Below are positions 1-64,000 of a DNA stretch of 64,000 nucleotides, piece after piece. The notes under the pieces were generated by a model, which was not told where the DNA came from, ran no database searches, and saw only the letters and a program-made list of their open reading frames with translations. The DNA lies in the NCBI GenBank assembly GCA_013822395.1, contig PNKK01000010.1, forward strand, positions 1 through 64,000. Reading direction: 5' to 3'. Positions within the stretch are counted from its first letter, which is position 1. Each line of letters begins with the position of its first letter. Made by a program: the position numbers and the translations under genes. Source of the DNA: Anaerolinea sp. GTDB taxonomy: Bacteria; Chloroflexota; Limnocylindria; Limnocylindrales; CSP1-4.

Positions 1-182
1 GCCGGATTGATGAACGAGATCGATCACGGGGCAGGGACCGGCGGGGGGACAGGGGATCAGCGGTCGGCTGGCACAGGAAGTGGGATCTGGCACAGGAAAG
101 GGATGCTTCCCGTGGCGCGGGTTGTGACGCGCGTTCTGTCGTTCGGTGCGTCAGCGCACCGGTCACCGGCACGACAGCCGGG

Positions 183-917
183 TCAGGCGCGAGGCACCGG
201 GCGCATCGGGAAGACGCCGACCACGATCGGCGAGATGGGATCGAGCGAGAGCTCGTAGCCGACGTCCCTGGCCCGGAGCAGTTCGCCGAGAAGCCGCCCC
301 TCCCGCTCGGGCAGCCCCACGTACACGTGGCTTCCGGAGCCCATGTCGACGCCGGTCACGTCGTCATCCCCGCCTTCGATCGCGAAGCGACGGCGCAGCT
401 CGTGCATCGGGACGTAGGCACGGCTCTTGATGAACCGTCGGAGCTGCGGCGCCGTACAGGCGTTGCGCTCGGCGTCAACGGGGCCGTTCTGGGCTGACGG
501 AGAGAGCGCCGTCCGCACCCCGGCGGCCGAAGGAGGGGCTGATGCGGCAGGCGGCACGGCGATGCTCGGCGCCCGGATTGGCTCCGCGATGCTCGGCGCC
601 CGGATTGGCTCAGGGCGCGGACGTGCGACGGAGGTTTGGGCCGCCAGCCCGGCGGCGCCGCGTTCGCCCAGCGCCGGTTCGTCGGCCCGGAGCGGATCCG
701 CAGCCGGCGCGGCCTCGGCGACGACGACGATCGAACTCGGCGCCCCCTCGGGCGGTGAGGCGACCGGGGAGGGCGCTTGCGCCGGCTGCGCTCGCGCGGC
801 CGGGGCGGCGATCGGCGCGCCGGGCGGGATCTCGCCCGATCCAGCTGGGCGCGACGGACGCGGCTCGACGTGCGGCCGCCCATGGTGGCGCGCGGGATGA
901 TGCGAACGGCGGCTCAT
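183..917 (-). CDS. hypothetical Pro/Ala-rich protein with a compact C-terminal domain
   Basis: I do not recognise this 244-residue protein. The first two thirds are low complexity (Ala, Pro, Arg) and include a perfect repeat of the nine residues EPIRAPSIA. The last ~85 residues, from LRRFIKSRAYVPMHELRRRF to the end, look like a folded domain with mixed charge, so the frame is probably real. There is no membrane segment or signal peptide. I chose the ATG at 917; a GTG at 944 is possible and neither has a good ribosome site. A TATCAT box at 1012-1017 on the minus strand could be its own promoter; otherwise it is the last gene of the kor/peptidase operon, 138 bases after it. Confidence 0.55.
   Translation of the reverse strand: MSRRSHHPARHHGRPHVEPRPSRPAGSGEIPPGAPIAAPAARAQPAQAPSPVASPPEGAPSSIVVVAEAAPAADPLRADEPALGERGAAGLAAQTSVARPRPEPIRAPSIAEPIRAPSIAVPPAASAPPSAAGVRTALSPSAQNGPVDAERNACTAPQLRRFIKSRAYVPMHELRRRFAIEGGDDDVTGVDMGSGSHVYVGLPEREGRLLGELLRARDVGYELSLDPISPIVVGVFPMRPVPRA
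561..611. repeat. 27-bp tandem duplication
   Basis: Two copies of a 24-base block (561-584 and 588-611) are separated by three bases, so the unit is 27 bp and keeps frame. It encodes the doubled EPIRAPSIA peptide in the proline-rich hypothetical protein. Confidence 0.9.
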
Positions 918-1055
918 CGGCCGGGAGCGGCGGCGCCGGAGCACCGCGGGAAGGTCGGGAACATTGGGCTCGATTGGCGATTCGGCCGGGCGGACGTGTC
1001 CGGTCTGGCCGATGATACCCGGACCGCCCCGCGCGGGTCGGCGACCCGTCCCGTC

Positions 1056-2225
1056 TCAGCCCGAGACCACCCAGAGGTCGCGGCTGGATTCGTTCAGGAC
1101 ATCCGGCCCGTCCGGTCCGCAGATGACGATGTCCTCGATCCTGGCTCCGAAACGGCCCTCGAGATAGATTCCCGGCTCCACGCTGAAGGCCATGCCCGGC
1201 CGAAGCGCCTCGCCATTGCCGGCGACCAGGTACGGGTCCTCATGGGTCTCGAGGCCGATCCCGTGCCCTACTCGGTGGAAGAAGTCCGGCCCGTGCCCGC
1301 CGGTGGCGATGATGTCCCGCGCGACGGCGTCGATCCGCTCGCAGGCGACGCCGGGCCGGACGGCCGACGCGGCCTCGGCCTGGGCGTCGCGAAGGAGGTC
1401 GAAGACCCGCCGGAACTCCGGGGTGGGCCCGTTGGCGGGATTCCCGCCCGTCAGCCAGAGGGTCCGCGTCGTGTCCGAGCAGTAGCCGTCCATGGACCCG
1501 CCGATGTCGAGGACGATCGGCTCACCGGCACGGATGACGCGGTCCGTGGCGTCGTGGTGCGGCGAGGCGGAATTCGGCCCGGACGCGACGATCGCGAACT
1601 CGGCAAGCTCGTGGCCCTCCGCGAGAAGACGCTCACGGACCTCACGGCTGACGTCCATCTCCGTCCGCCCGACCAGCGGGCCCGCCGCGATCTGCGCCAC
1701 GACGCGGTCCGCGGCGTGCGCGGCCCGCCGCAGGAGCGACACCTCGTCCGCGTCCTTGATCATCCTGAGCTCGCGAAGAAGCTCGCTCGCGAGGCCGACT
1801 TCGGCCTGGGGCAGCGCCCGCTGCAGTCCCAGGACGTGCATGGCCCAGAGGCGATCGCTGACGAGCACGCGTGCCCGGCCGTCGTCCGCCACGGGGGCAA
1901 GCTGCGTCCCGGCCAGCTGCGTCGCGACCAGGGCATGCGCGTCGTCCGTCTCGTCCCATGGGGTCACGTCGGCCCTGCCGGCGCGGACCAGGGGCGACGC
2001 CGCGGCGGCCATCGCCTCCAGGCGCGGGACCACGAGGGACGGCCGGCCCCCCGCCGGCAGGACGAGCATCGTCAGCCGCTCGAGGGGCATCGCGACGTAC
2101 CCGGTCAGGTACCTGAGGTCCGCCCCGACACCCACAAGGAGCGCCGCGACGCCATGCTCGGTGAGAAGCGCCTGCGCTCGAGCCGTGCGGTCGCCGTACC
2201 GAGCGTCGGGGATGCCGGGACCCAC
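1056..2225 (-). CDS. M24-family Xaa-Pro aminopeptidase / dipeptidase
   Basis: A cytoplasmic metallopeptidase of the pita-bread (M24B) family that removes N-terminal residues before proline or cleaves Xaa-Pro dipeptides. From a GTG at 2225 it is 389 residues: a creatinase-like N-terminal domain (about 1-150) and the catalytic domain. All five metal ligands are visible: Asp240 (VLDIGG), Asp251 (CSDTTRT), His321 (GHGIGL), Glu350 (VEPGIYL) and Glu364 (ARIEDIV). The frame stays open upstream through the CBS gene, so the start is uncertain; TTG at 2237 and CTG at 2270 are alternatives. It follows the zinc-ribbon CBS gene after ~41 bases and probably shares its transcript. Confidence 0.9.
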   Translation of the reverse strand: MGPGIPDARYGDRTARAQALLTEHGVAALLVGVGADLRYLTGYVAMPLERLTMLVLPAGGRPSLVVPRLEAMAAAASPLVRAGRADVTPWDETDDAHALVATQLAGTQLAPVADDGRARVLVSDRLWAMHVLGLQRALPQAEVGLASELLRELRMIKDADEVSLLRRAAHAADRVVAQIAAGPLVGRTEMDVSREVRERLLAEGHELAEFAIVASGPNSASPHHDATDRVIRAGEPIVLDIGGSMDGYCSDTTRTLWLTGGNPANGPTPEFRRVFDLLRDAQAEAASAVRPGVACERIDAVARDIIATGGHGPDFFHRVGHGIGLETHEDPYLVAGNGEALRPGMAFSVEPGIYLEGRFGARIEDIVICGPDGPDVLNESSRDLWVVSG

Positions 2226-2266
2226 GGTGCCGGTCAACGGACGGTCGAGTTGGGCGGCGGCCGGGT

Positions 2267-2767
2267 TCAGCCGAGGCGGGTGGCGATGTGGCGGAAGATG
2301 TCGCGGGCGGAGACGACCGCGACCGGGCGCCCGCCCTCGACGATCGGCACGTGCCGGAACCCGCCGACGGCCATCTTGTTGATCGCGACCGCGATCGTGT
2401 CGTCGTGGCGGAGGACGACCGGGTCCGGGGTCATGAGCTCCCGGATCGGCCGGTGCTCCAGGCCGCGGCCGGCGAGCTTCACCAGCGCGTCGCGGTCCGT
2501 GAAGATCCCGGCCAGCCGGCCGCCCTCGGTCACGAGCAGGCAGTCGATCCCCTCGCGGTGCATCCGCTCCACGAGATCGGCGACGTCCTCGGAGCCGTCC
2601 ACCGTCTGCGGCTCGGGCGCCCCGAGCTCGTCGAGATGGCGGCCCAGAAGCGGTCCGCGAAAGCCGATCGCCGGTTCGGGCGTGTCCGAGGCACGGAGGT
2701 CCGCGCCGCAGTTCGCGCACAGGTCATCGCCCTCGAAGTTCTGCCACTGGCAGACCGGGCAGATCAT
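2267..2767 (-). CDS. zinc-ribbon + tandem CBS domain protein
   Basis: A 166-residue protein that starts with a four-cysteine zinc ribbon (Cys3, Cys6, Cys17, Cys20; CPVC...CANCG) followed by a pair of CBS motifs (about 45-166), the usual fold for binding adenine nucleotides or S-adenosyl groups as an energy sensor. Its ATG overlaps the korB stop codon (ATGA), so the two are translationally coupled. The position suggests it senses adenylates or redox state for the oxidoreductase, but that is inference. The bound ligand cannot be read from the sequence. Confidence 0.85.
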   Translation of the reverse strand: MICPVCQWQNFEGDDLCANCGADLRASDTPEPAIGFRGPLLGRHLDELGAPEPQTVDGSEDVADLVERMHREGIDCLLVTEGGRLAGIFTDRDALVKLAGRGLEHRPIRELMTPDPVVLRHDDTIAVAINKMAVGGFRHVPIVEGGRPVAVVSARDIFRHIATRLG

Positions 2768-3798
2768 GTTCCGTCGTCCGTCACGGTCCAGGTCTCGCCG
2801 GCCGCCAGCAGTTTCGCGAGGTCACCCTTGCCGCGGCTGGCGATCGCCTGGTCGATCTGGTTCGTGATCAGCTCGTCGTGGGTCGCGCGACTGATCCTCC
2901 GGACGACCCCGACGGGAACCGGAAACTCCGGCCAGTAGATGTGGGCGAGCATGAACGAGATGAGCGGATCGGTCTCGTCGTGGACCAGGATGTCCACCTC
3001 GGAGATCCCGTTCTCGCCGATCGTGACGATCTCCGGCTGATGACCGTGCAGGCGGAGCCCCTTGTTCCGGTCCTTCCCGAAGAGCATCGGCTTGCCGTGC
3101 TCCAGGATCAGCATCCGGTCGTCGCGGACCTCGCGGTCGGTGAACTCGCGGTGCGCGCCGTCGTTGAAGATGTTGCAGTTCTGGAGAACCTCCACGAACG
3201 CCGAGCCTCGATGCCGGCCGGCCTGCTCGAGCGTGGACTGGAGATGCTCCGTGTGGGTGTCGACGGATCGGGCAATGAAGCTCGCCTCGGCGGCGAGCGC
3301 GATCGCGAGCGGGCTGATCGGGTAGTCCACCGTTCCGTACGGCGACGACTTCGTGACCTTGCCGAACTCGGACGTCGGGCTCGCCTGACCCTTCGTGAGG
3401 CCGTAGATCCGGTTGTTGAACATGATGATCCGGAGGTCGACGTTCCGGCGGAGCGAGTGGATCAGGTGATTGCCGCCGATCGAGAGCGCGTCGCCATCGC
3501 CGGTGATCACCCAGACCATGAGGTCCGGCCGAGCGGCCTTCAGGCCGGTGGCGATCGCCGGGGCCCGGCCATGGATCGAGTGAAAGCCGTACGTGTTCAT
3601 GTAGTACGGCAGGCGCCCGGAGCAGCCGATGCCGGAGATGAAGACGATGCTCTCCTTCGGGTAGCCGAAGTCGGGCATCACCTTCTGCGTTTGGGCGAGG
3701 ATCGAGTAGTCGCCGCAGCCCGGGCACCAGCGGACTTCCTGGTCGGACACGAAGTCCTTCCGGGTGAGCACGGGAAGGGCGGTGGTCACGTCGGTCAT
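2764..3798 (-). CDS. korB: 2-oxoacid:ferredoxin oxidoreductase, beta (TPP-binding) subunit
   Basis: The beta subunit (344 residues) of a 2-oxoacid:ferredoxin oxidoreductase, which decarboxylates 2-oxoglutarate or a related 2-oxoacid to acyl-CoA with ferredoxin as electron acceptor. Seen: CPGCGDYSI near residue 28, which supplies a cluster or TPP-contact cysteine, and the thiamine-diphosphate/Mg motif GDGDALSIGGNHLIHSLRRN at about 100. The length and the KSSPYGTVDYPISPLAIALAA segment match the two-subunit KorAB type of aerobes such as mycobacteria. ATG at 3798; korA lies 82 bases upstream. There is no separate delta (ferredoxin) subunit gene. Substrate preference (2-oxoglutarate versus pyruvate) is not decided by sequence alone. 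Confidence 0.93.
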   Translation of the reverse strand: MTDVTTALPVLTRKDFVSDQEVRWCPGCGDYSILAQTQKVMPDFGYPKESIVFISGIGCSGRLPYYMNTYGFHSIHGRAPAIATGLKAARPDLMVWVITGDGDALSIGGNHLIHSLRRNVDLRIIMFNNRIYGLTKGQASPTSEFGKVTKSSPYGTVDYPISPLAIALAAEASFIARSVDTHTEHLQSTLEQAGRHRGSAFVEVLQNCNIFNDGAHREFTDREVRDDRMLILEHGKPMLFGKDRNKGLRLHGHQPEIVTIGENGISEVDILVHDETDPLISFMLAHIYWPEFPVPVGVVRRISRATHDELITNQIDQAIASRGKGDLAKLLAAGETWTVTDDGT

Positions 3799-3880
3799 CG
3801 TCCTGGCAACCTCAGCTCGGTAGCGCCGTTCGCCCTCCGAGGGCCGAGGCGACGCCCCCGCGAGCCATCGGCCCGAGGAT

Positions 3881-5749
3881 TCATGCCACGGGCTCCCGCA
3901 ACGCGGCCAGCAGGCGCTCGGCCTCCGCTTCGATCTCGACGATCCGGAAGGGCTTGCCGCGGACCCGGTTGTAGCCGATGGCGTCGACGAGGTAGCGCGC
4001 CCGGATCAGCATCGACAGATGGCCCAGGTTGAGCTCGGGAATGAGGACCCGCCGAAACGCCCGCACGACCTCCTCGGTGTTCGCGGGGAATGGGTTCAGG
4101 TGGCGCAGGTGCGCGTGGGAGACCGCGAGTCCCCGGCCTCGAAGCCGCTCCACCGCGCTCCGGATGGCGCCGAACGTGGAGCCCCAGCCCAGGATCAGGA
4201 GGTCGCCCCGGTCGGCTCCGTAGACGTCCAGCGGCGGGATGTCCTTCGCGATCCCGGCGATCTTCGCGTCGCGGAGCACGGTCATCCGGTGGTGGTTCTC
4301 GGGGTCGTAGCTGACGTTGCCGAGGATCTCCGCCTTCTCGAGGCCGCCGATCCGGTGCTCGAGGCCGGGCGTGCCGGGGACGGCCCACGGGCGGGCGAGC
4401 GTCTCCGGGTCCCGCAGGTACGGGAAGAAGCCGGCCTTCTCCGTCCGGTTCGGGACGGCGATGCTCCCGAGGCTGGCCGGATCCGGGATGGCCCATGGCT
4501 CGGCGCCGTTGGCGAGAAACGCGTCGCTGAGGAAGGCGACCGGGGTCATGTACTTCAGCGCGATCCGCCAGGCCTCGATCGCCATGTCGAAGGACTCGGC
4601 CGGCGTCGCCGGGGCGACGACGGGGAGGGGTGAATCCGAGTTCCGCCCGAACAGGACCTGGAGCAGGTCGCCCTGCTCGGTCTTCGTGGGCAGGCCGGTG
4701 GACGGGCCGCCCCGCTGAACGTCGATGAGGACGAGCGGCAGCTCCACCATGACGGCGAGCCCCAGTGCCTCGCTCTTCAGGGCGACGCCGGGCCCGGACG
4801 TGCCGGTGATCCCGAGCGCGCCGCCGTAGGACGCGCCGATGGCCGCGCCGATGGCCGCGATCTCGTCCTCCGCCTGGAACGTCTTGACCCCGAAGTTCTT
4901 GTAGCCGGCGAGCTGGTGCAGGATGTCCGATGCCGGGGTGATCGGGTAGGAGCTGTAGAACAGCGGCCGATCCGCCAGCTGGGAGGCGGCCACGAAGCCG
5001 AGTGCGGTCGCCTCGTTGCCGGTGATGTTCCGGTAGCGGCCGGGTGCGAGGCGGGCCGGCGGGACGATGTACCGCTCGTGGAAGATCTCGGTGGTCTCGC
5101 CGAAGTTGTAGCCTGCCCGAAGCGCCCGCTTGTTGCCCTCGGCGATCACCGGCCGCTTCGAGAACTTCTCGTCGATCCAGCGGATCGTGGGCTCCATGCT
5201 CCGCTCGTAGAGCCAGAACATGAGACCCAGGGCGAAGAAATTCTTCGTCAGGTCGACCTGCTTGTTGGTGAGCTCCAAGCCCTCGAGGGCCCGAGCGTTG
5301 AGCGTGGAGACCGGGATCCGGAAGACGTTGTAGGCCGAGAGGGAGCCGTCGGCGAGGGGGTTGGCGGCGTAGCCGACCTTGTTGAGGTTGGAGGCCGTGA
5401 ACGCGTCCTCGTTGACGACGAGAGCGCCGCCGACCGGGAGGTCGGCGAGGTTCGCCTTCAGCGCCGCCGGGTTCATGGCCACGAGGACGTCCGGCTCGTC
5501 GCCCGGCGTGTGGATGTGCGTCGAGGAGAAGCTCAGCTGGAACCCGGACACGCCCGGGAGCGAGCCGGCAGGGGCGCGGATCTCCGCCGGAAAGTCCGGG
5601 TACGTGCTGATGTCGTTGCCGAAGACGGCGGCCGTCCGGGTGAACTGCGAGCCGGTGAGCTGCATCCCATCACCGGAGTCGCCGGCGAAGCGGATCGTCA
5701 CCCGCTCGAGCCGGCGCTCCTCCGTGACGCGCTCCCTGGCGATGGTCAC
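3881..5749 (-). CDS. korA: 2-oxoacid:ferredoxin oxidoreductase, fused gamma-alpha subunit
   Basis: A 622-residue fusion of the gamma domain (about 1-200; GDSGDGMQLTGSQF, then PAEIRAPAGSLPGVSGFQ) with the alpha, pyrimidine-binding domain (about 220-620; YPITPASDILHQLA and GTSGPGVALKSEALGLAVM). It pairs with the KorB protein encoded just downstream to form a heterodimer or heterotetramer. GTG at 5749 is chosen because it overlaps the stop of the upstream CBS gene (GTGA) and fits the family N-terminus. The upstream frame is open but is out of register with the real CBS gene. Confidence 0.95.
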   Translation of the reverse strand: MTIARERVTEERRLERVTIRFAGDSGDGMQLTGSQFTRTAAVFGNDISTYPDFPAEIRAPAGSLPGVSGFQLSFSSTHIHTPGDEPDVLVAMNPAALKANLADLPVGGALVVNEDAFTASNLNKVGYAANPLADGSLSAYNVFRIPVSTLNARALEGLELTNKQVDLTKNFFALGLMFWLYERSMEPTIRWIDEKFSKRPVIAEGNKRALRAGYNFGETTEIFHERYIVPPARLAPGRYRNITGNEATALGFVAASQLADRPLFYSSYPITPASDILHQLAGYKNFGVKTFQAEDEIAAIGAAIGASYGGALGITGTSGPGVALKSEALGLAVMVELPLVLIDVQRGGPSTGLPTKTEQGDLLQVLFGRNSDSPLPVVAPATPAESFDMAIEAWRIALKYMTPVAFLSDAFLANGAEPWAIPDPASLGSIAVPNRTEKAGFFPYLRDPETLARPWAVPGTPGLEHRIGGLEKAEILGNVSYDPENHHRMTVLRDAKIAGIAKDIPPLDVYGADRGDLLILGWGSTFGAIRSAVERLRGRGLAVSHAHLRHLNPFPANTEEVVRAFRRVLIPELNLGHLSMLIRARYLVDAIGYNRVRGKPFRIVEIEAEAERLLAALREPVA

Positions 5750-6246
5750 GCGCCCTCCGATTCCTGCATCCGCTGATGGGGCCGCGGCGGGAGGTTCAGG
5801 AGCTCCTCCGGGAAGGCCTCGGCCAGATACTTGAGGACGTCGACCGGGCGGATGACCCCGACGAGATTGCCCTCGTCGTCGACGAGCGGGACGTTCCGGT
5901 ACCGGCCGGTCTGCATGAGGTCGATCGCGTGGCGGACGGGCTGGTCCAGGTGGAGCGTCCAGGGATGCTCCTTCATGAGCGACTCGACGGGCTGGTCCAG
6001 GTCCACCTCGTGGCCCACGAGGCGGGCGAAGATGTCGCGCTCCGTGAGGACGCCCCGCAGGCGGCCACCCGCGTCCGTGACGAAGACCGAATCGCCCGTC
6101 CCGGTCTCGCGGATCCGGGCGATGCAGTCGGCGAGGCTGGTGCCGGGGCGTACCGTCAGCGGGTCGCGGCGGGCAAGAACGCGGAGCTTCTCGTCGGCGA
6201 GCGACGGGACGCGGGACGCGACGGCGCGTTCGGTGAGTTCGGTCAC
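5746..6246 (-). CDS. tandem CBS domain protein, first gene of the kor operon
   Basis: A 166-residue cytoplasmic protein made of two CBS motifs (about 20-80 and 85-145; DSVFVTDAGGRLRGVLTERD and YRNVPLVDDEGNLVGVIRP). CBS pairs bind AMP, ATP or NAD-type ligands and usually regulate a partner. It is coupled to korA by a GTGA overlap, and a second CBS protein follows korB, so the oxidoreductase is bracketed by two CBS proteins. The start is GTG at 6246. A TACACT box (6255-6260) ends 8 bases before it and no Shine-Dalgarno sequence is visible, so the mRNA is probably leaderless. Confidence 0.88.
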   Translation of the reverse strand: MTELTERAVASRVPSLADEKLRVLARRDPLTVRPGTSLADCIARIRETGTGDSVFVTDAGGRLRGVLTERDIFARLVGHEVDLDQPVESLMKEHPWTLHLDQPVRHAIDLMQTGRYRNVPLVDDEGNLVGVIRPVDVLKYLAEAFPEELLNLPPRPHQRMQESEGA

Positions 6247-6254
6247 GAGACGGA

Positions 6255-6260
6255 AGTGTA
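6255..6260 (-). promoter_or_regulatory. -10 box (TACACT) of the CBS-kor operon
   Basis: TACACT on the minus strand, 8 bases before the GTG start, with no ribosome-binding site between. The same hexamer precedes the sensor kinase gene at 36573. Confidence 0.5.
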
Positions 6261-6347
6261 GTGCGTTCCACGGGATCCGACCCTCGGGCCGATCGGCCAG
6301 TGTTCGCCGGGCCGACTGGCACCTCACCGCCGTCGAACTCGTCCTGC

Positions 6348-6353
6348 TAGCCT
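6348..6353 (+). promoter_or_regulatory. -10 box (TAGCCT) for a leaderless EamA transcript
   Basis: TAGCCT lies exactly 6 bases before the GTG at 6360, so the transcript would start at or next to the start codon. Confidence 0.5.
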
Positions 6354-6359
6354 CGCCGG

Positions 6360-7322
6360 GTGCCCCGGCCCGTCGCCATCGGTATTGCGCTGACCATCGT
6401 CTCGGCCTTCGGATTCGGGTCCGGGGCGCTGTTCGCCAAGCCGGTCTATGCCGCCGGGGTGGGTTGGCACGTCCTGATGGCCTGGCGCTTCCTGATCGGA
6501 GCCGTCCTGGCATGGCTGTGGGTCGCGGGGAGTCCATCGGCGCGGCACGGCCTGCGGCGAATGGACCGGCGAGCGGTTGCGGTCGCCGTGGCGCTCGGGG
6601 TCCTCTATACGGGCAACTCGTCGACCTACTTCGCCGGCCTCGAGACGGTGTCGGCGTCCCTTGCCGCCCTGATCGTCTACATCTACCCGGCCCTCGTCGC
6701 GGTCCTGTCGCTCCGGTTCGGACGGCGGCTGGAGGGTCGGCGCGCGTGGGGAGCGCTCGGCCTGGCACTGGCCGGGGTGGCGCTCGCAGTCGGCAACATC
6801 GATGCGGCGGAGGCACCGCCGATCTCGGGGCTCCTCCTGATGGCGGCCTCGCCGGTCATCTACTCGGTCTGGATCGTCCTTGCCGCCCGGCTCTCGGGCG
6901 AGGGTCGCTCGGGGGTGGGACAAGGAGCCGGGGCCGGTGCGGATCCCACGGTCGCGGGCGCCGTGATGCTGACGGCGACCGCGGTGGCGTTCTGGCTGAG
7001 CGCGCTGGCGCTCGGGCGGCCGGTCCTGCCCGCCGAGATCCCCAGCTCGGCCTGGGGCGGGATGGCCGGCGTCGGGGTCGTCTCCACGTTCGTGGCAGTC
7101 CAGGCGTTCTATGCCGGCGCCCACCGGATCGGCGCGGCGCGGGCGTCCATCGTCAGCACGGTCGAACCGATCTGGACGATCGTCCTCGCGAACCTGCTCT
7201 TCGCCGAGGTCCTGGGCCCGCTCCAGCTCGTCGGCGGCGCGATGATCCTCGCCGGCGTCGTCATCGCCCAGACGGGACCGTCTGCAGCGAGCGCGCCGGA
7301 GCTCAGACTGGCGGACGAATGA
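6360..7322 (+). CDS. EamA (DMT superfamily) permease
   Basis: A 320-residue inner-membrane protein with about ten hydrophobic segments arranged as two EamA halves (about 5-140 and 165-300). The repeated halves end in the typical YIYPALVAVLSLRFGRR and STVEPIWTIVLANLLF signatures. The family exports or imports small metabolites such as amino acids, nucleosides or drugs; the substrate cannot be predicted. It is transcribed divergently from the kor operon across a 113-base gap that holds both -10 boxes. A GTG start follows TAGCCT by 6 bases. A Gly/Ser-rich loop (residues ~180-200) joins the halves. Confidence 0.9.
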   Translation: MPRPVAIGIALTIVSAFGFGSGALFAKPVYAAGVGWHVLMAWRFLIGAVLAWLWVAGSPSARHGLRRMDRRAVAVAVALGVLYTGNSSTYFAGLETVSASLAALIVYIYPALVAVLSLRFGRRLEGRRAWGALGLALAGVALAVGNIDAAEAPPISGLLLMAASPVIYSVWIVLAARLSGEGRSGVGQGAGAGADPTVAGAVMLTATAVAFWLSALALGRPVLPAEIPSSAWGGMAGVGVVSTFVAVQAFYAGAHRIGAARASIVSTVEPIWTIVLANLLFAEVLGPLQLVGGAMILAGVVIAQTGPSAASAPELRLADE

Positions 7323-7517
7323 GACCGGACCGGAGATCGGGGACGCCTGGTCGATCCGTCGACCCATCCGAGGAAGGAGCGCCGGCCCATGGGGGCCGAA
7401 CCGGCAACCGGCGCCTCGGCCGCCGCTGGTCGATCCGTGGACCAGCCGAGCAGCCGGGGCGGGGCGGCGAGGGCGGTTGCGGGCCCGCATGGCCACGGTC
7501 AACCGCGTCGTCATGAA

Positions 7518-8303
7518 TCACAGCTGGCGGGCGGCGGCGCGGGCCACCTCGAGCGCGGCCTTCGCACCCTCGGCGACGAACGACCCCTCCGAGCCAACGC
7601 CGACGAACCGGAACCCCCGATCGAGGTGCGGTCCGAACGACGCGTGGTCGTAGAGGAGGATTCCGGGCGCCTTGCCGTGGCGGCGGCACGCGGCGAGCAC
7701 CGTGTCCAGCGCCGCGAGGTACGTGGCGTTCCCGAATTGGCCGGGGATGCCGAGCGAGTGGGAGAGGTCCGCCGGGCCGACGAACAGGACGTCCACGCCG
7801 TCAATCGCGGCAATTGCGTCCGCCTCGCGGACCGCGCTGGGCGACTCGACCTGGACGATCCCCACGATCCCGGCGTTCAGTGTGCCGACCTCGTCGTGCC
7901 CCACCGTGCCCAGGCGGGCGCCCCGGGTCCGGAGCGCGACGCCGCGGACCCCGTCCGGCGGGTACCGCAGGAACGTGACCGCCTCGGCGGCCTGGGCCGC
8001 GGTGTCCAGCCGCGGAACCATGATCCCGGCCGCGCCGAGGTCCAGCGCCCGTCCGATCCGGAGCCGCTCTCCCGACTGCGGTCGGACGAACGCGGCCGCG
8101 CCGCTCGCCTCCGCGGCGAGGAGGACAGCGAGGAGGTCCGCCTCCGTCGGGGCACCGTGCTCTAGGTCTGCGATCAGCCAGTCATACCCCGCCCGGCCGG
8201 TGATCTCGGTCGCCAGCGGCGAGGCGAGGTCGGCCCAGGCGCCGAAGAGGGTGTCGCCATCAAGGATCCGGCGGCGAATCGAGTCGCGAGCGGTATTCGT
8301 CAT
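7518..8303 (-). CDS. HpcH/HpaI aldolase family protein
   Basis: A class II (metal-dependent) aldolase of the HpcH/HpaI/citrate-lyase TIM-barrel family, 261 residues, which cleaves 2-oxo-4-hydroxy acids to pyruvate plus an aldehyde in relatives. Visible landmarks are WLIADLEHGAPT (active-site His/Asp region), FVRPQSGERLRIGRALDLGAAGIMVP, the metal-ligand glutamate in VQVESPSAV and the aspartate in FVGPADLSHSLG. ATG at 8303 is preferred; an ATG at 8315 would add four residues. It appears to be a single-gene unit. The physiological aldol substrate is unknown. Confidence 0.9.
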   Translation of the reverse strand: MTNTARDSIRRRILDGDTLFGAWADLASPLATEITGRAGYDWLIADLEHGAPTEADLLAVLLAAEASGAAAFVRPQSGERLRIGRALDLGAAGIMVPRLDTAAQAAEAVTFLRYPPDGVRGVALRTRGARLGTVGHDEVGTLNAGIVGIVQVESPSAVREADAIAAIDGVDVLFVGPADLSHSLGIPGQFGNATYLAALDTVLAACRRHGKAPGILLYDHASFGPHLDRGFRFVGVGSEGSFVAEGAKAALEVARAAARQL

Positions 8304-8518
8304 GGCGGTAATCATGCCCGGCCGCATCCGGTCATATGGGGCTCCTCGTGGGGCTCCTCGCTGAATCGGGGTGGGTTGGCGGTGAGGCGAGCCGGTAATC
8401 GTGGCCATCCCAGGAAGCCGCACGAGAGGTGGTCCTGGATGCGCGACGTCGAGCCGTCGACGGACGTCGGCGCCTGGACGTGGAGCGCCGCTGTTGCCTG
8501 CCTGTGCTACGCGGCCGC

Positions 8519-8944
8519 CTACGCCGACGTGTCGAGCGGCAGGAGGCGGAAGGCTTCCGCACCGCTGAGCGGGCGGACGGCGCGGAAGTGTCGCTCATCG
8601 AACGTGGCGACATCCGCCGAACCGACGCGCGCGGCCAGGACGACCAGCGACGCATCCGTCAGGCCGATGCCGAGGTCGGCGTACCGATCGGCCAGCTCGG
8701 CGGCTTCCCGGGCGGCGGTCGGCCACCAGTCCACGAGGTAGGCGCCCGCGCTGACGTCGGCCCGGAATGCCCGAGCCGCGCGGGGGCCACCGCGCGTCGT
8801 GGCCAGGTGATCGGCCTCCGCGAGCACGAGCGGCGTCGTGACCAGCTCCTCGTCGAGCGCTTCGTACCACTCGAGCGCCCCGCGGTGCCGGCTGTCGGCC
8901 GCATCGAGCAGCGCGTAGATGACCGACGTGTCGAGGATGATCAC
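8519..8944 (-). CDS. vapC: VapC-type PIN-domain toxin (pair 1)
   Basis: A 141-residue PIN-domain protein, expected to be a Mg-dependent endoribonuclease. The acidic active-site set is intact: Asp5 (MIILDTS), Glu43 (LAEADHL), Asp97 (LTDASL) and Asp116 (FDERHF). The GTG start overlaps the stop of the ribbon-helix-helix antitoxin gene (GTGA), the standard VapBC order with antitoxin first. The target RNA is not predictable from sequence. Confidence 0.9.
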   Translation of the reverse strand: MIILDTSVIYALLDAADSRHRGALEWYEALDEELVTTPLVLAEADHLATTRGGPRAARAFRADVSAGAYLVDWWPTAAREAAELADRYADLGIGLTDASLVVLAARVGSADVATFDERHFRAVRPLSGAEAFRLLPLDTSA

Positions 8945-9168
8945 TCCCTGCCGAAGCCCGTCTCGGCGAGGTGGCGATCGACGTTGTCCGCCACGTCGCC
9001 CGGCCCGTGGGCCAGGCCGATCCCGCTGATCCGGGGCCGCTCGACGTGTCTGGCCGCATCCCGCAACGCGGCCCGGATCACCTCGGCCTTCGACACGCGC
9101 CGCTTCGCCGCCAGGCGATCGAGGGCGTGGTCCAGCTCGGGCTCGAGGTAGACGGTCGTCTTCTTCAC
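8941..9168 (-). CDS. ribbon-helix-helix VapB-type antitoxin (pair 1)
   Basis: A 75-residue CopG/RHH DNA-binding protein. The N-terminal VKKTTVYLEPELDHALDRLA strand-helix followed by KAEVIRAALRD is typical, and the C-terminal ~30 residues should wrap the VapC toxin. It normally represses its own promoter with the toxin. Start GTG at 9168: a TACCAT box (9177-9182) ends 8 bases before it, suggesting a leaderless mRNA; longer frames from 9189 would include the promoter. Confidence 0.82.
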   Translation of the reverse strand: MKKTTVYLEPELDHALDRLAAKRRVSKAEVIRAALRDAARHVERPRISGIGLAHGPGDVADNVDRHLAETGFGRE

Positions 9169-9176
9169 TGCCCTAT

Positions 9177-9182
9177 ATGGTA
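9177..9182 (-). promoter_or_regulatory. -10 box (TACCAT) of VapBC pair 1
   Basis: TACCAT on the minus strand, 8 bases before the GTG of the RHH antitoxin; no Shine-Dalgarno sequence lies between. Confidence 0.4.
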
Positions 9183-9249
9183 CCACCACCAGCGCCCACC
9201 CGGATCAGCGCGACGGCGTCCAGGGCTCCAGGGGCTACATCCGATGGGA

Positions 9250-9666
9250 TCAGGTCTCGGTCGCGGTCGGGTCGAGCCGGCGAATCTCGCGCACCTCGTC
9301 GAACCCGCGATCTGGGCTCACGATGGTCCCGATTCCCTCCTCCAGACAGGTGGCCACATGGATCAGGTCGCGGGCGACGAGCGACGGGTGGCGTTCGATC
9401 AGATCGGGCATCCGACGGACGACCCCGTGCGTGATCGGCAGGACCGGCTCGAACGCCGCGAGGACGTCGCGAGCCATCGCTGCGCCGAGCTCGGGGCGCC
9501 GGATCGCCACGAACCGATGAAGGATCTCCTGAACGACCTCCGCGGAGGTCGCCGCATCGAGCTCACCGGCGACCGCGCGCTCGAGGAGTGCCCGGCACGG
9601 GACCCGGAGCGGGTGCTCGCGCCCACCGGCGTACATGAAGACGGCCGTGTCGAGAAACACGGTCAT
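9250..9666 (-). CDS. vapC: VapC-type PIN-domain toxin (pair 2)
   Basis: A 138-residue PIN-domain protein with the acidic residues Asp6 (VFLDTAVF), Glu47 (VVQEIL), Asp100 (VARDLIHVA) and Asp119 (SPDRGFDEV), so a likely ribonuclease toxin. The RDLIHVATCLEEGIGTIVSPDRGFD stretch resembles the stand-alone VapC group found in actinobacteria and Chloroflexi. Its ATG overlaps the antitoxin stop codon (ATGA). Confidence 0.88.
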   Translation of the reverse strand: MTVFLDTAVFMYAGGREHPLRVPCRALLERAVAGELDAATSAEVVQEILHRFVAIRRPELGAAMARDVLAAFEPVLPITHGVVRRMPDLIERHPSLVARDLIHVATCLEEGIGTIVSPDRGFDEVREIRRLDPTATET

Positions 9667-9905
9667 CCCTCGCCGGTCGCCCCCCGCAGGATCTCGCCCT
9701 TCATCGCCGCCCACTCGTCCACCGGCGCGTCGATTGCCATGAGGTGGCGGACAGCCGCCTGCCGTTGCTCGCGCGTGGCAGTCGCATAGGCATCCACCGC
9801 CGCACGGATCACCGCGCCAACCGAGCATCCTTCGCGCCGTGCGACCCGGCGCAGGCGGTCAGCCTGCTCCCTGGACAACAGGACCTGCGTTCGCTCAGTG
9901 AACAT
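9663..9905 (-). CDS. ribbon-helix-helix antitoxin (pair 2)
   Basis: An 80-residue protein with an RHH fold ([39 protein letters not shown]) and a C-terminal tail that should bind the PIN toxin. ATG at 9905 is supported by TATGGT exactly 6 bases upstream and the lack of a ribosome site, so the message is probably leaderless. Its first bases overlap the last bases of the truncated SIS gene, so the pair abuts the broken end of the salvage operon. Confidence 0.85.
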
Positions 9906-10458
9906 GTGCATACCATACCATGTCGCCGGACTCCAAACGCAGGCTGCACACGATGACGCGACGAACGACGACGGCTTCAACTTCTAGCCCCGCTTCGAAG
10001 AACGCGGCTGAAGTCTTGGTGGCCGCGATCGCCCGCTCGGGCCCGGCCGCGATGTCGATCACCCACTCGGCGGCGACGGCCAGGGACGAGGATCGGTCGT
10101 TCGTGACGGCGAGGGTCAGCGCGCCCTGGCGGCGACCCTCCTCGACCACGCCCACGACGTCGGGGGAGCGGCCCGACTGTGAGATCCCGATCACGAGCGC
10201 GTGCCGCAGTTGCGGTCGTGCCCCGTAGATCGAGAGGAGCGACGGCGCCGCCAGCGCGACCGGCAGGTCGTTCCGCGTCCCGAAGACGTACTGGGCGTAG
10301 ACGCCGGCGTGATCGGAGGTTCCCCGGCCGGCGATCACGACGAACTCGATCTCCCGCGACCGGATCGCCCGCGCGATCGCCTCGACCTCCGGCAGACCCG
10401 TCTCGAGCAACCCGGCCGCGATGGCCGGCTGCTCGAGGATCTCATCCCTCATCCCCAT
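9895..10458 (-). pseudogene. truncated SIS-domain sugar-phosphate isomerase/deaminase (GlmS/AgaS type)
   Basis: The first ~149 residues are a clear SIS domain of the glucosamine-6-phosphate deaminase / GlmS-isomerase type: [43 protein letters not shown], and ERAIAATKT, where relatives continue into a second SIS domain of ~180 residues. Here the homology stops after ATKT (near base 10012). It is followed by 38 unrelated residues running into the VapBC promoter, so the second half of a ~340-residue enzyme is missing. SIS enzymes of this type need both domains for the active site, so it is probably inactive. ATG at 10458 (or 10452) lies 11 bases after the nagA stop codon. Confidence 0.75.
9912..9917 (-). 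promoter_or_regulatory. -10 box (TATGGT) of VapBC pair 2
   Basis: TATGGT followed by six bases and the ATG at 9905. The box sits in a short direct repeat (TATGG twice), which may serve as an antitoxin operator. Confidence 0.5.
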
Positions 10459-10468
10459 CGGCCCGGCC

Positions 10469-11710
10469 TCATCTCGGCTGTGCGCCGACGTCGGTGAGGC
10501 GACCCGCGAGCGCGTCCGCGGCGTGGACGACCCGACCCCCGATGAACGTCGCGACGATCTCGAGCTCCGGCGTGAGGAGAACGGCGTCGAAGACGGCGCC
10601 CGGAGCGAGGACGCCATGCCGGTCGGCGACGTCCAGCAGCCGGGCTGGGACGGTCGTGACCGTGGCGACGGCGTCGACCGCCGACCAGCCGAGGAAGCTC
10701 CGGACGTTGCGGATCGCCCGGTCGAGGCGGACCACGCTGCCGGCGAGCCGGCCGTCCCCGAGTCGGGCCGTGACCCCGTCGCTGGTCACCTCGAGGTCGC
10801 CGAGCGGGTAGGTGCCGGGGGGCATCCCCAGGGCGGCGATCGCGTCGGTGACCGTCGAGAACCGCCCCGGACGGACGACGCGCGCGGCGAGCGCGAGAAC
10901 CTCCGGGGCGACGTGGACCCCGTCTGCGATGAACCCGGCTGTCACCCGCTCGTCGAGCAGAACGGCGGTGATCAGCCCGGGCTCGCGATGGTCGATCGCC
11001 GGCATCGCGTTGAACACGTGGGTCGCATAGCGGATCCCCGCCTCGATCCCGGCGATCCCTTCGGCCAGCGTGGCGGCGGAGTGGCCTGCCGAGACGACGA
11101 TGCCACGCTCGGCGAGCGTACGGACGAGCGTGATCGCACCGGGCAGCTCGGGGGCAAGCGTGACCATCCGGATGCCGGTCCCGGGCGACCAGTCTGCGAC
11201 GATCTGAAGATCGGGCAGCCGCAGGAGGGTCACGTCGTGCACGCCCCGCCGGGCCGGCGCCAGGAACGGACCCTCGAGGTGCAGGCCGAGGGGCATTGCC
11301 CCGACGAAGCCCGGCGGCGGCCCCGTCAGCAGGGCTCGCCGCGCGGCCGCGATCGTGGACAACGGCGAGCTGACGATCGTCGGCAGGAACGCCGTCACGC
11401 CATGGCGCGGCAGCTCTGCCGCAGCCTCCCAGACCCGGTCGGGGGCGGCGGTGAAGTCGATCCCGAACGCGCCGTTGAGCTGCAGGTCGATGAAGCCCGG
11501 CGCGAGCACAAGCCCGGTCGCATCGAGCCTGCCCGCACCGGCGGGGCACAGGAGCTCGTCCTCGGCGTCGATCGACCGGATCCGACCTGCGTCGACCAGG
11601 ACGGCACGGTCCTCAGACGACCCCGACGGACCGATGAGGGTCGCCCCGTGGACGCAGAGCAGCGACCCGGGCGGCGTCGGCGGGTGGCCGGCATCCCCGG
11701 TGCCGGTCAT
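10469..11710 (-). CDS. nagA: N-acetylglucosamine-6-phosphate deacetylase
   Basis: A 413-residue amidohydrolase that removes acetate from GlcNAc-6-phosphate in the cytoplasm. Signatures in order: [15 protein letters not shown] (where family members carry the start of the barrel), HLEGPFLAP with the metal-ligand glutamate, [10 protein letters not shown] and THVFNAM with ligand histidines, IADGVHV, and [10 protein letters not shown] with the catalytic aspartate. It receives GlcNAc-6-P from the MurQ reaction encoded upstream in the same operon; the next step (deamination) would have been done by the broken SIS gene downstream. The start ATG overlaps the GNAT stop codon (ATGA). Confidence 0.95.
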
Positions 11711-12264
11711 GCCGCCCCGCCGTCGCTGCGGTCGTCGCTGCGGCGGTCGCGAAGCGTCCGACGCAGGCGCAACTCGGGCTCGCCGTACTGTGGCTCCACC
11801 CGCTCCCCGCCGTCCGGATGCCAGCCCAGCCGGGCGTAGAAGCCCAGCGCGGCGGCGTTCGCCGCGAAGACCCACAGCGTGGCTTCGTGCACGCGATCGC
11901 GACGGAACCGGTCGTCGGCCGCGGCGAGCAGCCGGGTCCCCACGCCGAGTCCCTGCGTATCCGGATGCACGTAGAGGCTGTGGACGTGCCCCGCCGCCGG
12001 CTCGTCGGGGTCCTTCCCGATCCGGATGACCCCGAGGACGCCGCGCCCCGTCTGCTCCGCCACGAAGACGACGGCATCGGCGGGCGGGTCGCTCAGCGTG
12101 GGGTGCCACAGGGCCCGGACCCCGTCCTCGTCGTACATGCCGATGACGTCAGGGGGCAGGATGCCCACGTACGAGTCGCGCCAGCACGCGAGGAAGACCG
12201 AGGAAACAGCCGCGAGGTCGTCTGGCTGCGCCCTGCGGACGATGACGGCGGCTTCGGGGTTCAC
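11707..12264 (-). CDS. GNAT-family N-acetyltransferase
   Basis: A 185-residue acetyltransferase with the acetyl-CoA loop HSLYVHPDTQGLGVGTRLLAAADD (motif A, Q-x-x-G-x-G) and the C-terminal ANAAALGFYARLGW motif. It is embedded between an ABC ATPase gene and nagA with 4-base overlaps at both ends (GTGA, ATGA), so it is co-translated with the salvage genes. It might acetylate an amino sugar, a muropeptide amine or a toxic amine taken up by the transporter; the substrate is unknown. Confidence 0.88.
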   Translation of the reverse strand: MNPEAAVIVRRAQPDDLAAVSSVFLACWRDSYVGILPPDVIGMYDEDGVRALWHPTLSDPPADAVVFVAEQTGRGVLGVIRIGKDPDEPAAGHVHSLYVHPDTQGLGVGTRLLAAADDRFRRDRVHEATLWVFAANAAALGFYARLGWHPDGGERVEPQYGEPELRLRRTLRDRRSDDRSDGGAA

Positions 12265-13241
12265 GTCGCCACGGGACCTGACTGGCCCGCGGTGCGCGCC
12301 GCGACGTGGCAGGCGGCGGCATGGCCGGGCGCGAGATCGAGCAGCCGCGGCTCCACCGTCCGGCAGACGTCCTCGGCAAGGGGACAGCGCGGATGGAACG
12401 GACAACCGGATGGCGGCCTCGCCGGGTCCGGCACCTCGCCGGTCACGGTGGCCTCGATCGGTCCCGTGATCCGCGGGTCGGGAACGGGCACCGCGTCCCG
12501 CAGGGCGCGCGTGTAGGGGTGCCGGGGGCGGTCCAGCACCTCGCTCCACGGCCCGACCTCGACGACCCGACCGAGGTACATGACGGCGACCCGGTCGCTC
12601 AGGTGGCGGACCATCGCCACGTCGTGGCTGATGAAGAGGTAGCTCAGGCCCAGCTCGCCGCGGAGTCGCACGAGGAGGTTCATGATCTCGGCCCGCACCG
12701 AGACATCCAGGGCAGAGACCGGCTCGTCAAGGAGCAGCACCTGCGGCTCGACGGCGAGGGCCCTGGCGATGCCGATTCGCTGACGCTGGCCGCCGGACAT
12801 CTCGTGCGGATATCTTTCCGCGAACCGCGGCGGCAGCCCCACCATGTCGAGCAGCTCGCTCACCCGGCGCGAGCGGCCACGCGCGTCCCCGGACAGGTGG
12901 TGGACCGTCAGGACCTCATCGAGCGTGCGGCCCGCGGTCTGCCGAGGGTTCAGCGAGGAGTAGGGATCCTGGAAGACCATCTGGATGCGGCGCCGCCGCT
13001 CCCGGAGTCGCCTGCCGGTCAGCGCGGTCAGCTCGACCCCGTCGAGCATCACCCGGCCGGACGTGGGTTCCTCCAGGCGCACGAGCAGCTTCGCCAGGGT
13101 CGACTTGCCGCAGCCGGACTCGCCGACGACGCCGAGGGTCTCGCCGGGACCGACCGTCAGCGAGACGCCGTTCAGGGCGTTGACGACCCGATCGCTTCCG
13201 CGGACGGGGTACTCCTTGACCAGGTCGATTGCCTCGAGCAT
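12261..13241 (-). CDS. oligopeptide/muropeptide ABC transporter ATPase (OppF/DppF type)
   Basis: A 326-residue ATPase with Walker A GESGCGKST, Q-loop MVFQDPYSSLNP, ABC signature MSGGQRQRIGIARAL, Walker B VLLLDEPVSALD, the H-loop SHD, and the C-terminal oligopeptide/dipeptide domain with a CPFHPRCPLAEDVC cysteine cluster seen in OppD/F proteins. It powers uptake with the second ATPase gene just upstream and the two permeases further up. ATG at 13241 overlaps the upstream stop codon by one base (TGATG). Confidence 0.93.
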   Translation of the reverse strand: MLEAIDLVKEYPVRGSDRVVNALNGVSLTVGPGETLGVVGESGCGKSTLAKLLVRLEEPTSGRVMLDGVELTALTGRRLRERRRRIQMVFQDPYSSLNPRQTAGRTLDEVLTVHHLSGDARGRSRRVSELLDMVGLPPRFAERYPHEMSGGQRQRIGIARALAVEPQVLLLDEPVSALDVSVRAEIMNLLVRLRGELGLSYLFISHDVAMVRHLSDRVAVMYLGRVVEVGPWSEVLDRPRHPYTRALRDAVPVPDPRITGPIEATVTGEVPDPARPPSGCPFHPRCPLAEDVCRTVEPRLLDLAPGHAAACHVAARTAGQSGPVAT

Positions 13242-14218
13242 CAGGGCCGCCACTCTGCAGGAGGTACCCAGCACGCCGCGCTGCCGGCCGACCGCGGTTG
13301 CAGGGTCGGCCGCACCCGGCACGCCTCCCGGGCCTGATCGCAGCGCGGACGAAAGGGGCAGCCCTCGACCACGTCGGTCGGCAGGGGCGGACGGCCCGGG
13401 ATCTGGACCAGCGCCGGCCGACTGTCGTCCGCGGGGTTGGGCAACGCGGCCAGCAGGCTTCGGGTGTAGGGATGCTGGGGTGCGTGGAAGAGTTGGTCGA
13501 CCGGGGCGTTCTCCACGACGTGGCCGGCATACATCACGACCACGCGGTCGACCAGCCGGGCGACGACCCCCAGGTCGTGGGTGACCCAGATCGTGGCCAT
13601 GCCCAGCTCGCGGCGGAGCTCGTTGACGAGGGCCAGGATCTGCTGCTGGATCGTGACGTCGAGGGCCGTCGTGGGCTCATCGGCGATGAGCAGCTTCGGA
13701 CGCATGGCGAGGGCGATGGCGATCACGGCGCGCTGGCGCATCCCGCCCGAGAACTCGTGCGGGTAGGACCGTGCGGTGCGCTCGGGGTCGGGGATCTCGA
13801 CCCGGGCGAGGAGCTCCAGGGAGCGGCGCTGTGCCTCGCTCTTCGCGACGCCGTGCGCGGTCATGGCCTCGGCCACCTGTGCCCCGATGCGCATGAGCGG
13901 GTTGAGCGACGTCATCGGGTCCTGGTAGACCATCGCCATCTGGCTGCCGCGCAGCTCGCGCATGTCGCGCTCCGGCAGCGCCGTGAGGTCGCGGCCGTCG
14001 AAGGTCACCCGCCCGCGCGTGATGCCCAGCGGCGGTGACAGGAGCCGCATCAGGGCGAGCATCGTGAGCGACTTGCCCGAGCCCGTCTCCCCTACGACCG
14101 CCACCGTCTCACCCGGCCCCAGCTGCAGGCCTACGCCATGGACGATCTCGAGATCGCCCCGGCGCGATCGGGCCGCAACGGCGAGGTCCTCGACCTCCAG
14201 CAGCGCGGGCCCGCCCAT
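13241..14218 (-). CDS. oligopeptide/muropeptide ABC transporter ATPase (OppD/DppD type)
   Basis: A 325-residue ATPase with Walker [10 protein letters not shown]-loop [12 protein letters not shown], signature [15 protein letters not shown], Walker [16 protein letters not shown]-equivalent THD, and a C-terminal [14 protein letters not shown] cysteine motif that may hold a metal site as in DppD proteins. Its stop and start codons overlap both neighbours by one base. Sitting next to anmK and murQ rather than beside the permeases is unusual and ties the transporter to cell-wall sugar recycling. Confidence 0.93.
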
Positions 14219-15396
14219 CAGCCGTCCGTCGACGAGGGAGAGAGGCGCAGCGCCCGGGGCGGCCGGGCGAGAGGCTCAGGGAGCCGCAGCGGCCCCGCCC
14301 CCGGCACGATCGCCCCCAGGATGCGCGCAGCGCGCGCGCCCGTGCAGCCGGGCACGACGGAGGAAAGTCCGTGCACGGTATGCCACCCGATGAGAGCGAA
14401 GGCGATGGCTTCCTTCGCGTCGGTCGGCGCCCCGAGCTCGGTCGACGGCCTGACCGTGACTCCGGGCAGCCGCTCGCGGAGCATCGCCATCAAGGTGGGG
14501 TTGGCGCAGCCTCCGCCGGAGACGACGAGCCCGTCGACCCCATGGCGCCGGACCTCGGCCGCGACCGTCTCCGCCGTGAGCGCCGTGACGGTCGCGACGA
14601 GGTCCGGGGTTCGCAACCCTGAGCGCCGGGCCAGGGCGGCCTGCAGGTAGGCCGCGTTGAACAGCTCCTTGCCGGTCGTCTTCGGGGCCGGCAGGGCGTA
14701 GAACGGCTCGCGCAGCAGCTCGGCCAGCAGCCCCGCGTCGATTCGGCCAGCTGCTGCGAGACGACCGTCCTCGTCGTAGCCCAGGGTGCCCCCGCCCGAC
14801 GACACCACCGCCGCGTCGATGAGCGCGTTCGCCGGACCGATATCGTAGGCGAACGGACCCCTCGGACCGCGCAGCACCGTCATGTTCGCAATGCCGCCCA
14901 GGTTGAGCGCCGCCGGGTTGCCCGGCAGGTCGGCCAGGAGCAGCGTGTCCATCTGCGAGACGAGTGGTGCTCCCTGCCCGCCCGCGGTGATGTCACGGAT
15001 CCGGACGTCGGCCACGACCGGGACGCCCGTCCGCTCGGCGATCCAGGCCGGCTGACCGAGCTGGAGCGTGCCCAGCGCCCGCTGTCCGTCGACCCAGTGG
15101 TAGACGGTCTGGCCGTGGGAGCAGATGAGGTCGACCGGACCGGCCCTGGCGATCGCCGCCGCGGCGACCTCGGCGAAGGCCTGCCCGATCAGCGTGTCCA
15201 GCCGGCAGACGTCGACGAACCGCAGCTCAGCCGGAGGCAGGGTTCGCAGCAGGTGGTTCCGCAGGTCCGCCTCATACGGCATCGTCGCCGTGTGGAGGAC
15301 GGCTCCGTGGAGGACCTCCTCCCGCAGGTCGAGCTCGACCAGCGCGGCGTCGATCCCGTCGTGCGAGGTTCCGGAGATCATCCCGAGGACTCTCAT
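14218..15396 (-). CDS. anmK: anhydro-N-acetylmuramic acid kinase
   Basis: A 392-residue kinase of the ASKHA fold that opens 1,6-anhydro-MurNAc and phosphorylates it to MurNAc-6-phosphate. Seen: N-terminal MISGTSHDGIDAALVELD (phosphate-1 motif), SHGQTVYHW, the anhydro-sugar pocket ADVRIRDITAGGQGAPLV, LNLGGIANMTVL, DIGPANALID and VVSGGGCANPTLM. The start ATG overlaps the murQ stop codon (ATGA), so substrate producer and consumer are translated together: AnmK makes the MurQ substrate. Confidence 0.96.
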   Translation of the reverse strand: MRVLGMISGTSHDGIDAALVELDLREEVLHGAVLHTATMPYEADLRNHLLRTLPPAELRFVDVCRLDTLIGQAFAEVAAAAIARAGPVDLICSHGQTVYHWVDGQRALGTLQLGQPAWIAERTGVPVVADVRIRDITAGGQGAPLVSQMDTLLLADLPGNPAALNLGGIANMTVLRGPRGPFAYDIGPANALIDAAVVSSGGGTLGYDEDGRLAAAGRIDAGLLAELLREPFYALPAPKTTGKELFNAAYLQAALARRSGLRTPDLVATVTALTAETVAAEVRRHGVDGLVVSGGGCANPTLMAMLRERLPGVTVRPSTELGAPTDAKEAIAFALIGWHTVHGLSSVVPGCTGARAARILGAIVPGAGPLRLPEPLARPPRALRLSPSSTDG

Positions 15397-16322
15397 CGGT
15401 CGGCCTCCAGCGCCGCGCGCAGCCGTCCCTGGGCCGCCGTGAGTCGGTGCTGCGCCTCGTCCACGTCGAGGTCGCGCCCGACGATCAGGATGGCGAGCTT
15501 CACGTCGAGGCCGGCCTGCTGCAGCGCCGCCTCCGCCCGGCCCCGGTCCGCCCCGGTGACGGCCTGGACGATCCGCACCGCCCGCTCGCGCAACTTCGCG
15601 TTCGTGGCGCGCAGATCGACCATCAGGTTGCCGTACGTCTTGCCCAGCCGGACCATCGCGATCGTCGAGATCATGTTGAGGACGAGCTTCTGCGCGGTGC
15701 CCGCCTTGAGCCGGGTGGACCCGGCCAGGACCTCGGGGCCGACGGGCACCTCGATCGGGTACTCGGCCTCGTCGCTCAGCGGCGTCGCCAGGTTGCAGGA
15801 GAGCGATACTGTGAGCGCGCCTCGGAGACGCGCGGCTCGGACGGCCGCGAGGACGAAGGGCGTCCTGCCGCTGGCCGCGATCCCGATGACCGCATCTGCC
15901 GCTGTGACCCCATGGTCTGCGATGGCCCGCGCCCCGGCATCGACGTCGTCCTCGGCGCCCTCGCTTGCGTTGAGGATCGCCTCGGGGCCGCCGGCGATGA
16001 TTCCCTGCACCAGGTCGGGCGGTGTGCTGAAGGTCGGGACGCACTCCGACGCATCCAGCACGCCGATCCGGCCGGCCGTCCCCGCCCCGACGTAGAAGAG
16101 CCTGCCGCCTCGGGCGAGCCGGTCCGTGACGGCCTCGATGGCCGGCACGATCTGGCGCATCGCCGCGCGGACGGCCGCCGGGACCGTCGCGTCGGCCTCG
16201 TTCATGAGCCGGGCCAGCTCTTCGACGGAGGCGGCGTCGATCTCGCCGTAGCGCGGGTCGACCTGCTCGGTGAGCATCTCGTCCATCTGGTCGAGCCCCA
16301 CGTCGTGGAGCGAGTGCCTCAT
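15393..16322 (-). CDS. murQ: N-acetylmuramic acid 6-phosphate etherase
   Basis: A 309-residue SIS-domain lyase that splits the D-lactyl ether of MurNAc-6-P to give GlcNAc-6-P and D-lactate. Landmarks are RLFYVGAGTAGRIGVLDASECVPTF, GIIAGG, the catalytic-glutamate region EGAEDD, VIGIAASGRTPFV, GPEVLAGSTRLKAGTAQKLVLNMIST and GKTYGNLMVDLRATNAKLRERA, with the usual C-terminal helical domain. ATG at 16322 overlaps the permease stop codon (ATGA). Its product feeds NagA. Confidence 0.97.
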   Translation of the reverse strand: MRHSLHDVGLDQMDEMLTEQVDPRYGEIDAASVEELARLMNEADATVPAAVRAAMRQIVPAIEAVTDRLARGGRLFYVGAGTAGRIGVLDASECVPTFSTPPDLVQGIIAGGPEAILNASEGAEDDVDAGARAIADHGVTAADAVIGIAASGRTPFVLAAVRAARLRGALTVSLSCNLATPLSDEAEYPIEVPVGPEVLAGSTRLKAGTAQKLVLNMISTIAMVRLGKTYGNLMVDLRATNAKLRERAVRIVQAVTGADRGRAEAALQQAGLDVKLAILIVGRDLDVDEAQHRLTAAQGRLRAALEADR

Positions 16323-17209
16323 GCGCTGTCTCCATGTCGGGGGTCGAGGGCGTCGCGCAGGCCGTCGCCGAGCAGGTTCAGGCCGACGACGAAGGTCACG
16401 ATCACGGCGCCCGGGGCGGCCATGGTCCACCAGGCCAGGTCGACGAGGGTCTTCGCGTCCAGCACCATCGATCCGAGCGAGGGCGCTGGCGGGGGCGTGC
16501 CGAGGCCGAGGAAGCTGAGGGATGCCTCGGTCAGCACCGCCCAGGACATCGACAGGGTCACCTGCACGATGACGATCGGCAGGATGTTCGGCAGCACGTG
16601 GCGAAACAGGATCCGGCTCGTCGGGAACCCCAGGACGCGGGCCGCCTTGACGAAGTCGGACTCTCGCAGCGAGAGCACGGGTCCGCGCGTGACGCGCACG
16701 AAGATCGGGATGTACACGATCGCGATGGCCATCGCGATCGTGAGCCAGGTCCGAGCGAAGGCCGAGGCCAGCGCCAGGGCGAGGAGCAGCGGTGGGAAGG
16801 CGAAGAGCACGTTGGTGACCGCCAGAACGGGCGCCCGCACGCGACCCCCGAAGAACCCCGCGCTGACGCCCGCCAACGTCCCGATCACGGCCGACAGGGA
16901 GACGGCCACGACGGCCACGGTGAGCGAGTTCGCCACGCCGGCGATGCTGCGCGAGAAGATGTCCCGGCCGAACTGATCCGTGCCGAACCAGTAGGTCGGT
17001 GAGGGGCCCTGCAGCCGGTCGATCGGCGCCTGGGCGATCGGGTCGTGCGGCGTCAGTCCGAGCACCGCGGCTGCGGCCAACACGACGATGATCGCCGTGA
17101 GCAGGACCCCGATCAGGCCGCTGTGGCTGTGCAGGAGCCTGCGCCAGGCCGGCACCCGGGTGCGTCCGGTCGCCGCCGGGAGGCTTGGCGCTGCCACGTC
17201 CATCGTCAC
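16319..17209 (-). CDS. ABC transporter permease (DppC/OppC type)
   Basis: A 296-residue inner-membrane permease with an N-terminal OppC-type helix (about 30-52), the YWFGTDQFGRDIFSRSIAG periplasmic-side motif, and five more membrane segments. The cytoplasmic EAA loop (RESDFVKAARVLGFPTSRILFRHVLPN) contacts the ATPases. The start is GTG at 17209 (GTGA overlap with the upstream permease) or ATG at 17203. It works with the adjacent DppB-like permease and the lipoprotein at 18243-19835. Confidence 0.93.
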   Translation of the reverse strand: MTMDVAAPSLPAATGRTRVPAWRRLLHSHSGLIGVLLTAIIVVLAAAAVLGLTPHDPIAQAPIDRLQGPSPTYWFGTDQFGRDIFSRSIAGVANSLTVAVVAVSLSAVIGTLAGVSAGFFGGRVRAPVLAVTNVLFAFPPLLLALALASAFARTWLTIAMAIAIVYIPIFVRVTRGPVLSLRESDFVKAARVLGFPTSRILFRHVLPNILPIVIVQVTLSMSWAVLTEASLSFLGLGTPPPAPSLGSMVLDAKTLVDLAWWTMAAPGAVIVTFVVGLNLLGDGLRDALDPRHGDSA

Positions 17210-18186
17210 GACGCACGCACCCGGGGGTCGATCAGCCGGTACAGCAGGTCCGTCACCAGGTTCACGAGGACGAACGAGAGGGCGATGACGAGGACCGTGC
17301 TCTGGACGACCGCGTACTCCTTCTGCTGCAATCCGATGAGCACCTGCCGGCCGATGCCCGGGACGGAGAAGATCTGCTCGACGACCACCGCACCGCCGAG
17401 CAGATAGCCGAACTGGATGCCCGTCATCGTGACGATCGGCACCAGCGCGTTGTGGAGCACGTGCCGGATCTGCACCTGGAGGGCTGCGACGCCCTTGCCG
17501 CGGGCCGTCCGCACGAAATCCTGGCTCTGGACCTCGAGCAGCGCGGAGCGGCCCGTGCGCATGATGGGGGCGGCGAGGCCGAACCCGAGCACCAGCGCCG
17601 GGAAGAGCATCTGCTGGAGGTTGAGCCCCGGGTCTTCGAGGAAGCGAGCGAACCCCTGGGCGCTCGGGTTGTAGCGGAAGTATTTCGATACGAGGGCCAG
17701 CAGGCCCGCGCCCAGCAGGAAGCCGGGGACGGAGAGGGCGGCGAGTCCCACCAGCTGGCCGGCCGCGTCGCGCGCTCCGTTGGGGCGGGACGCCGAGAGC
17801 ATGGCGAGCGGGATCCCGATGAGCAGCCCGATCAGCGTCGCCAGGATCGCCAGCTCGATGGTGACCGGCAGCGCGGCCAGGGTCATGTCGAGCACGGACT
17901 GCCCCGTTCGCTGCGAGATTCCGAGGTTGCCAGTGAGCACGTTGCCGAGCCAGCCGAAGAATTGGACGACCGGCGGCTGGTCCAGCCCGTAGTAGGCGCG
18001 CAGTGCCGCCAGCTGGCTTGGGGTGAGTGCTGCCGAGGCCTCCGTGCCCAACGACGCCGTGATCTGGTTGCCGGGGATGACCCGCAGCATGAGGAAGACC
18101 AGCACCGCGACGCCAAGCAGCGTGAGCGCCGCCTCGACGACCCGGCGAGTGACCCGGTGCCCGAGCACGGTCTGCACGTGGGACAT
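17206..18186 (-). CDS. ABC transporter permease (DppB/OppB type)
   Basis: A 326-residue permease with a first membrane helix at about 15-38, a periplasmic domain (GLDQPPVVQFFGWLGNVLTGNLG), five further helices and the EAA loop VQSQDFVRTARGKGVAALQVQIRHVLHNALVP. An AAGGG ribosome site directly precedes the ATG at 18186; the solute-binding protein gene ends 56 bases upstream. Confidence 0.93.
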   Translation of the reverse strand: MSHVQTVLGHRVTRRVVEAALTLLGVAVLVFLMLRVIPGNQITASLGTEASAALTPSQLAALRAYYGLDQPPVVQFFGWLGNVLTGNLGISQRTGQSVLDMTLAALPVTIELAILATLIGLLIGIPLAMLSASRPNGARDAAGQLVGLAALSVPGFLLGAGLLALVSKYFRYNPSAQGFARFLEDPGLNLQQMLFPALVLGFGLAAPIMRTGRSALLEVQSQDFVRTARGKGVAALQVQIRHVLHNALVPIVTMTGIQFGYLLGGAVVVEQIFSVPGIGRQVLIGLQQKEYAVVQSTVLVIALSFVLVNLVTDLLYRLIDPRVRAS

Positions 18187-18242
18187 CCCTTCGGCGTCGG
18201 TTCCCTGATGCCGCCCCGGGGCGGCATCAGGGGGAGTATGGG

Positions 18243-19835
18243 TCAGTTGACCGACGTGGTCCGCAGGTACTGGAGCGACGCGTTCGGCATCGGGATGAAG
18301 CCGCTGACGCCCGCGGTCGTAGCCGTGTACGCGTAGCTGGAGAACGTCCAGACCCAGACGGCGTTGTCCTCGAGGTTCCTGGAGATCTGCGCGTAGATGT
18401 CCTTGCGCGCGGCCGGGTCGGTGGTCGTCTTGCCTGCAGCGAAGAGCTGGTCGAGCTCCGGCGAGGAGTAGCCGGCGACCTTGTTGAGATTGCCGGTGCT
18501 CGTGAAGTAGCGCCCGTACATGGTGTCCGGATCGGGTCGTCCGCCGTTGAGCGCCACGGCGGCGTCGAAGTCGGCGGCAAGCCAGCGGTCCACGTAGCCG
18601 CCGATCTCCATCACCTCCAACTCCAGGGTGATGCCTGCGTCCTTGAGCTGAGCCTGGAGGTTCTGCGCCTCGTTGACCGAGGTCGCGTACTCGCCCTGGG
18701 AGACGATCGTCTTGATCGTCACGCCGTCGGCGTAGCCAGCCTCCGCGAGGAGCGCCTTGGCCCTGGCCACGTCGCGGGTCGGGCACGGCCGGGCGCTGGG
18801 GTCGCTGCGGTACGCCGGCGACGTGATCGGTCCGGTCACCTCGCCCTCACCCAGGGCGGCCGTATCGAGAACCTGCTGGCGGTCGATCGCGCAGGCGATG
18901 GCGAGCCGCACGTTCAGGTTGTCCAGCGGTGCGCGCCGGGCGTTGAGCTGGAGCACGTGATAGGCGAGCTGCGGCGTCTTGGTGACGGTGATGCCGTTAC
19001 CGGCGGCGCTCCTCGCGACGAGCGGGTCATCGAGCACCGCGAGCTGGACATTGCCCGATTGCAGGGCGGCCACGATGGAGGTCTCGTCCGGGATGATCCG
19101 GAACTCGACGGTCGCGAGCTTTGGCGCGTCGCCCCAGTAGTCGGGGTTTGCCACCAGCGTGATCGACTCGTTCGCCGTGCGGGTCTTGAATTCAAAGGGA
19201 CCCGTGCCATTGGGCGTCGTGTTGAGCGACGCCTCGGTGTCGTCCCTGGACAGCATCGCCAGGTTGACCGAGGCGAGTGACGCGAGGATGGCGGCGTCCG
19301 CGTTCTTGAGCTTCAGGACGACGGTCTGGGGATCCGGTGCCTGCACCTCCTCGATCGAGCCGAGGGATGCGGCCGCGACCGCTGCGGTGGCCTCCTCCCG
19401 GATCTTGTCGAGGGAGAACTTCACGTCGGCGGAGCTGAACCCCTTGCCATCATGGAACTTGACGCCCGCCCGCAGCGTGAACGTCAGGATCTTGCCGTCA
19501 TCGGACGACTGCCACGACTCCGCCAGACCCGGGACCACGTTGAGCTTGTCGTCGAGCTCGGTCAGCGTCCCGTAGATCGTCCCGAGGATCGCCACAGCCT
19601 GAAACTGGGTGGCCTTCCACGGGAAGAGCGTGTCCGCGTCGCTGGTGATCCCCGCGACGAGGTCTCCGCGGGGGGCCTCCGTCACTTCAGCGCTCGCCGC
19701 CGGGCTGGGGGCCGCCGAGCTGGTGGCGGCCGGGCTGCCGGTGGAGGTGCCGCACGCCGCGGCCAGGAGCCCGATGACGGCGACGGCGACCAGGAGCCTG
19801 CCCCAGGCTGCCGTCCATGATCTGCGTGGATCCAT
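18243..19835 (-). CDS. extracellular solute-binding lipoprotein, family 5 (dipeptide/muropeptide)
   Basis: A 530-residue lipoprotein: signal peptide with lipobox LLAAAC (lipidated Cys near 28), a Ser/Ala-rich linker, then an SBP_bac_5 domain (DADTLFPWKATQFQAV, SWQSSDDGKILTFTLRAGVKFHDGKGFSSADVKFSLDK). The family feeds oligopeptides, nickel, glycans or muropeptides to Dpp/Opp permeases. First gene of the salvage operon, with a strong GGAGGT ribosome site 8-9 bases before the ATG at 19835. Linkage to murQ, anmK and nagA suggests muropeptides or anhydro-sugars as cargo (inference). Confidence 0.93.
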   Translation of the reverse strand: MDPRRSWTAAWGRLLVAVAVIGLLAAACGTSTGSPAATSSAAPSPAASAEVTEAPRGDLVAGITSDADTLFPWKATQFQAVAILGTIYGTLTELDDKLNVVPGLAESWQSSDDGKILTFTLRAGVKFHDGKGFSSADVKFSLDKIREEATAAVAAASLGSIEEVQAPDPQTVVLKLKNADAAILASLASVNLAMLSRDDTEASLNTTPNGTGPFEFKTRTANESITLVANPDYWGDAPKLATVEFRIIPDETSIVAALQSGNVQLAVLDDPLVARSAAGNGITVTKTPQLAYHVLQLNARRAPLDNLNVRLAIACAIDRQQVLDTAALGEGEVTGPITSPAYRSDPSARPCPTRDVARAKALLAEAGYADGVTIKTIVSQGEYATSVNEAQNLQAQLKDAGITLELEVMEIGGYVDRWLAADFDAAVALNGGRPDPDTMYGRYFTSTGNLNKVAGYSSPELDQLFAAGKTTTDPAARKDIYAQISRNLEDNAVWVWTFSSYAYTATTAGVSGFIPMPNASLQYLRTTSVN

Positions 19836-19965
19836 GATCGCCTACCTCCGGTCGACCGCGGGCGATCCTCGACCGCGGGGTGGTCGGGCACCTCCGGCCC
19901 GGCTGGGGTCTGCGCCTTCATCGCCGAGCGCAGCACGCGGCATCGTTGCACCTGGCGCCGTCCAA

Positions 19966-19978
19966 GTCAAGAGTTGAC
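19966..19978. promoter_or_regulatory. candidate MurR-type operator in the divergent regulatory region
   Basis: GTCAAGAGTTGAC, a perfect inverted repeat (5-base arms, 3-base centre) whose right arm is also a TTGACA -35-like box (19974-19979) facing the serine hydrolase gene. The 197-base gap 19836-20032 separates the salvage operon from its divergent regulator operon and is relatively AT-rich around 19979-20011, so promoters for both directions probably lie here. A clear -10 box was not found. Confidence 0.35.
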
Positions 19979-20032
19979 ACATATAGTAGATACTGCGTAA
20001 GGAACTGACATACGCCGCAGGGAAGGGCCCAC

Positions 20033-21163
20033 ATGCATCGCCTGCGCGAGGCGCTGACCGCCGGGCTCACCGGGAGCCCACGGCCGCTCTACCCGGGCGC
20101 CGTGGCGCTGGTGGTGCGCGACGGATCCAGGCAGCCCACGGTCGCGGTGGGGGACGCGCTGCGCTACGAAGACGCCGACGGGACGGAGCTTCCGATCGGA
20201 ATGCGGGTCGCGATGCGCAAGGAGACCGTCTTCGACGTGGCCTCTCTCACCAAGCTGTTCACCGCCACCGTGCTCATGACCCTGGTGGAAGACGGTCTGC
20301 TCGCCCTCGACGGGCCGATCGCCGAGCACCTTCCGTCGTTCGCAGCCGGGGACCGCCGGGCGGTCACGCTGCGGCACCTGCTCAGCCACACGTCGGGCCT
20401 GCCCGATCTGCTCCGGTTGTGGACCGACTGGCCGAACCCGGCTGCCCGCCGAAGGGCGGTCCTCGAGGCCCCGCTGAAAAGCCCACCCGGCACCGCCTTC
20501 GAGTATTCGTGCATCGGCTACGTCGTGGCCGGCTTCCTCGCCGAGCGCGTCAGCCGCCGGACGCTGCCCGAACTGGTCCAGGAGCGGATCTGCCGGCCAC
20601 TCGGCCTTGCTGACACCGGGTACCTTCCTTCTGTTGATCGGGTCGCGCGGGCTGCCGCCACGGAGTACCAACCCCACCTGGGTCGGGGCATGGTTCGGGG
20701 CAGCGTGCATGACGAGAGCTCGTGGTCACTGGGAGGAACCGTGGGCAACGCCGGGATCTTCAGCACGGCCGCCGACCTGGCGAGGTTCGGCGAGACGCTG
20801 CGTCGCGGCGGCGAGGTGGACGGCACCCGGATCCTGCGGGACGCGACGGTCTCGGAGATGCTCCGCGACCAGCTGCCGGAGGAGATCGACCCCGGGTTCC
20901 GACACGGGCTCGGCTTCCGCATCGGTGACGCCACGTTCATGGGAGGGCTCGCCGCGTCGGGAGCCGTCGGCCACACGGGCTTCACCGGCACGTCCCTGAT
21001 GATCGATCCCACTCGCAGCCTCGTGGTGGTCCTGCTGACCAACCGGGTCCACCCGAGCCGGGACTGGTCCGACATCGCCGCCGTGCGACGCCGCGTCGCC
21101 GAGGTCGCCGCAACCGACGGCGCCGCAACCGACGGTGCCGCAACGAAGGAGAGACCCGCATGA
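20033..21163 (+). CDS. serine hydrolase, class C beta-lactamase fold (AmiE-like)
   Basis: A 376-residue penicillin-binding-protein-like serine hydrolase without a signal peptide, hence cytoplasmic. The catalytic motifs are S71-L-T-K74, Y158-S-C (for Y-x-N) and H314-T-G (for K-T-G). In Bacillus subtilis the mur operon (murQ-murR-murP-amiE-nagZ-namZ) contains a protein of this fold, AmiE, an amidase that removes the peptide from MurNAc. The position here, next to an RpiR regulator and divergent from murQ/anmK, suggests the same role. The C-terminus carries a 15-base repeat (AATDG twice). ATG at 20033 follows AGGGAAGGG. An esterase activity cannot be excluded. Confidence 0.85.
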   Translation: MHRLREALTAGLTGSPRPLYPGAVALVVRDGSRQPTVAVGDALRYEDADGTELPIGMRVAMRKETVFDVASLTKLFTATVLMTLVEDGLLALDGPIAEHLPSFAAGDRRAVTLRHLLSHTSGLPDLLRLWTDWPNPAARRRAVLEAPLKSPPGTAFEYSCIGYVVAGFLAERVSRRTLPELVQERICRPLGLADTGYLPSVDRVARAAATEYQPHLGRGMVRGSVHDESSWSLGGTVGNAGIFSTAADLARFGETLRRGGEVDGTRILRDATVSEMLRDQLPEEIDPGFRHGLGFRIGDATFMGGLAASGAVGHTGFTGTSLMIDPTRSLVVVLLTNRVHPSRDWSDIAAVRRRVAEVAATDGAATDGAATKERPA

Positions 21164-22113
21164 CGCGACCGGCAGCACCATTCCCAGCGCCGCCCGCCGA
21201 TGGCGGCCGGGGTGTGCTGGTCACCATCCGCGCCGCTCTCCCGACCCTCCGTCCGGCCGAGCGCCGCGTCGCCGAGGCCGTGCTCGACGACCCTGCCGCG
21301 GTCGCCGGACGCTCGATCAGCGCACTCGCCAGCCAGTGCAGCACCTCCGGGGCGACGGTGCTCCGGTTCTGCCGCGCGGTGGGCTTCCGGCACTACCCGG
21401 ACCTGCGCCTCGCCCTGGCCAGGGAGACCGGTCGCGAGGAAGCGGACAACGGCTCTGGCGTGCACCTCACCGGTGACATCAGCCCGACCGACAGCCTCGA
21501 GCAGATCGTCGCGAAGATCACTTACAGCGACGCGCGGGCGATCGAGGACACGGCGGCCACCCTCGATCTCGGCGCGCTTGCGCGGGCGATCGATGCGGTG
21601 GCCGGCGCCGAGCGCGTCGACATCTACGGGATCGGCGCCAGCGGCTTCGTCGCCCAGGACCTCCACCAGAAGCTGCACCGGATCGGGTTGCTCTCGTCCG
21701 TCTGGCCGGACCCGCACGCGGCGCTGACCTCGGCCGCACTGCTGGGACCCCGCGACGTCGCCATCGCGATCTCGCATACGGGGACGACGATCGACACGAT
21801 CGAGGCCCTGCGGCTCGCGGAGGCTGGCGGAGCCACGACGATCGCGATCACGAACTTCGGCCACTCGCCCCTGACCGGGCACGCCCGGCACGTCCTGACC
21901 ACGGCGGCCCGCGAGACGACGTTCCGGTCGGGCGCGATGGCCAGCCGGATCGCCCAGCTGGCGGTCATCGACTGCCTGTTCGTCGGCGTCGCCCAACGCT
22001 CGTACGAGCGGACGATGCAGGCGCTGGAGCGGACCTACGCCGCCGTGCAGGGCCGGCGCGTGCCCAGGCGTGAGTCGCGGCGGCGCAACCCGCCGTCCGC
22101 GCCTCGGGCGTGA
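21160..22113 (+). CDS. RpiR/MurR-family transcriptional regulator
   Basis: A 317-residue regulator with an N-terminal HTH_6 domain (about 20-95; LRPAERRVAEAVLDDPAAVAGRSISALASQCSTSGATVLRFCRAVGF) and a C-terminal SIS domain (about 130-290; IYGIGASGFVAQDLHQKL, IAISHTGTTIDTIEAL) that binds a phosphosugar. MurR binds MurNAc-6-P, and the flanking murQ/anmK make that the likely effector. The ATG overlaps the serine hydrolase stop codon (ATGA). It probably controls the divergent salvage operon and itself through sites in 19836-20032. Confidence 0.93.
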   Translation: MTRPAAPFPAPPADGGRGVLVTIRAALPTLRPAERRVAEAVLDDPAAVAGRSISALASQCSTSGATVLRFCRAVGFRHYPDLRLALARETGREEADNGSGVHLTGDISPTDSLEQIVAKITYSDARAIEDTAATLDLGALARAIDAVAGAERVDIYGIGASGFVAQDLHQKLHRIGLLSSVWPDPHAALTSAALLGPRDVAIAISHTGTTIDTIEALRLAEAGGATTIAITNFGHSPLTGHARHVLTTAARETTFRSGAMASRIAQLAVIDCLFVGVAQRSYERTMQALERTYAAVQGRRVPRRESRRRNPPSAPRA

Positions 22114-22173
22114 GCCCCGGGTCAGGCACGAGGGCCGGTCCAGGTACAACTACTACATATGCTGACTGTGCTG

Positions 22174-22179
22174 TAGCAT
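22174..22179 (+). promoter_or_regulatory. -10 box (TAGCAT) of toxin-antitoxin pair 3
   Basis: TAGCAT followed by seven bases and ATG at 22187, in a locally AT-rich patch (22146-22180). Confidence 0.5.
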
Positions 22180-22186
22180 GAGGGTC

Positions 22187-22525
22187 ATGGCGGCAGCAGG
22201 ACGAACCGGGAACGAGAGCGATCTGCTCGAGGTACGGCACGCGGCCATGCTCGTCGGCCGACATCCAGAGACGGTTCGGCGCTGGGTGTGGTCAGGCCGA
22301 TTGGCGGCCCGTCGCTCGGGCAATCGTCTGCTGGTGGCGCGCTCTGACCTCGAAGCCCTTGTCCGGGAGCAGGGAGTCGTGCCCACCTTGGCCGAGTGGG
22401 CCGATCGGGTCCGGACGGCGCGCGGCAGATGGCGGGACCGAGGCTCCGGCCGCAGCGCCGCGGATCTGGTCATCGAGGATCGCCCGCGGCGCTCGCAGGC
22501 GGCAGCGTCGCATGCCGGTCGTTGA
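22187..22525 (+). CDS. helix-turn-helix antitoxin (MerR/excisionase-like fold), pair 3
   Basis: A 112-residue protein whose first ~65 residues form an excisionase/MerR-like helix-turn-helix (DLLEVRHAAMLVGRHPETVRRWVWSGRLAARRSGNRLLVARSDLEALV) that reads DNA. The rest is a charged tail that could bind the PIN toxin. An ATG at 22178 in frame is possible but overlaps the -10 box, so 22187 is preferred. The stop codon lies 14 bases inside the toxin gene. Confidence 0.85.
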   Translation: MAAAGRTGNESDLLEVRHAAMLVGRHPETVRRWVWSGRLAARRSGNRLLVARSDLEALVREQGVVPTLAEWADRVRTARGRWRDRGSGRSAADLVIEDRPRRSQAAASHAGR

Positions 22526-22940
22526 CGCCAGTGTGGTCGTGGACTGGGTCGCTCCGGGCGTCGATCCAGGGCTGCCGGCGGTCGCCTTGCTCGCCCAACT
22601 GGCGGCCGACGGAGCGGAGGTGGTGGCGCCTCGCCTGCTGATGGAGGAGGTGTCCAGTGCCCTGTTGACGGGAGTGCGCCGAGGGCGCTGGAGCGGCGTG
22701 GCGGCCGACACCGCGCACGCTCTCCTTCGTGACCTGCCGGTGCGACTCGTCGACGAGCCCCGCGATCTCGACCGGGCCTGGGATCTCGCTCGCCGGTACG
22801 ACAACCATCCGATCTACGACATGGTCTACGTGGCGCTTGCCCAGCGACGCCGCACGCAGCTCGTGACCGCTGACGGGGCGCTTCGGGAAGTGCTCGCCGG
22901 ATTCGAGTGGATCGTCGCCCCCGAGCACCTCTTGCGCTGA
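22512..22940 (+). CDS. vapC: VapC-type PIN-domain toxin (pair 3)
   Basis: A 142-residue PIN-domain protein with Asp5 (PVVDASVVVDW), Glu45 or Glu46 (LLMEEVSSAL), Asp103 (IYDMVYVALA) and Asp121 (LVTADGAL), the full acidic set for RNA cleavage. It overlaps its antitoxin gene by 14 bases, which couples translation. The pairing of an excisionase-like antitoxin with VapC differs from the two RHH-type pairs at 8.5-9.9 kb. Confidence 0.9.
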   Translation: MPVVDASVVVDWVAPGVDPGLPAVALLAQLAADGAEVVAPRLLMEEVSSALLTGVRRGRWSGVAADTAHALLRDLPVRLVDEPRDLDRAWDLARRYDNHPIYDMVYVALAQRRRTQLVTADGALREVLAGFEWIVAPEHLLR

Positions 22941-22984
22941 CCCGCCAGCCTGGAGGGCGCCTGATCCAGAGGCGGTTCGTCGTC

Positions 22985-23293
22985 CTACGGTTTCTTGAAG
23001 ACGGCGTGACCGCCGATGCGTCGCCAGCGCACCGCCAACTGGCCTTCGATCCGGATCCACTCGAACGTCGCCCGGCCATCAGGGCCGCTGAAGCTCCACG
23101 TCATCTCCAGGATGCCCGGGGCATTCTCGACAGCTCTCACTCGAAGTGCGGCCGGCCACGCGTTGGTCGGGTCGATCGCATACCGATCGCATGATCTGAT
23201 GAAGTCGCGAAGCGCCGCCTTGAAGAGATCCTGCTCGGACGCTGAGAGGCGCTTGTAGTCGGCCTTGAACGAGGCGAGGACGGCGAAACTCAC
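22985..23293 (-). CDS. RelE/ParE-superfamily toxin-like protein, orphan
   Basis: A 102-residue protein matching the small RelE fold: an N-terminal helical hairpin (SFKADYKRLSASEQDLFKAALRDFI) and C-terminal strands (LRVRAVENAPGILEMTWSFSG, then LAVRWRRIGGHAVFKKP). The closing R-R-I-G-x-H motif is the usual signature of this group and suggests a ribosome-dependent mRNase or an inactive relative. No antitoxin gene lies on either side; its upstream flank is a decayed remnant on the other strand. The GTG at 23293 lacks a ribosome site. Confidence 0.6.
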   Translation of the reverse strand: MSFAVLASFKADYKRLSASEQDLFKAALRDFIRSCDRYAIDPTNAWPAALRVRAVENAPGILEMTWSFSGPDGRATFEWIRIEGQLAVRWRRIGGHAVFKKP

Positions 23294-23298
23294 CGACT

Positions 23299-23507
23299 AT
23301 GCGTCGAGATGGGCGATCAGCTCGTCCGCACCTTCGACGACGACCTGTCCGGCAGCGATATCAGGGTCTGCTTCGCGTTCCATCGCCTGCCAGCGATCGG
23401 TCCGCTCGACCGACCTCCGCTGGAGGATCGCGAGGTCCTCGTGTATCCCGTGCGAGACGGGAAGGTCTCCGAGGTCCTGGGAGCACCCGGGAGACCTCTA
23501 TGCGTAA
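23299..23507 (+). pseudogene. remnant of a SnoaL/NTF2-like protein with a one-base frameshift
   Basis: One frame reads GDQLVRTFDDDLSGSDIRVCFAFHR...DREVLVYPVRDGKVSEV and the next frame continues WEHPGDLYA then stop. Together they give the usual SnoaL-like ending (VRDGKVsEVWEHPGDLYA). The switch needs one extra C near base 23480 (GTCCTGG instead of GTCTGG or GTGTGG). Only about 70 C-terminal residues of a ~120-residue domain remain and no start is visible, so this is a decayed copy. Family assignment rests on the pattern only. Confidence 0.5.
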
Positions 23508-23511
23508 CTCG

Positions 23512-24675
23512 TCAATCGGGAGGAGCGAGACGGCGGATGACGATCAGTCCGGCAGCCAGCACGATGACGAAGATCACCACCGCGCCTCCGGCCGGGATCG
23601 AGCCTTCCGTGGAGGCTCTCGACCGGTCCGGGAGCGTGGATGTCGCCGGTGGCCGAGCTGATGACGCACCCCGGGCCGACCCGGCGCTCGCCAACCCGGC
23701 GCCCGCGGAGAGTGAGCTTGGGGCGGGGAAGGCAGCTAATCCCAGGACTCGATCCGAGCCCTGGAGCCTGATGGACTGCCTGAGCCCGGCGGTCCGATCG
23801 AAGGCGAGCACGCGGTCAGGCGTGCCAAGGTAGACGATGCTCCCGTCGTCGCTCGCGGTGAGGATCCCCGTCGGTGTCCCCTGGTTCGCCCATACGGCGA
23901 GCGTGCGGCCGTCGGTGGCCCACAGCTCGTCTGAACCCGAGACGATGGGACCGAATGACGTTGACGTAACGGCCGTCGGCTGCTCGGGAAGCGGCACGCT
24001 CCACAGAACGGCCGGATCGTCGAACCGGATCCGGGCGACTCGGTTCGGGGATCTCGTGACGACGAATCCCGCGCCGCCTGCGCGATCGACCGCCAGGCCA
24101 ACGACCGCGCCCTTCAGGTTGAGCCTGGACACCGTCCGGGCTCCGACGTCGAGGATCGCCACCCATGCCGAACCGGATCGAGCGGCGATCGCATACGGGT
24201 CGCGTCGGTCGGCGGCCAGCAGATCCGGCGCGGCCGGCAGGCGCTCGGACTCCGAGATCGTCCCGTTCTCGAGATCCGCGAGCAGGAGTCGCGCGCGGGC
24301 CGGTCCCGCGGTGACCGCCGTCTGGCCGAGTGGGACAGCGACCGCCGCGACATTGATGGGCAGGGTGATCGAGTCCGCGAGCTCGATCACTTCGATATCG
24401 ATGCGACCGATCTGTGGCAACCCGCTCGCCAGGTAGAGCGACCGGCCGCTGTTGCTGAAGGCGGCCGCCGACGGGCTAGTGGCCACGTCCACCCGCGTGA
24501 TGACCTTGCCCGAGGCGACGTGCAGCTCCAGCACTCCGCCGCTCGTGGTGGCGTACAGGTCGCCGACGGTTTCGGCGGAGGTTGGCCACGGCGCGGTGAG
24601 GGCGAGCACGACCAGGAGAAGGACGGCAGGAGCAACGGCCCGCGCACCAGAGACGCGGGGGGGCGGTGCAGTCAT
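23512..24675 (-). CDS. secreted, membrane-anchored beta-propeller-like protein in the flagellar regulon
   Basis: A 387-residue protein of unknown function. It has an N-terminal signal peptide (ARAVAPAVLLLVVLALTAPWPTSAETV, cleavage probably after ASA/SAE), a ~280-residue domain of repeated four-strand units (GGVLELHVASGKVITRVDVA, GSAWVAILDVGARTVSRLNL, DELWATDGRTLAVWA, GSIVYLGTPDRVLAFDR) like a YVTN/NHL-type propeller, a Ser/Ala-rich stalk, and one C-terminal membrane helix (VVIFVIVLAAGLIVIRRL). It follows flgE but is separated by a 15-bp hairpin and has its own sigma-28-like promoter, whose -10 ends 5 bases before the ATG, so the message may be leaderless. Confidence 0.75.
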   Translation of the reverse strand: MTAPPPRVSGARAVAPAVLLLVVLALTAPWPTSAETVGDLYATTSGGVLELHVASGKVITRVDVATSPSAAAFSNSGRSLYLASGLPQIGRIDIEVIELADSITLPINVAAVAVPLGQTAVTAGPARARLLLADLENGTISESERLPAAPDLLAADRRDPYAIAARSGSAWVAILDVGARTVSRLNLKGAVVGLAVDRAGGAGFVVTRSPNRVARIRFDDPAVLWSVPLPEQPTAVTSTSFGPIVSGSDELWATDGRTLAVWANQGTPTGILTASDDGSIVYLGTPDRVLAFDRTAGLRQSIRLQGSDRVLGLAAFPAPSSLSAGAGLASAGSARGASSARPPATSTLPDRSRASTEGSIPAGGAVVIFVIVLAAGLIVIRRLAPPD

Positions 24676-24680
24676 GCCAG

Positions 24681-24709
24681 GGTATCGGCAGCCGGAAGGA
24701 CCGGCTCAA
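24681..24709 (-). promoter_or_regulatory. sigma-28-like promoter of the beta-propeller gene
   Basis: On the minus strand, TTGAG (24709-24705), 14 bases, then TGCCGATACC (24690-24681). The same layout is found upstream of fliC and fliD. Start codon at 24675. Confidence 0.65.
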
Positions 24710-24736
24710 GTCGGCCGGCCCTTCCGAGCGCCAACG

Positions 24737-24770
24737 GTGAGGACGGCCGGGGGTGCCCGGCCGTCCTCAC
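24737..24770 (-). terminator. 15-bp perfect hairpin after flgE
   Basis: Perfect 15-base arms (24737-24751 and 24756-24770) with a 4-base loop, starting 2 bases beyond the flgE stop codon. There is no T-run, so it may end transcription weakly or protect the 3' end. Confidence 0.65.
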
Positions 24771-24772
24771 GC

Positions 24773-26044
24773 TCAACGCTTGAGGTTGACGAGCTCCTGG
24801 AGCATCTCGTCAGAGGTGGTGATGACCCGGCCGTTGGCCTGGAAGCCGCGCTGGGCCGTGATCATCCCCGTGAACTGGGTGGCGAGGTCGACGTTGGACA
24901 TCTCCAGGGCGCCGGTGGTGACGTTCCCGCGGTTGCCCTGGCCCGGCCGGCCTATGGACGGAGTGCCCGACGCCGACGAGGTCTGGAAGGTGTTCTGGCC
25001 GGCGCGCAGGAGTCCGGCCGGGTTGAGGAAGCTGGCCATTGCGATCTGGCCGAGGATCTGGGTCTGGCCATTTGAATAGACCCCGGTGATCTCGCCGCCG
25101 TTACCGACCGCGAAGGTCACCAGTGTGCCGCTGGTGAACCCATCGGCCTGGGAAACCGGCTCACTGGCGCCGCTGAACTGGGTCATCTGCAGGAAGTCCA
25201 GCTCGGGCGGTGTCGCGGCCGCGTCAAGCGCCATCGGAGAGGTGGCACCGTTGGTGAGGTCGATCGAAAGCGCCCCGGTCGGGAGCGTGGGGGTGATCGT
25301 GTCGATCAGGCCGTCACTCGTGAACGTGAGCTGACCGGTGCTCGTGCCGGCGGTGATCGCCGCCTCCGTATCGGCTGGGTCTGTGCTGGCCGCCCAGTCC
25401 CAGACGTTGGCGGCCGTCTTGGTGAAGGTGATCTTGATCGAGTGGCTCACCCCCAGACTGTCGAACACGGTCAGCGTCGTGCTGGCCGTGGCGCCGATTG
25501 CCGAGGCGGCGTCGAGGTTGCCGCGCAGGCTGGCGTTCGACGTTGGGAGTGCCGTCGTTCGCTGCCCGATCGGGATCGTCAGATTGCCTGGCGTGACGGT
25601 CGTATCCACCGCGCCGGCGGCATCGGCCTGCCAGCCCTGGACCTTGAGGCCACTGGCGGCGTTGACGACCGTTCCGTCGAGCGAGATGTCGAACGACCCG
25701 TCGCGCGTGTAGTACTGCTGGATGCCATTGGCGAGGACGAAGAATCCGTCGCCCTGGATGGCCATGTCGGTGAGCTTGCCGGTCGACTGGAGGTTGCCCT
25801 GCGTCTGCAGGACGTCGATCCCGGCGACCACCATGCCCAGCCCGATCTGGGCCGGGTTGATGCTGCCCAGGCCGCCATTCGGGGAGGTGGCCCCGCGCAG
25901 GTTCTGGGACAGGATGTCCTGGAAATTGACCCGGCCGGACTTGAAGCCGACCGTGTTGACGTTGGCGATGTTGTTGCCGATGACGTCCATCATGATCTGA
26001 TGGCCACGGAGGCCCGAGATCGCGGAGAACATGGATCGAAGCAC
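24773..26044 (-). CDS. flgE: flagellar hook protein FlgE
   Basis: A 423-residue hook subunit exported by the flagellar type III system. The N-terminal rod/hook helix MLRSMFSAISGLRGHQIMMDVIGNNIANVNTVGFKSGRVNFQDILSQ, the FlgE D2-type middle region (SLGVSHSIKITFTKTAANVWDWA) and the C-terminal GALEMSNVDLATQFTGMITAQRGFQANGRVITTSDEMLQELVNLKR are all present. The start is GTG at 26044. It is the last gene of the flgC operon before a strong hairpin. Its length is typical. Confidence 0.97.
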   Translation of the reverse strand: MLRSMFSAISGLRGHQIMMDVIGNNIANVNTVGFKSGRVNFQDILSQNLRGATSPNGGLGSINPAQIGLGMVVAGIDVLQTQGNLQSTGKLTDMAIQGDGFFVLANGIQQYYTRDGSFDISLDGTVVNAASGLKVQGWQADAAGAVDTTVTPGNLTIPIGQRTTALPTSNASLRGNLDAASAIGATASTTLTVFDSLGVSHSIKITFTKTAANVWDWAASTDPADTEAAITAGTSTGQLTFTSDGLIDTITPTLPTGALSIDLTNGATSPMALDAAATPPELDFLQMTQFSGASEPVSQADGFTSGTLVTFAVGNGGEITGVYSNGQTQILGQIAMASFLNPAGLLRAGQNTFQTSSASGTPSIGRPGQGNRGNVTTGALEMSNVDLATQFTGMITAQRGFQANGRVITTSDEMLQELVNLKR

Positions 26045-26175
26045 GATCAGACTCCCTGTCGTAGCGAGCGGTGGCTCGCGCGTTCGAGGCCCGAGATCCG
26101 ATCGCCCCCTACAGGAGGTCCGGCGAGTGGTCGGCGGCTCGAGCTGGATGGGCGACGACGGGGCTGCCGTCGTCG

Positions 26176-26559
26176 TCAGGCGATGACGACGCTGTCGATG
26201 CTCGTGAAGACGGACTCCTTTCCTACCCGTGGTTCAACGGCCGTGACGACGGTGGCCGATGGGATGTTGACGACAAGCGCCAGGCGGTCGAGCAGCACGA
26301 CGGAGTGCTGCGCTCCCCTGCGGGCTAGCGCATCGACCGCGCCGCGCAGACGCGAGAGATCCTCCGGCCCGAGATCGATGTTCCGCTGCTCCAGCCGTTG
26401 CTGGGCGTGCCGCGAGATCTGGACCGGCCGAGCGGCCATCTCCAGCTCGGCCTCGAAGCTGGCACGCCGTGCGTCGGTCGGCGTCGGTCGGCTCCTCGCC
26501 GATGGCGCCGTCCCGGCCGCCGGGCCCAGCGGGTTCGTGGATCTGATCTGGTCGACCGT
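26176..26559 (-). CDS. flagellar operon protein, TIGR02530 family, with a likely non-standard (ACG) start
   Basis: The core VQISRHAQQRLEQRNIDLGPEDLSRLRGAVDALARRGAQHSVVLLDRLALVVNIPSATVVTAV...VFTSIDSVVI matches the small flagellar-operon family usually found between flgD and flgE. The first ATG (26439) would cut off the family N-terminus and has no ribosome site. Forty codons earlier the frame reads TTVDQIRSTNPLGPAAG...ARRASFEAELE, like relatives, and an AAAGGAGG site (26574-26567) lies 7 bases before an ACG codon at 26559. There is no ATG, GTG or TTG between. I therefore annotate ACG as the start; the gene is 127 residues. Its role is unknown, possibly in hook assembly. Confidence 0.7.
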   Translation of the reverse strand, partial: TVDQIRSTNPLGPAAGTAPSARSRPTPTDARRASFEAELEMAARPVQISRHAQQRLEQRNIDLGPEDLSRLRGAVDALARRGAQHSVVLLDRLALVVNIPSATVVTAVEPRVGKESVFTSIDSVVIA

Positions 26560-26566
26560 GGTCCTG

Positions 26567-26574
26567 CCTCCTTT
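26567..26574 (-). promoter_or_regulatory. strong ribosome-binding site (AAAGGAGG) that decides the non-ATG start
   Basis: A perfect anti-16S match on the minus strand in the 27-base gap after flgD; the only in-frame codon at normal spacing is ACG (26559-26557). Confidence 0.7.
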
Positions 26575-26586
26575 CGATCGAGCCCG

Positions 26587-27090
26587 TCAGGCGGCCGGGC
26601 CGGCGCTGTCGGGCGAGGCTTCGACGACGCTGACGGGCGAGGCTTCGACGACGTTGACGCCGTCAGGGCTGACGGCGCGGCCATCGACCATGAGCAGCAG
26701 GCGCCCGCCCGTCTGGACCACCCGCTCCACCGCGCCCTCTACTGCGGTGCCCGCGGCGTCGACGCCCTGAATGGTCCTGCCGAGCAGGCTGGATGCCTGG
26801 GCCAGCTGGGTGTCGGCCAGCGCGGTCTTCACGGCCTGGAGCGTGTCGATCATGCTGAACTGGGCGAGCTGGCCGATGAGCTCCCTGTTGTCGACAGGTT
26901 TCGTCGGGTCCTGGTTCGCGAGCTGGGCCAGGAACAGCCTGAAGAAGTCGTCTCGGCCAAGTCCGAACGCGGCCGAGATGTCGTCCTTGGGTTTCCCGGC
27001 CAGCTGGGTGCCGGCAGTTCCATCCACCCCGGACGCGCCGCCGCTCCCGGTCAGCAGCCCCGTATCTCCTGCAAGCGCGCGAATGTCCAT
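26587..27090 (-). CDS. flgD: flagellar hook-capping protein FlgD (short form)
   Basis: The 167-residue hook cap scaffold. The N-terminal FlgD domain is clear: DDFFRLFLAQLANQDPTKPVDNRELIGQLAQFSMIDTLQAVKTAL. It is then followed only by a SH3-like strand region (LLGRTIQGVDAAGTAVEGAVERVVQTGGRLLLMVDG). The FlgD Ig-like domain of longer homologues (~220 residues) is absent. The last 20 residues contain a doubled VVEASP(V/D)S from a 24-bp tandem repeat. It lies 16 bases after the fliK stop codon. Confidence 0.93.
   Translation of the reverse strand: MDIRALAGDTGLLTGSGGASGVDGTAGTQLAGKPKDDISAAFGLGRDDFFRLFLAQLANQDPTKPVDNRELIGQLAQFSMIDTLQAVKTALADTQLAQASSLLGRTIQGVDAAGTAVEGAVERVVQTGGRLLLMVDGRAVSPDGVNVVEASPVSVVEASPDSAGPAA
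26608..26655. repeat. 24-bp tandem duplication in flgD
   Basis: Two nearly identical 24-base units (26608-26631 and 26632-26655) near the 3' end of flgD; in frame. Confidence 0.85.
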
Positions 27091-27105
27091 GGCGTCTCCT
27101 TCGTG

Positions 27106-28689
27106 TCAGGCAGTGCGGTCGATCGTCCGGCCGAGCCGCGACGTTCCGGGCGGAACGTGTCCACCCTTGTCACGGCCGGCACGAGACGGCCGATCAACCA
27201 TTGACGGGAGGTCGGGCACCCCCGCGGGTGGGTCGCCGTCCGGCCGTCGCCAATCGCGCCGACCCCCGAGATCCCCGGCAGTACCCGGCGGCGCATCGTG
27301 GTTCGGTCCCAGCTGGCGCCCACCGTCCGCTTCGGGCCGGATTCGAAGGTCGACGCCGGCCAGTTCGCCGGCGGCGCGGTGGCGGTCGGCAGCCAGTTGG
27401 AGGAGCTTGACGGAGACCGGGTCGTCCGCGGTGAGCACGGCCCTGATCAGCCCATCCGCACCCTGCGTCACGGCGAGCCTCATCGAGCCGAGCGACGGAT
27501 CATCGACGTCGGTGGTGAGGCTCGTTCCGCTCTCGCCGACCATCAGGCGAGCTCGGTCGATCACGCGGGTCAGAAGCCCGTCGGCATCCACGTCGGTGGC
27601 CGGGAAAGCGGCTGGAGTGGCCGCGTCGGTGGGGCGACCGACGGCTTCCGGGCGATGGCCGTCGGCAGGAACCGCCATGCTCGCCGCCGCGTCCGCTTGC
27701 CCGGCGACGGCCGTTCGCTCGGAGGACACGCCGGGCTCACGTGCCGGTTCGGCGAGGATCGGTCCCTCCCTGTGCGCGGCGGTCGGACCGGTGGCCCTCC
27801 AATCGAATGACCCTGCCTCCCCGCCCGGGCCGCGGGCGCCGCCGGACAGTCGCCCGTCCGTTGGGATGTCCGCGGATTCGATCGCCCCGGTCGTGGCCGG
27901 CACGGCCGGGGTCGCCGGGGTCGCCGCCGTTGCCGGCACGGCCGGGGTTGCCGTCGTTGCCGGCACGGCCGGGGTTGCCGCCGTCGCCGGGGTCGCCGCC
28001 GTTGCCGGCACGGCCGGTGTTGCCGTCGTTGCCGGCACGGCCGGGGTTGCCGGCGCGGCCGGGGTTGCCGGGGTTGCCGGCGCGGCCGGGGTTGCCGGGG
28101 TTGCCGGCGCGGCCGGGGTTGCCGGGGTTGCCGGCGCGGCCGGGGTTGCCGGGGTTGCCGGCACGGCCGGGGTTGCCGCCGTTGCCGGCACGGCCGGGGT
28201 TGCCGGGGTCGTCGGGGTCGTCGGGGTTGCCGGCACGGCCCGGGTCGCCGGGGTTGCCGCCGTTGCCGGCACGGCCGGGGTCGCACGCTGCGTCGGCGCG
28301 CGATCCGGGAGCATCACGTCTCCGTTGACGTCCGACTGCCCGAGCGATCCAATCGGCACGACCGCCGTTGCGATCGGCTGAACGGCGGTCGCAACCGGCG
28401 CCGCGATCGCAACTTCGGCCGGCTCGCCCGGGACACGCCGGGTGGGCTTTCCGGGCTTGGCATCTGATCCGTCGCTCGAATCGCCGCCGCTGCCGGAACT
28501 GCCGGATCCGGTGCGGGCATCGGGCTCCGCCCGCGTCGGCGCGGCACTCGCCTCGCGAGCCGCCTCGACCGTGTCCTCGAATGTCCCGGACGGCTCGCTC
28601 GAGTCGGCCGTGGGCAAGTCCTTCAGCATCCCGCCCGTGCCGGCTTGTGGCTCGATCGACGAGAGGCGAGGCGCTCCAATGGTCAGCAT
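27106..28689 (-). CDS. fliK: flagellar hook-length control protein FliK
   Basis: A 527-residue molecular ruler/export switch. The C-terminal FliK domain is recognisable (LLTRVIDRARLMVGESGTSLTTDVDDPSLGSMRLAVTQGADGLIRAVLTADDPVSVKLLQLAADRHRAAGELAGVDL). The N-terminal two thirds are disordered, Ala/Pro/Thr-rich, with a long PAT/PAV repeat block (about residues 135-267) that would act as the extended ruler. ATG at 28689 overlaps the flgB stop codon (TGATG). Repeat number may vary among strains and alter ruler length. Confidence 0.88.
   Translation of the reverse strand: MLTIGAPRLSSIEPQAGTGGMLKDLPTADSSEPSGTFEDTVEAAREASAAPTRAEPDARTGSGSSGSGGDSSDGSDAKPGKPTRRVPGEPAEVAIAAPVATAVQPIATAVVPIGSLGQSDVNGDVMLPDRAPTQRATPAVPATAATPATRAVPATPTTPTTPATPAVPATAATPAVPATPATPAAPATPATPAAPATPATPAAPATPATPAAPATPAVPATTATPAVPATAATPATAATPAVPATTATPAVPATAATPATPAVPATTGAIESADIPTDGRLSGGARGPGGEAGSFDWRATGPTAAHREGPILAEPAREPGVSSERTAVAGQADAAASMAVPADGHRPEAVGRPTDAATPAAFPATDVDADGLLTRVIDRARLMVGESGTSLTTDVDDPSLGSMRLAVTQGADGLIRAVLTADDPVSVKLLQLAADRHRAAGELAGVDLRIRPEADGGRQLGPNHDAPPGTAGDLGGRRDWRRPDGDPPAGVPDLPSMVDRPSRAGRDKGGHVPPGTSRLGRTIDRTA
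27891..28286. repeat. degenerate tandem repeat array inside fliK
   Basis: About 395 bases of degenerate 9- and 15-base units built on GTTGCCGG and CGGCCGGG, encoding runs of PATPAT, PATPAV and PATAAT. All unit changes are multiples of three, so the frame is kept. Confidence 0.9.
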
Positions 28690-29126
28690 CAGCGACCTCC
28701 GGTGATTGCGTCGCGAAGCATTGCGAGACGCCCGGTCATGAGTCGCCCGACGGCGGCGAACCGGAGCTGGGTCTCGGCCAGGGCGGCCATCTCCGACTCG
28801 AGGTCGACTCCATTGCCATCGTTCCGGATGGAACCGGCGAACATCGATGCCCCCGGCCCGTCACGCTCCGGCGGCCTGGCCGAGTCCAGGTGTCGCGGAT
28901 CCGTTCGGAGCATCCCGCCCTGGATGGGCGGAGTGGACGCCCCACGGACCGGGGTTCCGTCCCGGGCAAGCTCCGCCCGGAGGACGCCCTCGAAGTCGAC
29001 CGACTTCGGGCTGTACCCAGGAGTGTCGATGTTCGCGAGATTGCCGGCGACCAGCGACTCGCGCAGCGCGAGGCCGTTGAGGGCGCCCGACAGCGTTCGG
29101 TGGATCGGATCCTGCAGCCAGCTCAT
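28689..29126 (-). CDS. flgB: flagellar basal-body rod protein FlgB
   Basis: A 145-residue proximal rod subunit: MSWLQDPIHRTLSGALNGLALRESLVAGNLANIDTPGYSPKSVDFEGVL is the standard FlgB N-terminus and the C-terminus ends in a rod helix (LESEMAALAETQLRFAAVGRLMTGRLAMLRDAI). The ATG overlaps the stop codon of the M23/SLT gene (ATGA). In most genomes flgB directly precedes flgC; here it is seven genes downstream of fliE. Confidence 0.95.
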   Translation of the reverse strand: MSWLQDPIHRTLSGALNGLALRESLVAGNLANIDTPGYSPKSVDFEGVLRAELARDGTPVRGASTPPIQGGMLRTDPRHLDSARPPERDGPGASMFAGSIRNDGNGVDLESEMAALAETQLRFAAVGRLMTGRLAMLRDAITGGR

Positions 29127-30355
29127 GGGTTGCCCTCCAGATAGCCTGCCCACGTCTTGAGGACCACGTCGATGTACCCACGCGTCGTGGGTGAGTCGGG
29201 GATCCCACCGGCGGCCCGGACGGCACCCTTGCCGGCCTGGTAGGCCGCCAGGGCGAGATCGACGCGCCCGTAGAGTTGAAGATTTCCGGCGAGGTACTTC
29301 GCACCCCCGCGCAGGTTCTGCGCGGGGTCGAACGGATCGTCGACCTGCAGGCTCCTGGCTGTGGCCGGCATGAGCTGGGTGAGGCCCATGGCTCCGGCCG
29401 ACGAGACCGCGTTCGCGCGGAAGTTCGATTCGGCGCGGACCAGCGAGGCGAGGAGGAACGGGTCGATCCCGGCCTCGGCCGCCGCGGCGCGGATCTCCTG
29501 TCCGTACGGGATGCGGCCGGCGATGCTGTCGAACCGTGCCAGCGTCGCCGCACCGTCCGGCAGGGGGTTCGGGGCCGCGGTCCCCAGCCCGGTCCCGAAC
29601 GCCGCCGGCGAGTGGCTATCGGGCAATCGGCCCGCCTTGATCCAGAGAGCGGGATCCACGAGCTGGCCGTCGTGCCGCAGCTCGAAATGAAGGTGCGGAC
29701 CCGTCGTCTTGCCGGTCATGCCGATCTCGCCGATCTGCTCCCCGGCCACCACCCGGTCTCCGGCACGAACCTTGAGATCCGTGCCGAGATGGCCGTACAG
29801 CGTCTCGCTGCCGTCGTCATGGACGATCCGCACGACGACGGCGCCGTCCGCGACCGGGCCAGCGAAGGCGACTCGACCGTCCGCGGCGGCGAAGACCGGC
29901 TGTCCAACCGGTGCGGCGAGGTCCAGGCCGTCGTGGAAGTTCGCGTAGCGAACCCCGTTCACGGTGGCGGGCGGCTCGAATGCGAACTGAGATGGCCCGA
30001 ACGGCTGCGTGGTCCGCGCACCGACCACGGGTGCCACGAAGCCGCCCTTGAGCTGCCCGGTAGGCCCGCCGGCCGCCGCCGTGGGCGCACCGACGGAGAC
30101 CGCAGACAGGGCCGCCGCCGTGGGCGCACCGACGGAGACCGCAGACAGGGCCGCCGCGAATCCCTCCGGCGCCGTTCGGATCGGTGACAGGGGCTCCCCG
30201 TTCAGACTTGCCGACGTGCCCCAAGCGGGAATGGCCCGGCTATCGAGGACGCCGTCCAGGCTCCACAGGGTGGGGTCGATCTGCCGGACCCGGGCCTTGA
30301 TCTGCTCGATCCGATCGAGCGTCAGGGCCATGGCCTCCGACATGATCGGTGTCAT
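29123..30355 (-). CDS. M23 endopeptidase + SLT lytic transglycosylase fusion, flagellar
   Basis: A 410-residue bifunctional peptidoglycan hydrolase. An N-terminal flagellar-type helix (MALTLDRIEQIKARVRQIDPTLW) is followed by an M23/LytM domain (about 105-235) with zinc ligands His141-x3-Asp145 and His221-Leu-His223, then an SLT domain (about 275-405) with catalytic Glu309 (VRAESNFRANAVSSAGAMGLTQLMP). Together they could cut both peptide cross-links and glycan strands. No Sec signal peptide is visible, so export through the flagellar type III channel, as for FlgJ, is likely. The SLT motif AYNAGPGAV reads AYQAGKGAV here. It replaces flgJ in this locus and overlaps fliJ and flgB by 4 bases. Confidence 0.9.
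   Translation of the reverse strand: MTPIMSEAMALTLDRIEQIKARVRQIDPTLWSLDGVLDSRAIPAWGTSASLNGEPLSPIRTAPEGFAAALSAVSVGAPTAAALSAVSVGAPTAAAGGPTGQLKGGFVAPVVGARTTQPFGPSQFAFEPPATVNGVRYANFHDGLDLAAPVGQPVFAAADGRVAFAGPVADGAVVVRIVHDDGSETLYGHLGTDLKVRAGDRVVAGEQIGEIGMTGKTTGPHLHFELRHDGQLVDPALWIKAGRLPDSHSPAAFGTGLGTAAPNPLPDGAATLARFDSIAGRIPYGQEIRAAAAEAGIDPFLLASLVRAESNFRANAVSSAGAMGLTQLMPATARSLQVDDPFDPAQNLRGGAKYLAGNLQLYGRVDLALAAYQAGKGAVRAAGGIPDSPTTRGYIDVVLKTWAGYLEGNP
30072..30149. repeat. 39-bp tandem duplication
   Basis: Two identical 39-base units (30072-30110, 30111-30149) encode the doubled AALSAVSVGAPTA in the linker before the M23 domain. Confidence 0.95.
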
Positions 30356-30810
30356 CGGTCCGACTCCATGACCGCCAGCCAGACGTGACGCGTCGTCGCC
30401 AGGTCGTTCGCGGCGGCCTGCTCGCGTCGGTCGGCCGCCAGGTGCTCCTCGGCGAGGATCCGGTCGCGCAGCCGCTCCACGGCCTCCCGTCGCCGGCTGG
30501 CATCGGCGAGCCGCCCACGGCGATCCAGCAGGACGCGGGCGGCCGATTCCACCGCACTCTCGGCGGCTTCGCGCCGCTCTTCGGCCAGAACCAGCGTTCG
30601 TGCGGCGGCGATGAGCCGGTCCGCCGAGCCGCCGTCGAGCTGGACTTCGGCCAGGATGGTCGACCGCTCGGCGAGCCGTTCCGTCGCTTCGTCGCAGGTT
30701 CTGACGGCCACTCGGTGCGCATCGAGCGCGGTGGCCAGATGTGCACGGGCTGCCTCCTCCTCCAGCTCCCGCAGGCGCAGGACGACGCCCAGCCGAACGT
30801 GCCGGTTCAT
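30352..30810 (-). CDS. fliJ: flagellar export chaperone FliJ
   Basis: A 152-residue, almost wholly helical coiled-coil protein (long Arg/Glu/Ala heptads; LRLRELEEEAARAHLATAL...AEERREAAESAVESAARVLLDRRGRL) in the fixed fliI-fliJ position. FliJ is the central stalk of the FliI ATPase and escorts export chaperones. The sequence is poorly conserved, so the call rests on the coiled coil, length and context. ATGA overlaps on both sides. Confidence 0.85.
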   Translation of the reverse strand: MNRHVRLGVVLRLRELEEEAARAHLATALDAHRVAVRTCDEATERLAERSTILAEVQLDGGSADRLIAAARTLVLAEERREAAESAVESAARVLLDRRGRLADASRRREAVERLRDRILAEEHLAADRREQAAANDLATTRHVWLAVMESDR

Positions 30811-32138
30811 GCGGCGACTCCGGCGCGGGCCGTGTCGAGGCCGATCGCCGTCAACGCGCCCAGCGCAGTCTCGAGCGTGCCGGTCTCGTCGGGCGTCTGG
30901 CGGAGGTACGCCTCGATGGCCGGACGGAGCGTGATCGCGGTATCGATCGCACGACTGGAGCCAGGCGCGTAGGCCCCGACTTCAATGAGATCCCGAGCGT
31001 TCTCATACTCGGCCAGGGAAGCGCGCAGGATGCTGGCGAGCTTGAGGTGCTCCGGCTCCACCAGGGTCGGCATGACCCGCGAGACGGAGGAGAGAATGTC
31101 GATCGCGGGATAGTGGTTGCGCTCGGCGAGCGAGCGTGACAGGACGACGTGGCCGTCGAGGATGGAGCGGACGGTGTCGGCGATCGGCTCGTTCATGTCA
31201 TCACCCTCCACCAGCACGGTGTAGAAGCCCGTGATCGTCCCGGCCTCGCCGCTGCCGGTCCGCTCCAGGAGCCTCGGCAGGTAGGAGAAGACCGACGGGG
31301 GGTAGCCGCGCAGGGCAGGCGGCTCGCCCGCCCCGAGGCCGATCTCGCGCTGGGCCATGGCGAGGCGGGTGACCGAGTCCATCAGGAAGAGGACGTGGTG
31401 GCCCTTGTCGCGGAATTCCTCGGCGATCGTCGTCGCCACCTCGGCCGCCTTCATCCGCAGCAGGGCGGGTTGATCGGAGGTCGCCACGATCACGACCGAG
31501 CGAGCCAGGCTCTGCTGCCCGAGCTGCTCTTCGACGAACTCGCGGACCTCACGGCCCCGCTCGCCGATCAGCGCGATGACGTTGACGTCCGAGGCCGCGT
31601 TCCGGGCGATCATGGCCAGGAGCGTGGACTTGCCCACGCCCGAGCCGGCGAAGATCCCCAGGCGCTGGCCTCGGCCCGCGGTCAGGAGCCCGTCGATCGC
31701 CCGCACCCCGGTCGCCAGCGGTTCCAGGACGCGAGCCCGGTCCAGCGGGGCGGGAGACCCGGATGCCACGACGCGTTGCCTCGCGACCAACCTCCCCTTG
31801 CCGTCCATGGGTCGTCCGAATCCGTCGAGGACCCGACCGAGCACACCCGGCCCGACCGGCGCGTGAAACTGCTCCTCCCGGATCCGCACGCGTGAGCCGG
31901 GGCGGATTCCGGACAGTCCGCCGAACGGCACCAGGCTGATGCGGCCGTCTCGGAAGCCCACGACCTCGGCGCTCACGCTCCGCGTGGAATCGATGTCGAT
32001 CCAGCAGGTCGACCCGACCTGGACGACGAGCCCGGCGGCCTCGATCGTCGTTCCCACGACCCGGACAACCTCACCGTGGGGGCGCAGCAGCGTGGCTCGC
32101 CCCACGGCGTCGATGAGCGCCGAGCGCGTGTCGCTCAT
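30807..32138 (-). CDS. fliI: flagellar export ATPase FliI
   Basis: A 443-residue hexameric ATPase of the flagellar type III apparatus. Walker A GIFAGSGVGKST (about 161-172), IALIGERGREVREF with the catalytic glutamate region, Walker B HHVLFLMDSVTRLA and the F1-beta-like EGDDMNEPIADTVRSILDGHVVLSR are present. ATG at 32138 overlaps the fliH stop codon. Confidence 0.98.
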   Translation of the reverse strand: MSDTRSALIDAVGRATLLRPHGEVVRVVGTTIEAAGLVVQVGSTCWIDIDSTRSVSAEVVGFRDGRISLVPFGGLSGIRPGSRVRIREEQFHAPVGPGVLGRVLDGFGRPMDGKGRLVARQRVVASGSPAPLDRARVLEPLATGVRAIDGLLTAGRGQRLGIFAGSGVGKSTLLAMIARNAASDVNVIALIGERGREVREFVEEQLGQQSLARSVVIVATSDQPALLRMKAAEVATTIAEEFRDKGHHVLFLMDSVTRLAMAQREIGLGAGEPPALRGYPPSVFSYLPRLLERTGSGEAGTITGFYTVLVEGDDMNEPIADTVRSILDGHVVLSRSLAERNHYPAIDILSSVSRVMPTLVEPEHLKLASILRASLAEYENARDLIEVGAYAPGSSRAIDTAITLRPAIEAYLRQTPDETGTLETALGALTAIGLDTARAGVAA

Positions 32139-32902
32139 GAGACGGGATCCAGCTCGACGGTCCGATCGCTGCCATGGATCGCCGCAGCGACGGCCGAGGT
32201 GATCGCATCGAGGTGGGCCTCGATGCCGGCATCGACCAGACCATGCTGATACCGAACGACACAGCCGGTCGGGGGCAGCGTCGGGTCCGCTCCGAAGCTC
32301 CAGCGCTTTCCGAGGTAGCCGGCGCCGTGCCTGGCGTCCCATGCATCGCGGACCCGCTCGACCGCCTGCGGGTGGAGCTGAATCTGCACGTCGGGCGACC
32401 CGTTGGCCACGGTGATCGCCCGCTCGATGGCGGCCACCATGAGCGCAGGATCGGCCTGGATGGCGTCGCCCAGGATGCGTCGGGTGATCGCCAGGCTGAG
32501 GTCCGTGACCCAGCGTGCCAGGGCGGCCCGTTGGGTGGGGGCATCGGCCTCCAACTGGGCCGCGACGGCTCCCGCGGCCGCAACGGCGGACGCAAGCTCA
32601 CGCTCGGCCCGGGCCATGCCCGCCTTGAACCCGCGCTTCTCGGCGATGTCGTGCAGTCGGCGCAGGTCGTCGTCCGCCGGAGGCGCCGGTTCTGCCGCCC
32701 GCTCCGTCCGTCCCCGAACGGCGCCCGGCCCGTGCCCGTGGGCGGATGCGGCCCGCCGCGCCGCCCCGCTCGCCCCGGGGCGCAGGCCGCGCAGGACGAC
32801 GCCCTCGGCAGGTGCTCGGGATTCCGCCGGCGTGGCCTGGGCTGTGAAACGTTCCCGCGAAGCCGCGCCGGCGCCCGACAGCACCCGCTCAGATGAGAGC
32901 AT
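32135..32902 (-). CDS. fliH: flagellar assembly protein FliH
   Basis: A 255-residue ATPase-binding protein. The first ~85 residues are disordered (Ala/Arg/Pro-rich); the rest has the FliH/V-ATPase-E pattern, with a helix of small residues (EKRGFKAGMARAERELASAVAAAGAVAAQLEA) and a globular end (LAITRRILGDAIQADPALMVAAIERAI...VQIQLHPQAVERV...GCVVRYQHGLVDAGIEAHLDAI). The start at 32902 lies 14 bases inside fliG; a GTG at 32911 is possible. Confidence 0.92.
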   Translation of the reverse strand: MLSSERVLSGAGAASRERFTAQATPAESRAPAEGVVLRGLRPGASGAARRAASAHGHGPGAVRGRTERAAEPAPPADDDLRRLHDIAEKRGFKAGMARAERELASAVAAAGAVAAQLEADAPTQRAALARWVTDLSLAITRRILGDAIQADPALMVAAIERAITVANGSPDVQIQLHPQAVERVRDAWDARHGAGYLGKRWSFGADPTLPPTGCVVRYQHGLVDAGIEAHLDAITSAVAAAIHGSDRTVELDPVS

Positions 32903-33902
32903 CGTCGCCACCCCCGCCGCGGTTGATGACGATCTCGTCCTTGTCCTCGAGCTCCCTGATGACGCCGACGATTCGACCCTGCGCCTCCTCGACGTGCTTG
33001 AGGCGAACCTGCCCGGACAGCGACATCTCCTCGCGGAGGGTCTCCGCGGCGCGCTGGGACATGTTCCCGAAGAACTTCTCACGGACCGCCTCCGTCGCCG
33101 ATCGGAGGGCCAGGGCCATGTCCTTCTGGTCGAGCTCGCGAATGACGCGCTGCATCGAGCGGTCGTCGAGCATGACCACGTCCTCGAAGACGAACATGAA
33201 CCGGCGAACCTCCTCTGCGAGCTCGGAGTCAAGCTCTCCGAGCGCGGCAAGGATCTGCTTCTCGGTGCTTCGGTCGACCTGATTGAGCACATGCGCCAGC
33301 GGTCGCGCTCCGCCCATGACGGCGGTCTCGGTCTTCACGCTGGAGATGCGCCGACGCAGGCCGTCCTCCACGACCGCCAGGGCTTCGGGGCTGGTCTGCT
33401 CGGTGAGTGCGATCCGTCGCGCCACGTCGACCTGCAGGTCGGCCTCAAGGCCGATCAGCACGGCGGCTGCCGGGCGCGGTGGCAGGTGGGCGAGGACCAG
33501 CGCGATCGTCTGCGGGTGCTCGGTCGTCAGCATCTCGGCGAGCTGGACCGGATCGGCGCCGATGAGGAACTCGAAGGGCACGATCCGCTGCGCGAGGTTC
33601 ACGCGATCGAGCATCTCGCGTCCCCGGCCCTCACCGAAGGCCTGGACGAACAGCTGCGCCGCGTACTCCTCGCCGCCGGGCAGAACGCCGCCATGTGCCA
33701 GCAGGCCGGCATAGGTCTCCTCGAGGACCGCATCCCGAACCTCGGGGTCGAGCAGCGGGGTCCGCATGAGCTCGGTCGCGACCCGTTCGATGGCGTCCTG
33801 GGGCAGGCGCGACAGCAGCTTGGCCGCCGCGTCGGTCCCCAGGGCGATCAGCAGCGCGGCGACTTTTCGCGATCCCGGTTGGGCAATCGCCTGGTCGGTC
33901 AT
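32889..33902 (-). CDS. fliG: flagellar motor switch protein FliG
   Basis: A 337-residue C-ring protein that joins FliF to FliM and meets MotA. The N-domain (SRKVAALLIALGTDAAAKLLSRLP), middle-domain EHPQTIALVLAHLPP (EHPQ motif binds FliM) and C-domain with the MotA-facing charged helix (DDRSMQRVIRELDQKDMALALRSATEAVREKFFGNMSQRAAETLREEM) are all intact. ATGA overlap with fliF. Confidence 0.98.
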   Translation of the reverse strand: MTDQAIAQPGSRKVAALLIALGTDAAAKLLSRLPQDAIERVATELMRTPLLDPEVRDAVLEETYAGLLAHGGVLPGGEEYAAQLFVQAFGEGRGREMLDRVNLAQRIVPFEFLIGADPVQLAEMLTTEHPQTIALVLAHLPPRPAAAVLIGLEADLQVDVARRIALTEQTSPEALAVVEDGLRRRISSVKTETAVMGGARPLAHVLNQVDRSTEKQILAALGELDSELAEEVRRFMFVFEDVVMLDDRSMQRVIRELDQKDMALALRSATEAVREKFFGNMSQRAAETLREEMSLSGQVRLKHVEEAQGRIVGVIRELEDKDEIVINRGGGGDDALI

Positions 33903-35602
33903 CGGCGGGAGCCGTCTTCTCGGAGCCAGCCGTGCATCAGCCCGACGAGGGCGTCCGGCTTCTCGTCGGCCACGCGCCGCAGGCGCTCCTGGATCTGCGC
34001 CTGAGCGCTGTCATCCGGCGCTGGCGCCGCGAGCATCGAGCGGCGGTCGTCTACGCCCGCGAGCTCTCTCTGGGCGCCCGCCTGGAGGGGATGGGCATGC
34101 CGACGGGGTGGCTCGGCCAGGAGCAGCGCCTCCTCGGAGCGTCGGCCAAGAGCCCGCAGGTTGCGCCAGAGCAGGAGCAACAGGACGAGTCCGATGATGA
34201 TGGCCACGGCGGTCGTGAGGATCTGGGGCAGGACCTCGGCGGCCTGGGACAGCGGATCGCTGACCGCTTCGAGTGCGGGCGAGGCGAAGGCGACGGCGGT
34301 CACTGAGACGACGTCGCCCCGGGTCGCATCGGCACCGATTGCCGCCTCGATGGCTGCCTGCAGCTTGGTGGTCGAGATTCCCGCCGCGGCTTTCTCATCG
34401 ACGAGAACCGCGACGCTCAGGCGCTCCAGCAGGCCGGGTTCGCGCACGATCTTCTCGACCCTCTGGGACAGGCTGTAGTTGACGGTCACATCCTCGCGGC
34501 CGTACGCGGCCGGGGACGGTGACGGAGAGGCGCTTGAACCCGGCGACGCGCTCGGCGCGGGCGACGAACCCGGCGACGCGCTCGGCGCGGGCGACGAACC
34601 CGGCGACGCGCTCGGCGCGGGCGACGAACCCGGCGCGGGCGACGAACCCACGAGCGGGTAGGTCGGCAGGCCCGGGATGTTCGACGAGACGCCAGGGATC
34701 CCGCCGGTCCCGGTGGTTGCCTCTCCGCTGAGCGTTTCGCGATTCCAGCTCACGCTCACGGGAGTCCAGGCACCCTCGGAGATCGGGGTATAGGTGGTGA
34801 TCTGCTGCTCGATCTTGGAGCTGTCGAGTCTCGCCGAGACGGCGACCGAGGCGCTCCCCGGGCCGATCGCCCGGTCGACGAGCGCCCTGACCTTGGCCTC
34901 GATCGCGCGCTCGACCGCATCCTGGGCGACCATGACCTCGGACCCGTCGCCCAGCTGTGGGCCGGCCAGGATCCGGCCGTACTCGTCGATGACGGTGACG
35001 TTGTCTGACGAAAGCCCGGTCACCGAGCTGGCGATCGTGCTGACGATGCCGCGAACCATGGCGCGATCGGGTTGACCGCCGTCCTTCATCGCGATGACGA
35101 CGGAGGCCGTTGCCGGGCGGTCGTTCTCCGACAGGAGTCCAAGCTGCTCGGCGACGATCGTCACCCTGGCGCTGGCGACGCCATCGAGCGATTGGAGGGT
35201 GCGCGCGAGCTCGCCCTCCTGCGCCCGCTGGTAGGTGACCTGCTGGTCGAACTCGGTCATGCCGAAGTTGCTCTTGTCGAACAGCTCCATGCCGGGAGCA
35301 CCGCCGCCCGGCAGGACGCCGGCCTGGCTCGCGGCGACACGCGCCTGGGCGAGCGACGAGGCCGGGACGAGGACGGTGGCCCCCGCGTCGGCGATCTGGA
35401 AGTCGATCTTGGCCGAACGCAGGGCGTCGCTGATCGCCCCGGCCTCCGCCGCCGACAGCCTGGTGAAGGCGGGCTGAAAGTCCGGAGCAGCGGCCACGCT
35501 GACGAAGACGACGAGCGCCACGGCGGATGCCACGGCGGCGCCCGCGATCCAGACGCGCTGGATGGGCGAGAGCTGACGGAGGACGGCCTCGAGAGCGTTC
35601 AC
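33899..35602 (-). CDS. fliF: flagellar MS-ring protein FliF
   Basis: A 567-residue ring protein in the cytoplasmic membrane. First membrane helix about 18-42 (VWIAGAAVASAVALVVFVSVA), secretin-like ring-building domains (about 50-300), a disordered linker with 30-bp repeats encoding SPAPSASPGS (about 321-355), second helix near 465 (ILTTAVAIIIGLVLLLLLWRNL) and a C-terminal FliG-binding helix (QERLRRVADEKPDALVGLMHGWLRED). GTG at 35602 with GAGG upstream. Confidence 0.97.
   Translation of the reverse strand: MNALEAVLRQLSPIQRVWIAGAAVASAVALVVFVSVAAAPDFQPAFTRLSAAEAGAISDALRSAKIDFQIADAGATVLVPASSLAQARVAASQAGVLPGGGAPGMELFDKSNFGMTEFDQQVTYQRAQEGELARTLQSLDGVASARVTIVAEQLGLLSENDRPATASVVIAMKDGGQPDRAMVRGIVSTIASSVTGLSSDNVTVIDEYGRILAGPQLGDGSEVMVAQDAVERAIEAKVRALVDRAIGPGSASVAVSARLDSSKIEQQITTYTPISEGAWTPVSVSWNRETLSGEATTGTGGIPGVSSNIPGLPTYPLVGSSPAPGSSPAPSASPGSSPAPSASPGSSPAPSASPGSSASPSPSPAAYGREDVTVNYSLSQRVEKIVREPGLLERLSVAVLVDEKAAAGISTTKLQAAIEAAIGADATRGDVVSVTAVAFASPALEAVSDPLSQAAEVLPQILTTAVAIIIGLVLLLLLWRNLRALGRRSEEALLLAEPPRRHAHPLQAGAQRELAGVDDRRSMLAAPAPDDSAQAQIQERLRRVADEKPDALVGLMHGWLREDGSRR
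34539..34641. repeat. 30-bp tandem repeat in fliF (3+ copies)
   Basis: Three full copies of a 30-base unit and a partial fourth, encoding the Ser/Pro/Ala linker of FliF before its second membrane helix. Confidence 0.92.
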
Positions 35603-35612
35603 GGGTCAGTCC

Positions 35613-35999
35613 TCAGACCTGCAGCCGCATGATGTCCTGGTACGCTTCGAGGAGCCGATCCCGGATCTGGACGCCCAGCTTCACCTGGAGCGAGGCTTCC
35701 TGCATCTGCAGGATCACCGTCTGGAGGTCGGCGGATCCACCGGCGGCAAAGGTGGCCATCGCCTTGTCGGCGCTCACCAGGTCGGCGTTGAGCTGGGCGG
35801 TCGCCGCGCCGATGGCGTCGAGGAACGAGCCTCCCCCGCCCGCCTGCGTGGGTCCGCCGGCGCCGCCACCGGCCGCGCCGGTGCCGATGGCGGGCGCGCC
35901 GATCGAGCTGCTGCCGGACAGCGACGACCCGACCGTACCGCCAGCGCTGCTCCCACGCCACAGGTCGGCCGGGATGCCCCCGATCGGTCCGATGCTCAT
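35613..35999 (-). CDS. fliE: flagellar hook-basal body protein FliE
   Basis: A 128-residue adaptor between the MS ring and the proximal rod. The C-terminal half is typical (FLDAIGAATAQLNADLVSADKAMATFAAGGSADLQTVILQMQEASLQVKLGVQIRDRLLEAYQDIMRLQV). The first ~55 residues are a Gly/Ser-rich flexible stretch. It lies between flgC (5 bases) and fliF (10 bases). Confidence 0.96.
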   Translation of the reverse strand: MSIGPIGGIPADLWRGSSAGGTVGSSLSGSSSIGAPAIGTGAAGGGAGGPTQAGGGGSFLDAIGAATAQLNADLVSADKAMATFAAGGSADLQTVILQMQEASLQVKLGVQIRDRLLEAYQDIMRLQV

Positions 36000-36004
36000 C
36001 GCTC

Positions 36005-36412
36005 TTACCGACCGATCTCGAGCGCGTCGAGGGCCGTCTGCTTGGCCGCCGCCGCGACTGTGGCGTTGACCTGGTAGGCACGGGCCGCCCCCATGATGTC
36101 CGTCAGCTCGGCGGCGACGTCCACGTTCGGGTAGGCCACATAGCCCTGGGCGTCGGCATCCGGGTGGGTCGGATCGAAGACTCGGACATCGCCGCCCCCG
36201 GGTGCCACGATGGCCATGCCGCGCACGCCGGTTGCGGACGGGCTTGAGCCCACCTGCACCGGTCCGAAGACGACGCGTTCGGCCCGATAGGGCCCGCCGG
36301 CCACCGTCCGCGTCGTCTGGGCGTTGGCGAGGTTGCTCGCAGCGATATCCATCCGCAGGCGTTGGGCGGTCAGGCCCGAGCTCGCAATCCGGAGGGTGTC
36401 GAAGACGCTCAT
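36005..36412 (-). CDS. flgC: flagellar basal-body rod protein FlgC
   Basis: A 135-residue proximal rod subunit: MSVFDTLRIASSGLTAQRLRMDIAASNLANAQTT at the N-terminus, then GYVAYPNVDVAAELTDIMGAARAYQVNATVAAAAKQTALDALEIGR at the C-terminus. It is the first gene of the 13-gene basal body/hook operon. ATG at 36412 has AAGGAA upstream, and a CCCCGATACC element lies 64 bases upstream. Confidence 0.97.
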   Translation of the reverse strand: MSVFDTLRIASSGLTAQRLRMDIAASNLANAQTTRTVAGGPYRAERVVFGPVQVGSSPSATGVRGMAIVAPGGGDVRVFDPTHPDADAQGYVAYPNVDVAAELTDIMGAARAYQVNATVAAAAKQTALDALEIGR

Positions 36413-36476
36413 GGCCGGTTCATTCCTTGGTGTGGCTCGCTGACGAGGCCAATCCTCGGTCGAGTCCTGGCGGTTC

Positions 36477-36486
36477 GGTATCGGGG
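36477..36486 (-). promoter_or_regulatory. sigma-28-like -10 element of the flgC operon
   Basis: CCCCGATACC on the minus strand, sharing CCGATACC with the elements before fliC, fliD and the beta-propeller gene. No matching -35 box at the 14-base spacing is seen, so this copy is weaker evidence. Confidence 0.45.
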
Positions 36487-36560
36487 AACACCAGTAGATG
36501 GCGCACCCGAACCGCCGCTCCGTTGCCCTCTGGCGACAGCGTCGCCTGGTGGAGGCGGGG

Positions 36561-36566
36561 TACACT
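36561..36566 (+). promoter_or_regulatory. -10 box (TACACT) for a leaderless sensor-kinase transcript
   Basis: TACACT exactly 6 bases before the GTG at 36573, in the 160-base gap between the divergent flgC operon and the sensor-kinase gene. Confidence 0.55.
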
Positions 36567-36572
36567 GCCTCG

Positions 36573-38021
36573 GTGAGCCCGTCTGCCGTCGAGCGCATCT
36601 TGGCCGCTGCCGAGATCTGGCGCTCCGGCGCAGATCCGGCCGGTGGCCCGGTCGGATCCATGGCCGGCACGCCGCACCGGAGCTCGTCCGAACCGGGGCC
36701 CGTCGCAGCGCGACTCGTGGTCGGCTGGGAGGCGGCCTACCCGTTCTGTGCGGCGATCTGCTCGACCGCCGCCGGACTCGACTTCTGCCGTCGGTGTCCC
36801 GAGGTCGTCGTCGCGTCGGTCCTCGCAACGCGCCGCCCGGCCGGTGGAACATGCGGGGCGGGTGTCCGCCTGCTGGCCTTTCCGGTGCCGACGGATGATC
36901 GCCGTTCGGCCGAGGTCGTCGTCCTCCGCGTGGGCCATCCGACTGCCCGGCAGGTGGCAAAGATGGGCTCGATCGCCCACGTTCCGCCCGCTTCGCTCCG
37001 TCGGGCCGCCCACGAGTCCCCCCCGAGCCGCGGGGGCGACGTCCTGCGCGCCGCCCATCGACTCCGATCGGCCGCCGGGAGGCTGGAATGGCAGGTGGTC
37101 GAACGCGAGCGTAGCGCGGACCGCCAGCGTGCCGCCTCCGCGACCCTCGCCCAGTTCATCGTCGCGACGGAGGAGTTCCAGGCCCTCTATCGCAGCGCGG
37201 ACCGCCAGCGGCGCGAGCTTCAACGGGCTCGCGACACGGCCGATCGGCTTGCCCGCGAAGCCGTTCGTGTCCGCCAGCGCGAGCACGCGCGCATTGCGCA
37301 CCAGATCCACGACACGGCCGCCCAGTCGATGGTCAGCGCGGTCCGCTTCCTTGACGCGGCAGTCAGCGAACTGCGTGCCTGGGAAGCGTCTCGATCGCAC
37401 CAGGCCGGGCAGAGCGAAGCCGGGCAAGCCGTTCGGCACGGCGCGGACAAGGGCGGGCTGGCGCTCGTGGCCGGCCATCTCGACCTGGCGCAGGAGCGTC
37501 TCCGAGCGGCCATCCACGAGATTCGCATGACCCTGGATGAGCTCACCCCGGCCGGCCTCGAGCAGGGGCTGGATCAGGCCGTCCGCTTTCGCCACCGGGA
37601 CCTGCTCGTGGAAACAGGCCTGAACGGAAGCGTCCAGGGGACCCTGCCCCGCCTGGAGCCGTGGGTCGAGCAGGTGGTCTACGGGATGGTCACCGAGGCG
37701 ATGACCAACGCGGCGCGGCACTCGGGCGGGCAGAGCCTCTCGGTTGACTGCTCGACGGTGCGCGATCGGGTCGTGATCGTGGTCCGTGATGACGGGATCG
37801 GGACGTCCGGCTGGGGCGATCGCTCCGCCGCTCGTCGCCGGGGCGGCGGTGGCGGGCTGGGCATCGCCGGCCTTGTACGCCAGACGCGCTGGCTGGGCGG
37901 CACGGTCGCGTTCCGGGACCGATCGGGGGGCGGAACCGCGGTCAGGATCTCCGTTCCGCTCTCGCGCCACCTTCCGAAGCGACCGGGAGCGGACGACGGG
38001 CCGGTGGAGACGTCGGCATGA
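36573..38021 (+). CDS. PocR-type sensor domain / NarL-family histidine kinase
   Basis: A 482-residue soluble kinase. The N-terminal region (about 45-135) has a PocR-like cysteine pattern (Cys59, Cys63, Cys72, Cys75, Cys94; AYPFCAAICSTAAGLDFCRRCP) that may bind a metal or small molecule. A coiled coil (160-235) follows, then a HisKA_3 domain with phospho-acceptor His246 (HARIAHQIHDTAAQSMVSAVRFLD) and an HATPase_c domain (EAMTNAARHSGG, DDGIG, GGLGIAGL). No membrane helix. GTG at 36573 is chosen because the -10 box lies just upstream; an earlier ATG (36498) would include it. It is coupled to the next gene by ATGA and divergent from the flgC operon, which it may control. Confidence 0.88.
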   Translation: MSPSAVERILAAAEIWRSGADPAGGPVGSMAGTPHRSSSEPGPVAARLVVGWEAAYPFCAAICSTAAGLDFCRRCPEVVVASVLATRRPAGGTCGAGVRLLAFPVPTDDRRSAEVVVLRVGHPTARQVAKMGSIAHVPPASLRRAAHESPPSRGGDVLRAAHRLRSAAGRLEWQVVERERSADRQRAASATLAQFIVATEEFQALYRSADRQRRELQRARDTADRLAREAVRVRQREHARIAHQIHDTAAQSMVSAVRFLDAAVSELRAWEASRSHQAGQSEAGQAVRHGADKGGLALVAGHLDLAQERLRAAIHEIRMTLDELTPAGLEQGLDQAVRFRHRDLLVETGLNGSVQGTLPRLEPWVEQVVYGMVTEAMTNAARHSGGQSLSVDCSTVRDRVVIVVRDDGIGTSGWGDRSAARRRGGGGGLGIAGLVRQTRWLGGTVAFRDRSGGGTAVRISVPLSRHLPKRPGADDGPVETSA

Positions 38022-38692
38022 GCGGACGGCGCGTCTCCGTCCTGCTGATCGATGACCACGAGCTGGCACGACGCGGCCTCGAGGCGATGCTGGCGACGGC
38101 CGGCTGGATCACCGTTCTCGGCGGGGCGCCCGACTGTCTCAGTGGCCTGGAAGCCGTGGAGCGTCTTCGGCCGGATATCGTGGTGCTGGACATCAAGATG
38201 CCCGAGATCAACGGGCTGGAGTGCCTGGAGCGCCTGAAGGGGCTCGGCAGGCCCGTCGCCGTGGTCATCCTGACCCTCTACGACGATCGCCGCTACGTGA
38301 TCGAGGCGATCCGCCGCGGGGCAGCCGGCTACCTGCTCAAGGACGCCGTGGCCGCGGAGGTCATCGCGACGCTCCGCGATGTCGCGGATGGCCGCCTGGC
38401 GATCGAGCCGACGCTGTTGCGCGAGGCGCTTGCCGGGGACCTGGAGCCTCGTCCCGAGGGGAGCGTGGCCCGCACGCGCGCGGCCGAATTGTCGATCACC
38501 CCGCGGGAGCTCGAGGTGCTGGGCGCTCTTGCCGAGGGCATGACGAACAAGGAGATCGGCGGGGGCCTCGGGATCTCCGAGGACACCGTCAAGAAGCACG
38601 TCCAGAACCTGATCTGGAAGCTTCGCGCCGCCGATCGGACTCAGGCCGCGGTCATTGCCATCCGGACGGGGCTCCTCGACCTCGACCAGTGA
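38018..38692 (+). CDS. NarL/FixJ-family response regulator
   Basis: A 224-residue regulator: receiver domain with acidic pair Asp12-Asp13 (IDDHELARRG), phosphoryl site Asp58 (VVLDIKMPEINGLE) and conserved Lys (YLLKDA), then a LuxR-type HTH (about 155-220; LTPRELEVLGALAEGMTNKEIGGGLGISEDTVKKHVQNLIWKL). It overlaps the kinase gene (ATGA), so they form a two-component pair. Its targets may include the divergent basal-body operon. Confidence 0.93.
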   Translation: MSGRRVSVLLIDDHELARRGLEAMLATAGWITVLGGAPDCLSGLEAVERLRPDIVVLDIKMPEINGLECLERLKGLGRPVAVVILTLYDDRRYVIEAIRRGAAGYLLKDAVAAEVIATLRDVADGRLAIEPTLLREALAGDLEPRPEGSVARTRAAELSITPRELEVLGALAEGMTNKEIGGGLGISEDTVKKHVQNLIWKLRAADRTQAAVIAIRTGLLDLDQ

Positions 38693-38762
38693 GCCGCCCC
38701 GACTACCGGGGAATGCCCTCAAATTCAAGGCGAGATGAGAGGTTGCCGACACCTCGATCACC

Positions 38763-39056
38763 ATGGCGGACCTGCTCAGCCCGATCAGCACCGAAGCCCC
38801 GGTCGTGTCCGGACCAGGGCGTCCGGCACGGGTGCGGCCCGGAGGGGGTGCGCCGGACGCGTTCCTGAAGCAGGCGGGCCCCGATGTTCGAGTGAACGGG
38901 CCCGCCGGTCCCCTGGCGCTGTTCGCGGTCTTCACCGTGGACCCGGAGACGGACGAGGTTCAGGTCGCGGTCTTCGATGAGCGGGGGCTGGTCCGGTTGA
39001 TCCCGCCGGACAGCGTGTCCGAGATGATCGCCGCGATGAGGGCCTACCGGCCCTGA
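38763..39056 (+). CDS. FlaG-like flagellar protein
   Basis: A 97-residue protein. The C-terminal half, LFAVFTVDPETDEVQVAVFDERGLVRLIPPDSVSEMIAAM, follows the FlaG pattern (F-x-hydrophobic, D-x-x-T/E, two strands, IPP-x-x, hydrophobic helix). FlaG affects filament length in other bacteria. The N-terminal half is disordered. It is followed by a 15-bp terminator-like stem. Confidence 0.65.
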   Translation: MADLLSPISTEAPVVSGPGRPARVRPGGGAPDAFLKQAGPDVRVNGPAGPLALFAVFTVDPETDEVQVAVFDERGLVRLIPPDSVSEMIAAMRAYRP

Positions 39057-39119
39057 CCGAGACTGGCCGGCGCCGGCGCCGCGGCCCCCGGTCGACGAGC
39101 GGCTCCAGTCTCGGTCAGG
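39052..39119 (+). terminator. terminator-like hairpin after the FlaG-like gene
   Basis: A 15-base perfect stem (39052-39066 with 39105-39119) encloses a GC-rich internal palindrome. It begins in the stop codon region and separates the FlaG-like gene from the che genes. No T-run. Confidence 0.6.
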
Positions 39120-39195
39120 CGCGCCCGATACCCAGGAGGGACCCGGCGGTGCAGATCATCCCGCCGCCAGGTCCCGCCACCGCGAAAGGGCTCCC

Positions 39196-39840
39196 ATGAC
39201 GCTCACCACCGGATCGCCCGTTGGGCAGACGATCCTGGCCACGATCTTCCTCAACGCCATGGCGCGCGCGGGCGACGCCCTCGCAGGAATGAGCGGCCAT
39301 GACATCGTGGTCCGGGCGGCCGAGGTGCGGATGCGTCGAGCCAACGAGGTCGTCGATGATTGCGGCGGGCCCGATGCAGTCGTTGCCGGTGTCTATGTCG
39401 GGATCACCGGACCCCTGCATGGGCACGCCCTGATGCTTCTCTCCCCGGATGGCGCCCGGCGGTTCGCCGCGCTCCTCCTGGAGGGGGTCCTCGAGCCGGG
39501 CGAGGCCCTTCCCGGGCCGGACGGCGAGCTCGCCCTCGGGCCGCTCGAGGCATCGGCCCTCCAGGAGTTGGGCAATGTCACGATCTCAGCCTGTCTGAAC
39601 GAGCTCGGGACGTACTTCGAGGAACCGGTCCACCCCACGGTGCCGCAAGCCATCGTGGAGCTTGCCGGCGCGATCCTCGATGCCGTGCTGGCGGACCTGA
39701 TCGCCGAGGTCGATCAGGTCCTCTCGGCGCGCACGTCCTTCACGATCGGTGGTGAGTCGATCGACGGCACGATCCTGATCCTCCCCGATGCGCCATCCCT
39801 CGAGCGCCTCGCCGAGGCCGTCGCCTCGCAGCATCGATGA
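39196..39840 (+). CDS. cheC: chemotaxis protein CheC (CheY-P phosphatase family)
   Basis: A 214-residue CheC/FliY-fold protein that dephosphorylates CheY-P or sequesters CheD. One catalytic site is clear (Glu124-x-x-Asn127 in EASALQELGNVTISACLNEL). The expected second E-x-x-N helix reads VELAGAILDAVLADLIAEV and lacks the pair, so only one active centre may remain. It overlaps cheD (ATGA). AAGGG lies before the ATG at 39196. Confidence 0.9.
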   Translation: MTLTTGSPVGQTILATIFLNAMARAGDALAGMSGHDIVVRAAEVRMRRANEVVDDCGGPDAVVAGVYVGITGPLHGHALMLLSPDGARRFAALLLEGVLEPGEALPGPDGELALGPLEASALQELGNVTISACLNELGTYFEEPVHPTVPQAIVELAGAILDAVLADLIAEVDQVLSARTSFTIGGESIDGTILILPDAPSLERLAEAVASQHR

Positions 39841-40346
39841 CGCTGACGATCCCGGGCGGCGCCCCGGCCTCGACGATCCCCGGATTGTCGGTCGCCGGCA
39901 TCGGCGAGATGGTGAGCTCCGCCGATCCCGACCACACCCTGGTCTGCTACGGGCTCGGCTCGTGCGTGGCCCTCAGCGCCTGGGACCCACGCGTGCGGGC
40001 GGCGGCCCTGGCCCATTTCATGTTGCCCTCGGGCAGCAGCAGCGGTCCGCCGGTGAAGTTCGTGGACGAGGGCTTCGAGCGACTCCTCGACGCCTTTCGG
40101 GTGATCGGAGGGTCGCCCGGGCGCGCAGAGTTCAAGGCGGCCGGCGGCGCATCGATGCTGGCGGTCATGGCCAGCACGCTGGACATCGGCCGCCGGAACA
40201 TCCAGGCCGTCGAGACCCGCCTGGCCGGCGCCGGACTGCGCATGACCGCGTCCGATCTGGGTGGCTCGGCCGGGCGAACGGTTCAACTCGCGGTCGGCAC
40301 CGGCCGACTGCTCATCAAGAGCGTCTCGGGTACGAAGGCGCTATAG
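39837..40346 (+). CDS. cheD: chemoreceptor glutamine deamidase CheD
   Basis: A 169-residue deamidase of methyl-accepting receptors with catalytic Cys43 (CYGLGSCVAL) and His60 (ALAHFMLP), and the KAAGGASM loop. CheC and CheD form a regulatory complex in Bacillus-type chemotaxis, and the overlapping order cheC-cheD fits that. Confidence 0.95.
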   Translation: MTLTIPGGAPASTIPGLSVAGIGEMVSSADPDHTLVCYGLGSCVALSAWDPRVRAAALAHFMLPSGSSSGPPVKFVDEGFERLLDAFRVIGGSPGRAEFKAAGGASMLAVMASTLDIGRRNIQAVETRLAGAGLRMTASDLGGSAGRTVQLAVGTGRLLIKSVSGTKAL

Positions 40347-40394
40347 GCAGACCCGGCGGGGCTCGACGCCGCCATCTCCCGGAGGTCGAACAGC

Positions 40395-40751
40395 ATGGCC
40401 AAGATCCTCGTCGTGGACGATGCCGCGTTCATGCGGCTTCGTGCGACCAAGCTCCTGGCGGACGCGGGCCACGTCGTATACGAGGCGGAGAATGGCCGGC
40501 TCGCGGTCGAGGTCTATGCCCGGGAGCGGCCGGACGCGGTCCTGATGGACATCACGATGCCGGAGATGGACGGCATGGAGGCGCTCGACGCGATCCGTGG
40601 GTCGGATCCCTCGGCCAAGGTCGTCATGCTGACCGCGATGGGCCAGCAGTCGATCGTGATGGACGCGATCAAGCGAGGCGCTCGGGACTTCATCGTCAAG
40701 CCGTTCACCCCGGACCGGGTCCTGGCCGCGGTCGCAAAGCTCACCGCCTGA
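40395..40751 (+). CDS. cheY: chemotaxis response regulator CheY
   Basis: A 118-residue single-domain receiver: Asp8-Asp9, phosphorylated Asp52 (VLMDITMPEMDG), Thr80 and Lys102 (IVKPF). It signals to FliM, whose N-terminal CheY-binding peptide is encoded at 47416. A CTATAG box around 40343 lies in the end of cheD and might give an extra promoter. Confidence 0.95.
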   Translation: MAKILVVDDAAFMRLRATKLLADAGHVVYEAENGRLAVEVYARERPDAVLMDITMPEMDGMEALDAIRGSDPSAKVVMLTAMGQQSIVMDAIKRGARDFIVKPFTPDRVLAAVAKLTA

Positions 40752-40782
40752 GCCGTCACCCGGTCGACAGGGACACGCTCGG

Positions 40783-41916
40783 ATGATCGCCATCGAGCCG
40801 ATCCGGGTTCTCGTGGTCGACGACTCGGCGTTCATGCGACACGCGGTGACCCGCCTCCTCGGCGAGTCCCCCGGGATCGAGGTCGTGGGCGCAGCGGCGA
40901 ACGGCGAGGCGGGACTCGAGCTGGCACGACAGCTCCGACCGGACGTCATCACCCTCGATGTCGAGATGCCCGTCCTGGATGGACTCGGCATGCTCCACAG
41001 AGTGATGGCCGAGCAACCGGCACGGGTGATCATGCTGTCCAGCCTGACGACCGATGGCGCGGCGGTCACCATGGATGCCCTGGCGTCGGGCGCCATCGAT
41101 TTCGTGGCCAAGCCCTCAGGCTCGTTGTCGATCGACATCGGTCGGGTTGGTCTGGATCTCGTCGCCAAGATCCAGGCTGCCGCCAGCATGTCCCAGGCCT
41201 CGTTCCTGGTCCATGCTCGCCGGGCGGCCATGCGGGTGGACCACGGTTCCGCGGCGATGCTCCCGCGTGGCGCCGCACCGGGAGGGATGCCCGATGCCCG
41301 GCAGGCTCGCGACGCGGGGAAGCCTCGGCCACCACGGACGGTGGCTCGGAAGATCGTCGTCATCGCGTCGTCGACCGGTGGACCGAGCGCGCTCCAGGCA
41401 GTGGTGGGTGGTCTTCCGGAACGACTCGGCGGTGCCGTCCTCATCGTCCAGCACATGCCGGCCGGCTTCACGTCCTCCCTCGCGAGGCGCCTGGATTCGT
41501 CCGGCCGTCTCGAGGTGGTTGAAGCCGCTGCCGACGATCTCATCAGCGACGAACGGATCCTCGTGGCGCCGGGGGACTACCATCTCGTCAGCTCGGCAAG
41601 CGGTCGGATCCAGCTGGTCCGGCTGCCGCCCGTGAATGGGGTCCGCCCCGCGGCCGACGTCACGCTCCAATCCCTGGCTCCCGTCTGGCGGGACCGGATG
41701 CTCAGTGTTGTCCTGACCGGCATGGGGAGCGACGGAACGGAGGGCGCCCGGGCGGTCAGGAAGCACGGTGGCGCGGTCTTCGCCCAGGACGAGGCAACCG
41801 CCACGATCTATGGGATGCCGAGGGCCGTCGTCGAGGCCGGGCTCGCCGATCGGGTGCTGCCGCTGGATCGGATGGCGGACGCCATCGCGGCCTGGGCCGA
41901 TCCGGCGGTGCACTGA
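40783..41916 (+). CDS. cheB: protein-glutamate methylesterase CheB
   Basis: A 377-residue two-domain enzyme: receiver (Asp13-Asp14, Asp59) and a C-terminal methylesterase with catalytic Ser197 (IASSTGGPSAL), His224 (QHMPAGFT) and Asp317 (TGMGSDGTEGA), joined by a ~60-residue linker. It removes methyl groups from chemoreceptors. cheA, cheW and cheR are not in this window. Confidence 0.96.
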   Translation: MIAIEPIRVLVVDDSAFMRHAVTRLLGESPGIEVVGAAANGEAGLELARQLRPDVITLDVEMPVLDGLGMLHRVMAEQPARVIMLSSLTTDGAAVTMDALASGAIDFVAKPSGSLSIDIGRVGLDLVAKIQAAASMSQASFLVHARRAAMRVDHGSAAMLPRGAAPGGMPDARQARDAGKPRPPRTVARKIVVIASSTGGPSALQAVVGGLPERLGGAVLIVQHMPAGFTSSLARRLDSSGRLEVVEAAADDLISDERILVAPGDYHLVSSASGRIQLVRLPPVNGVRPAADVTLQSLAPVWRDRMLSVVLTGMGSDGTEGARAVRKHGGAVFAQDEATATIYGMPRAVVEAGLADRVLPLDRMADAIAAWADPAVH

Positions 41917-42114
41917 GCCAGGCGCTCTGCCGGGGCGGCGGCTCCCTCCCCGACCGTGCGGTGGCGGCCCCTCACATGGGTACTCCACCGGTCCATCGAC
42001 GGCTGGTATGTTCCGATCCCGGACCTCCGATGCGGTCGACGAGCGATCTCGCAGGGTGCGTCCCTGGGTCCCGCTTCTTCAGTGGCTGGGGGAGAAGGAC
42101 GACCGAGCGTACAG

Positions 42115-43506
42115 ATGACCATCCCAGCCGACGTCACCTCGCGGCCCCGACGGGGCGCCATCGGTGATCCAGCGGTCCTTCTGCCCGCGGTCCTGCATTC
42201 CCCGGAGCTCGCTCCCGCGACGGCTTCGACGGGCCACCCACCTCGACGCTTTGCGCCCATCGTGGCGGTCTCGGCACCACCTGCATCTCCCCACCGCGGT
42301 GCCGGGTCGGCCGAGCGCCGGCTCGACGAGGTGGAGGCCATCGCCCGGATCGGCTCGTACTCGCTCCATGTCCCGTCGGGACGATGGGTCAGCTCGAAGG
42401 GCCTCGACGCGATCCTCGGGATCGACGGCGCCTTCGATCGATCGATCGAGAGGTGGATCTCGCTCGTCCATCCGACTGATCGCGAGGCCGTGCGCGGCCA
42501 CCTCGTCGTCGACGTCCTCGGCGGAGGGCACCCGTTCGACCGGCGCTACCGGATCGTCCGAGCCGACACGGGCGAGGAGCGGTGGGTCCACGGGCGCGGC
42601 ACGCTCGAGCTCGACGGCTTCGGCCGGCCGCAGCGGTTGCTCGGAACGATCGCCGACATCACCGAGCTCCACCGGAGCGAGGACCGGGACGACGAGCTGG
42701 TTCGCGAGCGCATCCGCGACGCTCTGGCGGACGGCGGCCTGCGGCCCGTCTTCCAGCCGGTGGTCGCGCTGGCGTCGGGCGAGGTCATCGGCTACGAGGC
42801 GCTCACCCAGTTCGCGAACGGGACCCCTCCCGATCAGCTGATCAACGAGGCGCACGGGGTTGGTCTCGGCATCGAGCTCGAAACCGCCTGTCTCACAGCT
42901 GCGCTCGGGGCCACCGAGGCGCTCCCGGCGGGCACCTGGCTCAGCCTGAACGTCTCGCCGGCACTGATCCTCCGGGAAGGCACGCTGTCTGGGCTCCTCG
43001 CCGGTCGGTCACGCCGGATCGTTCTCGAGATCACCGAGCACGCGGAGGTCAACGACTACGATGCGGTCCGCCGGGCGATCGCGGGCCTCGGACCCACGGT
43101 CGGTCTCGCGGTCGATGACGTCGGCGCCGGATTCGCCAGTCTCCGCCACGTGATCGAGCTCCGGCCCCGGTTCGTCAAGCTCGACATGAGCCTCATCCGC
43201 CACGTGGATCGCGATCTGACCCGCCAGGCGATGGTCGCCGGCATGCGGCAGTTTGCGGCTCGCGCCGACTGCGAGGTCATCGCCGAGGGAATCGAGGAGC
43301 CCGGTGAGCTCGAGGTGCTGCGCGAGATCCAGCTGTCCCTCGGCCAGGGGTTTCTGCTCGGTCGGCCGAAAGGCCGCGGCCAGTTCGACGACCCCGAACT
43401 GAGAGCCCCGGCGGCTCCGCTCCGTACCGGTAGTGGCGATCCCGTACCTCGTCTCGGCGGCGATCCCCCTCGACCGGTTACTCGCCCAACCGCGGCGTGT
43501 CGTTGA
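42115..43506 (+). CDS. PAS-EAL cyclic-di-GMP phosphodiesterase
   Basis: A 463-residue protein: disordered ~70 residues, a PAS fold (about 75-190; WVSSKGLDAILGIDGAFDRSIERWISLVHPTDREAV, then IADITELHR), and an EAL domain (about 205-440). EAL landmarks for an active enzyme are present: YEALTQF, LNVSP, LEITEH, VDDVGAGFASLRH, VKLDMSLI, EGIEEPGEL and GQGFLLGRP. There is no membrane helix. It probably lowers c-di-GMP to favour motility; in-locus placement supports this. ATG at 42115 is chosen. A longer in-frame start (41956) is possible. Confidence 0.88.
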   Translation: MTIPADVTSRPRRGAIGDPAVLLPAVLHSPELAPATASTGHPPRRFAPIVAVSAPPASPHRGAGSAERRLDEVEAIARIGSYSLHVPSGRWVSSKGLDAILGIDGAFDRSIERWISLVHPTDREAVRGHLVVDVLGGGHPFDRRYRIVRADTGEERWVHGRGTLELDGFGRPQRLLGTIADITELHRSEDRDDELVRERIRDALADGGLRPVFQPVVALASGEVIGYEALTQFANGTPPDQLINEAHGVGLGIELETACLTAALGATEALPAGTWLSLNVSPALILREGTLSGLLAGRSRRIVLEITEHAEVNDYDAVRRAIAGLGPTVGLAVDDVGAGFASLRHVIELRPRFVKLDMSLIRHVDRDLTRQAMVAGMRQFAARADCEVIAEGIEEPGELEVLREIQLSLGQGFLLGRPKGRGQFDDPELRAPAAPLRTGSGDPVPRLGGDPPRPVTRPTAACR

Positions 43507-43543
43507 CCGTTGCGTCCACGGGGCCGAAAGCGAGAGGATACCG

Positions 43544-44122
43544 ATGACACTCTGGCGCGCGAACCAGGTTGGCCGCTCGGTGGCGCCCCTGCCGCCGTTG
43601 CAGTCGCCGACCCCCATCGGGTCGGCTGTGGAGCAGTTCCTGCGAGCTTGGACAGAGGACCTGTACGTCAGCGGCTTCATCTCGGGCTGGGGTCGCCTGT
43701 CCGATGCCCTGAACCAGCGGGAGCCGTTGAGGATCGAACAGGCGCGGGTGCACGGCCTGCGCTCGGCCAGCTGGCTGCCCCGGCCGGATGGTGAGATGGT
43801 GATCGATCCCTTCGACCTGGAGCTCGCGCTCGGCTACGCCATCGTGGGGTCGGACGCCGAGCGAGCGGCCAAGCGGATCCACAAGGTCAGATATCCGGTG
43901 CTGATCGAGGGCCAGGAATTCGAGGTCCTCGGCACGATGCATGTCTTCCCGGGCAACGCGCCGGAGTACGCGACGCATCGCAGCGGCCTGCTGTTCCTGC
44001 CGATCACGGAACCGTCCGTGCGTCGCCGGCAGCGCCTGGTGAGCGACCGCTACACCGATGTCGCCCTCGTGAATCGATACGCGATCCGGCGCATCCGTCA
44101 GCTCGACAGCCGGCCCAGCTGA
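43544..44122 (+). CDS. unknown protein with two similar beta-rich halves
   Basis: A 192-residue soluble protein. The first half, LYVSGFISGWGRLSDALNQREPLRIEQARVHGL, and the second, VLIEGQEFEVLGTMHVFPGNAPEYATHRSGLLFLPITEPSV, share a pattern of a modified-surface strand, a Gly-rich turn, a short helix and a strand ending in I-x-x-A/P. That is similar to small DUF6812-like sensory or cell-surface-response domains; this assignment is tentative. AGAGGATACC precedes the ATG. It lies between the EAL gene and a LuxR-type regulator inside the motility locus. Confidence 0.6.
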   Translation: MTLWRANQVGRSVAPLPPLQSPTPIGSAVEQFLRAWTEDLYVSGFISGWGRLSDALNQREPLRIEQARVHGLRSASWLPRPDGEMVIDPFDLELALGYAIVGSDAERAAKRIHKVRYPVLIEGQEFEVLGTMHVFPGNAPEYATHRSGLLFLPITEPSVRRRQRLVSDRYTDVALVNRYAIRRIRQLDSRPS

Positions 44123-44292
44123 GCCGGCCACTCGGCCGCCGCTGGTACTTCCGGCGTCACCCGCGCCCGGACCTTCGACCCTCCACGGTCCGGCGACCCA
44201 TCCCGGTCCTTCCGCAGTCGAGCGGATCGAACCGACAATCGGGCCCGCCAACGGCCCTGCCGAGATGGACCGAAGCAGTCGAGGAACACAGC

Positions 44293-44991
44293 ATGTCGCT
44301 TGTCGTCAGTCGACCGACGCAGACTCGACGGTCGTTCGCATTCACGTCGCCGTCTCGCCCGCGGCAGCTGCTGCACGCGATCGTGGCCCATCCGGTCGCC
44401 GTGATCCGTGCAGGGCTCGGGGTGCTCCTGAGTGATGAAGCCTTCGGTCAGGTGACGGGCGCCCCCTCCACCTTCGACGCCCTGCGGATCGCGGGGATCC
44501 ATCATCCGGATGTCGTTCTGTTTGACTTCTCGGCAGGCGGGGGTCCGGCCGTCGGTCGGCTGTTCGCCGGCCTCTGGCCGCGCCCGGTCCTTGTCGGCCT
44601 GGTGGGACCCGGCTCCACGATCGGCGCCCGCGAGTGCCTGGACGCCGGTCTGGACGCCGCCATCGCGCTCGAGGGCGCCACCGGCGAATCGATCCTCGAC
44701 GCCGTCCGGGTCGCCATGGACGGCAGAGGTCCAGTCGTATCCGGGTTCCGCCCTGACCAGATCGGCGATCAAGCCGTCGTGATCGACGATCACCAGACGT
44801 CGGTGCTCACCCGGCGGGAGCGCGAGATGCTGCATCTCATCGGAGAGGGTCTCTCCAATCGGGAGATCGCCGAGGTCCTGGGCCTCTCGGTCAAGACGGT
44901 CGAGGCGCATCGAGGCAATCTGAGCCGCAAGCTCAACATCCGCACGCGCTCAGGCCTGATGCGCGTCGCCATGGGCACGCTCGTCAGCTAG
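44293..44991 (+). CDS. LuxR-type regulator with a degenerate receiver domain
   Basis: A 232-residue protein. The N-terminal receiver-like fold (about 28-140) keeps a central aspartate (VVLFDFSAGGG) but has AHPVAV in place of the acidic DD pair, so ordinary phosphorylation is doubtful. The C-terminal LuxR HTH is intact (LTRREREMLHLIGEGLSNREIAEVLGLSVKTVEAHRGNLSRKLNI). GAGGAA precedes the ATG. Just upstream of flbD-motA, it may control the late flagellar operon in a phosphorylation-independent way. Confidence 0.85.
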   Translation: MSLVVSRPTQTRRSFAFTSPSRPRQLLHAIVAHPVAVIRAGLGVLLSDEAFGQVTGAPSTFDALRIAGIHHPDVVLFDFSAGGGPAVGRLFAGLWPRPVLVGLVGPGSTIGARECLDAGLDAAIALEGATGESILDAVRVAMDGRGPVVSGFRPDQIGDQAVVIDDHQTSVLTRREREMLHLIGEGLSNREIAEVLGLSVKTVEAHRGNLSRKLNIRTRSGLMRVAMGTLVS

Positions 44992-45014
44992 ACGGCGACC
45001 AGAAGGTCCCGGCC

Positions 45015-45326
45015 ATGATCCCGCTGACCCGCCCTGACGGCTCCACCCTGCTCGTGAACCCGAACAGGATCGAGACGGTCGAGCAGACGCCCGACACCGT
45101 CATCACGCTGGCCGATGGCAAGAAGCTCCTCGTGCGCGAGAGTGCCGCGGAGGTGTCGGCACGCTTCCTGGCGCATCAACGTGCGGTCCACGCCATGTCC
45201 GAGGGACTGCGCGATCCTGCCGAGGGCGAGGCGACCGGCGACGGCGATCCTGCCGAGGGCGACGGCGAGGCGACCGGCGAGGGCGAGGACGGGACCGTCG
45301 ACCTCGACTCGTTCGCAATCCGATGA
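45015..45326 (+). CDS. flbD: flagellar FlbD-family protein
   Basis: A 103-residue protein. MIPLTRPDGSTLLVNPNRIETVEQTPDTVITLADGKKLLVRESAAEV is the full FlbD/SwrD domain, found next to motA in many flagellar loci and needed for motor power (SwrD) in Bacillus. The C-terminal ~35 residues are acidic repeats (DPAEG(DG)EATG twice) from an in-frame duplication and look disordered. It overlaps motA by 4 bases. Confidence 0.93.
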   Translation: MIPLTRPDGSTLLVNPNRIETVEQTPDTVITLADGKKLLVRESAAEVSARFLAHQRAVHAMSEGLRDPAEGEATGDGDPAEGDGEATGEGEDGTVDLDSFAIR

Positions 45327-46138
45327 TCGGCGTCGTCTTCGCGCTCGCGGCGGTGCTCCTGACGCTCGTGCTCAAGGGCGTCAGCCCGATGGTCCTCGTC
45401 AACCTGCCGGCGATCTCGATCGTCATGCTCGGGACGTTCGGCGCGACGATGGCGTCGTTCGGTCTCCCTGCGTTCCTGAAGCTTCCGAAGCTGATGAGCG
45501 TCGCCATGCGGGCGCCGGCAGCGGAATCGCGAACGATGCGGGACCAGCTCGTCACCTTCGCGGAGCGAGCCCGGCGCGAAGGACTGCTGGCGCTCGAATC
45601 CGACATCGAGGAAGTCAGGGACTCCTTCGTCCGCCGCGGTCTCCAGATGGTCATCGACGGCCTCGAGCCCGAGACGGTGGAGGAGGTCCTGGAGCTCGAG
45701 GTCGAAGCGATGTCCAGGCGCCACGCCCATGGCGCGATGATGCTGGCGGCGATGGCGGGCTACGCCCCGACCTTCGGCATCCTGGGCGCCGTCATGGGCC
45801 TGATCGCCGTGATGGCCAAGCTGTCCCAGCCGGAGAAGCTGGGCGAGGGAATCCAGGTCGCCTTCATCGCCACGCTGCTGGCCGTCGGCGTCGCCAATAT
45901 CGTGTTCATGCCCCTGAGCGTCAGTCTCAAGGGACACTCGGCCACCGAGGCCGCCGGCCGTCGGATGGCCATGGCCGGGATTCTGGCGATCCAGGCCGGC
46001 GACAACCCGCGCATGGTCGCGCGAAAGCTCGACACGTTCCTCGACCCCGGCGTCAAGGCGACCACGAGCGATGCCCGGCCAGAGGCCGGAGTGGCCACCA
46101 GGCTGGCTGACGGCGTCCCCCAGGCGGGAGCGTCCTGA
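45323..46138 (+). CDS. motA: flagellar motor stator protein MotA
   Basis: A 271-residue membrane protein with four helices (about 2-20, 27-48, 145-170, 175-200), the conserved cytoplasmic loop between helices 2 and 3 (MRDQLVTFAERARREGLLALE), and the AGYAPTFGILGAVMGLIAVM proton-path segment with its proline. It forms the ion-conducting stator with MotB, whose start codon overlaps the motA stop by one base (TGATG). Confidence 0.97.
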   Translation: MIGVVFALAAVLLTLVLKGVSPMVLVNLPAISIVMLGTFGATMASFGLPAFLKLPKLMSVAMRAPAAESRTMRDQLVTFAERARREGLLALESDIEEVRDSFVRRGLQMVIDGLEPETVEEVLELEVEAMSRRHAHGAMMLAAMAGYAPTFGILGAVMGLIAVMAKLSQPEKLGEGIQVAFIATLLAVGVANIVFMPLSVSLKGHSATEAAGRRMAMAGILAIQAGDNPRMVARKLDTFLDPGVKATTSDARPEAGVATRLADGVPQAGAS

Positions 46139-46917
46139 TGCAGCGCCGCCGGCGAGCCAGCGACCACGGAGAGTTCCATGCCGACGAGCGCTGGCTCATC
46201 ACCTACGCCGACATGATCACGCTGCTCCTCGCGGTCTTCATCGTGCTCTACGCGTTGTCCGACCAGAACGTCCGGAAGTTCACGGCATTCGCGCAATCCG
46301 TCGCCGCCGCGTTCAGCACGGAGGTCTTCCAGGGCACCGAGGCAATCACCGTGACGAGCGGGCAGCAGAGCGCGCCGAGCACGGACACGTTCGACGCCGG
46401 TTCGGGGGTGCTGTCCACGGACCTGCGAACCGTCGAGGCCACCGTCAGAGACTTCGCCGTGGAGAACGGCGTCGGTGGACAGGTCTCCGTCGACCGCGTG
46501 CCGGAGGGGATCGCCATCCGGATCAGCGACGCGCTCCTGTTCTCGAGCGGGCGGGCCAGCCTCGACGCCCGCTCGAAGCGCCTGCTCGATCGAGTGATCG
46601 TGGTCGTCGGACCGCTGCCCAACCGGCTGAGGATCGAGGGACACACGGACGATGAGCCTCCTGCCGGCCCCTTCTACACCGACAACTGGAGTCTCTCGGT
46701 TGCCCGCGCCCTCGCCGTTCTCAGGGCGATGGTGGAGGGCGGCGTGGACCGGTCCCGGCTGGCCGCCGCGGGATATGCGGAATTTCAACCGATCGTCCCG
46801 ATGACCGACGACGCGTCGCGGGCGCGCAACCGCCGCGTGGACGTGCTGATCCTGTATCCGGACACCAGCTCTCAGCCGTTCGCACCCGTCAGCTCGCCCC
46901 AGGGGATCCTGCCGTGA
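46138..46917 (+). CDS. motB: flagellar motor stator protein MotB
   Basis: A 259-residue stator protein with one N-terminal helix containing the ion-binding Asp25 (WLITYADMITLLLAVFIVLYALS), a plug/linker, and an OmpA-like peptidoglycan-binding domain (about 125-250; LRIEGHTDDEPPAGPFYTDNWSLSVARALAVLRAMVEGGV, AAGYAEFQPIVPMTDDASRARNRRVDVLI). Asp at position 25 with a Tyr-Ala-Asp context fits proton-type stators, though sodium coupling cannot be excluded. Confidence 0.97.
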   Translation: MQRRRRASDHGEFHADERWLITYADMITLLLAVFIVLYALSDQNVRKFTAFAQSVAAAFSTEVFQGTEAITVTSGQQSAPSTDTFDAGSGVLSTDLRTVEATVRDFAVENGVGGQVSVDRVPEGIAIRISDALLFSSGRASLDARSKRLLDRVIVVVGPLPNRLRIEGHTDDEPPAGPFYTDNWSLSVARALAVLRAMVEGGVDRSRLAAAGYAEFQPIVPMTDDASRARNRRVDVLILYPDTSSQPFAPVSSPQGILP

Positions 46918-47405
46918 AGCGGCCGAAGGGACGCCGGACGATCCTGTTCGGCGTCGTCCTGGGCCTCGCCCTGTCGGGCGGTCTGGCCTACGTCCGGCTG
47001 ACGACGGCCGAGGGGCCGCCCGAGCCCGTGCCGGATCCGGGGGCTGGCCAGTACGGTCCGATGATCGCCCTCGAGGAGCGTGTCGTGAACCTGCAGGCGG
47101 GCGGCGCGTTCCGCTACGCCAAGATCGGCGTGACCGTGGAGATCCGCCCCCTCGACGCGTCGTTCTACACGCTGGTCGGCGAGGAGAGGGCCGCCGCCGA
47201 CGAGCTGGCGCGCAAGGAGTACGAGCCGATGGTGCCGCTCCTGCTGGACGCGCTCGGGACCGTCGTCTCCTCTCGAACCTCCTCCGACCTCGTGGCCGTC
47301 GACGGCCGAGCACGGCTCAAGGAGGAGCTCATCGGCGCCATGGGCGTGGTGCTCGGCGAGCAGGCGGTGCTGAACGTCTACTTCACCGACCTGGTCATGC
47401 AGTAG
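46914..47405 (+). CDS. fliL: flagellar basal body-associated protein FliL
   Basis: A 163-residue single-pass membrane protein (helix about 9-28) with the periplasmic FliL/stomatin-like domain (YGPMIALEERVVNLQAGGAFRYAKIGVTVEIRP...LLLDALGTVVSSRTSSDLVAVDGRARLKEELIGAMGVVL...VNVYFTDLVMQ-type ending LNVYFTDLVMQ). It stabilises the stator. GTG at 46914 overlaps the motB stop codon. Confidence 0.95.
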   Translation: MKRPKGRRTILFGVVLGLALSGGLAYVRLTTAEGPPEPVPDPGAGQYGPMIALEERVVNLQAGGAFRYAKIGVTVEIRPLDASFYTLVGEERAAADELARKEYEPMVPLLLDALGTVVSSRTSSDLVAVDGRARLKEELIGAMGVVLGEQAVLNVYFTDLVMQ

Positions 47406-47415
47406 GACCCACGAG

Positions 47416-48399
47416 ATGCTATCGCAGGCCGAGATCGACGCCATCCTCCGGACCAGCCCCGTGTCCGACGACGCGGATGCGCTGCCGCTGCACGCCATCG
47501 CCCCGGGCAGGACCGTGAAGACCTACGACTTCAGGCGTCCCGACAAGTTCTCCAAGGATCAGCTTCGAACGCTCCAGGCCATCCACGAGAACGTCGCCCG
47601 GATCGCCGGCGCGCGACTTGGCGCGTCCCTTCGGAGCCCGGTCTCGATCCAGCTCGCCACGTGCGAGCAGACGGTCTTCGATGAGTACATCGCCGGCCTG
47701 GACCTGCCGACCCAGCTGGTGGTGCTCCGAGCGGGACCGCTGGCCGGGCCCATGCTCCTCGAGCTTGACCTGAGGTTCGCCTTCGCCGGGATCGAACGGA
47801 TGCTCGGCGGCCACGGAACACTGCCAACCGAGCGGCGCGAGCCGACGGCGATCGAAGGCGTCCTCATCCGGCGCCTCGTCGATGAGATCGTGCCCGCCAT
47901 CGCCGAGGCGTGGGCCCATCTGACGACCTTCCCGATCGAGATCATCGAAACGGCGCTCGGCCCGGCTCTCCTGCGGGTCGCCGCGCCGTCCGAGGTGGCC
48001 GCGGTTCTGGCCTTCGAGATCCGCTTCGGTGGACGGGCCGCCACCTTCACGGTGATCTATCCGCATGCGGCCGTCGAGCCGATCCTGCCCCGGCTGTCGG
48101 CCACGGCCTGGTACGCCCAGACGGACCGCGACGGCGAAAGCGAGGCAAGCCGGCCGCTCCTCGAGGAGGCGCTCGACCATATCGAGATCGCGGTGACGGC
48201 GGTCCTGGGCGCCGTCGAGCTCCCCGTGGACACGCTCGCGGATCTCCAGCTGGGCGACGTCATCCGGCTCGACGAGCGGATCGCCGACCCGATCAGGATC
48301 TGGATCAGCGACCAGGTCCGTGCCTGGGGGATCCCCGGCCGGATCGACGACCGCCTTGCCGTGCAGCTCGTCGCACCCCTCACACCCGTGGAGGCCTGA
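47416..48399 (+). CDS. fliM: flagellar motor switch protein FliM
   Basis: A 327-residue C-ring protein: N-terminal CheY-P-binding peptide LSQAEIDAIL, linker, a CheC-like middle domain (YDFRRPDKFSKDQLRTLQAIHENVARIAGARL) with the FliG-contact segment (MLLELDLRFAFAGIERMLGG), and a C-terminal SpoA domain (about 245-320). Its family GGXG loop reads GGHG. SD-like AGGACCCACGAG precedes the ATG. Confidence 0.97.
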   Translation: MLSQAEIDAILRTSPVSDDADALPLHAIAPGRTVKTYDFRRPDKFSKDQLRTLQAIHENVARIAGARLGASLRSPVSIQLATCEQTVFDEYIAGLDLPTQLVVLRAGPLAGPMLLELDLRFAFAGIERMLGGHGTLPTERREPTAIEGVLIRRLVDEIVPAIAEAWAHLTTFPIEIIETALGPALLRVAAPSEVAAVLAFEIRFGGRAATFTVIYPHAAVEPILPRLSATAWYAQTDRDGESEASRPLLEEALDHIEIAVTAVLGAVELPVDTLADLQLGDVIRLDERIADPIRIWISDQVRAWGIPGRIDDRLAVQLVAPLTPVEA

Positions 48400-48402
48400 C
48401 CG

Positions 48403-49473
48403 ATGGATTGGACCGAGCTCGAATGGTCATCTCCGGGAGCCGAGGGGGACTCGCTCACGGCGTTCCTGGCCACCCACGGACCGCTCATCCGGTCAGCCCT
48501 CGACGAGGCCGCGGCGGCCACGATCCTGGGCCCGGCGTCGGTCGTCGGCGTACAGACGGCCGTGTGCTCCGCGGCGGATCTGCCCGACGGGTTCGTCCCG
48601 CTCGCAACGTTGGAGCTGCTGGGCACCAGCCGGCGGGCGGTCGGCGCGGCCCTCGACCCGACGCTCGGGAGCGAGCTGGGCGGCGCGGCCGTCGCCATTG
48701 AGGGCATCGCACGCGGGCTCCTGGAGGCGCTGGACGCGGTCCTCGGCGCGCTGGTCGGCGAAGGGCTGAGCCTCGGCCCGGCCGATGGCCTGCCCCGCGA
48801 CGACGAGCTCCTCCTGGTGCGCCTCGGTGTGAGCTCGGGGACGGATCAGGAGGCCGCGCCGGAGGTTGCCGTGGTCGCCGTCGCGGCCCTCGCAGCGAGG
48901 GCGGAGCTGGCGACCCACATCCGGGCGCTCGAGACCCTCGGAGCGGCGACCTCCGACGAGCTCGCCACAGCCCCGGATGGTGCCCCGGGCATGACAGACG
49001 CAGACCTCCCCGAGGACGGGGCTCCGGCGCCCGCCGGGCCGGCCGCCGGGCCGGCCATCCCCGGCCCGGAGCCGACCGTTCCCGTCGACGGTGCGACGGC
49101 AGCGCCGGGCGTCGATTCCGGGTCGGAGATCGCAGCGCCGCCGGCCGCCCCGATCCGTGCCGTCCAGTTCCCTGTGCTGTCGGCCGCCCCGGCCCCGGCC
49201 GGACGGCAGAGCCTGGATCTCCTCCTGGGCGTGAACCTCGAGGTCTCCGTCGAGATCGGCCGGGCCCGCATGATGATCCGTGACGTGCTCCGGCTGACCC
49301 CGGGCTCCATCGTGGAGCTCGACAAGCTCGCCGGCGAGAAGGTGGACGTCCTGGTGAACCGTCACCACGTCGCGACCGGCGAAGTGGTCGTCGTGGATGA
49401 GAACTTCGGCGTCCGGATCACCGAGATCGTCTCCCGAGACCGCAGGCTCGCCCCGTTCGAGGGACGGCCATGA
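48403..49473 (+). CDS. fliN: flagellar motor switch protein FliY/FliN
   Basis: A 356-residue protein. The last ~85 residues are a clear FliN SpoA domain (LLLGVNLEVSVEIGRARMMIRDVLRLTPGSIVELDKLAGEKVDVLVNRHHVATGEVVVVDENFGVRITEIV). The N-terminal ~165 residues form a helical/strand region like a degenerate FliY (CheC-like) domain without visible E-x-x-N phosphatase pairs, followed by an Ala/Pro-rich linker. It therefore probably acts structurally in the C ring rather than as a CheY-P phosphatase. FliN and FliY names both apply. Confidence 0.9.
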   Translation: MDWTELEWSSPGAEGDSLTAFLATHGPLIRSALDEAAAATILGPASVVGVQTAVCSAADLPDGFVPLATLELLGTSRRAVGAALDPTLGSELGGAAVAIEGIARGLLEALDAVLGALVGEGLSLGPADGLPRDDELLLVRLGVSSGTDQEAAPEVAVVAVAALAARAELATHIRALETLGAATSDELATAPDGAPGMTDADLPEDGAPAPAGPAAGPAIPGPEPTVPVDGATAAPGVDSGSEIAAPPAAPIRAVQFPVLSAAPAPAGRQSLDLLLGVNLEVSVEIGRARMMIRDVLRLTPGSIVELDKLAGEKVDVLVNRHHVATGEVVVVDENFGVRITEIVSRDRRLAPFEGRP

Positions 49474-50135
49474 CCCATCTGTCGCGCGCAGTCGCGTGGC
49501 TCACCGAAACCGTCGAGCGGCTCCGCTCGGGACGATCGTCGGTGCGACTGGTCGCGGTGGCTCTCCTGATCGGGTCGATCGCGCTCGGCGCGATCGGGCT
49601 GGCCGGCTCGCCGCCATCCGTCTCCTCGCCCGACCAGGCAACCGGTCCCGCCTCGGTCAGCGTGGGCTCGACCTCCCGCGACGATGGGTCGAGCGTGCCC
49701 GTCACGGGGCTCGGCGGAACGCCGGACCTGGGACTCGGAGGCACGCTGGACTCGGGGCTCGGCCGCGTCCTCGACATGGCCGGCAAGGGCGTCCTGGTCC
49801 TGGTCATGCTGCTGCTCACGCTGCGGCTCCTCAATCGCATGTCGTCCGCGGGCGGATCCGCCGCGGCCCACCTGGTCGTCCTGGAGTCGCGCCCGCTCGC
49901 CCAGCGGGCCTCTCTGCACCTGGTCGCCGTCGGCGATCGCCGCCTGGTCGTCGGCCTGACACCCAGCGGTCTCGTCCCGCTGGCCGAGCTGACCGCCGAC
50001 GAGCTGCCGGATCCCGCGGCCACGGACGGAGCGAACCGGCCGGTGACCGGTGTCGACCTGGGGAGGGGTGGACCGATCGAGGGGTTCGCCCGGGTGGCAG
50101 CTGACCTGGCGCGGCGCGGGGGCATCGTGCGATGA
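49470..50135 (+). CDS. fliO: flagellar biosynthesis protein FliO
   Basis: A 221-residue protein with an N-terminal hydrophobic stretch (VRLVAVALLIGSIALGAIGLAG), a Gly/Ser-rich spacer, the FliO membrane helix (GKGVLVLVMLLLTLRLLNRM) and the small cytoplasmic domain (LVVLESRPLAQRASLHLVAVGDRRLVVGLTPSGLVPLAEL). FliO helps assemble the FliPQR export gate. It sits in the canonical fliN-fliO-fliP position with ATGA overlaps. Confidence 0.9.
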   Translation: MTHLSRAVAWLTETVERLRSGRSSVRLVAVALLIGSIALGAIGLAGSPPSVSSPDQATGPASVSVGSTSRDDGSSVPVTGLGGTPDLGLGGTLDSGLGRVLDMAGKGVLVLVMLLLTLRLLNRMSSAGGSAAAHLVVLESRPLAQRASLHLVAVGDRRLVVGLTPSGLVPLAELTADELPDPAATDGANRPVTGVDLGRGGPIEGFARVAADLARRGGIVR

Positions 50136-50908
50136 CATGGCGGCGAATCCGGCCGCCGTGGGCCCTTCCGCTCGGCCTGCTCATGCTGACGCTGATCGCT
50201 GCCGGGTGCGGCGGACAGGGCGCGCCCGAGGTGAGCGTCCGTGTCGGGGACGGGGAGGCCACCACGGGCGGGGGACAGTTCGCCCTCTCGCTCCAGCTGC
50301 TCATCGGGCTGACCGTCCTGTCGGTCGCGCCGGCCATCATCCTGCTGGCCACGAGCTTCACCCGAATCATCATCGTCCTGTCGCTGCTTCGAAGCGCCGT
50401 CGGCATCCCGCAGCTGCCCCCGAACCAGGTCCTGCTCGGGCTTGCCCTGTTCCTGACCCTGTTCGTCATGGCTCCGGTCTGGAGCAGGGTCAATGCCGAC
50501 GCCGTGCAGCCGTACCTGAACGGAGCGATCACCCAGGAGGTCGCCATCGAGCGGGGCATCGAGCCCCTGCGGCGATTCATGCTGGCCCAGACGAAAGAGC
50601 GTGAGCTCGGCGTCTTCCTGGAGCTGGCCGACTCGCCCCGACCGGCGAGCGCCGCCGAGATTCCCACCGAAGTCCTGCTGCCCGCCTTCGTCGTGAGCGA
50701 GCTCAAGACCGCCTTCACGATGGGCTTCCTGCTGTACATCCCATTCCTCGTGATCGACCTCGTCGTGGCCGCCGCGTTGATGGCGATGGGCATGATCCTG
50801 GTCTCGCCGGTCCAGATCGCCCTGCCCTTCAAGCTCCTCCTGTTCGTCCTCATCGACGGCTGGGTCCTCGTGGTCCAGTCGCTCGTGCGCAGCTTCGCGG
50901 TGGTCTGA
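50132..50908 (+). CDS. fliP: flagellar export gate protein FliP
   Basis: A 258-residue core gate subunit with a signal-like first helix ending in LTLIAAGC, then the FliP domain: LLATSFTRIIIVLSLLRSAVGIPQLPPNQVLLGLALFLTLFVMAPVW, ERELGVFLELA, EVLLPAFVVSELKTAFTMGFLLYIPFLVIDLVVAAALMAMGMILVSPVQIALPFKLLLFVLIDGWVLVVQSLVRSF. The IAAGC sequence resembles a lipobox but has Ala rather than Leu at -3, so lipidation is unlikely. Confidence 0.97.
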   Translation: MTWRRIRPPWALPLGLLMLTLIAAGCGGQGAPEVSVRVGDGEATTGGGQFALSLQLLIGLTVLSVAPAIILLATSFTRIIIVLSLLRSAVGIPQLPPNQVLLGLALFLTLFVMAPVWSRVNADAVQPYLNGAITQEVAIERGIEPLRRFMLAQTKERELGVFLELADSPRPASAAEIPTEVLLPAFVVSELKTAFTMGFLLYIPFLVIDLVVAAALMAMGMILVSPVQIALPFKLLLFVLIDGWVLVVQSLVRSFAVV

Positions 50909-50911
50909 CCG

Positions 50912-51181
50912 ATGTCCGCCTCGGAAGTCTCGGTCGTGATGCAGCAGGCCCTCGTCGCCGTCCTCGTCGTCGGCGGACCGATCCTCATCTCCACCCTGCT
51001 CGTCGGTCTCGCGATCTCCGTCCTCCAGGCGGCGACCCAGATCAACGAAGCGACCCTGACCTTTGTTCCGAAGCTGCTTGTGGTCGCCGCCACCCTCATG
51101 GTCCTGGGTCCGGACATGCTGGAGCGGCTGATTGCCCTCTCCCGGCTGGTCTTCCAGACCGCCTCCCAGGTGGCACGATGA
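50912..51181 (+). CDS. fliQ: flagellar export gate protein FliQ
   Basis: An 89-residue protein with two membrane helices (about 14-38 and 50-73) and the typical VSILQAATQINEATLTFVPKLL-type motif (SVLQAATQINEATLTFVPKLLVV). It is part of the FliPQR gate; its end overlaps fliR by 4 bases. Confidence 0.96.
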   Translation: MSASEVSVVMQQALVAVLVVGGPILISTLLVGLAISVLQAATQINEATLTFVPKLLVVAATLMVLGPDMLERLIALSRLVFQTASQVAR

Positions 51182-51939
51182 CGACCGCTCCGCTGATCGT
51201 CCTGACGGGCGGCCAGGTGACCGCCTTTCTCCTCGTGCTGCTCCGCTGCACCGGCTTCGTCGTCACGGCGCCACTGCTCGGGCATCGGGCGCTGCCACGG
51301 ACGGTCAAGGCCGCCCTGGCGGTCGGCTTCAGCGCGTTGCTGCTCCCGCGCGCGACGGTGGCTCCCGGTGCAGACGCCGTCGCCCTGGCGGCGCCGATCG
51401 AGCTGCTCCTCGGCCTCAGCCTCGGCTTCCTGCTGTCGCTCGGCTTCCATGCGATCGAGCTGGCCGGCCGGCTCCTCGCGCTCCAGCTCGGGCTGTCGCT
51501 GGAGGCGGTCCTGAACCCGCTGAACCAGGATCCCTCGACGGCCCTCGATCCGTTCTTCGGCGTCCTGGCGGGGCTCCTCTTCCTCGCGCTCGGCCTGCAT
51601 GTGGAGACCGTCAGGATCCTGGCCGGATCATTCGCGGCGTTCCCGATCGGCGGGGGCTGGCCGGCGGACCTCGGCCTCGTGGCCGGCCAGCTCATCCTGC
51701 TCGCGCTGGAGCTGGGCACTCGTGTCGCCCTGCCCCTGGCATTGGTGCTCCTGCTGGTCGAGCTCGTGGTGGGCCTCATCGGACGCGCCATCCCCCAGGT
51801 CAACGTGTTCATCCTGGGCCTCTCCGCGAAGCTCATGATCGGGACGGCGGCCCTCGCCCTTGCGATCCCGACGCTGGTCGCCGGCGCCGCCCGGATCCTC
51901 GACGGATTGTTCCGCGCCGTGGCGAGACTCGCGAGCTGA
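51178..51939 (+). CDS. fliR: flagellar export gate protein FliR
   Basis: A 253-residue membrane protein with six hydrophobic segments. The family signature regions are GQVTAFLLVLLRCTGFVVTAPLLGHRALPRTVKAALAVGFSALLLP, LSLGFLLSLGFHAIELAGRLLALQLGLSLEAVLNPLNQDPSTALDPFFGVLAGLLFLALGLH and VNVFILGLSAKLMIGTAALALAIPTL. Confidence 0.97.
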   Translation: MTTAPLIVLTGGQVTAFLLVLLRCTGFVVTAPLLGHRALPRTVKAALAVGFSALLLPRATVAPGADAVALAAPIELLLGLSLGFLLSLGFHAIELAGRLLALQLGLSLEAVLNPLNQDPSTALDPFFGVLAGLLFLALGLHVETVRILAGSFAAFPIGGGWPADLGLVAGQLILLALELGTRVALPLALVLLLVELVVGLIGRAIPQVNVFILGLSAKLMIGTAALALAIPTLVAGAARILDGLFRAVARLAS

Positions 51940-51943
51940 TGCC

Positions 51944-53023
51944 ATGACCGACCAGCGAACCGAGGAGCCCACGCCACGCCGGCGCGACGAGGCGCGTCGG
52001 ATGGGCGAGGGTGTCGGCCGGAGCCAGGAGCTGACCATGGCCGCCACCCTCGCGATGGCCGCGCTGGCACTGCCCGCGCTGCTGCCGGCGATGGTGGGCA
52101 CGCTGGCGACGCTGCTGCGGACGGCGATCGTGGAGATGGGCGACGGGCGGCTCCCGGACGGGCGGCTCCTTGACCGCGCTGGCCAGGGCTTCGGCCAGGG
52201 CGTCGCGATCGTCCTCCCCCTGGCGGTCGCCATCGCCCTGGCCGCGATCCTCGCGAATCTCGCCGCGGGCGGGTTCGTCCTGTCGAGTGCCGCCGTCCGG
52301 TTCAACTCGAGTCGCCTGAACCCCATCGCGGGACTGCGCCGGATCATGGATCGGCAGGCCCTCATGCGCCTTGGGCTGGCCGTGGCCAAGCTGGTCCTGC
52401 TGCTGCTGATCGGCTGGGTCACCCTGAGCGACAGCGCGCCACGCGTGCTGGTCCTGGGCGGGGCTGAGGCATCGGAGACGCTCCGGGTAGCCCTGGCGGC
52501 CATCGGCAACCTCAGCTTCGCCATCGTGATCTTCATGGGTGTCGTGGCGCTGGCGGACTTCGTCGTGCAGCGGCGCCGTGCCCAGGGCCAGCTGCGGATG
52601 ACCAGAGATGCGGTCCGTCGCGAGACTCGGGAGAGCGAAGGCGACCCCAGCCTCCGTGTCCTTCGCCGGCGCCGCGCCCGAGAGCTGGCCTTCTCGCGGA
52701 TGATGGCCGCCGTCGAGACGGCCGATGTCGTCGTCGTGAACCCCATCCATCTTGCCGTCGCCCTCAAGTACGACTCCCTGACGATGCGGGCGCCGCGGAT
52801 CGTGGCCAAGGGCCAGCACCTGATGGCCGGCCGGATCCGCGAGGTCGCCCTCCGTCATCGGGTGCCGATCGTGCAGGACGTGCCGCTCGCCCGAGCGCTG
52901 TACGGACGTCCGCTCGGCGCCGAGGTGCCGCCGCAGCTCTACCGGGCGGTCGCCCGGATCCTCATCGTCGTTCACACTGCCCGGTTCGGGCGCCGCGTGG
53001 CGGCCGCGAGGGCCGGCCGATGA
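51944..53023 (+). CDS. flhB: flagellar export switch protein FlhB with an NPIH autocleavage motif
   Basis: A 359-residue protein with four membrane helices (about 33-60, 84-112, 145-162, 188-208) and a C-terminal cytoplasmic domain. It starts with the usual EEPTPRRRDEARRMGEGVGRSQEL. The autocleavage loop, normally N-P-T-H, is Asn266-Pro267-Ile268-His269 (VVVVNPIHLAVALKYD). Asn and Pro, which do the chemistry, and the conserved His are kept, but Ile at the third position is unusual. FlhB cleavage switches export from hook to filament proteins. It is followed by flhA with a 4-base overlap. Confidence 0.97.
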   Translation: MTDQRTEEPTPRRRDEARRMGEGVGRSQELTMAATLAMAALALPALLPAMVGTLATLLRTAIVEMGDGRLPDGRLLDRAGQGFGQGVAIVLPLAVAIALAAILANLAAGGFVLSSAAVRFNSSRLNPIAGLRRIMDRQALMRLGLAVAKLVLLLLIGWVTLSDSAPRVLVLGGAEASETLRVALAAIGNLSFAIVIFMGVVALADFVVQRRRAQGQLRMTRDAVRRETRESEGDPSLRVLRRRRARELAFSRMMAAVETADVVVVNPIHLAVALKYDSLTMRAPRIVAKGQHLMAGRIREVALRHRVPIVQDVPLARALYGRPLGAEVPPQLYRAVARILIVVHTARFGRRVAAARAGR

Positions 53024-55092
53024 TGAACCCGGCCCGGCGGCCCGCCGCCCGTACGACGGGCGTTGTGTCGCGCAGCGACATGCTCCTCGCCGGAGCCGTC
53101 GTGGGCGTGATCGCGATGATGATCATCCCGCTGCCGGCGGACCTGCTCGATGTTCTGATCATCCTCAACATCACCCTGTCGCTGACCGTGCTCCTGGTCA
53201 GCCTCAACGTGCGCGAGCCGCTCGAGTTCGGGGCATTCCCGCCGCTCCTCCTCCTGGCCACCCTGTTCCGCCTCGGGCTCAACGTGTCCGCGGCTCGCCT
53301 CATCCTGCTCGAAGCCGACGCCGGCGACGTCATCAATGCATTCGGGAATGTCGTCGTCGGCGGCAACACGGTCGTCGGCGTGGTCGTCTTCCTGATCCTC
53401 GTGATCATCCAGTTCGTGGTCATCACGAACGGTGCCGGACGGGTCAGCGAAGTGTCCGCCCGGTTCACCCTCGACGCGATGCCCGGCAAGCAGATGAGCA
53501 TCGACGCCGACCTGAATGCGGGCCTCATCACCGCCGAGGAGGCGCGGTCCCGGCGACGCGCGATCGAGCGCGAGGCGGACTTCTACGGCGCCATGGACGG
53601 CGCCAGCAAGTTCGTCAAGGGCGACGCGATCGCGGCCATCGTCATCATCATCGTCAACATCGTCGGCGGCCTGACGATCGGGATCGTGCAGTTGGGGTTC
53701 GAGGTGGGGGACGCGATCACGACGTACACGGTGCTGACCGTGGGCGAGGGGCTGGTCAGCCAGATCGGTGCCCTGCTGATGTCGGTGGCGACCGGCATCC
53801 TCGTGACCCGCGGCAGCTCGGACGATGGGTTGGGGTCTGATCTGGCGGGCTCGCTTCTCGCCTGGCCAAGGCTGTTCACGATCAGCGGCGGGATCATCGC
53901 CCTCATCGGGCTCGTGCCGGGGTTCCCGATCATCGTGATGCTGGCCTCCGGCGCTTCCGTGGCGGGCCTCGGTGTCGTTCTGTCGAGACGACGGCGCCCA
54001 GCCCCCATCGTGGAGCCGCCGGCAACGCCGCTGCTCAGCGGACCGGTCGAGGTACCGACCGACGGCTTGCACCTCGAGACCCTGGAGCTCGAGCTGGGCT
54101 ACGGGCTCGTCGGGCTGGTCGATGCCTCGGACAGCTCCGGCGGCGGTCTCGTGGAACGGGTCGGCCTGGTCCGCCGGCAGATCGCGGCCGAGCTGGGCTT
54201 GATCGTCCCGACGGTGCGGATCCGCGACGACCTCGCGTTGGAGCCGGACGCCTACGTGATCCGCCTGCGCGGCGCCGAGATCGCCCGAGGTCGCATCGAT
54301 CCCGCCCGCCTGCTCGCCATGCCGCCAGGCGGGGGCGAGGTGGCCGTCGACGGCATTCCGGCGACGGAGCCGGTGTTCGGCCTGCCGGCCGCCTGGATCG
54401 GCTACGCCGACCGCGAGCGGGCAGACTCGCTCGGCTACACCGTGGTGGACCCGGCATCCGTCCTGGCCACACACCTGGCCGAGACGATCCGGCGGCATGC
54501 CTACGAGATCCTGGGTCGCCACGAGACGAACCAGATGCTCGAGCGGCTCAAGGAGAGCCAGCCGAGCCTCGTCGAGGAGCTGATCCCGGCCGTCGTCAGC
54601 GTCGGCGACGTTCAGAAGGTCTTCCAGGGTCTCCTGGAGGAACGTATCTCGATCCGCGACCTGGCCACGATCTGCGAGGCGATCGGCGACGCGGGACGCA
54701 CCATCAAGGAACCCCTGCTCCTGACCGAGGCCGCCCGGCATGCGCTCGCACGCTCGATCTCGATGCGTCACCGATCGGCCGACGGGACTCTTCACGCGAT
54801 CGCGCTGGCCCCTCACCTGGACACCCGGCTCGGCGGTTCGCTCCTGATCCAACCCGGGTATATCGGGCTCGACCAGAACGCGGACGGCACACGCTCGCTG
54901 CTCGGTGCGATCGAACGCGAGGTGGCCGGCCTGACCGCCCTCGGGCACCAACCTGTGCTGCTCTGCACGAGCCGCATCCGGCGAGCCGTGCGCGGTCTCA
55001 CCCAACGTCGACTGCCTCAGCTCAGCGTGCTCGCGTACGAGGAGATCGTGCCCAGCGTCCCGGTCAACATCCACGCCCAGGTCGAGGCCTGA
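53020..55092 (+). CDS. flhA: flagellar export apparatus protein FlhA
   Basis: A 690-residue protein with an N-terminal block of about eight membrane helices and a large cytoplasmic nonamer domain. It includes the FHIPEP-type signature region (FPPLLLLATLFRLGLNVSAARLIL, ARFTLDAMPGKQMSIDADLNAGLITAEEARSRRRAIEREADFYGAMDGASKFVKGDAIA) and C-terminal ILGRHETNQMLERLKESQPSLVEELIP...VQKVFQGLLEERISIRDL. It is the docking platform for export substrates and chaperones. Confidence 0.98.
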   Translation: MMNPARRPAARTTGVVSRSDMLLAGAVVGVIAMMIIPLPADLLDVLIILNITLSLTVLLVSLNVREPLEFGAFPPLLLLATLFRLGLNVSAARLILLEADAGDVINAFGNVVVGGNTVVGVVVFLILVIIQFVVITNGAGRVSEVSARFTLDAMPGKQMSIDADLNAGLITAEEARSRRRAIEREADFYGAMDGASKFVKGDAIAAIVIIIVNIVGGLTIGIVQLGFEVGDAITTYTVLTVGEGLVSQIGALLMSVATGILVTRGSSDDGLGSDLAGSLLAWPRLFTISGGIIALIGLVPGFPIIVMLASGASVAGLGVVLSRRRRPAPIVEPPATPLLSGPVEVPTDGLHLETLELELGYGLVGLVDASDSSGGGLVERVGLVRRQIAAELGLIVPTVRIRDDLALEPDAYVIRLRGAEIARGRIDPARLLAMPPGGGEVAVDGIPATEPVFGLPAAWIGYADRERADSLGYTVVDPASVLATHLAETIRRHAYEILGRHETNQMLERLKESQPSLVEELIPAVVSVGDVQKVFQGLLEERISIRDLATICEAIGDAGRTIKEPLLLTEAARHALARSISMRHRSADGTLHAIALAPHLDTRLGGSLLIQPGYIGLDQNADGTRSLLGAIEREVAGLTALGHQPVLLCTSRIRRAVRGLTQRRLPQLSVLAYEEIVPSVPVNIHAQVEA

Positions 55093-55095
55093 TCG

Positions 55096-55329
55096 ATGGA
55101 GCTGCTCGTCGCCGTCTGGGCCGTCCGGCTCGCCGCGCTGGCAGCGCTGGCGGTCGGCGCGATCTCCGTGTCCGTCGGAGCGCCGCCGCTCGAGGCGGTC
55201 CTGCGCGCCGCCGCCGCCGCCTTCGCCTTCACCCTCGGCGGCCGCGTGCTCCTCGCACGCCTCGAGACACCCGAGCAGCGGTTGCGACGACTCCTGACCC
55301 GACGGGCGCAGAAGGACGGTGGGTCGTGA
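55096..55329 (+). CDS. small membrane protein of unknown function between flhA and fliA
   Basis: A 77-residue hydrophobic protein with two likely membrane helices (about 2-26, LLVAVWAVRLAALAALAVGAISVSV, and 33-54, AVLRAAAAAFAFTLGGRVLL) and a short basic C-terminal tail. I do not recognise a family. It occupies the place where flhF and flhG are found in many bacteria and is translationally locked to fliA by a GTGA overlap, so it is probably a real motility gene. A membrane anchor for an export or placement factor is one guess. Confidence 0.7.
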   Translation: MELLVAVWAVRLAALAALAVGAISVSVGAPPLEAVLRAAAAAFAFTLGGRVLLARLETPEQRLRRLLTRRAQKDGGS

Positions 55330-56195
55330 CCGCGATGCCGGAGAACGTCCCGATCCCCTCACCCACGGCGCCCGTCTCGGACCGGAGCGGCGTGCCGGCG
55401 AGGCCGGCGTGGGTCGGTCGGGATGACCCTCGGGAGTCGGTGGGGACCGCCCCGGCGGGACCGCCCCGGGACGAGCTGGTGGCACGCTACGCCCATCTCG
55501 TGAAGTACGTCGTGGGCCGGCTCGGCGTAGCTGTCGGCGGCGTATCCGACCACGAGGATGCGATGCAGGTCGGGACCATCGGCCTGCTCAAGGCGATCGA
55601 CGGCTACGACGCGCGCCACGCGGCATCCTTCGAGTCATACGCCATCACCCGGATCCGGGGGACGATCCTCGATTCGATCCGCAGCCTCGACACCGTCGGC
55701 CGGACCGGGCGGGAGGCCGGTCGGGCCATCCAGGCGGCGATCGGCGAGCTGACCGGCCAACTCGGTCGGATGCCCGACGAAGCGGAGGTCGCCGAACGGC
55801 TCGGGGTGAGCGTGGCCCGCTATCGTGAGCAGCTGCAGGTGGCGAGCCTGGTCATCCTGTCGCTCAACGAGCTCCGTCTCCATGACGATGACGAGGGCGT
55901 CGGGCTGGAGGACCTGACCGCGGACTCGCTCGCCGTGGACCCGGAGGCCGCCGCGGTTCAGAACGACCTCGTGGCATCGCTGGGGAAGGAGATCCGGCGG
56001 CTCGACGAGCGTCAGCAGCTCATCCTCTCGCTCTACTACCGGGACGGGTTGACCTTCCGCGAGATCGGCGAGGTCCTGCGGATCACCGAATCGCGCGTCT
56101 GCCAGATCCACGCTGAGCTGGTGCTGGCGCTGCGCGCCCGCCTCGCCGAACCGGACGTCGCGCAGCGTCTCAACCGTCGAAGGAGCCGTCGATGA
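55326..56195 (+). CDS. fliA: RNA polymerase sigma-28 factor (FliA/SigD)
   Basis: A 289-residue sigma-70-family factor without region 1.1, of the FliA type. It has region 2 (HEDAMQVGTIGLLKAIDGYDARHAASFESYAITRIRGTILDSIRSLD), region 3 (GELTGQLGRMPDEAEVAERLGVSVARY) and region 4 (LDERQQLILSLYYRDGLTFREIGEVLRITESRVCQIHAELVLAL). It should read the CCGATACC promoters found before fliC, fliD, the beta-propeller gene and the flgC operon, and be held by FlgM. The ~45 N-terminal residues are a disordered extension. GTG at 55326. Confidence 0.95.
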   Translation: MTAMPENVPIPSPTAPVSDRSGVPARPAWVGRDDPRESVGTAPAGPPRDELVARYAHLVKYVVGRLGVAVGGVSDHEDAMQVGTIGLLKAIDGYDARHAASFESYAITRIRGTILDSIRSLDTVGRTGREAGRAIQAAIGELTGQLGRMPDEAEVAERLGVSVARYREQLQVASLVILSLNELRLHDDDEGVGLEDLTADSLAVDPEAAAVQNDLVASLGKEIRRLDERQQLILSLYYRDGLTFREIGEVLRITESRVCQIHAELVLALRARLAEPDVAQRLNRRRSRR

Positions 56196-56902
56196 TCAGG
56201 GGTCTCTACACTGCCGTCTCGGGCATCCTGGCGTCCACCACGCGCCAGTCGATCGTGGCCGACAACATCGCCAACCTGAATACCGTGGGCTTCCGCCAGT
56301 CGCGCTCGACGACCACCGACTTCGGCCGCGAGGTGGTCCTGTCGGGCGGCGGGCCGATCGGCCGGCTTGGCACGGCGACCATCGTGACCGGCCTGACCAT
56401 CGATCGCTCGCAGGGTGTGCTCGAGCAGACCGGCCGCCCGACCGACCTCGCGATCGAGGGAGATGGGCTGTTCGTCATCGGGACGCCGGCCGGGATCGCG
56501 TACACGCGCGCGGGCGACTTCGGGATCGACGCGCAGGGCATCCTCGTGACGGCCCAAGGCTACCCGGTCCTTGACACGGCGGGCCGGCCCATCGTGACCA
56601 CGGGCTCGCTCGAGGTGGGGCCGGACGGCACCGTCGCCGGGACCAACCAGCGGATCGCACTCGTGGGCTGGCCGGCTGCGGAGCCGACCCGCGTCGGCGA
56701 GACGCTGATGGTCGCCACCGGATCGCTCGCCCCAGCCGGCGGATCCATCCGCCAGAGCACCCTGGAGCGGAGCACGACCGACGTGGCGTCCGCGATGACC
56801 GAGCTCATCTCGCTCCAGCGCCAGTTCACCCTCTCGGCGCGCGCCCTCACGATCCAGGATGGGACGCTCGAGGACGCGGTCCAGCTGGGTCGGCTGCGAT
56901 GA
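56192..56902 (+). CDS. flgG: flagellar basal-body rod protein FlgG/FlgF
   Basis: A 236-residue distal-rod-type protein: MIRGLYTAVSGILASTTRQSIVADNIANLNTVGFRQSRSTTTDF, the central DLAIEGDGLFVIGTPAGIAYTRAGDFGIDAQGILVTAQGYPVLD, and the C-terminal TDVASAMTELISLQRQFTLSARALTIQDGTLEDAVQLGRLR. Only one FlgF/G-type gene is seen in the window, so it may serve both roles. It overlaps fliA by ATGA. Confidence 0.94.
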   Translation: MIRGLYTAVSGILASTTRQSIVADNIANLNTVGFRQSRSTTTDFGREVVLSGGGPIGRLGTATIVTGLTIDRSQGVLEQTGRPTDLAIEGDGLFVIGTPAGIAYTRAGDFGIDAQGILVTAQGYPVLDTAGRPIVTTGSLEVGPDGTVAGTNQRIALVGWPAAEPTRVGETLMVATGSLAPAGGSIRQSTLERSTTDVASAMTELISLQRQFTLSARALTIQDGTLEDAVQLGRLR

Positions 56903-56984
56903 CCGCCGGCCGGGTCCGCCGGGAATTGGCCCTTCATCCCGCCGGGCCATCGACCGACTCCTCTCCTGACGCAAGGAGGAACGC

Positions 56985-57299
56985 GTGAAGATCGACGACG
57001 TCAACCCCACGGCGTCCGGTACCGGCCAGGTCGGCCGCCCGGTCGTGCCCGTGCGCCCGGCCAGATCCGGCGCCGGGCCGGACCCGGCAATCACCGGGGC
57101 CCCCGCCGGCGCGCCGCCGGCGGCCACGGTCGAGCTGTCGATCCGCGTCCTCGAGCTGCATGCGGCGCGGCGCGCCGTCGAAGAAGCGCCGGACGTTCGG
57201 GCGGACGTCGTTGACGATGTCCGCAGCCGCCTGGCGGACGGCCGCTACCGACTGGATGCCGACGTGACCGCCCGCGGCATCCTGGACCGACGGGCATGA
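56985..57299 (+). CDS. flgM: anti-sigma-28 factor FlgM
   Basis: A 104-residue protein. The C-terminal half follows FlgM: VELSIRVLELHAARRAVEEAPDVRADVVDDVRSRLADGRYRLDADVTARGILDRRA, where the GRY-x-x-D-A-D-x-x-A segment is the sigma-binding region. The N-terminal half is disordered, as expected for an exported FlgM. It follows an 82-base gap after flgG and has a strong AAGGAGG site before GTG at 56985. Confidence 0.9.
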   Translation: MKIDDVNPTASGTGQVGRPVVPVRPARSGAGPDPAITGAPAGAPPAATVELSIRVLELHAARRAVEEAPDVRADVVDDVRSRLADGRYRLDADVTARGILDRRA

Positions 57300-57700
57300 C
57301 GGCGCAGCGGGCCACCGATGGGCCGATGCCGGGCGACCTTCAGGCGACCCTGCGGGAGGTTGCCGAGATCCTCGACGCGGTCGCGGCCGCCGTCCTCGCT
57401 CACGATCGAATCCGCCTGGATTCGGCCAACGCGCGCGCCACGGCGCTCCTCACGACGCTGGCCGCGCAGATCACCGAGCTCGATGGCACCGGCGGGCAGG
57501 TTCCCGCCGACGGCCGAGTGACCGGGCTCGTCCGCCGCCTTCGCGCCGCAGTCAGGCGCAACTCCATGCTGATCGAGCGCGCCTGGGCGATGGACGCCGC
57601 CACGACGCGGCTGCTGCTCAGCCTGGGCCGAGGACCCGTAGAGTCGCCAGCCGGCGCGTACGCCACGGTCCCGATCCTCAGCATCGAGCGGAACGCATGA
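57296..57700 (+). CDS. flgN: flagellar export chaperone FlgN
   Basis: A 134-residue helical protein (LQATLREVAEILDAVAAAVLAHDRIRLDSANARATALLTTLAAQITELDG, then VRRLRAAVRRNSMLIERAWAMDAATTRLLLSLGR) in the usual flgM-flgN-flgK-flgL order. FlgN carries FlgK and FlgL to the export gate. Sequence conservation is low; the call rests on the helical pattern and order. ATGA overlap with flgM; flgK follows after 1 base. Confidence 0.85.
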   Translation: MTAQRATDGPMPGDLQATLREVAEILDAVAAAVLAHDRIRLDSANARATALLTTLAAQITELDGTGGQVPADGRVTGLVRRLRAAVRRNSMLIERAWAMDAATTRLLLSLGRGPVESPAGAYATVPILSIERNA

Positions 57701-57701
57701 C

Positions 57702-59111
57702 ATGAGCTCCGCCTGGTTCGGCCTCAACACGGCGCTGCGCGGCCTGGTCGCCAGCCAGGTCATGATGGATATCGGTGCGCACAACACGGCCAACGCGAAC
57801 ACGGCCGGCTACTCCAGGCAGCGCGTCACGCTGGTCGCGTCCACCCCGTTCTCCTACCCGGCCTTCAACCGGAGCGGGCTGCCGGGCCAGGTCGGGACCG
57901 GCGTCTCGATCGCAACGATCGCGCGCGTCCGCGATGCGTTCGTCGACCTGCAGCTGCGTGGACAGATTCCGCTCGAAGGCGCCTGGACGGCGCGACGCGA
58001 CGAGCTGTCCAAGGTCGAGGTGATCTTCCCGGAGCCGGACCCGTCCGGTCTGGGCTCGGTCCTCGGCCGATTCTGGGACTCCTGGTCAGACCTGTCCGCG
58101 GACCCGATGTCGGCGACCGCGCGGGCGGCCGTCGTGGAGGTCGCGGCCACGCTCGCCGGCCGGCTCAACGGCACGGCGGCCCAGCTGGCGTCGCTCGCCG
58201 ACGGCATCGACCTCCAGGTCGGGCAGGATGTCGCCGCGATCAACGATCTGGCGGCCCGGATCGCCTCGCTCAATTCGCAGATCCAGCGGGTCCGCATCAG
58301 CGGTGACCGCCCCAACGACCTGGAGGATCAGCGGGACGCCCTGTTCGATGACCTGGCCGCCATCATCCCGGCGCGTCTCGAGCCCCAGGCTGACGGAACC
58401 GTGACCGTCCTCGTGGGCGGCACGGACCTGGTCAACGGTGGCCGAGCACGATCGCTCACCACGGTCCCCGATCTCGCCGGCCGCCTGACTCCGGCCTGGC
58501 CGGACGGCTCAGCGGTCCCCCTCGGCGAGGCCCGACTCGGCGCGCTCGTCGCCTTCCGCGACGTCCAGCTGGCGAGCTACCGGGCGAAGCTGGACACGCT
58601 GGCCGCGACCGTCGCCGACGCGGTCAACGCCGTCCACGCGACCGGCTTCGACGCCAACGGAACCGCCGGCGGAGCGGTCTTCACCTATACGGCCGGGGAT
58701 GCGGCCGCCACGCTTGCCGTCGCCGCGCCGATTGCCGCGGACGCGCGCCGGCTCGCCGCCGCCGGCGCCACGGGCCAGCCGGGCAACGGCGCCATTGCCG
58801 GCGCCATCGCCGACCTGCGCCTGGCGCGCCTGTTCGGCGGCGGCTCCCAGACGGCGACCGACGCGTACGCGGGCATGATCGGTCAGATCGGAAGCGACAC
58901 GCGCCAGGCGATCGAGATGGCCCGTAATCAGGCCCTCGTGACCGACCAGCTGCGCCAGCGCCGCGAGTCGACGAGCGGTGTCTCCCTGGACGAGGAAGCT
59001 GCCGACATGATCCGTTTCCAGCGCTCGTACCAGGCGTCCGCGCGGGTGATCACGGTGATGGATGAGATGCTCGACACGCTGATCAACCGGACCGGCCTGG
59101 TCGGCCTGTAG
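57702..59111 (+). CDS. flgK: flagellar hook-filament junction protein FlgK (HAP1)
   Basis: A 469-residue junction protein. N-terminal SSAWFGLNTALRGLVASQVMMDIGAHNTANANTAGYSRQRVTL, the middle FlgK helical domain (FLDPGLGSVLGRFWDSW-like SGLGSVLGRFWDSWSDLSADPMS) and C-terminal GVSLDEEAADMIRFQRSYQASARVITVMDEMLDTLINRTGLVGL are standard. Its length is slightly shorter than the ~550 of enterics. Confidence 0.97.
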   Translation: MSSAWFGLNTALRGLVASQVMMDIGAHNTANANTAGYSRQRVTLVASTPFSYPAFNRSGLPGQVGTGVSIATIARVRDAFVDLQLRGQIPLEGAWTARRDELSKVEVIFPEPDPSGLGSVLGRFWDSWSDLSADPMSATARAAVVEVAATLAGRLNGTAAQLASLADGIDLQVGQDVAAINDLAARIASLNSQIQRVRISGDRPNDLEDQRDALFDDLAAIIPARLEPQADGTVTVLVGGTDLVNGGRARSLTTVPDLAGRLTPAWPDGSAVPLGEARLGALVAFRDVQLASYRAKLDTLAATVADAVNAVHATGFDANGTAGGAVFTYTAGDAAATLAVAAPIAADARRLAAAGATGQPGNGAIAGAIADLRLARLFGGGSQTATDAYAGMIGQIGSDTRQAIEMARNQALVTDQLRQRRESTSGVSLDEEAADMIRFQRSYQASARVITVMDEMLDTLINRTGLVGL

Positions 59112-59124
59112 GAGGGATGCCGGG

Positions 59125-60009
59125 ATGCGGATCACGAACCGGATGCTGCACGATCGGGCGCTCGCCAATCTTGGCCGAAACCTGGAGGCGCTCGCCCGGG
59201 TGCAGGAACAGGTCTCGACGACGAAGCGACTGCTGCGACCGTCGGACAGTCCCATCGATGTCCGCCTCGCGGTCAAGGCGAGCGACGCGAAGGCCGAGAT
59301 CGCGCAGTACCAGCGCAACGTGGCCGCCGCGACCCGCGCGACGTCTGCGGCCGACACCGCCCTGGGATCGGCCGGGGACCTCGTCCAGCGCGCCCGGGAG
59401 CTCGCCATCCAGGCCGCCAACGGGACCCTCTCGGCGCAGGATCGCCAGAGCATCGCGCTCGAGGTGGAGGAGCTCACGCGCCAGCTGGTCGGCACTGCCG
59501 CCGCCAGGATCGGTGACGGGTATCTGTTCAGCGGTTACATGACGGATACCGCGCCGTACGCGCCGCCTCCGCCCGGCAGCGCTGCCGTCGGCCCGTATCT
59601 GGGCGATTCGGGCACGATCCTGATCCGGGTCGGCCCGACGGCCCAGATCGGCGTCAACGTGACGGCCGACGCCGTGTTCGGGCCGGCTTTCGCGGCCCTC
59701 GGCCAGCTCCATGCCGAGCTGATCGGCGGCGGTCCGGTCAGCGGGGCGACGATCGCCCTGCTCGACGGTGGCCAGAACGCGCTGCTGACAGGTCGCTCCG
59801 TGCTCGGGGCTCGGCAGAACCGGCTGGAGGCCGAAGCCGGCACGCTGGAGGAGCTGACGCTGGCGTCCCAGCGACTGCTGTCCGAGCTCGTGGACGTCGA
59901 CCTGACCGAGGCGATCACCGAGCTGGCCCAGCGTGAGGCCGTCTACCAGGCCGCGCTGGAGGTCAACGCGCGAATCCTCCAGCCGAGCCTGATCGATCGG
60001 CTGCGCTGA
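59125..60009 (+). CDS. flgL: flagellar hook-filament junction protein FlgL (HAP3)
   Basis: A 294-residue flagellin-like protein: MRITNRMLHDRALANLGRNLEALARVQEQVSTTKRLLRPSDSPIDVRLAVKAS at the N-terminus, IGDGYLFSGYMTDTAPYAPPPP, and C-terminal LSELVDVDLTEAITELAQREAVYQAALEVNARILQPSLIDRLR. It completes the junction zone after FlgK. GGAGGGATGCCGGG precedes the ATG. Confidence 0.96.
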   Translation: MRITNRMLHDRALANLGRNLEALARVQEQVSTTKRLLRPSDSPIDVRLAVKASDAKAEIAQYQRNVAAATRATSAADTALGSAGDLVQRARELAIQAANGTLSAQDRQSIALEVEELTRQLVGTAAARIGDGYLFSGYMTDTAPYAPPPPGSAAVGPYLGDSGTILIRVGPTAQIGVNVTADAVFGPAFAALGQLHAELIGGGPVSGATIALLDGGQNALLTGRSVLGARQNRLEAEAGTLEELTLASQRLLSELVDVDLTEAITELAQREAVYQAALEVNARILQPSLIDRLR

Positions 60010-60023
60010 AGCGGGAGACTGAC

Positions 60024-60401
60024 GTGATCGACTCGCCGGAACTGACCCTGACGCTCCCCAAGGGTCTCGTCGGCCTTCCGGAGGAGAGGGGATTCGCGCT
60101 CCGCACCGACGCGGGATCGGGCCTCATGGAGCTGTGCTCGACCCGGCCCGGTGGCCTCGACTTCTATGCCGCGCAGATCGATCGGATCCGGCCCGGCCTG
60201 CGCGAGCTCCTGGTCAGCCAGGGCCATGTCGGCGCGAACGATCTCGTCCTCGTCCTGCTGGCCGTCCACGGGGAGCCGCCGGTCCTGACCGCGAATCTGG
60301 CTGGCCCGATCGTCATCGATCCGAACGAGCGGGTTGGCCGGCAGATCGTGCTCGAGGGCGACGAGTTCCCGCTGCGGGCTCCGCTCTCGATCGCCGACTG
60401 A
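60024..60401 (+). CDS. fliW: flagellar assembly factor FliW
   Basis: A 125-residue protein that binds flagellin or, when flagellin is exported, CsrA. Typical segments are LPKGLVGLPEERGFAL and VGANDLVLVLLAVHGEPPVLTANLAGPIVIDPNERVGRQIVLEGDEFPLRAPL. Its stop overlaps the csrA start (TGATG), the common fliW-csrA pair. GTG start with GGGAG upstream. Confidence 0.96.
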   Translation: MIDSPELTLTLPKGLVGLPEERGFALRTDAGSGLMELCSTRPGGLDFYAAQIDRIRPGLRELLVSQGHVGANDLVLVLLAVHGEPPVLTANLAGPIVIDPNERVGRQIVLEGDEFPLRAPLSIAD

Positions 60402-60622
60402 TGCTCGTCCTCACTCGTCGCCAGGGTCAGGTCCTGCGGGTGGGTGATTCCATCGAGCTCCGCGTGATCCGCGTGGAGGGTGACCGGGCGGTGCTGGGCA
60501 TCGTCGCCCCGGCGAGCATCCGCGTCGTCCGGGGCGAGCTGGTCGATGCCGTCTCCGATGAGGTCCGGCGGGCGGCCGGGGCACGCAGCCAGGTCCGCGA
60601 CCTCCTCGAACCGCGACGCTGA
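60401..60622 (+). CDS. csrA: carbon storage regulator CsrA (translational regulator)
   Basis: A 73-residue RNA-binding dimer: MLVLTRRQGQVLRVGDSIELRVIRVEGDRAVLGIVAPASIRVVRGELVDAV. RNA-contact residues at the N-terminal LTRR and the second edge (VVRGEL, where relatives have VHREE) are largely kept; the His before Arg is Val here. Together with FliW it should control fliC translation: the fliC leader 160 bases downstream has a suitable hairpin. C-terminal ~20 residues form a basic extension. Confidence 0.95.
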   Translation: MLVLTRRQGQVLRVGDSIELRVIRVEGDRAVLGIVAPASIRVVRGELVDAVSDEVRRAAGARSQVRDLLEPRR

Positions 60623-60725
60623 GGGCCGCGGTGCGCCGGCCGGACACGGCCAGGACGCGCTGTCGGATCGGCCGAGCGGCAGGTCACGGAGCCGCTGTAC
60701 GCGAGCTCTTCGTGTGAGCAAGCGC

Positions 60726-60754
60726 TTCAGCGGACCGGGCTCACGTCCGATACC
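60726..60754 (+). promoter_or_regulatory. fliC: sigma-28-like promoter of fliC
   Basis: TTCAG (60726-60730), 14 bases, GTCCGATACC (60745-60754). The start codon is at 60829, giving a leader of roughly 65-70 bases. The 206-base gap after csrA holds this promoter and the leader. Confidence 0.7.
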
Positions 60755-60779
60755 CATTGGGACGGGCATTCGCTCCGTC

Positions 60780-60797
60780 GGCGGCATGGATGCCGCC
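60780..60797 (+). promoter_or_regulatory. CsrA-target hairpin in the fliC leader
   Basis: A 6-bp perfect stem (GGCGGC/GCCGCC) holds the six-base loop AUGGAU. An A-N-GGA sequence in a hairpin loop is the preferred CsrA target. A second GGA lies in the AGGAGG ribosome site (60814-60819), 9 bases before the ATG, so a CsrA dimer could bridge both and block translation. Confidence 0.6.
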
Positions 60798-60828
60798 ACA
60801 CAGATCCAAGGCTAGGAGGCCTACTTCA

Positions 60829-62007
60829 ATGGGTGTCCGGATCAACACCAACATCGAGGCGCTGAACGCGCAGCGGAACCTCGGCGCCACGGCCACGGCA
60901 TTCAGCAAGAGCGTGGAAAAGCTGTCGAGCGGCCTGCGGATCAACCGCGCCGCCGACGACGCGGCAGGCCTCGCGATCAGTGAGAAGCTGCGGGCGCAGG
61001 TGCGTGGCCTCAACCAGGCCCTCCGCAACGCGCAGGACGGCATCTCGATGATCCAGACGGCTGAAGGCGCGCTGAACGCAGTCCAGAACATGCTCCAGCG
61101 GGTGCGCGAGCTGGCGGTCCAGTCGTCGAACAGCACCCTGAGCGCGGGTGACCTCACCAGCGTCAACACCGAGATCCAGGCCCTCCGGGCGGAGATCGAC
61201 CGGATCTCCGGCGCGACCGAGTTCAACGGCCAGAAGCTCCTGAACGGCACGCTCGTCGGCTCGCTCGGCGGCGCGACCGCGACCGACCTGGTGGTCGGCG
61301 ACCAACTGGCGACGACCGCCGTCGCCGCTGTCACGAAGATCGAGGTCGAAGGCGCGAAGGCCCAGACCTACACGTTCTCGGGCTCCGGCACGAGCCTGAC
61401 GCTCACCGGCGCGGACGGTGCTGCACAGACCATCACCGTCGGCGCCGCGGCGGCGAACGGGACGAGCGTGCTCAACTTCGGCAACCTCGGCATCAGGATC
61501 ACGATCCAGGCCAACGCGTCCGGCAAGGCCGCGGCGGACATCGTGACCGACCTGACCGCGGCGGCCGACGACACGATCATCGTCAGCGGCAGCGCGGCCA
61601 ACTTCCAGATCGGAGCGAACGCCTCCGACTTCCTCACCGTCAGCTTCACGAAGATGGACGTCGCCGGCCTCGGCCTGACGACAGCCCTCAACAACTTCGG
61701 CACGACCCAGTCGGTGGCCAACGCGCAGGCGCTCATCACGGCGCTCGACACGAGCGGCCAGGGCCTCGCTCGCGTCAGCACCGAGCGCGGCGCCTTCGGC
61801 GCGGTCCAGAACCGTCTCGAGCAAACGATCGCCAACCTCGGCGTCGCGGCAGAGAACCTGGCGGCGTCCGAGTCCCGAGTCCGCGACCTCGACGTCGCGG
61901 CCGAGATGGTCAGCTTCACCAAGACCCAGATCCTCCAGCAGGCCGGCACGGCGATCCTCGCCCAGGCCAACTCCGCCCCGCAGTCGGTCCTCTCCCTCCT
62001 CCGGTAG
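60829..62007 (+). CDS. fliC: flagellin FliC (Hag)
   Basis: A 392-residue filament subunit. Conserved D0/D1 N-terminus (MGVRINTNIEALNAQRNLGATATAFSKSVEKLSSGLRINRAADDAAGLAISEKLRAQVRGLNQALRNAQDGISMIQTAEGAL) and C-terminus (QNRLEQTIANLGVAAENLAASESRVRDLDVAAEMVSFTKTQILQQAGTAILAQANSAPQSVLSLLR) flank a variable centre of ~180 residues rich in Ala, Thr and Gly. Only one flagellin gene is in the window. ATG at 60829 with AGGAGG. It is likely under FliA transcription and FliW/CsrA translation control. Confidence 0.98.
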   Translation: MGVRINTNIEALNAQRNLGATATAFSKSVEKLSSGLRINRAADDAAGLAISEKLRAQVRGLNQALRNAQDGISMIQTAEGALNAVQNMLQRVRELAVQSSNSTLSAGDLTSVNTEIQALRAEIDRISGATEFNGQKLLNGTLVGSLGGATATDLVVGDQLATTAVAAVTKIEVEGAKAQTYTFSGSGTSLTLTGADGAAQTITVGAAAANGTSVLNFGNLGIRITIQANASGKAAADIVTDLTAAADDTIIVSGSAANFQIGANASDFLTVSFTKMDVAGLGLTTALNNFGTTQSVANAQALITALDTSGQGLARVSTERGAFGAVQNRLEQTIANLGVAAENLAASESRVRDLDVAAEMVSFTKTQILQQAGTAILAQANSAPQSVLSLLR

Positions 62008-62028
62008 GCGAGCCCGACGTCCAGTGAC

Positions 62029-62060
62029 GGACGGGCCGGGGCGTGAGCCCCGGCCCGTCC
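62029..62060 (+). terminator. 14-bp stem with GUGA tetraloop between fliC and fliS
   Basis: Perfect 14-base arms (62029-62042 and 62047-62060) closed by a GNRA-type GUGA loop. It starts 22 bases after the fliC stop codon and ends 21 bases before fliS. No T-run, so it could stabilise the fliC mRNA end and attenuate read-through. Confidence 0.65.
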
Positions 62061-62081
62061 GACAGCACGAGGAGCGTTTCC

Positions 62082-62549
62082 ATGTATGACGCCGTCTCGC
62101 TGTACCGGACCGCGCAGGTGGTCACCGGCAACCCGGTCGAGCGGGTCGTGCTCCTCTATGAGGGGGCCGTCCGTTTCGCGGTCCGCCACGTCGATGCCCT
62201 GGAGCGCGGCGACTTCGATGCCGCCCACACGGCCTCCATCCGCTGCCAGGAGATCGTCGCCGAGCTCCAAGAGGTCCTCGACCTCTCGGCCGGCCCGATC
62301 GCTCACCAGCTCGACGCCGTCTATGGCTTCATCCTCGATCGCCTCGTGGCCGGCAATCTGAGCCGCACGCCACGCCCCACCGTCGAGGTCCTGGACCTGC
62401 TGCGCGAGCTCCTCGCCGCCTGGCAGGAGGTGAGTCGCCGGACGCGGATGAGCGATCTCGCCCTCGCGAATCGCCCAGTGCACGGCGGCGATCCAGGCCA
62501 CGCCGCCGCGGCAGCCGGACTGGCCGGCGCCCGACCTGCCCTCGCGTGA
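62082..62549 (+). CDS. fliS: flagellin export chaperone FliS
   Basis: A 155-residue helical chaperone: MYDAVSLYRTAQVVTGNPVERVVLLYEGAVRFAVRHVDALERGDFDAAHTASIRCQEIVAELQEVLDLSAGPIAHQLDAVYGFILDRLVAGNLSRTPRPTVEVLDLLRELLAAWQEV is the full domain. It holds monomeric flagellin until export. GAGGAGCG precedes the ATG at 62082. The last ~30 residues are an Ala-rich tail. Confidence 0.95.
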   Translation: MYDAVSLYRTAQVVTGNPVERVVLLYEGAVRFAVRHVDALERGDFDAAHTASIRCQEIVAELQEVLDLSAGPIAHQLDAVYGFILDRLVAGNLSRTPRPTVEVLDLLRELLAAWQEVSRRTRMSDLALANRPVHGGDPGHAAAAAGLAGARPALA

Positions 62550-62812
62550 CGCGCATCCACGCCGTGCGTTCCGCCCCCTCGGCTCGCGGCGCAGTCCTCC
62601 GGACCGACGGGATCGCTGTTGCGGCCCTGCCGCGATCCCTCGGCGCGAGCCTCGATCGCCTGCTCGAGGGCGATGCCGCCATGCGGATCGGGTTGCGCTG
62701 CCAGGCCGAGGATGCTCGGCGCGGCGATTCGCCGATCGGCGACTCAAGATGCGGGCATCCCCGGCCGATACCTCGGTACAGCCCGGCTGGGTCACAGCCG
62801 GTACACCGGTAA
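62546..62812 (+). CDS. small ORF of unknown function between fliS and fliD
   Basis: An 88-residue frame starting at GTG that overlaps the fliS stop codon (GTGA), as real genes here do. fliT often occupies this place, but the sequence (DGIAVAALPRSLGASLDRLLEGDAAMRIGLRCQAEDARRG...) lacks the long helices of FliT. Its 3' part contains the sigma-28-like promoter of fliD, so the C-terminus cannot be under strong coding constraint. It may be a small FliT-like protein, a decayed one, or non-coding. Confidence 0.35.
   Translation: MTRIHAVRSAPSARGAVLRTDGIAVAALPRSLGASLDRLLEGDAAMRIGLRCQAEDARRGDSPIGDSRCGHPRPIPRYSPAGSQPVHR
62744..62772 (+). promoter_or_regulatory. fliD: sigma-28-like promoter of fliD
   Basis: TCAAG (62744-62748), 14 bases, GGCCGATACC (62763-62772); GCCGATA is the classical sigma-28 -10 core. 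The fliD ATG is 55 bases downstream. Confidence 0.72.
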
Positions 62813-62827
62813 GGCGAGAGATTTCGC

Positions 62828-64000
62828 ATGGCTGCAATCCAGTTCGGCGGCGTCTCGTCCGGCTTCGATCCGAAGACCATCATCACGGCCCTCATGGACG
62901 CCGAGCGCCAGCCGCTGCTGCGGCTGCAATCCCGTGCCACGGTCCTCACGGCACGCAGGTCAGCCTTCGGGACCCTCGAGACGGCCGTTCGAGATCTCCT
63001 CGTGAAGGCCCAGGCGTTCACGCTCGGCAGTGCCGGAAGCGCCCGGTCGGTCACGTCGGCCGATCCGCTCCGGCTCACCGCGGTCGCCAACAGCGCGGCC
63101 ATCCCGGGCCAGTACTCGGTGAGCGTCGATCGACTGGCGACATCGACGAAGGCCACCTCGACGACCGCCCTGGGGACCGCGATCACGGATGCGACGGCAA
63201 CGGGACTCATGAGCGCCCTGCCCCTCCCCGGAACCGTCACCGCCGGGCGGATCGGGCTGGTGGTCGACGGCACGATCGTGACACTGACCGTCGGCGATCC
63301 GTCCAGCACGAGCCTCAAGACCGTCATCGACGCGATCGCCGACGCCGTTCAGACGCAGGCCCGGGTGACCGATCCCGGCGCCACCGTGACGGCCTCCATC
63401 GTCGCGAACAAGGTCCGCTTCACCGTCGCCGGGGCCGCCGGTGACCATGACGTCCGGTTCGGCGTGGGTGGCGACACGAGCACCGCGCTTGCCCTCTTCG
63501 GCCTCGCCGGCCAGCGTGTCGCCAATTTCGGGATCGGCGCCACGACGATCGACGGAACGAGTCTGCTGGGCGTCACCCAGGCGACGGTCGCCCTGGATTC
63601 GGCGGGCCTGACGGGTCTGGCATCGACCGCCACCGGCGTCCTGACGGTCAACGGCGTCGCCATCTCGTACGACACCACGGTCGACTCTCTGAACACCGTG
63701 CTCACCAGGATCAACGACTCGGATGCCGGCGTGATCGCCAGTGTCGACCGGACCAACGACCGGATCGTGCTCGCGCGGAAGGCCGCCGGCGCGACCGCCA
63801 TCGACATCCGCGACACGAACGGGACCATCGGCACGGCCCTGGCCCTCGCGCCCGGGACGACGAACGCCCAGGTGATCGGTCAGACCGCGCAGATCACGAT
63901 CGACGGGAGCCGGGTCGTGACGAGCGACACGAACACCGTGACGGGCGCGATCGACGGCGTCGTCCTCACCCTGCTCGACCGGACGTCCAGCGCGGCCACC
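62828..64000 (+). CDS. fliD: flagellar filament cap protein FliD (HAP2), 5' part
   Basis: The frame runs off the window after 391 residues with no stop. N-terminal FliD domain: MAAIQFGGVSSGFDPKTIITALMDAERQPLLRLQSRATVLTARRSAFGTLETAVRDLLVKAQAFTLGSAG, followed by Thr/Ala-rich strand domains (INDSDAGVIASVDRTNDRIVLARKAAGATAIDIRDTNGTIGTALAL and ITIDGSRVVTSDTNTVTGAIDGVVLTLLDRTS). It caps the growing filament. ATG at 62828 with AAGGCGAGAG upstream. Confidence 0.96.
   Translation, partial: MAAIQFGGVSSGFDPKTIITALMDAERQPLLRLQSRATVLTARRSAFGTLETAVRDLLVKAQAFTLGSAGSARSVTSADPLRLTAVANSAAIPGQYSVSVDRLATSTKATSTTALGTAITDATATGLMSALPLPGTVTAGRIGLVVDGTIVTLTVGDPSSTSLKTVIDAIADAVQTQARVTDPGATVTASIVANKVRFTVAGAAGDHDVRFGVGGDTSTALALFGLAGQRVANFGIGATTIDGTSLLGVTQATVALDSAGLTGLASTATGVLTVNGVAISYDTTVDSLNTVLTRINDSDAGVIASVDRTNDRIVLARKAAGATAIDIRDTNGTIGTALALAPGTTNAQVIGQTAQITIDGSRVVTSDTNTVTGAIDGVVLTLLDRTSSAAT

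Follow-up and report, generated by a model that had tools for sequence, protein, structure and literature searches.

The fliW-csrA-fliC locus and the fliC leader

The window, i.e., the whole stretch of 64,000 nucleotides that was analyzed, carries a flagellar cluster in the order flgK, flgL, fliW, csrA, fliC, fliS and fliD. It belongs to a Chloroflexota MAG (G000; 2.9 Mb, 70% complete), so that an earlier note on this DNA, which had taken its phylum to be apparently different from that of Bacillus, was correct. Profile matches also confirmed its statement that fliC is immediately preceded by two genes, fliW and csrA (Table 1). The start codon of csrA overlaps the stop of fliW, and 206 bases lie between the csrA stop (60622) and the fliC ATG (60829). 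This csrA is the only copy in the genome. When its product was aligned to the B. subtilis-type CsrA 1t3o and to chain D of 5dmb, a CsrA that was solved together with FliW, the RNA-binding residues L4 and R44 were found to be present, R6 was also kept, and a C-terminal extension was observed, as in FliW-partnered CsrA. The product of fliW matched the solved FliW 5dmb_A weakly (E 0.0031), and a protein search for FliW relatives in genome_contigs returned none. Within the genus the flagellar cluster was seen in this genome only; the 14 other genomes (G091-G104) have neither csrA nor a flagellin.

Table 1. Features of the window locus and ANGGAN hairpins in flagellin leaders of other Chloroflexota families
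Feature	Position or genome	Strand	Sequence or description
fliW	60024..60401	+	PF02623, 53.4 bits, E 2.9e-14; flagellar assembly factor antagonising CsrA
csrA	60401..60622	+	PF02599, 58.7 bits, E 5.6e-16; 73 aa
sigma-28-like promoter (predicted)	60725..60752	+	CTTCAG (60725-60730), TCCGATA (60746-60752)
hairpin A	60761..60779	+	GACGGGC-AUUC-GCUCCGUC; fold, and RNAalifold in relatives
hairpin B, putative upstream CsrA site	60780..60797	+	GGCGGC-AUGGAU-GCCGCC; stem 60780-60785 / 60792-60797 (6 bp); ANGGAN hexaloop A60786-U60791; GGA 60788-60790
hairpin C	60809..60822	+	AGGC-UAGGAG-GCCU; Shine-Dalgarno AGGAGG (60814-60819) and second GGA (60815-60817) in loop
fliC	60829..62007	+	flagellin, PF00669 E 1.9e-46, PF00700 E 1.8e-24; predicted controlled gene
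upstream hairpin	G333		GAGAGA-ACGGAA-UCUCUC
upstream hairpin	G518		CCGGCGC-AGGGAC-GCGCCGG
upstream hairpin	G277		CGGGGA-ACGGAA-UCCCCG
upstream hairpin	G329		CGACACA-AGGGAC-UGUGUCG
Shine-Dalgarno hairpin	G188		CAAAAUC-ACGGAG-GAUUUUG
Shine-Dalgarno hairpin	G347		UCGGU-AAGGAG-ACCGA
Shine-Dalgarno hairpin	G504, G516		UUCAAAC-AUGGAG-GUUUGAA

Most relatives carry TCAAG-N15-CCGAC/T at the place of the window promoter, 77-83 nt before the start. A transcript beginning at 60760 is predicted to fold into three hairpins, A, B (-12.4 kcal/mol) and C (-5.3 kcal/mol). The earlier note had described a 6-bp GC stem that displays A-U-GGA in its loop, together with a second GGA in the ribosome site; its coordinates and letters for hairpin B were exact, structure prediction folded this hairpin, and the second GGA does lie inside the Shine-Dalgarno sequence, but the distance from the hairpin to AGGAGG is 16 bases and not the 17 that it gave. 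Two elements had been overlooked, namely hairpin A, which stands at the predicted 5′ end, directly adjoins hairpin B and has no GGA in its loop, and the hairpin that encloses the Shine-Dalgarno sequence. The two GGAs of the leader are separated by 24 nt. Hairpin B was ruled out as an intrinsic terminator because no U-run follows it. A search against Rfam gave no match between 55000 and 64000 of the window up to an E of 1, and the same search with six loci, the window leader included, gave a single, implausible match in L140.

Conservation and covariation of the leader in the family

Taken alone, hairpin B is weak evidence, since at the composition of the window about 1.1 hexaloop ANGGAN hairpins of at least 6 bp are expected by chance per strand per 64 kb (three were seen on the + strand). 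Conservation is therefore the deciding test. When the GTDB species collection was scanned for an exact pattern, 14 stretches were returned, all of them in Chloroflexi MAGs, which places the genome in the Chloroflexota. In a sample of 107 genomes of the family, 17 have csrA, and when the flagellins of these csrA-bearing genomes were collected by protein search, the leader was found to precede nearly every main flagellin. The conservation of the GGA loop that the earlier note had proposed to check was evident: 16 of the 17 distinct leaders, that of the window included, present A-N-GGA-N in a loop closed by a stem of 5-7 bp, 38-45 nt before the start, against 0.03-0.07 leaders expected from shuffles. 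At the free N position T, A, G and C were all seen, and the distance from GGA to GGA was 21-24 nt in all 16. The odd leader, L025 of G017, has GGUGAC-AGGAA-GUCGCC, in which A-N-GGA has become C-A-GGA with the GGA kept in the loop.

The 17 leaders were gathered with a Shine-Dalgarno hairpin pattern, and for this reason the conservation of hairpin C was judged on the protein-selected list of flagellins. With a UNGGAG loop, it is found in nearly all main flagellin leaders of the relatives, and on that list it is missing only from the flagellin of G056, whose leader keeps CCGC-AGGGAA-GCGG at -37. A second flagellin of G046 (L090:96-170) has an ANGGA hairpin and a Shine-Dalgarno hairpin and no clear in-frame start codon; it may be a decaying gene or the result of a faulty assembly.

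When the window was left out, RNAalifold recovered hairpins A, B and C from 15 relatives. In the named structure of these relatives 5 of the 16 pairs had changed in both partners, hairpin A accounting for four of the five, and 91.6% of the cells were paired, compared with 32-53% when the partner strand was slid. Hairpin B showed one covarying pair only; it is too conserved within the family, so that the evidence for its covariation comes from other families. A covariance model built from the same 15 relatives, window excluded, matched the window leader with 60.5 bits over 60756-60832 (E 6.6e-13 in the window), and the next best match in the genome scored 21.6 bits. Across the class, strong matches to the model fell on flagellin leaders only, and the genomes with weaker ones (L078-L086) yielded no flagellin. 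A 35-bit match in G041 (L077:1164-1235) was set aside as probably due to chance, because it lies in apparently coding DNA after a hypB-like gene.

ANGGAN hairpins in other families and their link to csrA

Among 400 Chloroflexota genomes, csrA was found in 88 and a flagellin match in 46. Many flagellin leaders of the csrA-bearing genomes carry an ANGGAN hexaloop at about -40, with unrelated stems, and other leaders bear the ANGGAN hairpin on the Shine-Dalgarno sequence itself (Table 1). Start codons in these distant families were assigned by rule, and the sites were selected solely on the letters ANGGAN and on where these lie (-36 to -50). Each of the four inner flanking pairs formed in 84-92% of such sites, compared with 44-49% for reshuffled partners, with 4-5 pair types at each.

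The presence of the hairpin follows that of csrA. An ANGGAN hairpin of at least 4 bp was found in 26 of 36 genomes with csrA and in 1 of 8 without it (Fisher p 0.003, a test that ignores kinship), the family of the window being represented in this comparison only by G056 (with csrA) and G045 (without). The genomes of the comparison that lack csrA also lack fliW, and the sole one of them with a hairpin is G440, which is 89% complete. In ten csrA-bearing genomes outside the family, no 4-bp ANGGAN hairpin was observed either upstream or on the Shine-Dalgarno sequence. Three of these ten belong to f13 and have fliW as well as csrA, and hence the rule is not absolute, although absences are soft because MAGs are incomplete. 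The loss of the ANGGAN loop from relatives that keep csrA and fliW, which the earlier note had named as the finding that would speak against it, is thus seen in these three distant genomes; in the family it is limited to L025, where the GGA still stands in the loop.

Several families have peculiarities of their own. The f52 genomes G329, G392, G416 and G350 each contain from ten to more than 20 flagellin-like genes, and most of the f52 leaders inspected have the ANGGAN hairpin. In f21 (e.g., G493 and G473) several csrA copies are found and no flagellin match, so that CsrA must there serve something besides flagellin. In f46 the leaders L158-L162, L164, L168 and L170 are longer, with two extra hairpins upstream of the ANGGAN hairpin and, some 150 nt ahead of the start, a nearly invariant GGUCAACCG that could base-pair with GGAGGCC of the Shine-Dalgarno sequence; these long-range pairs never vary and are therefore without covariation support, and comparison of the f46 leaders with Rfam gave no plausible match.

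Proposed control of flagellin synthesis by CsrA and FliW

How CsrA and FliW control flagellin has been established for a few Bacillota and for Campylobacter. The dimers of CsrA bridge GGA sites that are 10-63 nt apart and block the Shine-Dalgarno sequence of hag; FliW releases them (PMC7652899). The spacing of 24 nt in the window leader (21-24 nt in the family) fits this range. We consider, with a probability of roughly 0.85, that the fliC leader acts as a CsrA operator with two sites, in which CsrA would bridge both GGAs and block the ribosome until FliW releases it. The traits expected of such an operator are found in the sequence: an ANGGAN loop, a GGA on the Shine-Dalgarno sequence, the spacing just mentioned, adjoining csrA and fliW and, in the comparison of genomes, an N that varies, stems with compensating changes and a near absence of the hairpin where csrA and fliW are missing. 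The claim of the earlier note that this is a CsrA-controlled flagellin leader like that of Bacillus hag is thereby supported at the level of sequence. Its label of a complete switch goes further: whereas sites, structure, conservation, linked genes and co-occurrence with csrA are observed here, it is from B. subtilis and C. jejuni that we infer that CsrA binds and bridges the sites and represses, and that FliW releases it.

Some observations count against a CsrA operator. The Shine-Dalgarno loop is UNGGAG and not ANGGAN, L025 displays CAGGA, and the ten csrA-bearing genomes outside the family lack the ANGGAN hairpin. In addition, most of the CsrA ligands selected with the E. coli protein have four contiguous pairs or fewer, and the 6-bp GC stem of hairpin B is stronger, whereas the ligands of C. 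jejuni CsrA had long stems.

The hairpins could instead act in translation or mRNA stability without CsrA, as a stabilizing structure at the 5′ end combined with a thermometer-like Shine-Dalgarno hairpin that opens by itself. Hairpin A, which has no GGA and covaries, the weakness of the Shine-Dalgarno hairpin (-5.3 kcal/mol) and the GGC-AGAGGAG-GCC kept at the Shine-Dalgarno sequence of G291, a genome without csrA, would agree with this, but neither the fixed A-N-GGA loop letters on wholly changed stems nor the link between hairpin and csrA is explained, and we regard this alternative as improbable. Still less credible is a masking of the start codon in which ACCCAUUG (60753-60760) would pair over a long range with the CAAUGGGU found there, CsrA having a secondary role. 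This pairing appears in the minimum free energy fold of a longer stretch, and L010 has a similar ACCCAU; it was rejected because it makes use of promoter DNA, 60753-60760 being part of the -10 region of the sigma-28-like promoter and for the most part preceding the position where the transcript is expected to begin, and because it is absent from most relatives. A chance juxtaposition of a GC-rich hairpin that shows GGA with an ordinary Shine-Dalgarno sequence, which always contains GGA, accords with the number of such hairpins expected per strand and is refuted by the conservation and covariation seen within the family and, beyond it, elsewhere in the phylum.

In the proposed CsrA-FliW mechanism, one RNA-binding face of the CsrA dimer would sit on the ANGGAN loop of hairpin B and the other on the GGA of hairpin C, so that a bridge of about 24 nt would hold hairpin C closed and exclude the ribosome. 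Flagellin in the cytoplasm would hold FliW; once flagellin is exported, the freed FliW would bind CsrA and the message would be released, and flagellin synthesis would thus follow export. The leader hairpins probably give the cell a means of switching off the production of flagellin.

The closest parallel is flaA of C. jejuni, with a sigma-28 promoter, FliW as the antagonist and two stem-loops with GGA in the loop, the second over the ribosome site; these were proven by mutation and footprinting, and the structure of the leader is backed by compensatory changes in relatives (PMC4894983). The flaA leader is 45 nt long, has ANGGA in both loops, and belongs to a genome in which fliW is not beside csrA (PMC4894983), whereas in the window fliW, csrA and fliC follow one another directly, the loop with the Shine-Dalgarno sequence reads UNGGAG, and the 5′ end carries a third hairpin. 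For hag of B. subtilis two CsrA sites about 20 nt apart, A51-A55 and C75-G82, are given (Yakhnin 2007, as reported in PMC7652899 and PMC8523840); shared with the window, where both sites are putative, are the presence of two sites at a similar spacing, the position of the second site on the Shine-Dalgarno sequence and, presumably, the relief of repression by FliW. The window differs from hag, as far as these accounts describe it, in its phylum, its GC-rich stems and the placement of the Shine-Dalgarno sequence in a conserved hairpin of its own. In C. difficile, FliC is under FliW-CsrA control and the fliC leader sites TGACAAGGATGT and CTAAGGAGGG were predicted from similarity to hag, covariation not being given in the accessible portion of that account (PMC8523840). 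A literature search, which left most subscription journals outside, returned no description of a CsrA-FliW flagellin leader in Chloroflexota. The kind of control is known; what is added is the phylum, the conserved UNGGAG Shine-Dalgarno hairpin and hairpin A.

Conservation and covariation, together with the tie to the presence of csrA and fliW, show that the RNA half of the CsrA-FliW circuit extends across Chloroflexota families. A broader and rather speculative view is that the flagellin leaders of Chloroflexota might form an undescribed class of structured RNA, of early origin in the phylum and retained or lost together with csrA-fliW, with the ANGGAN hairpin either some 40 nt ahead of the start or on the Shine-Dalgarno sequence, and with hairpin A adding a role in the family of the window, e.g., in message stability or the ordered loading of CsrA. 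The analysis of the leader shows exactly which bases to mutate and supplies an RNA model that can be used as it stands, and it suggests that the flagellin checkpoint has an earlier origin or a wider distribution than experiments show.
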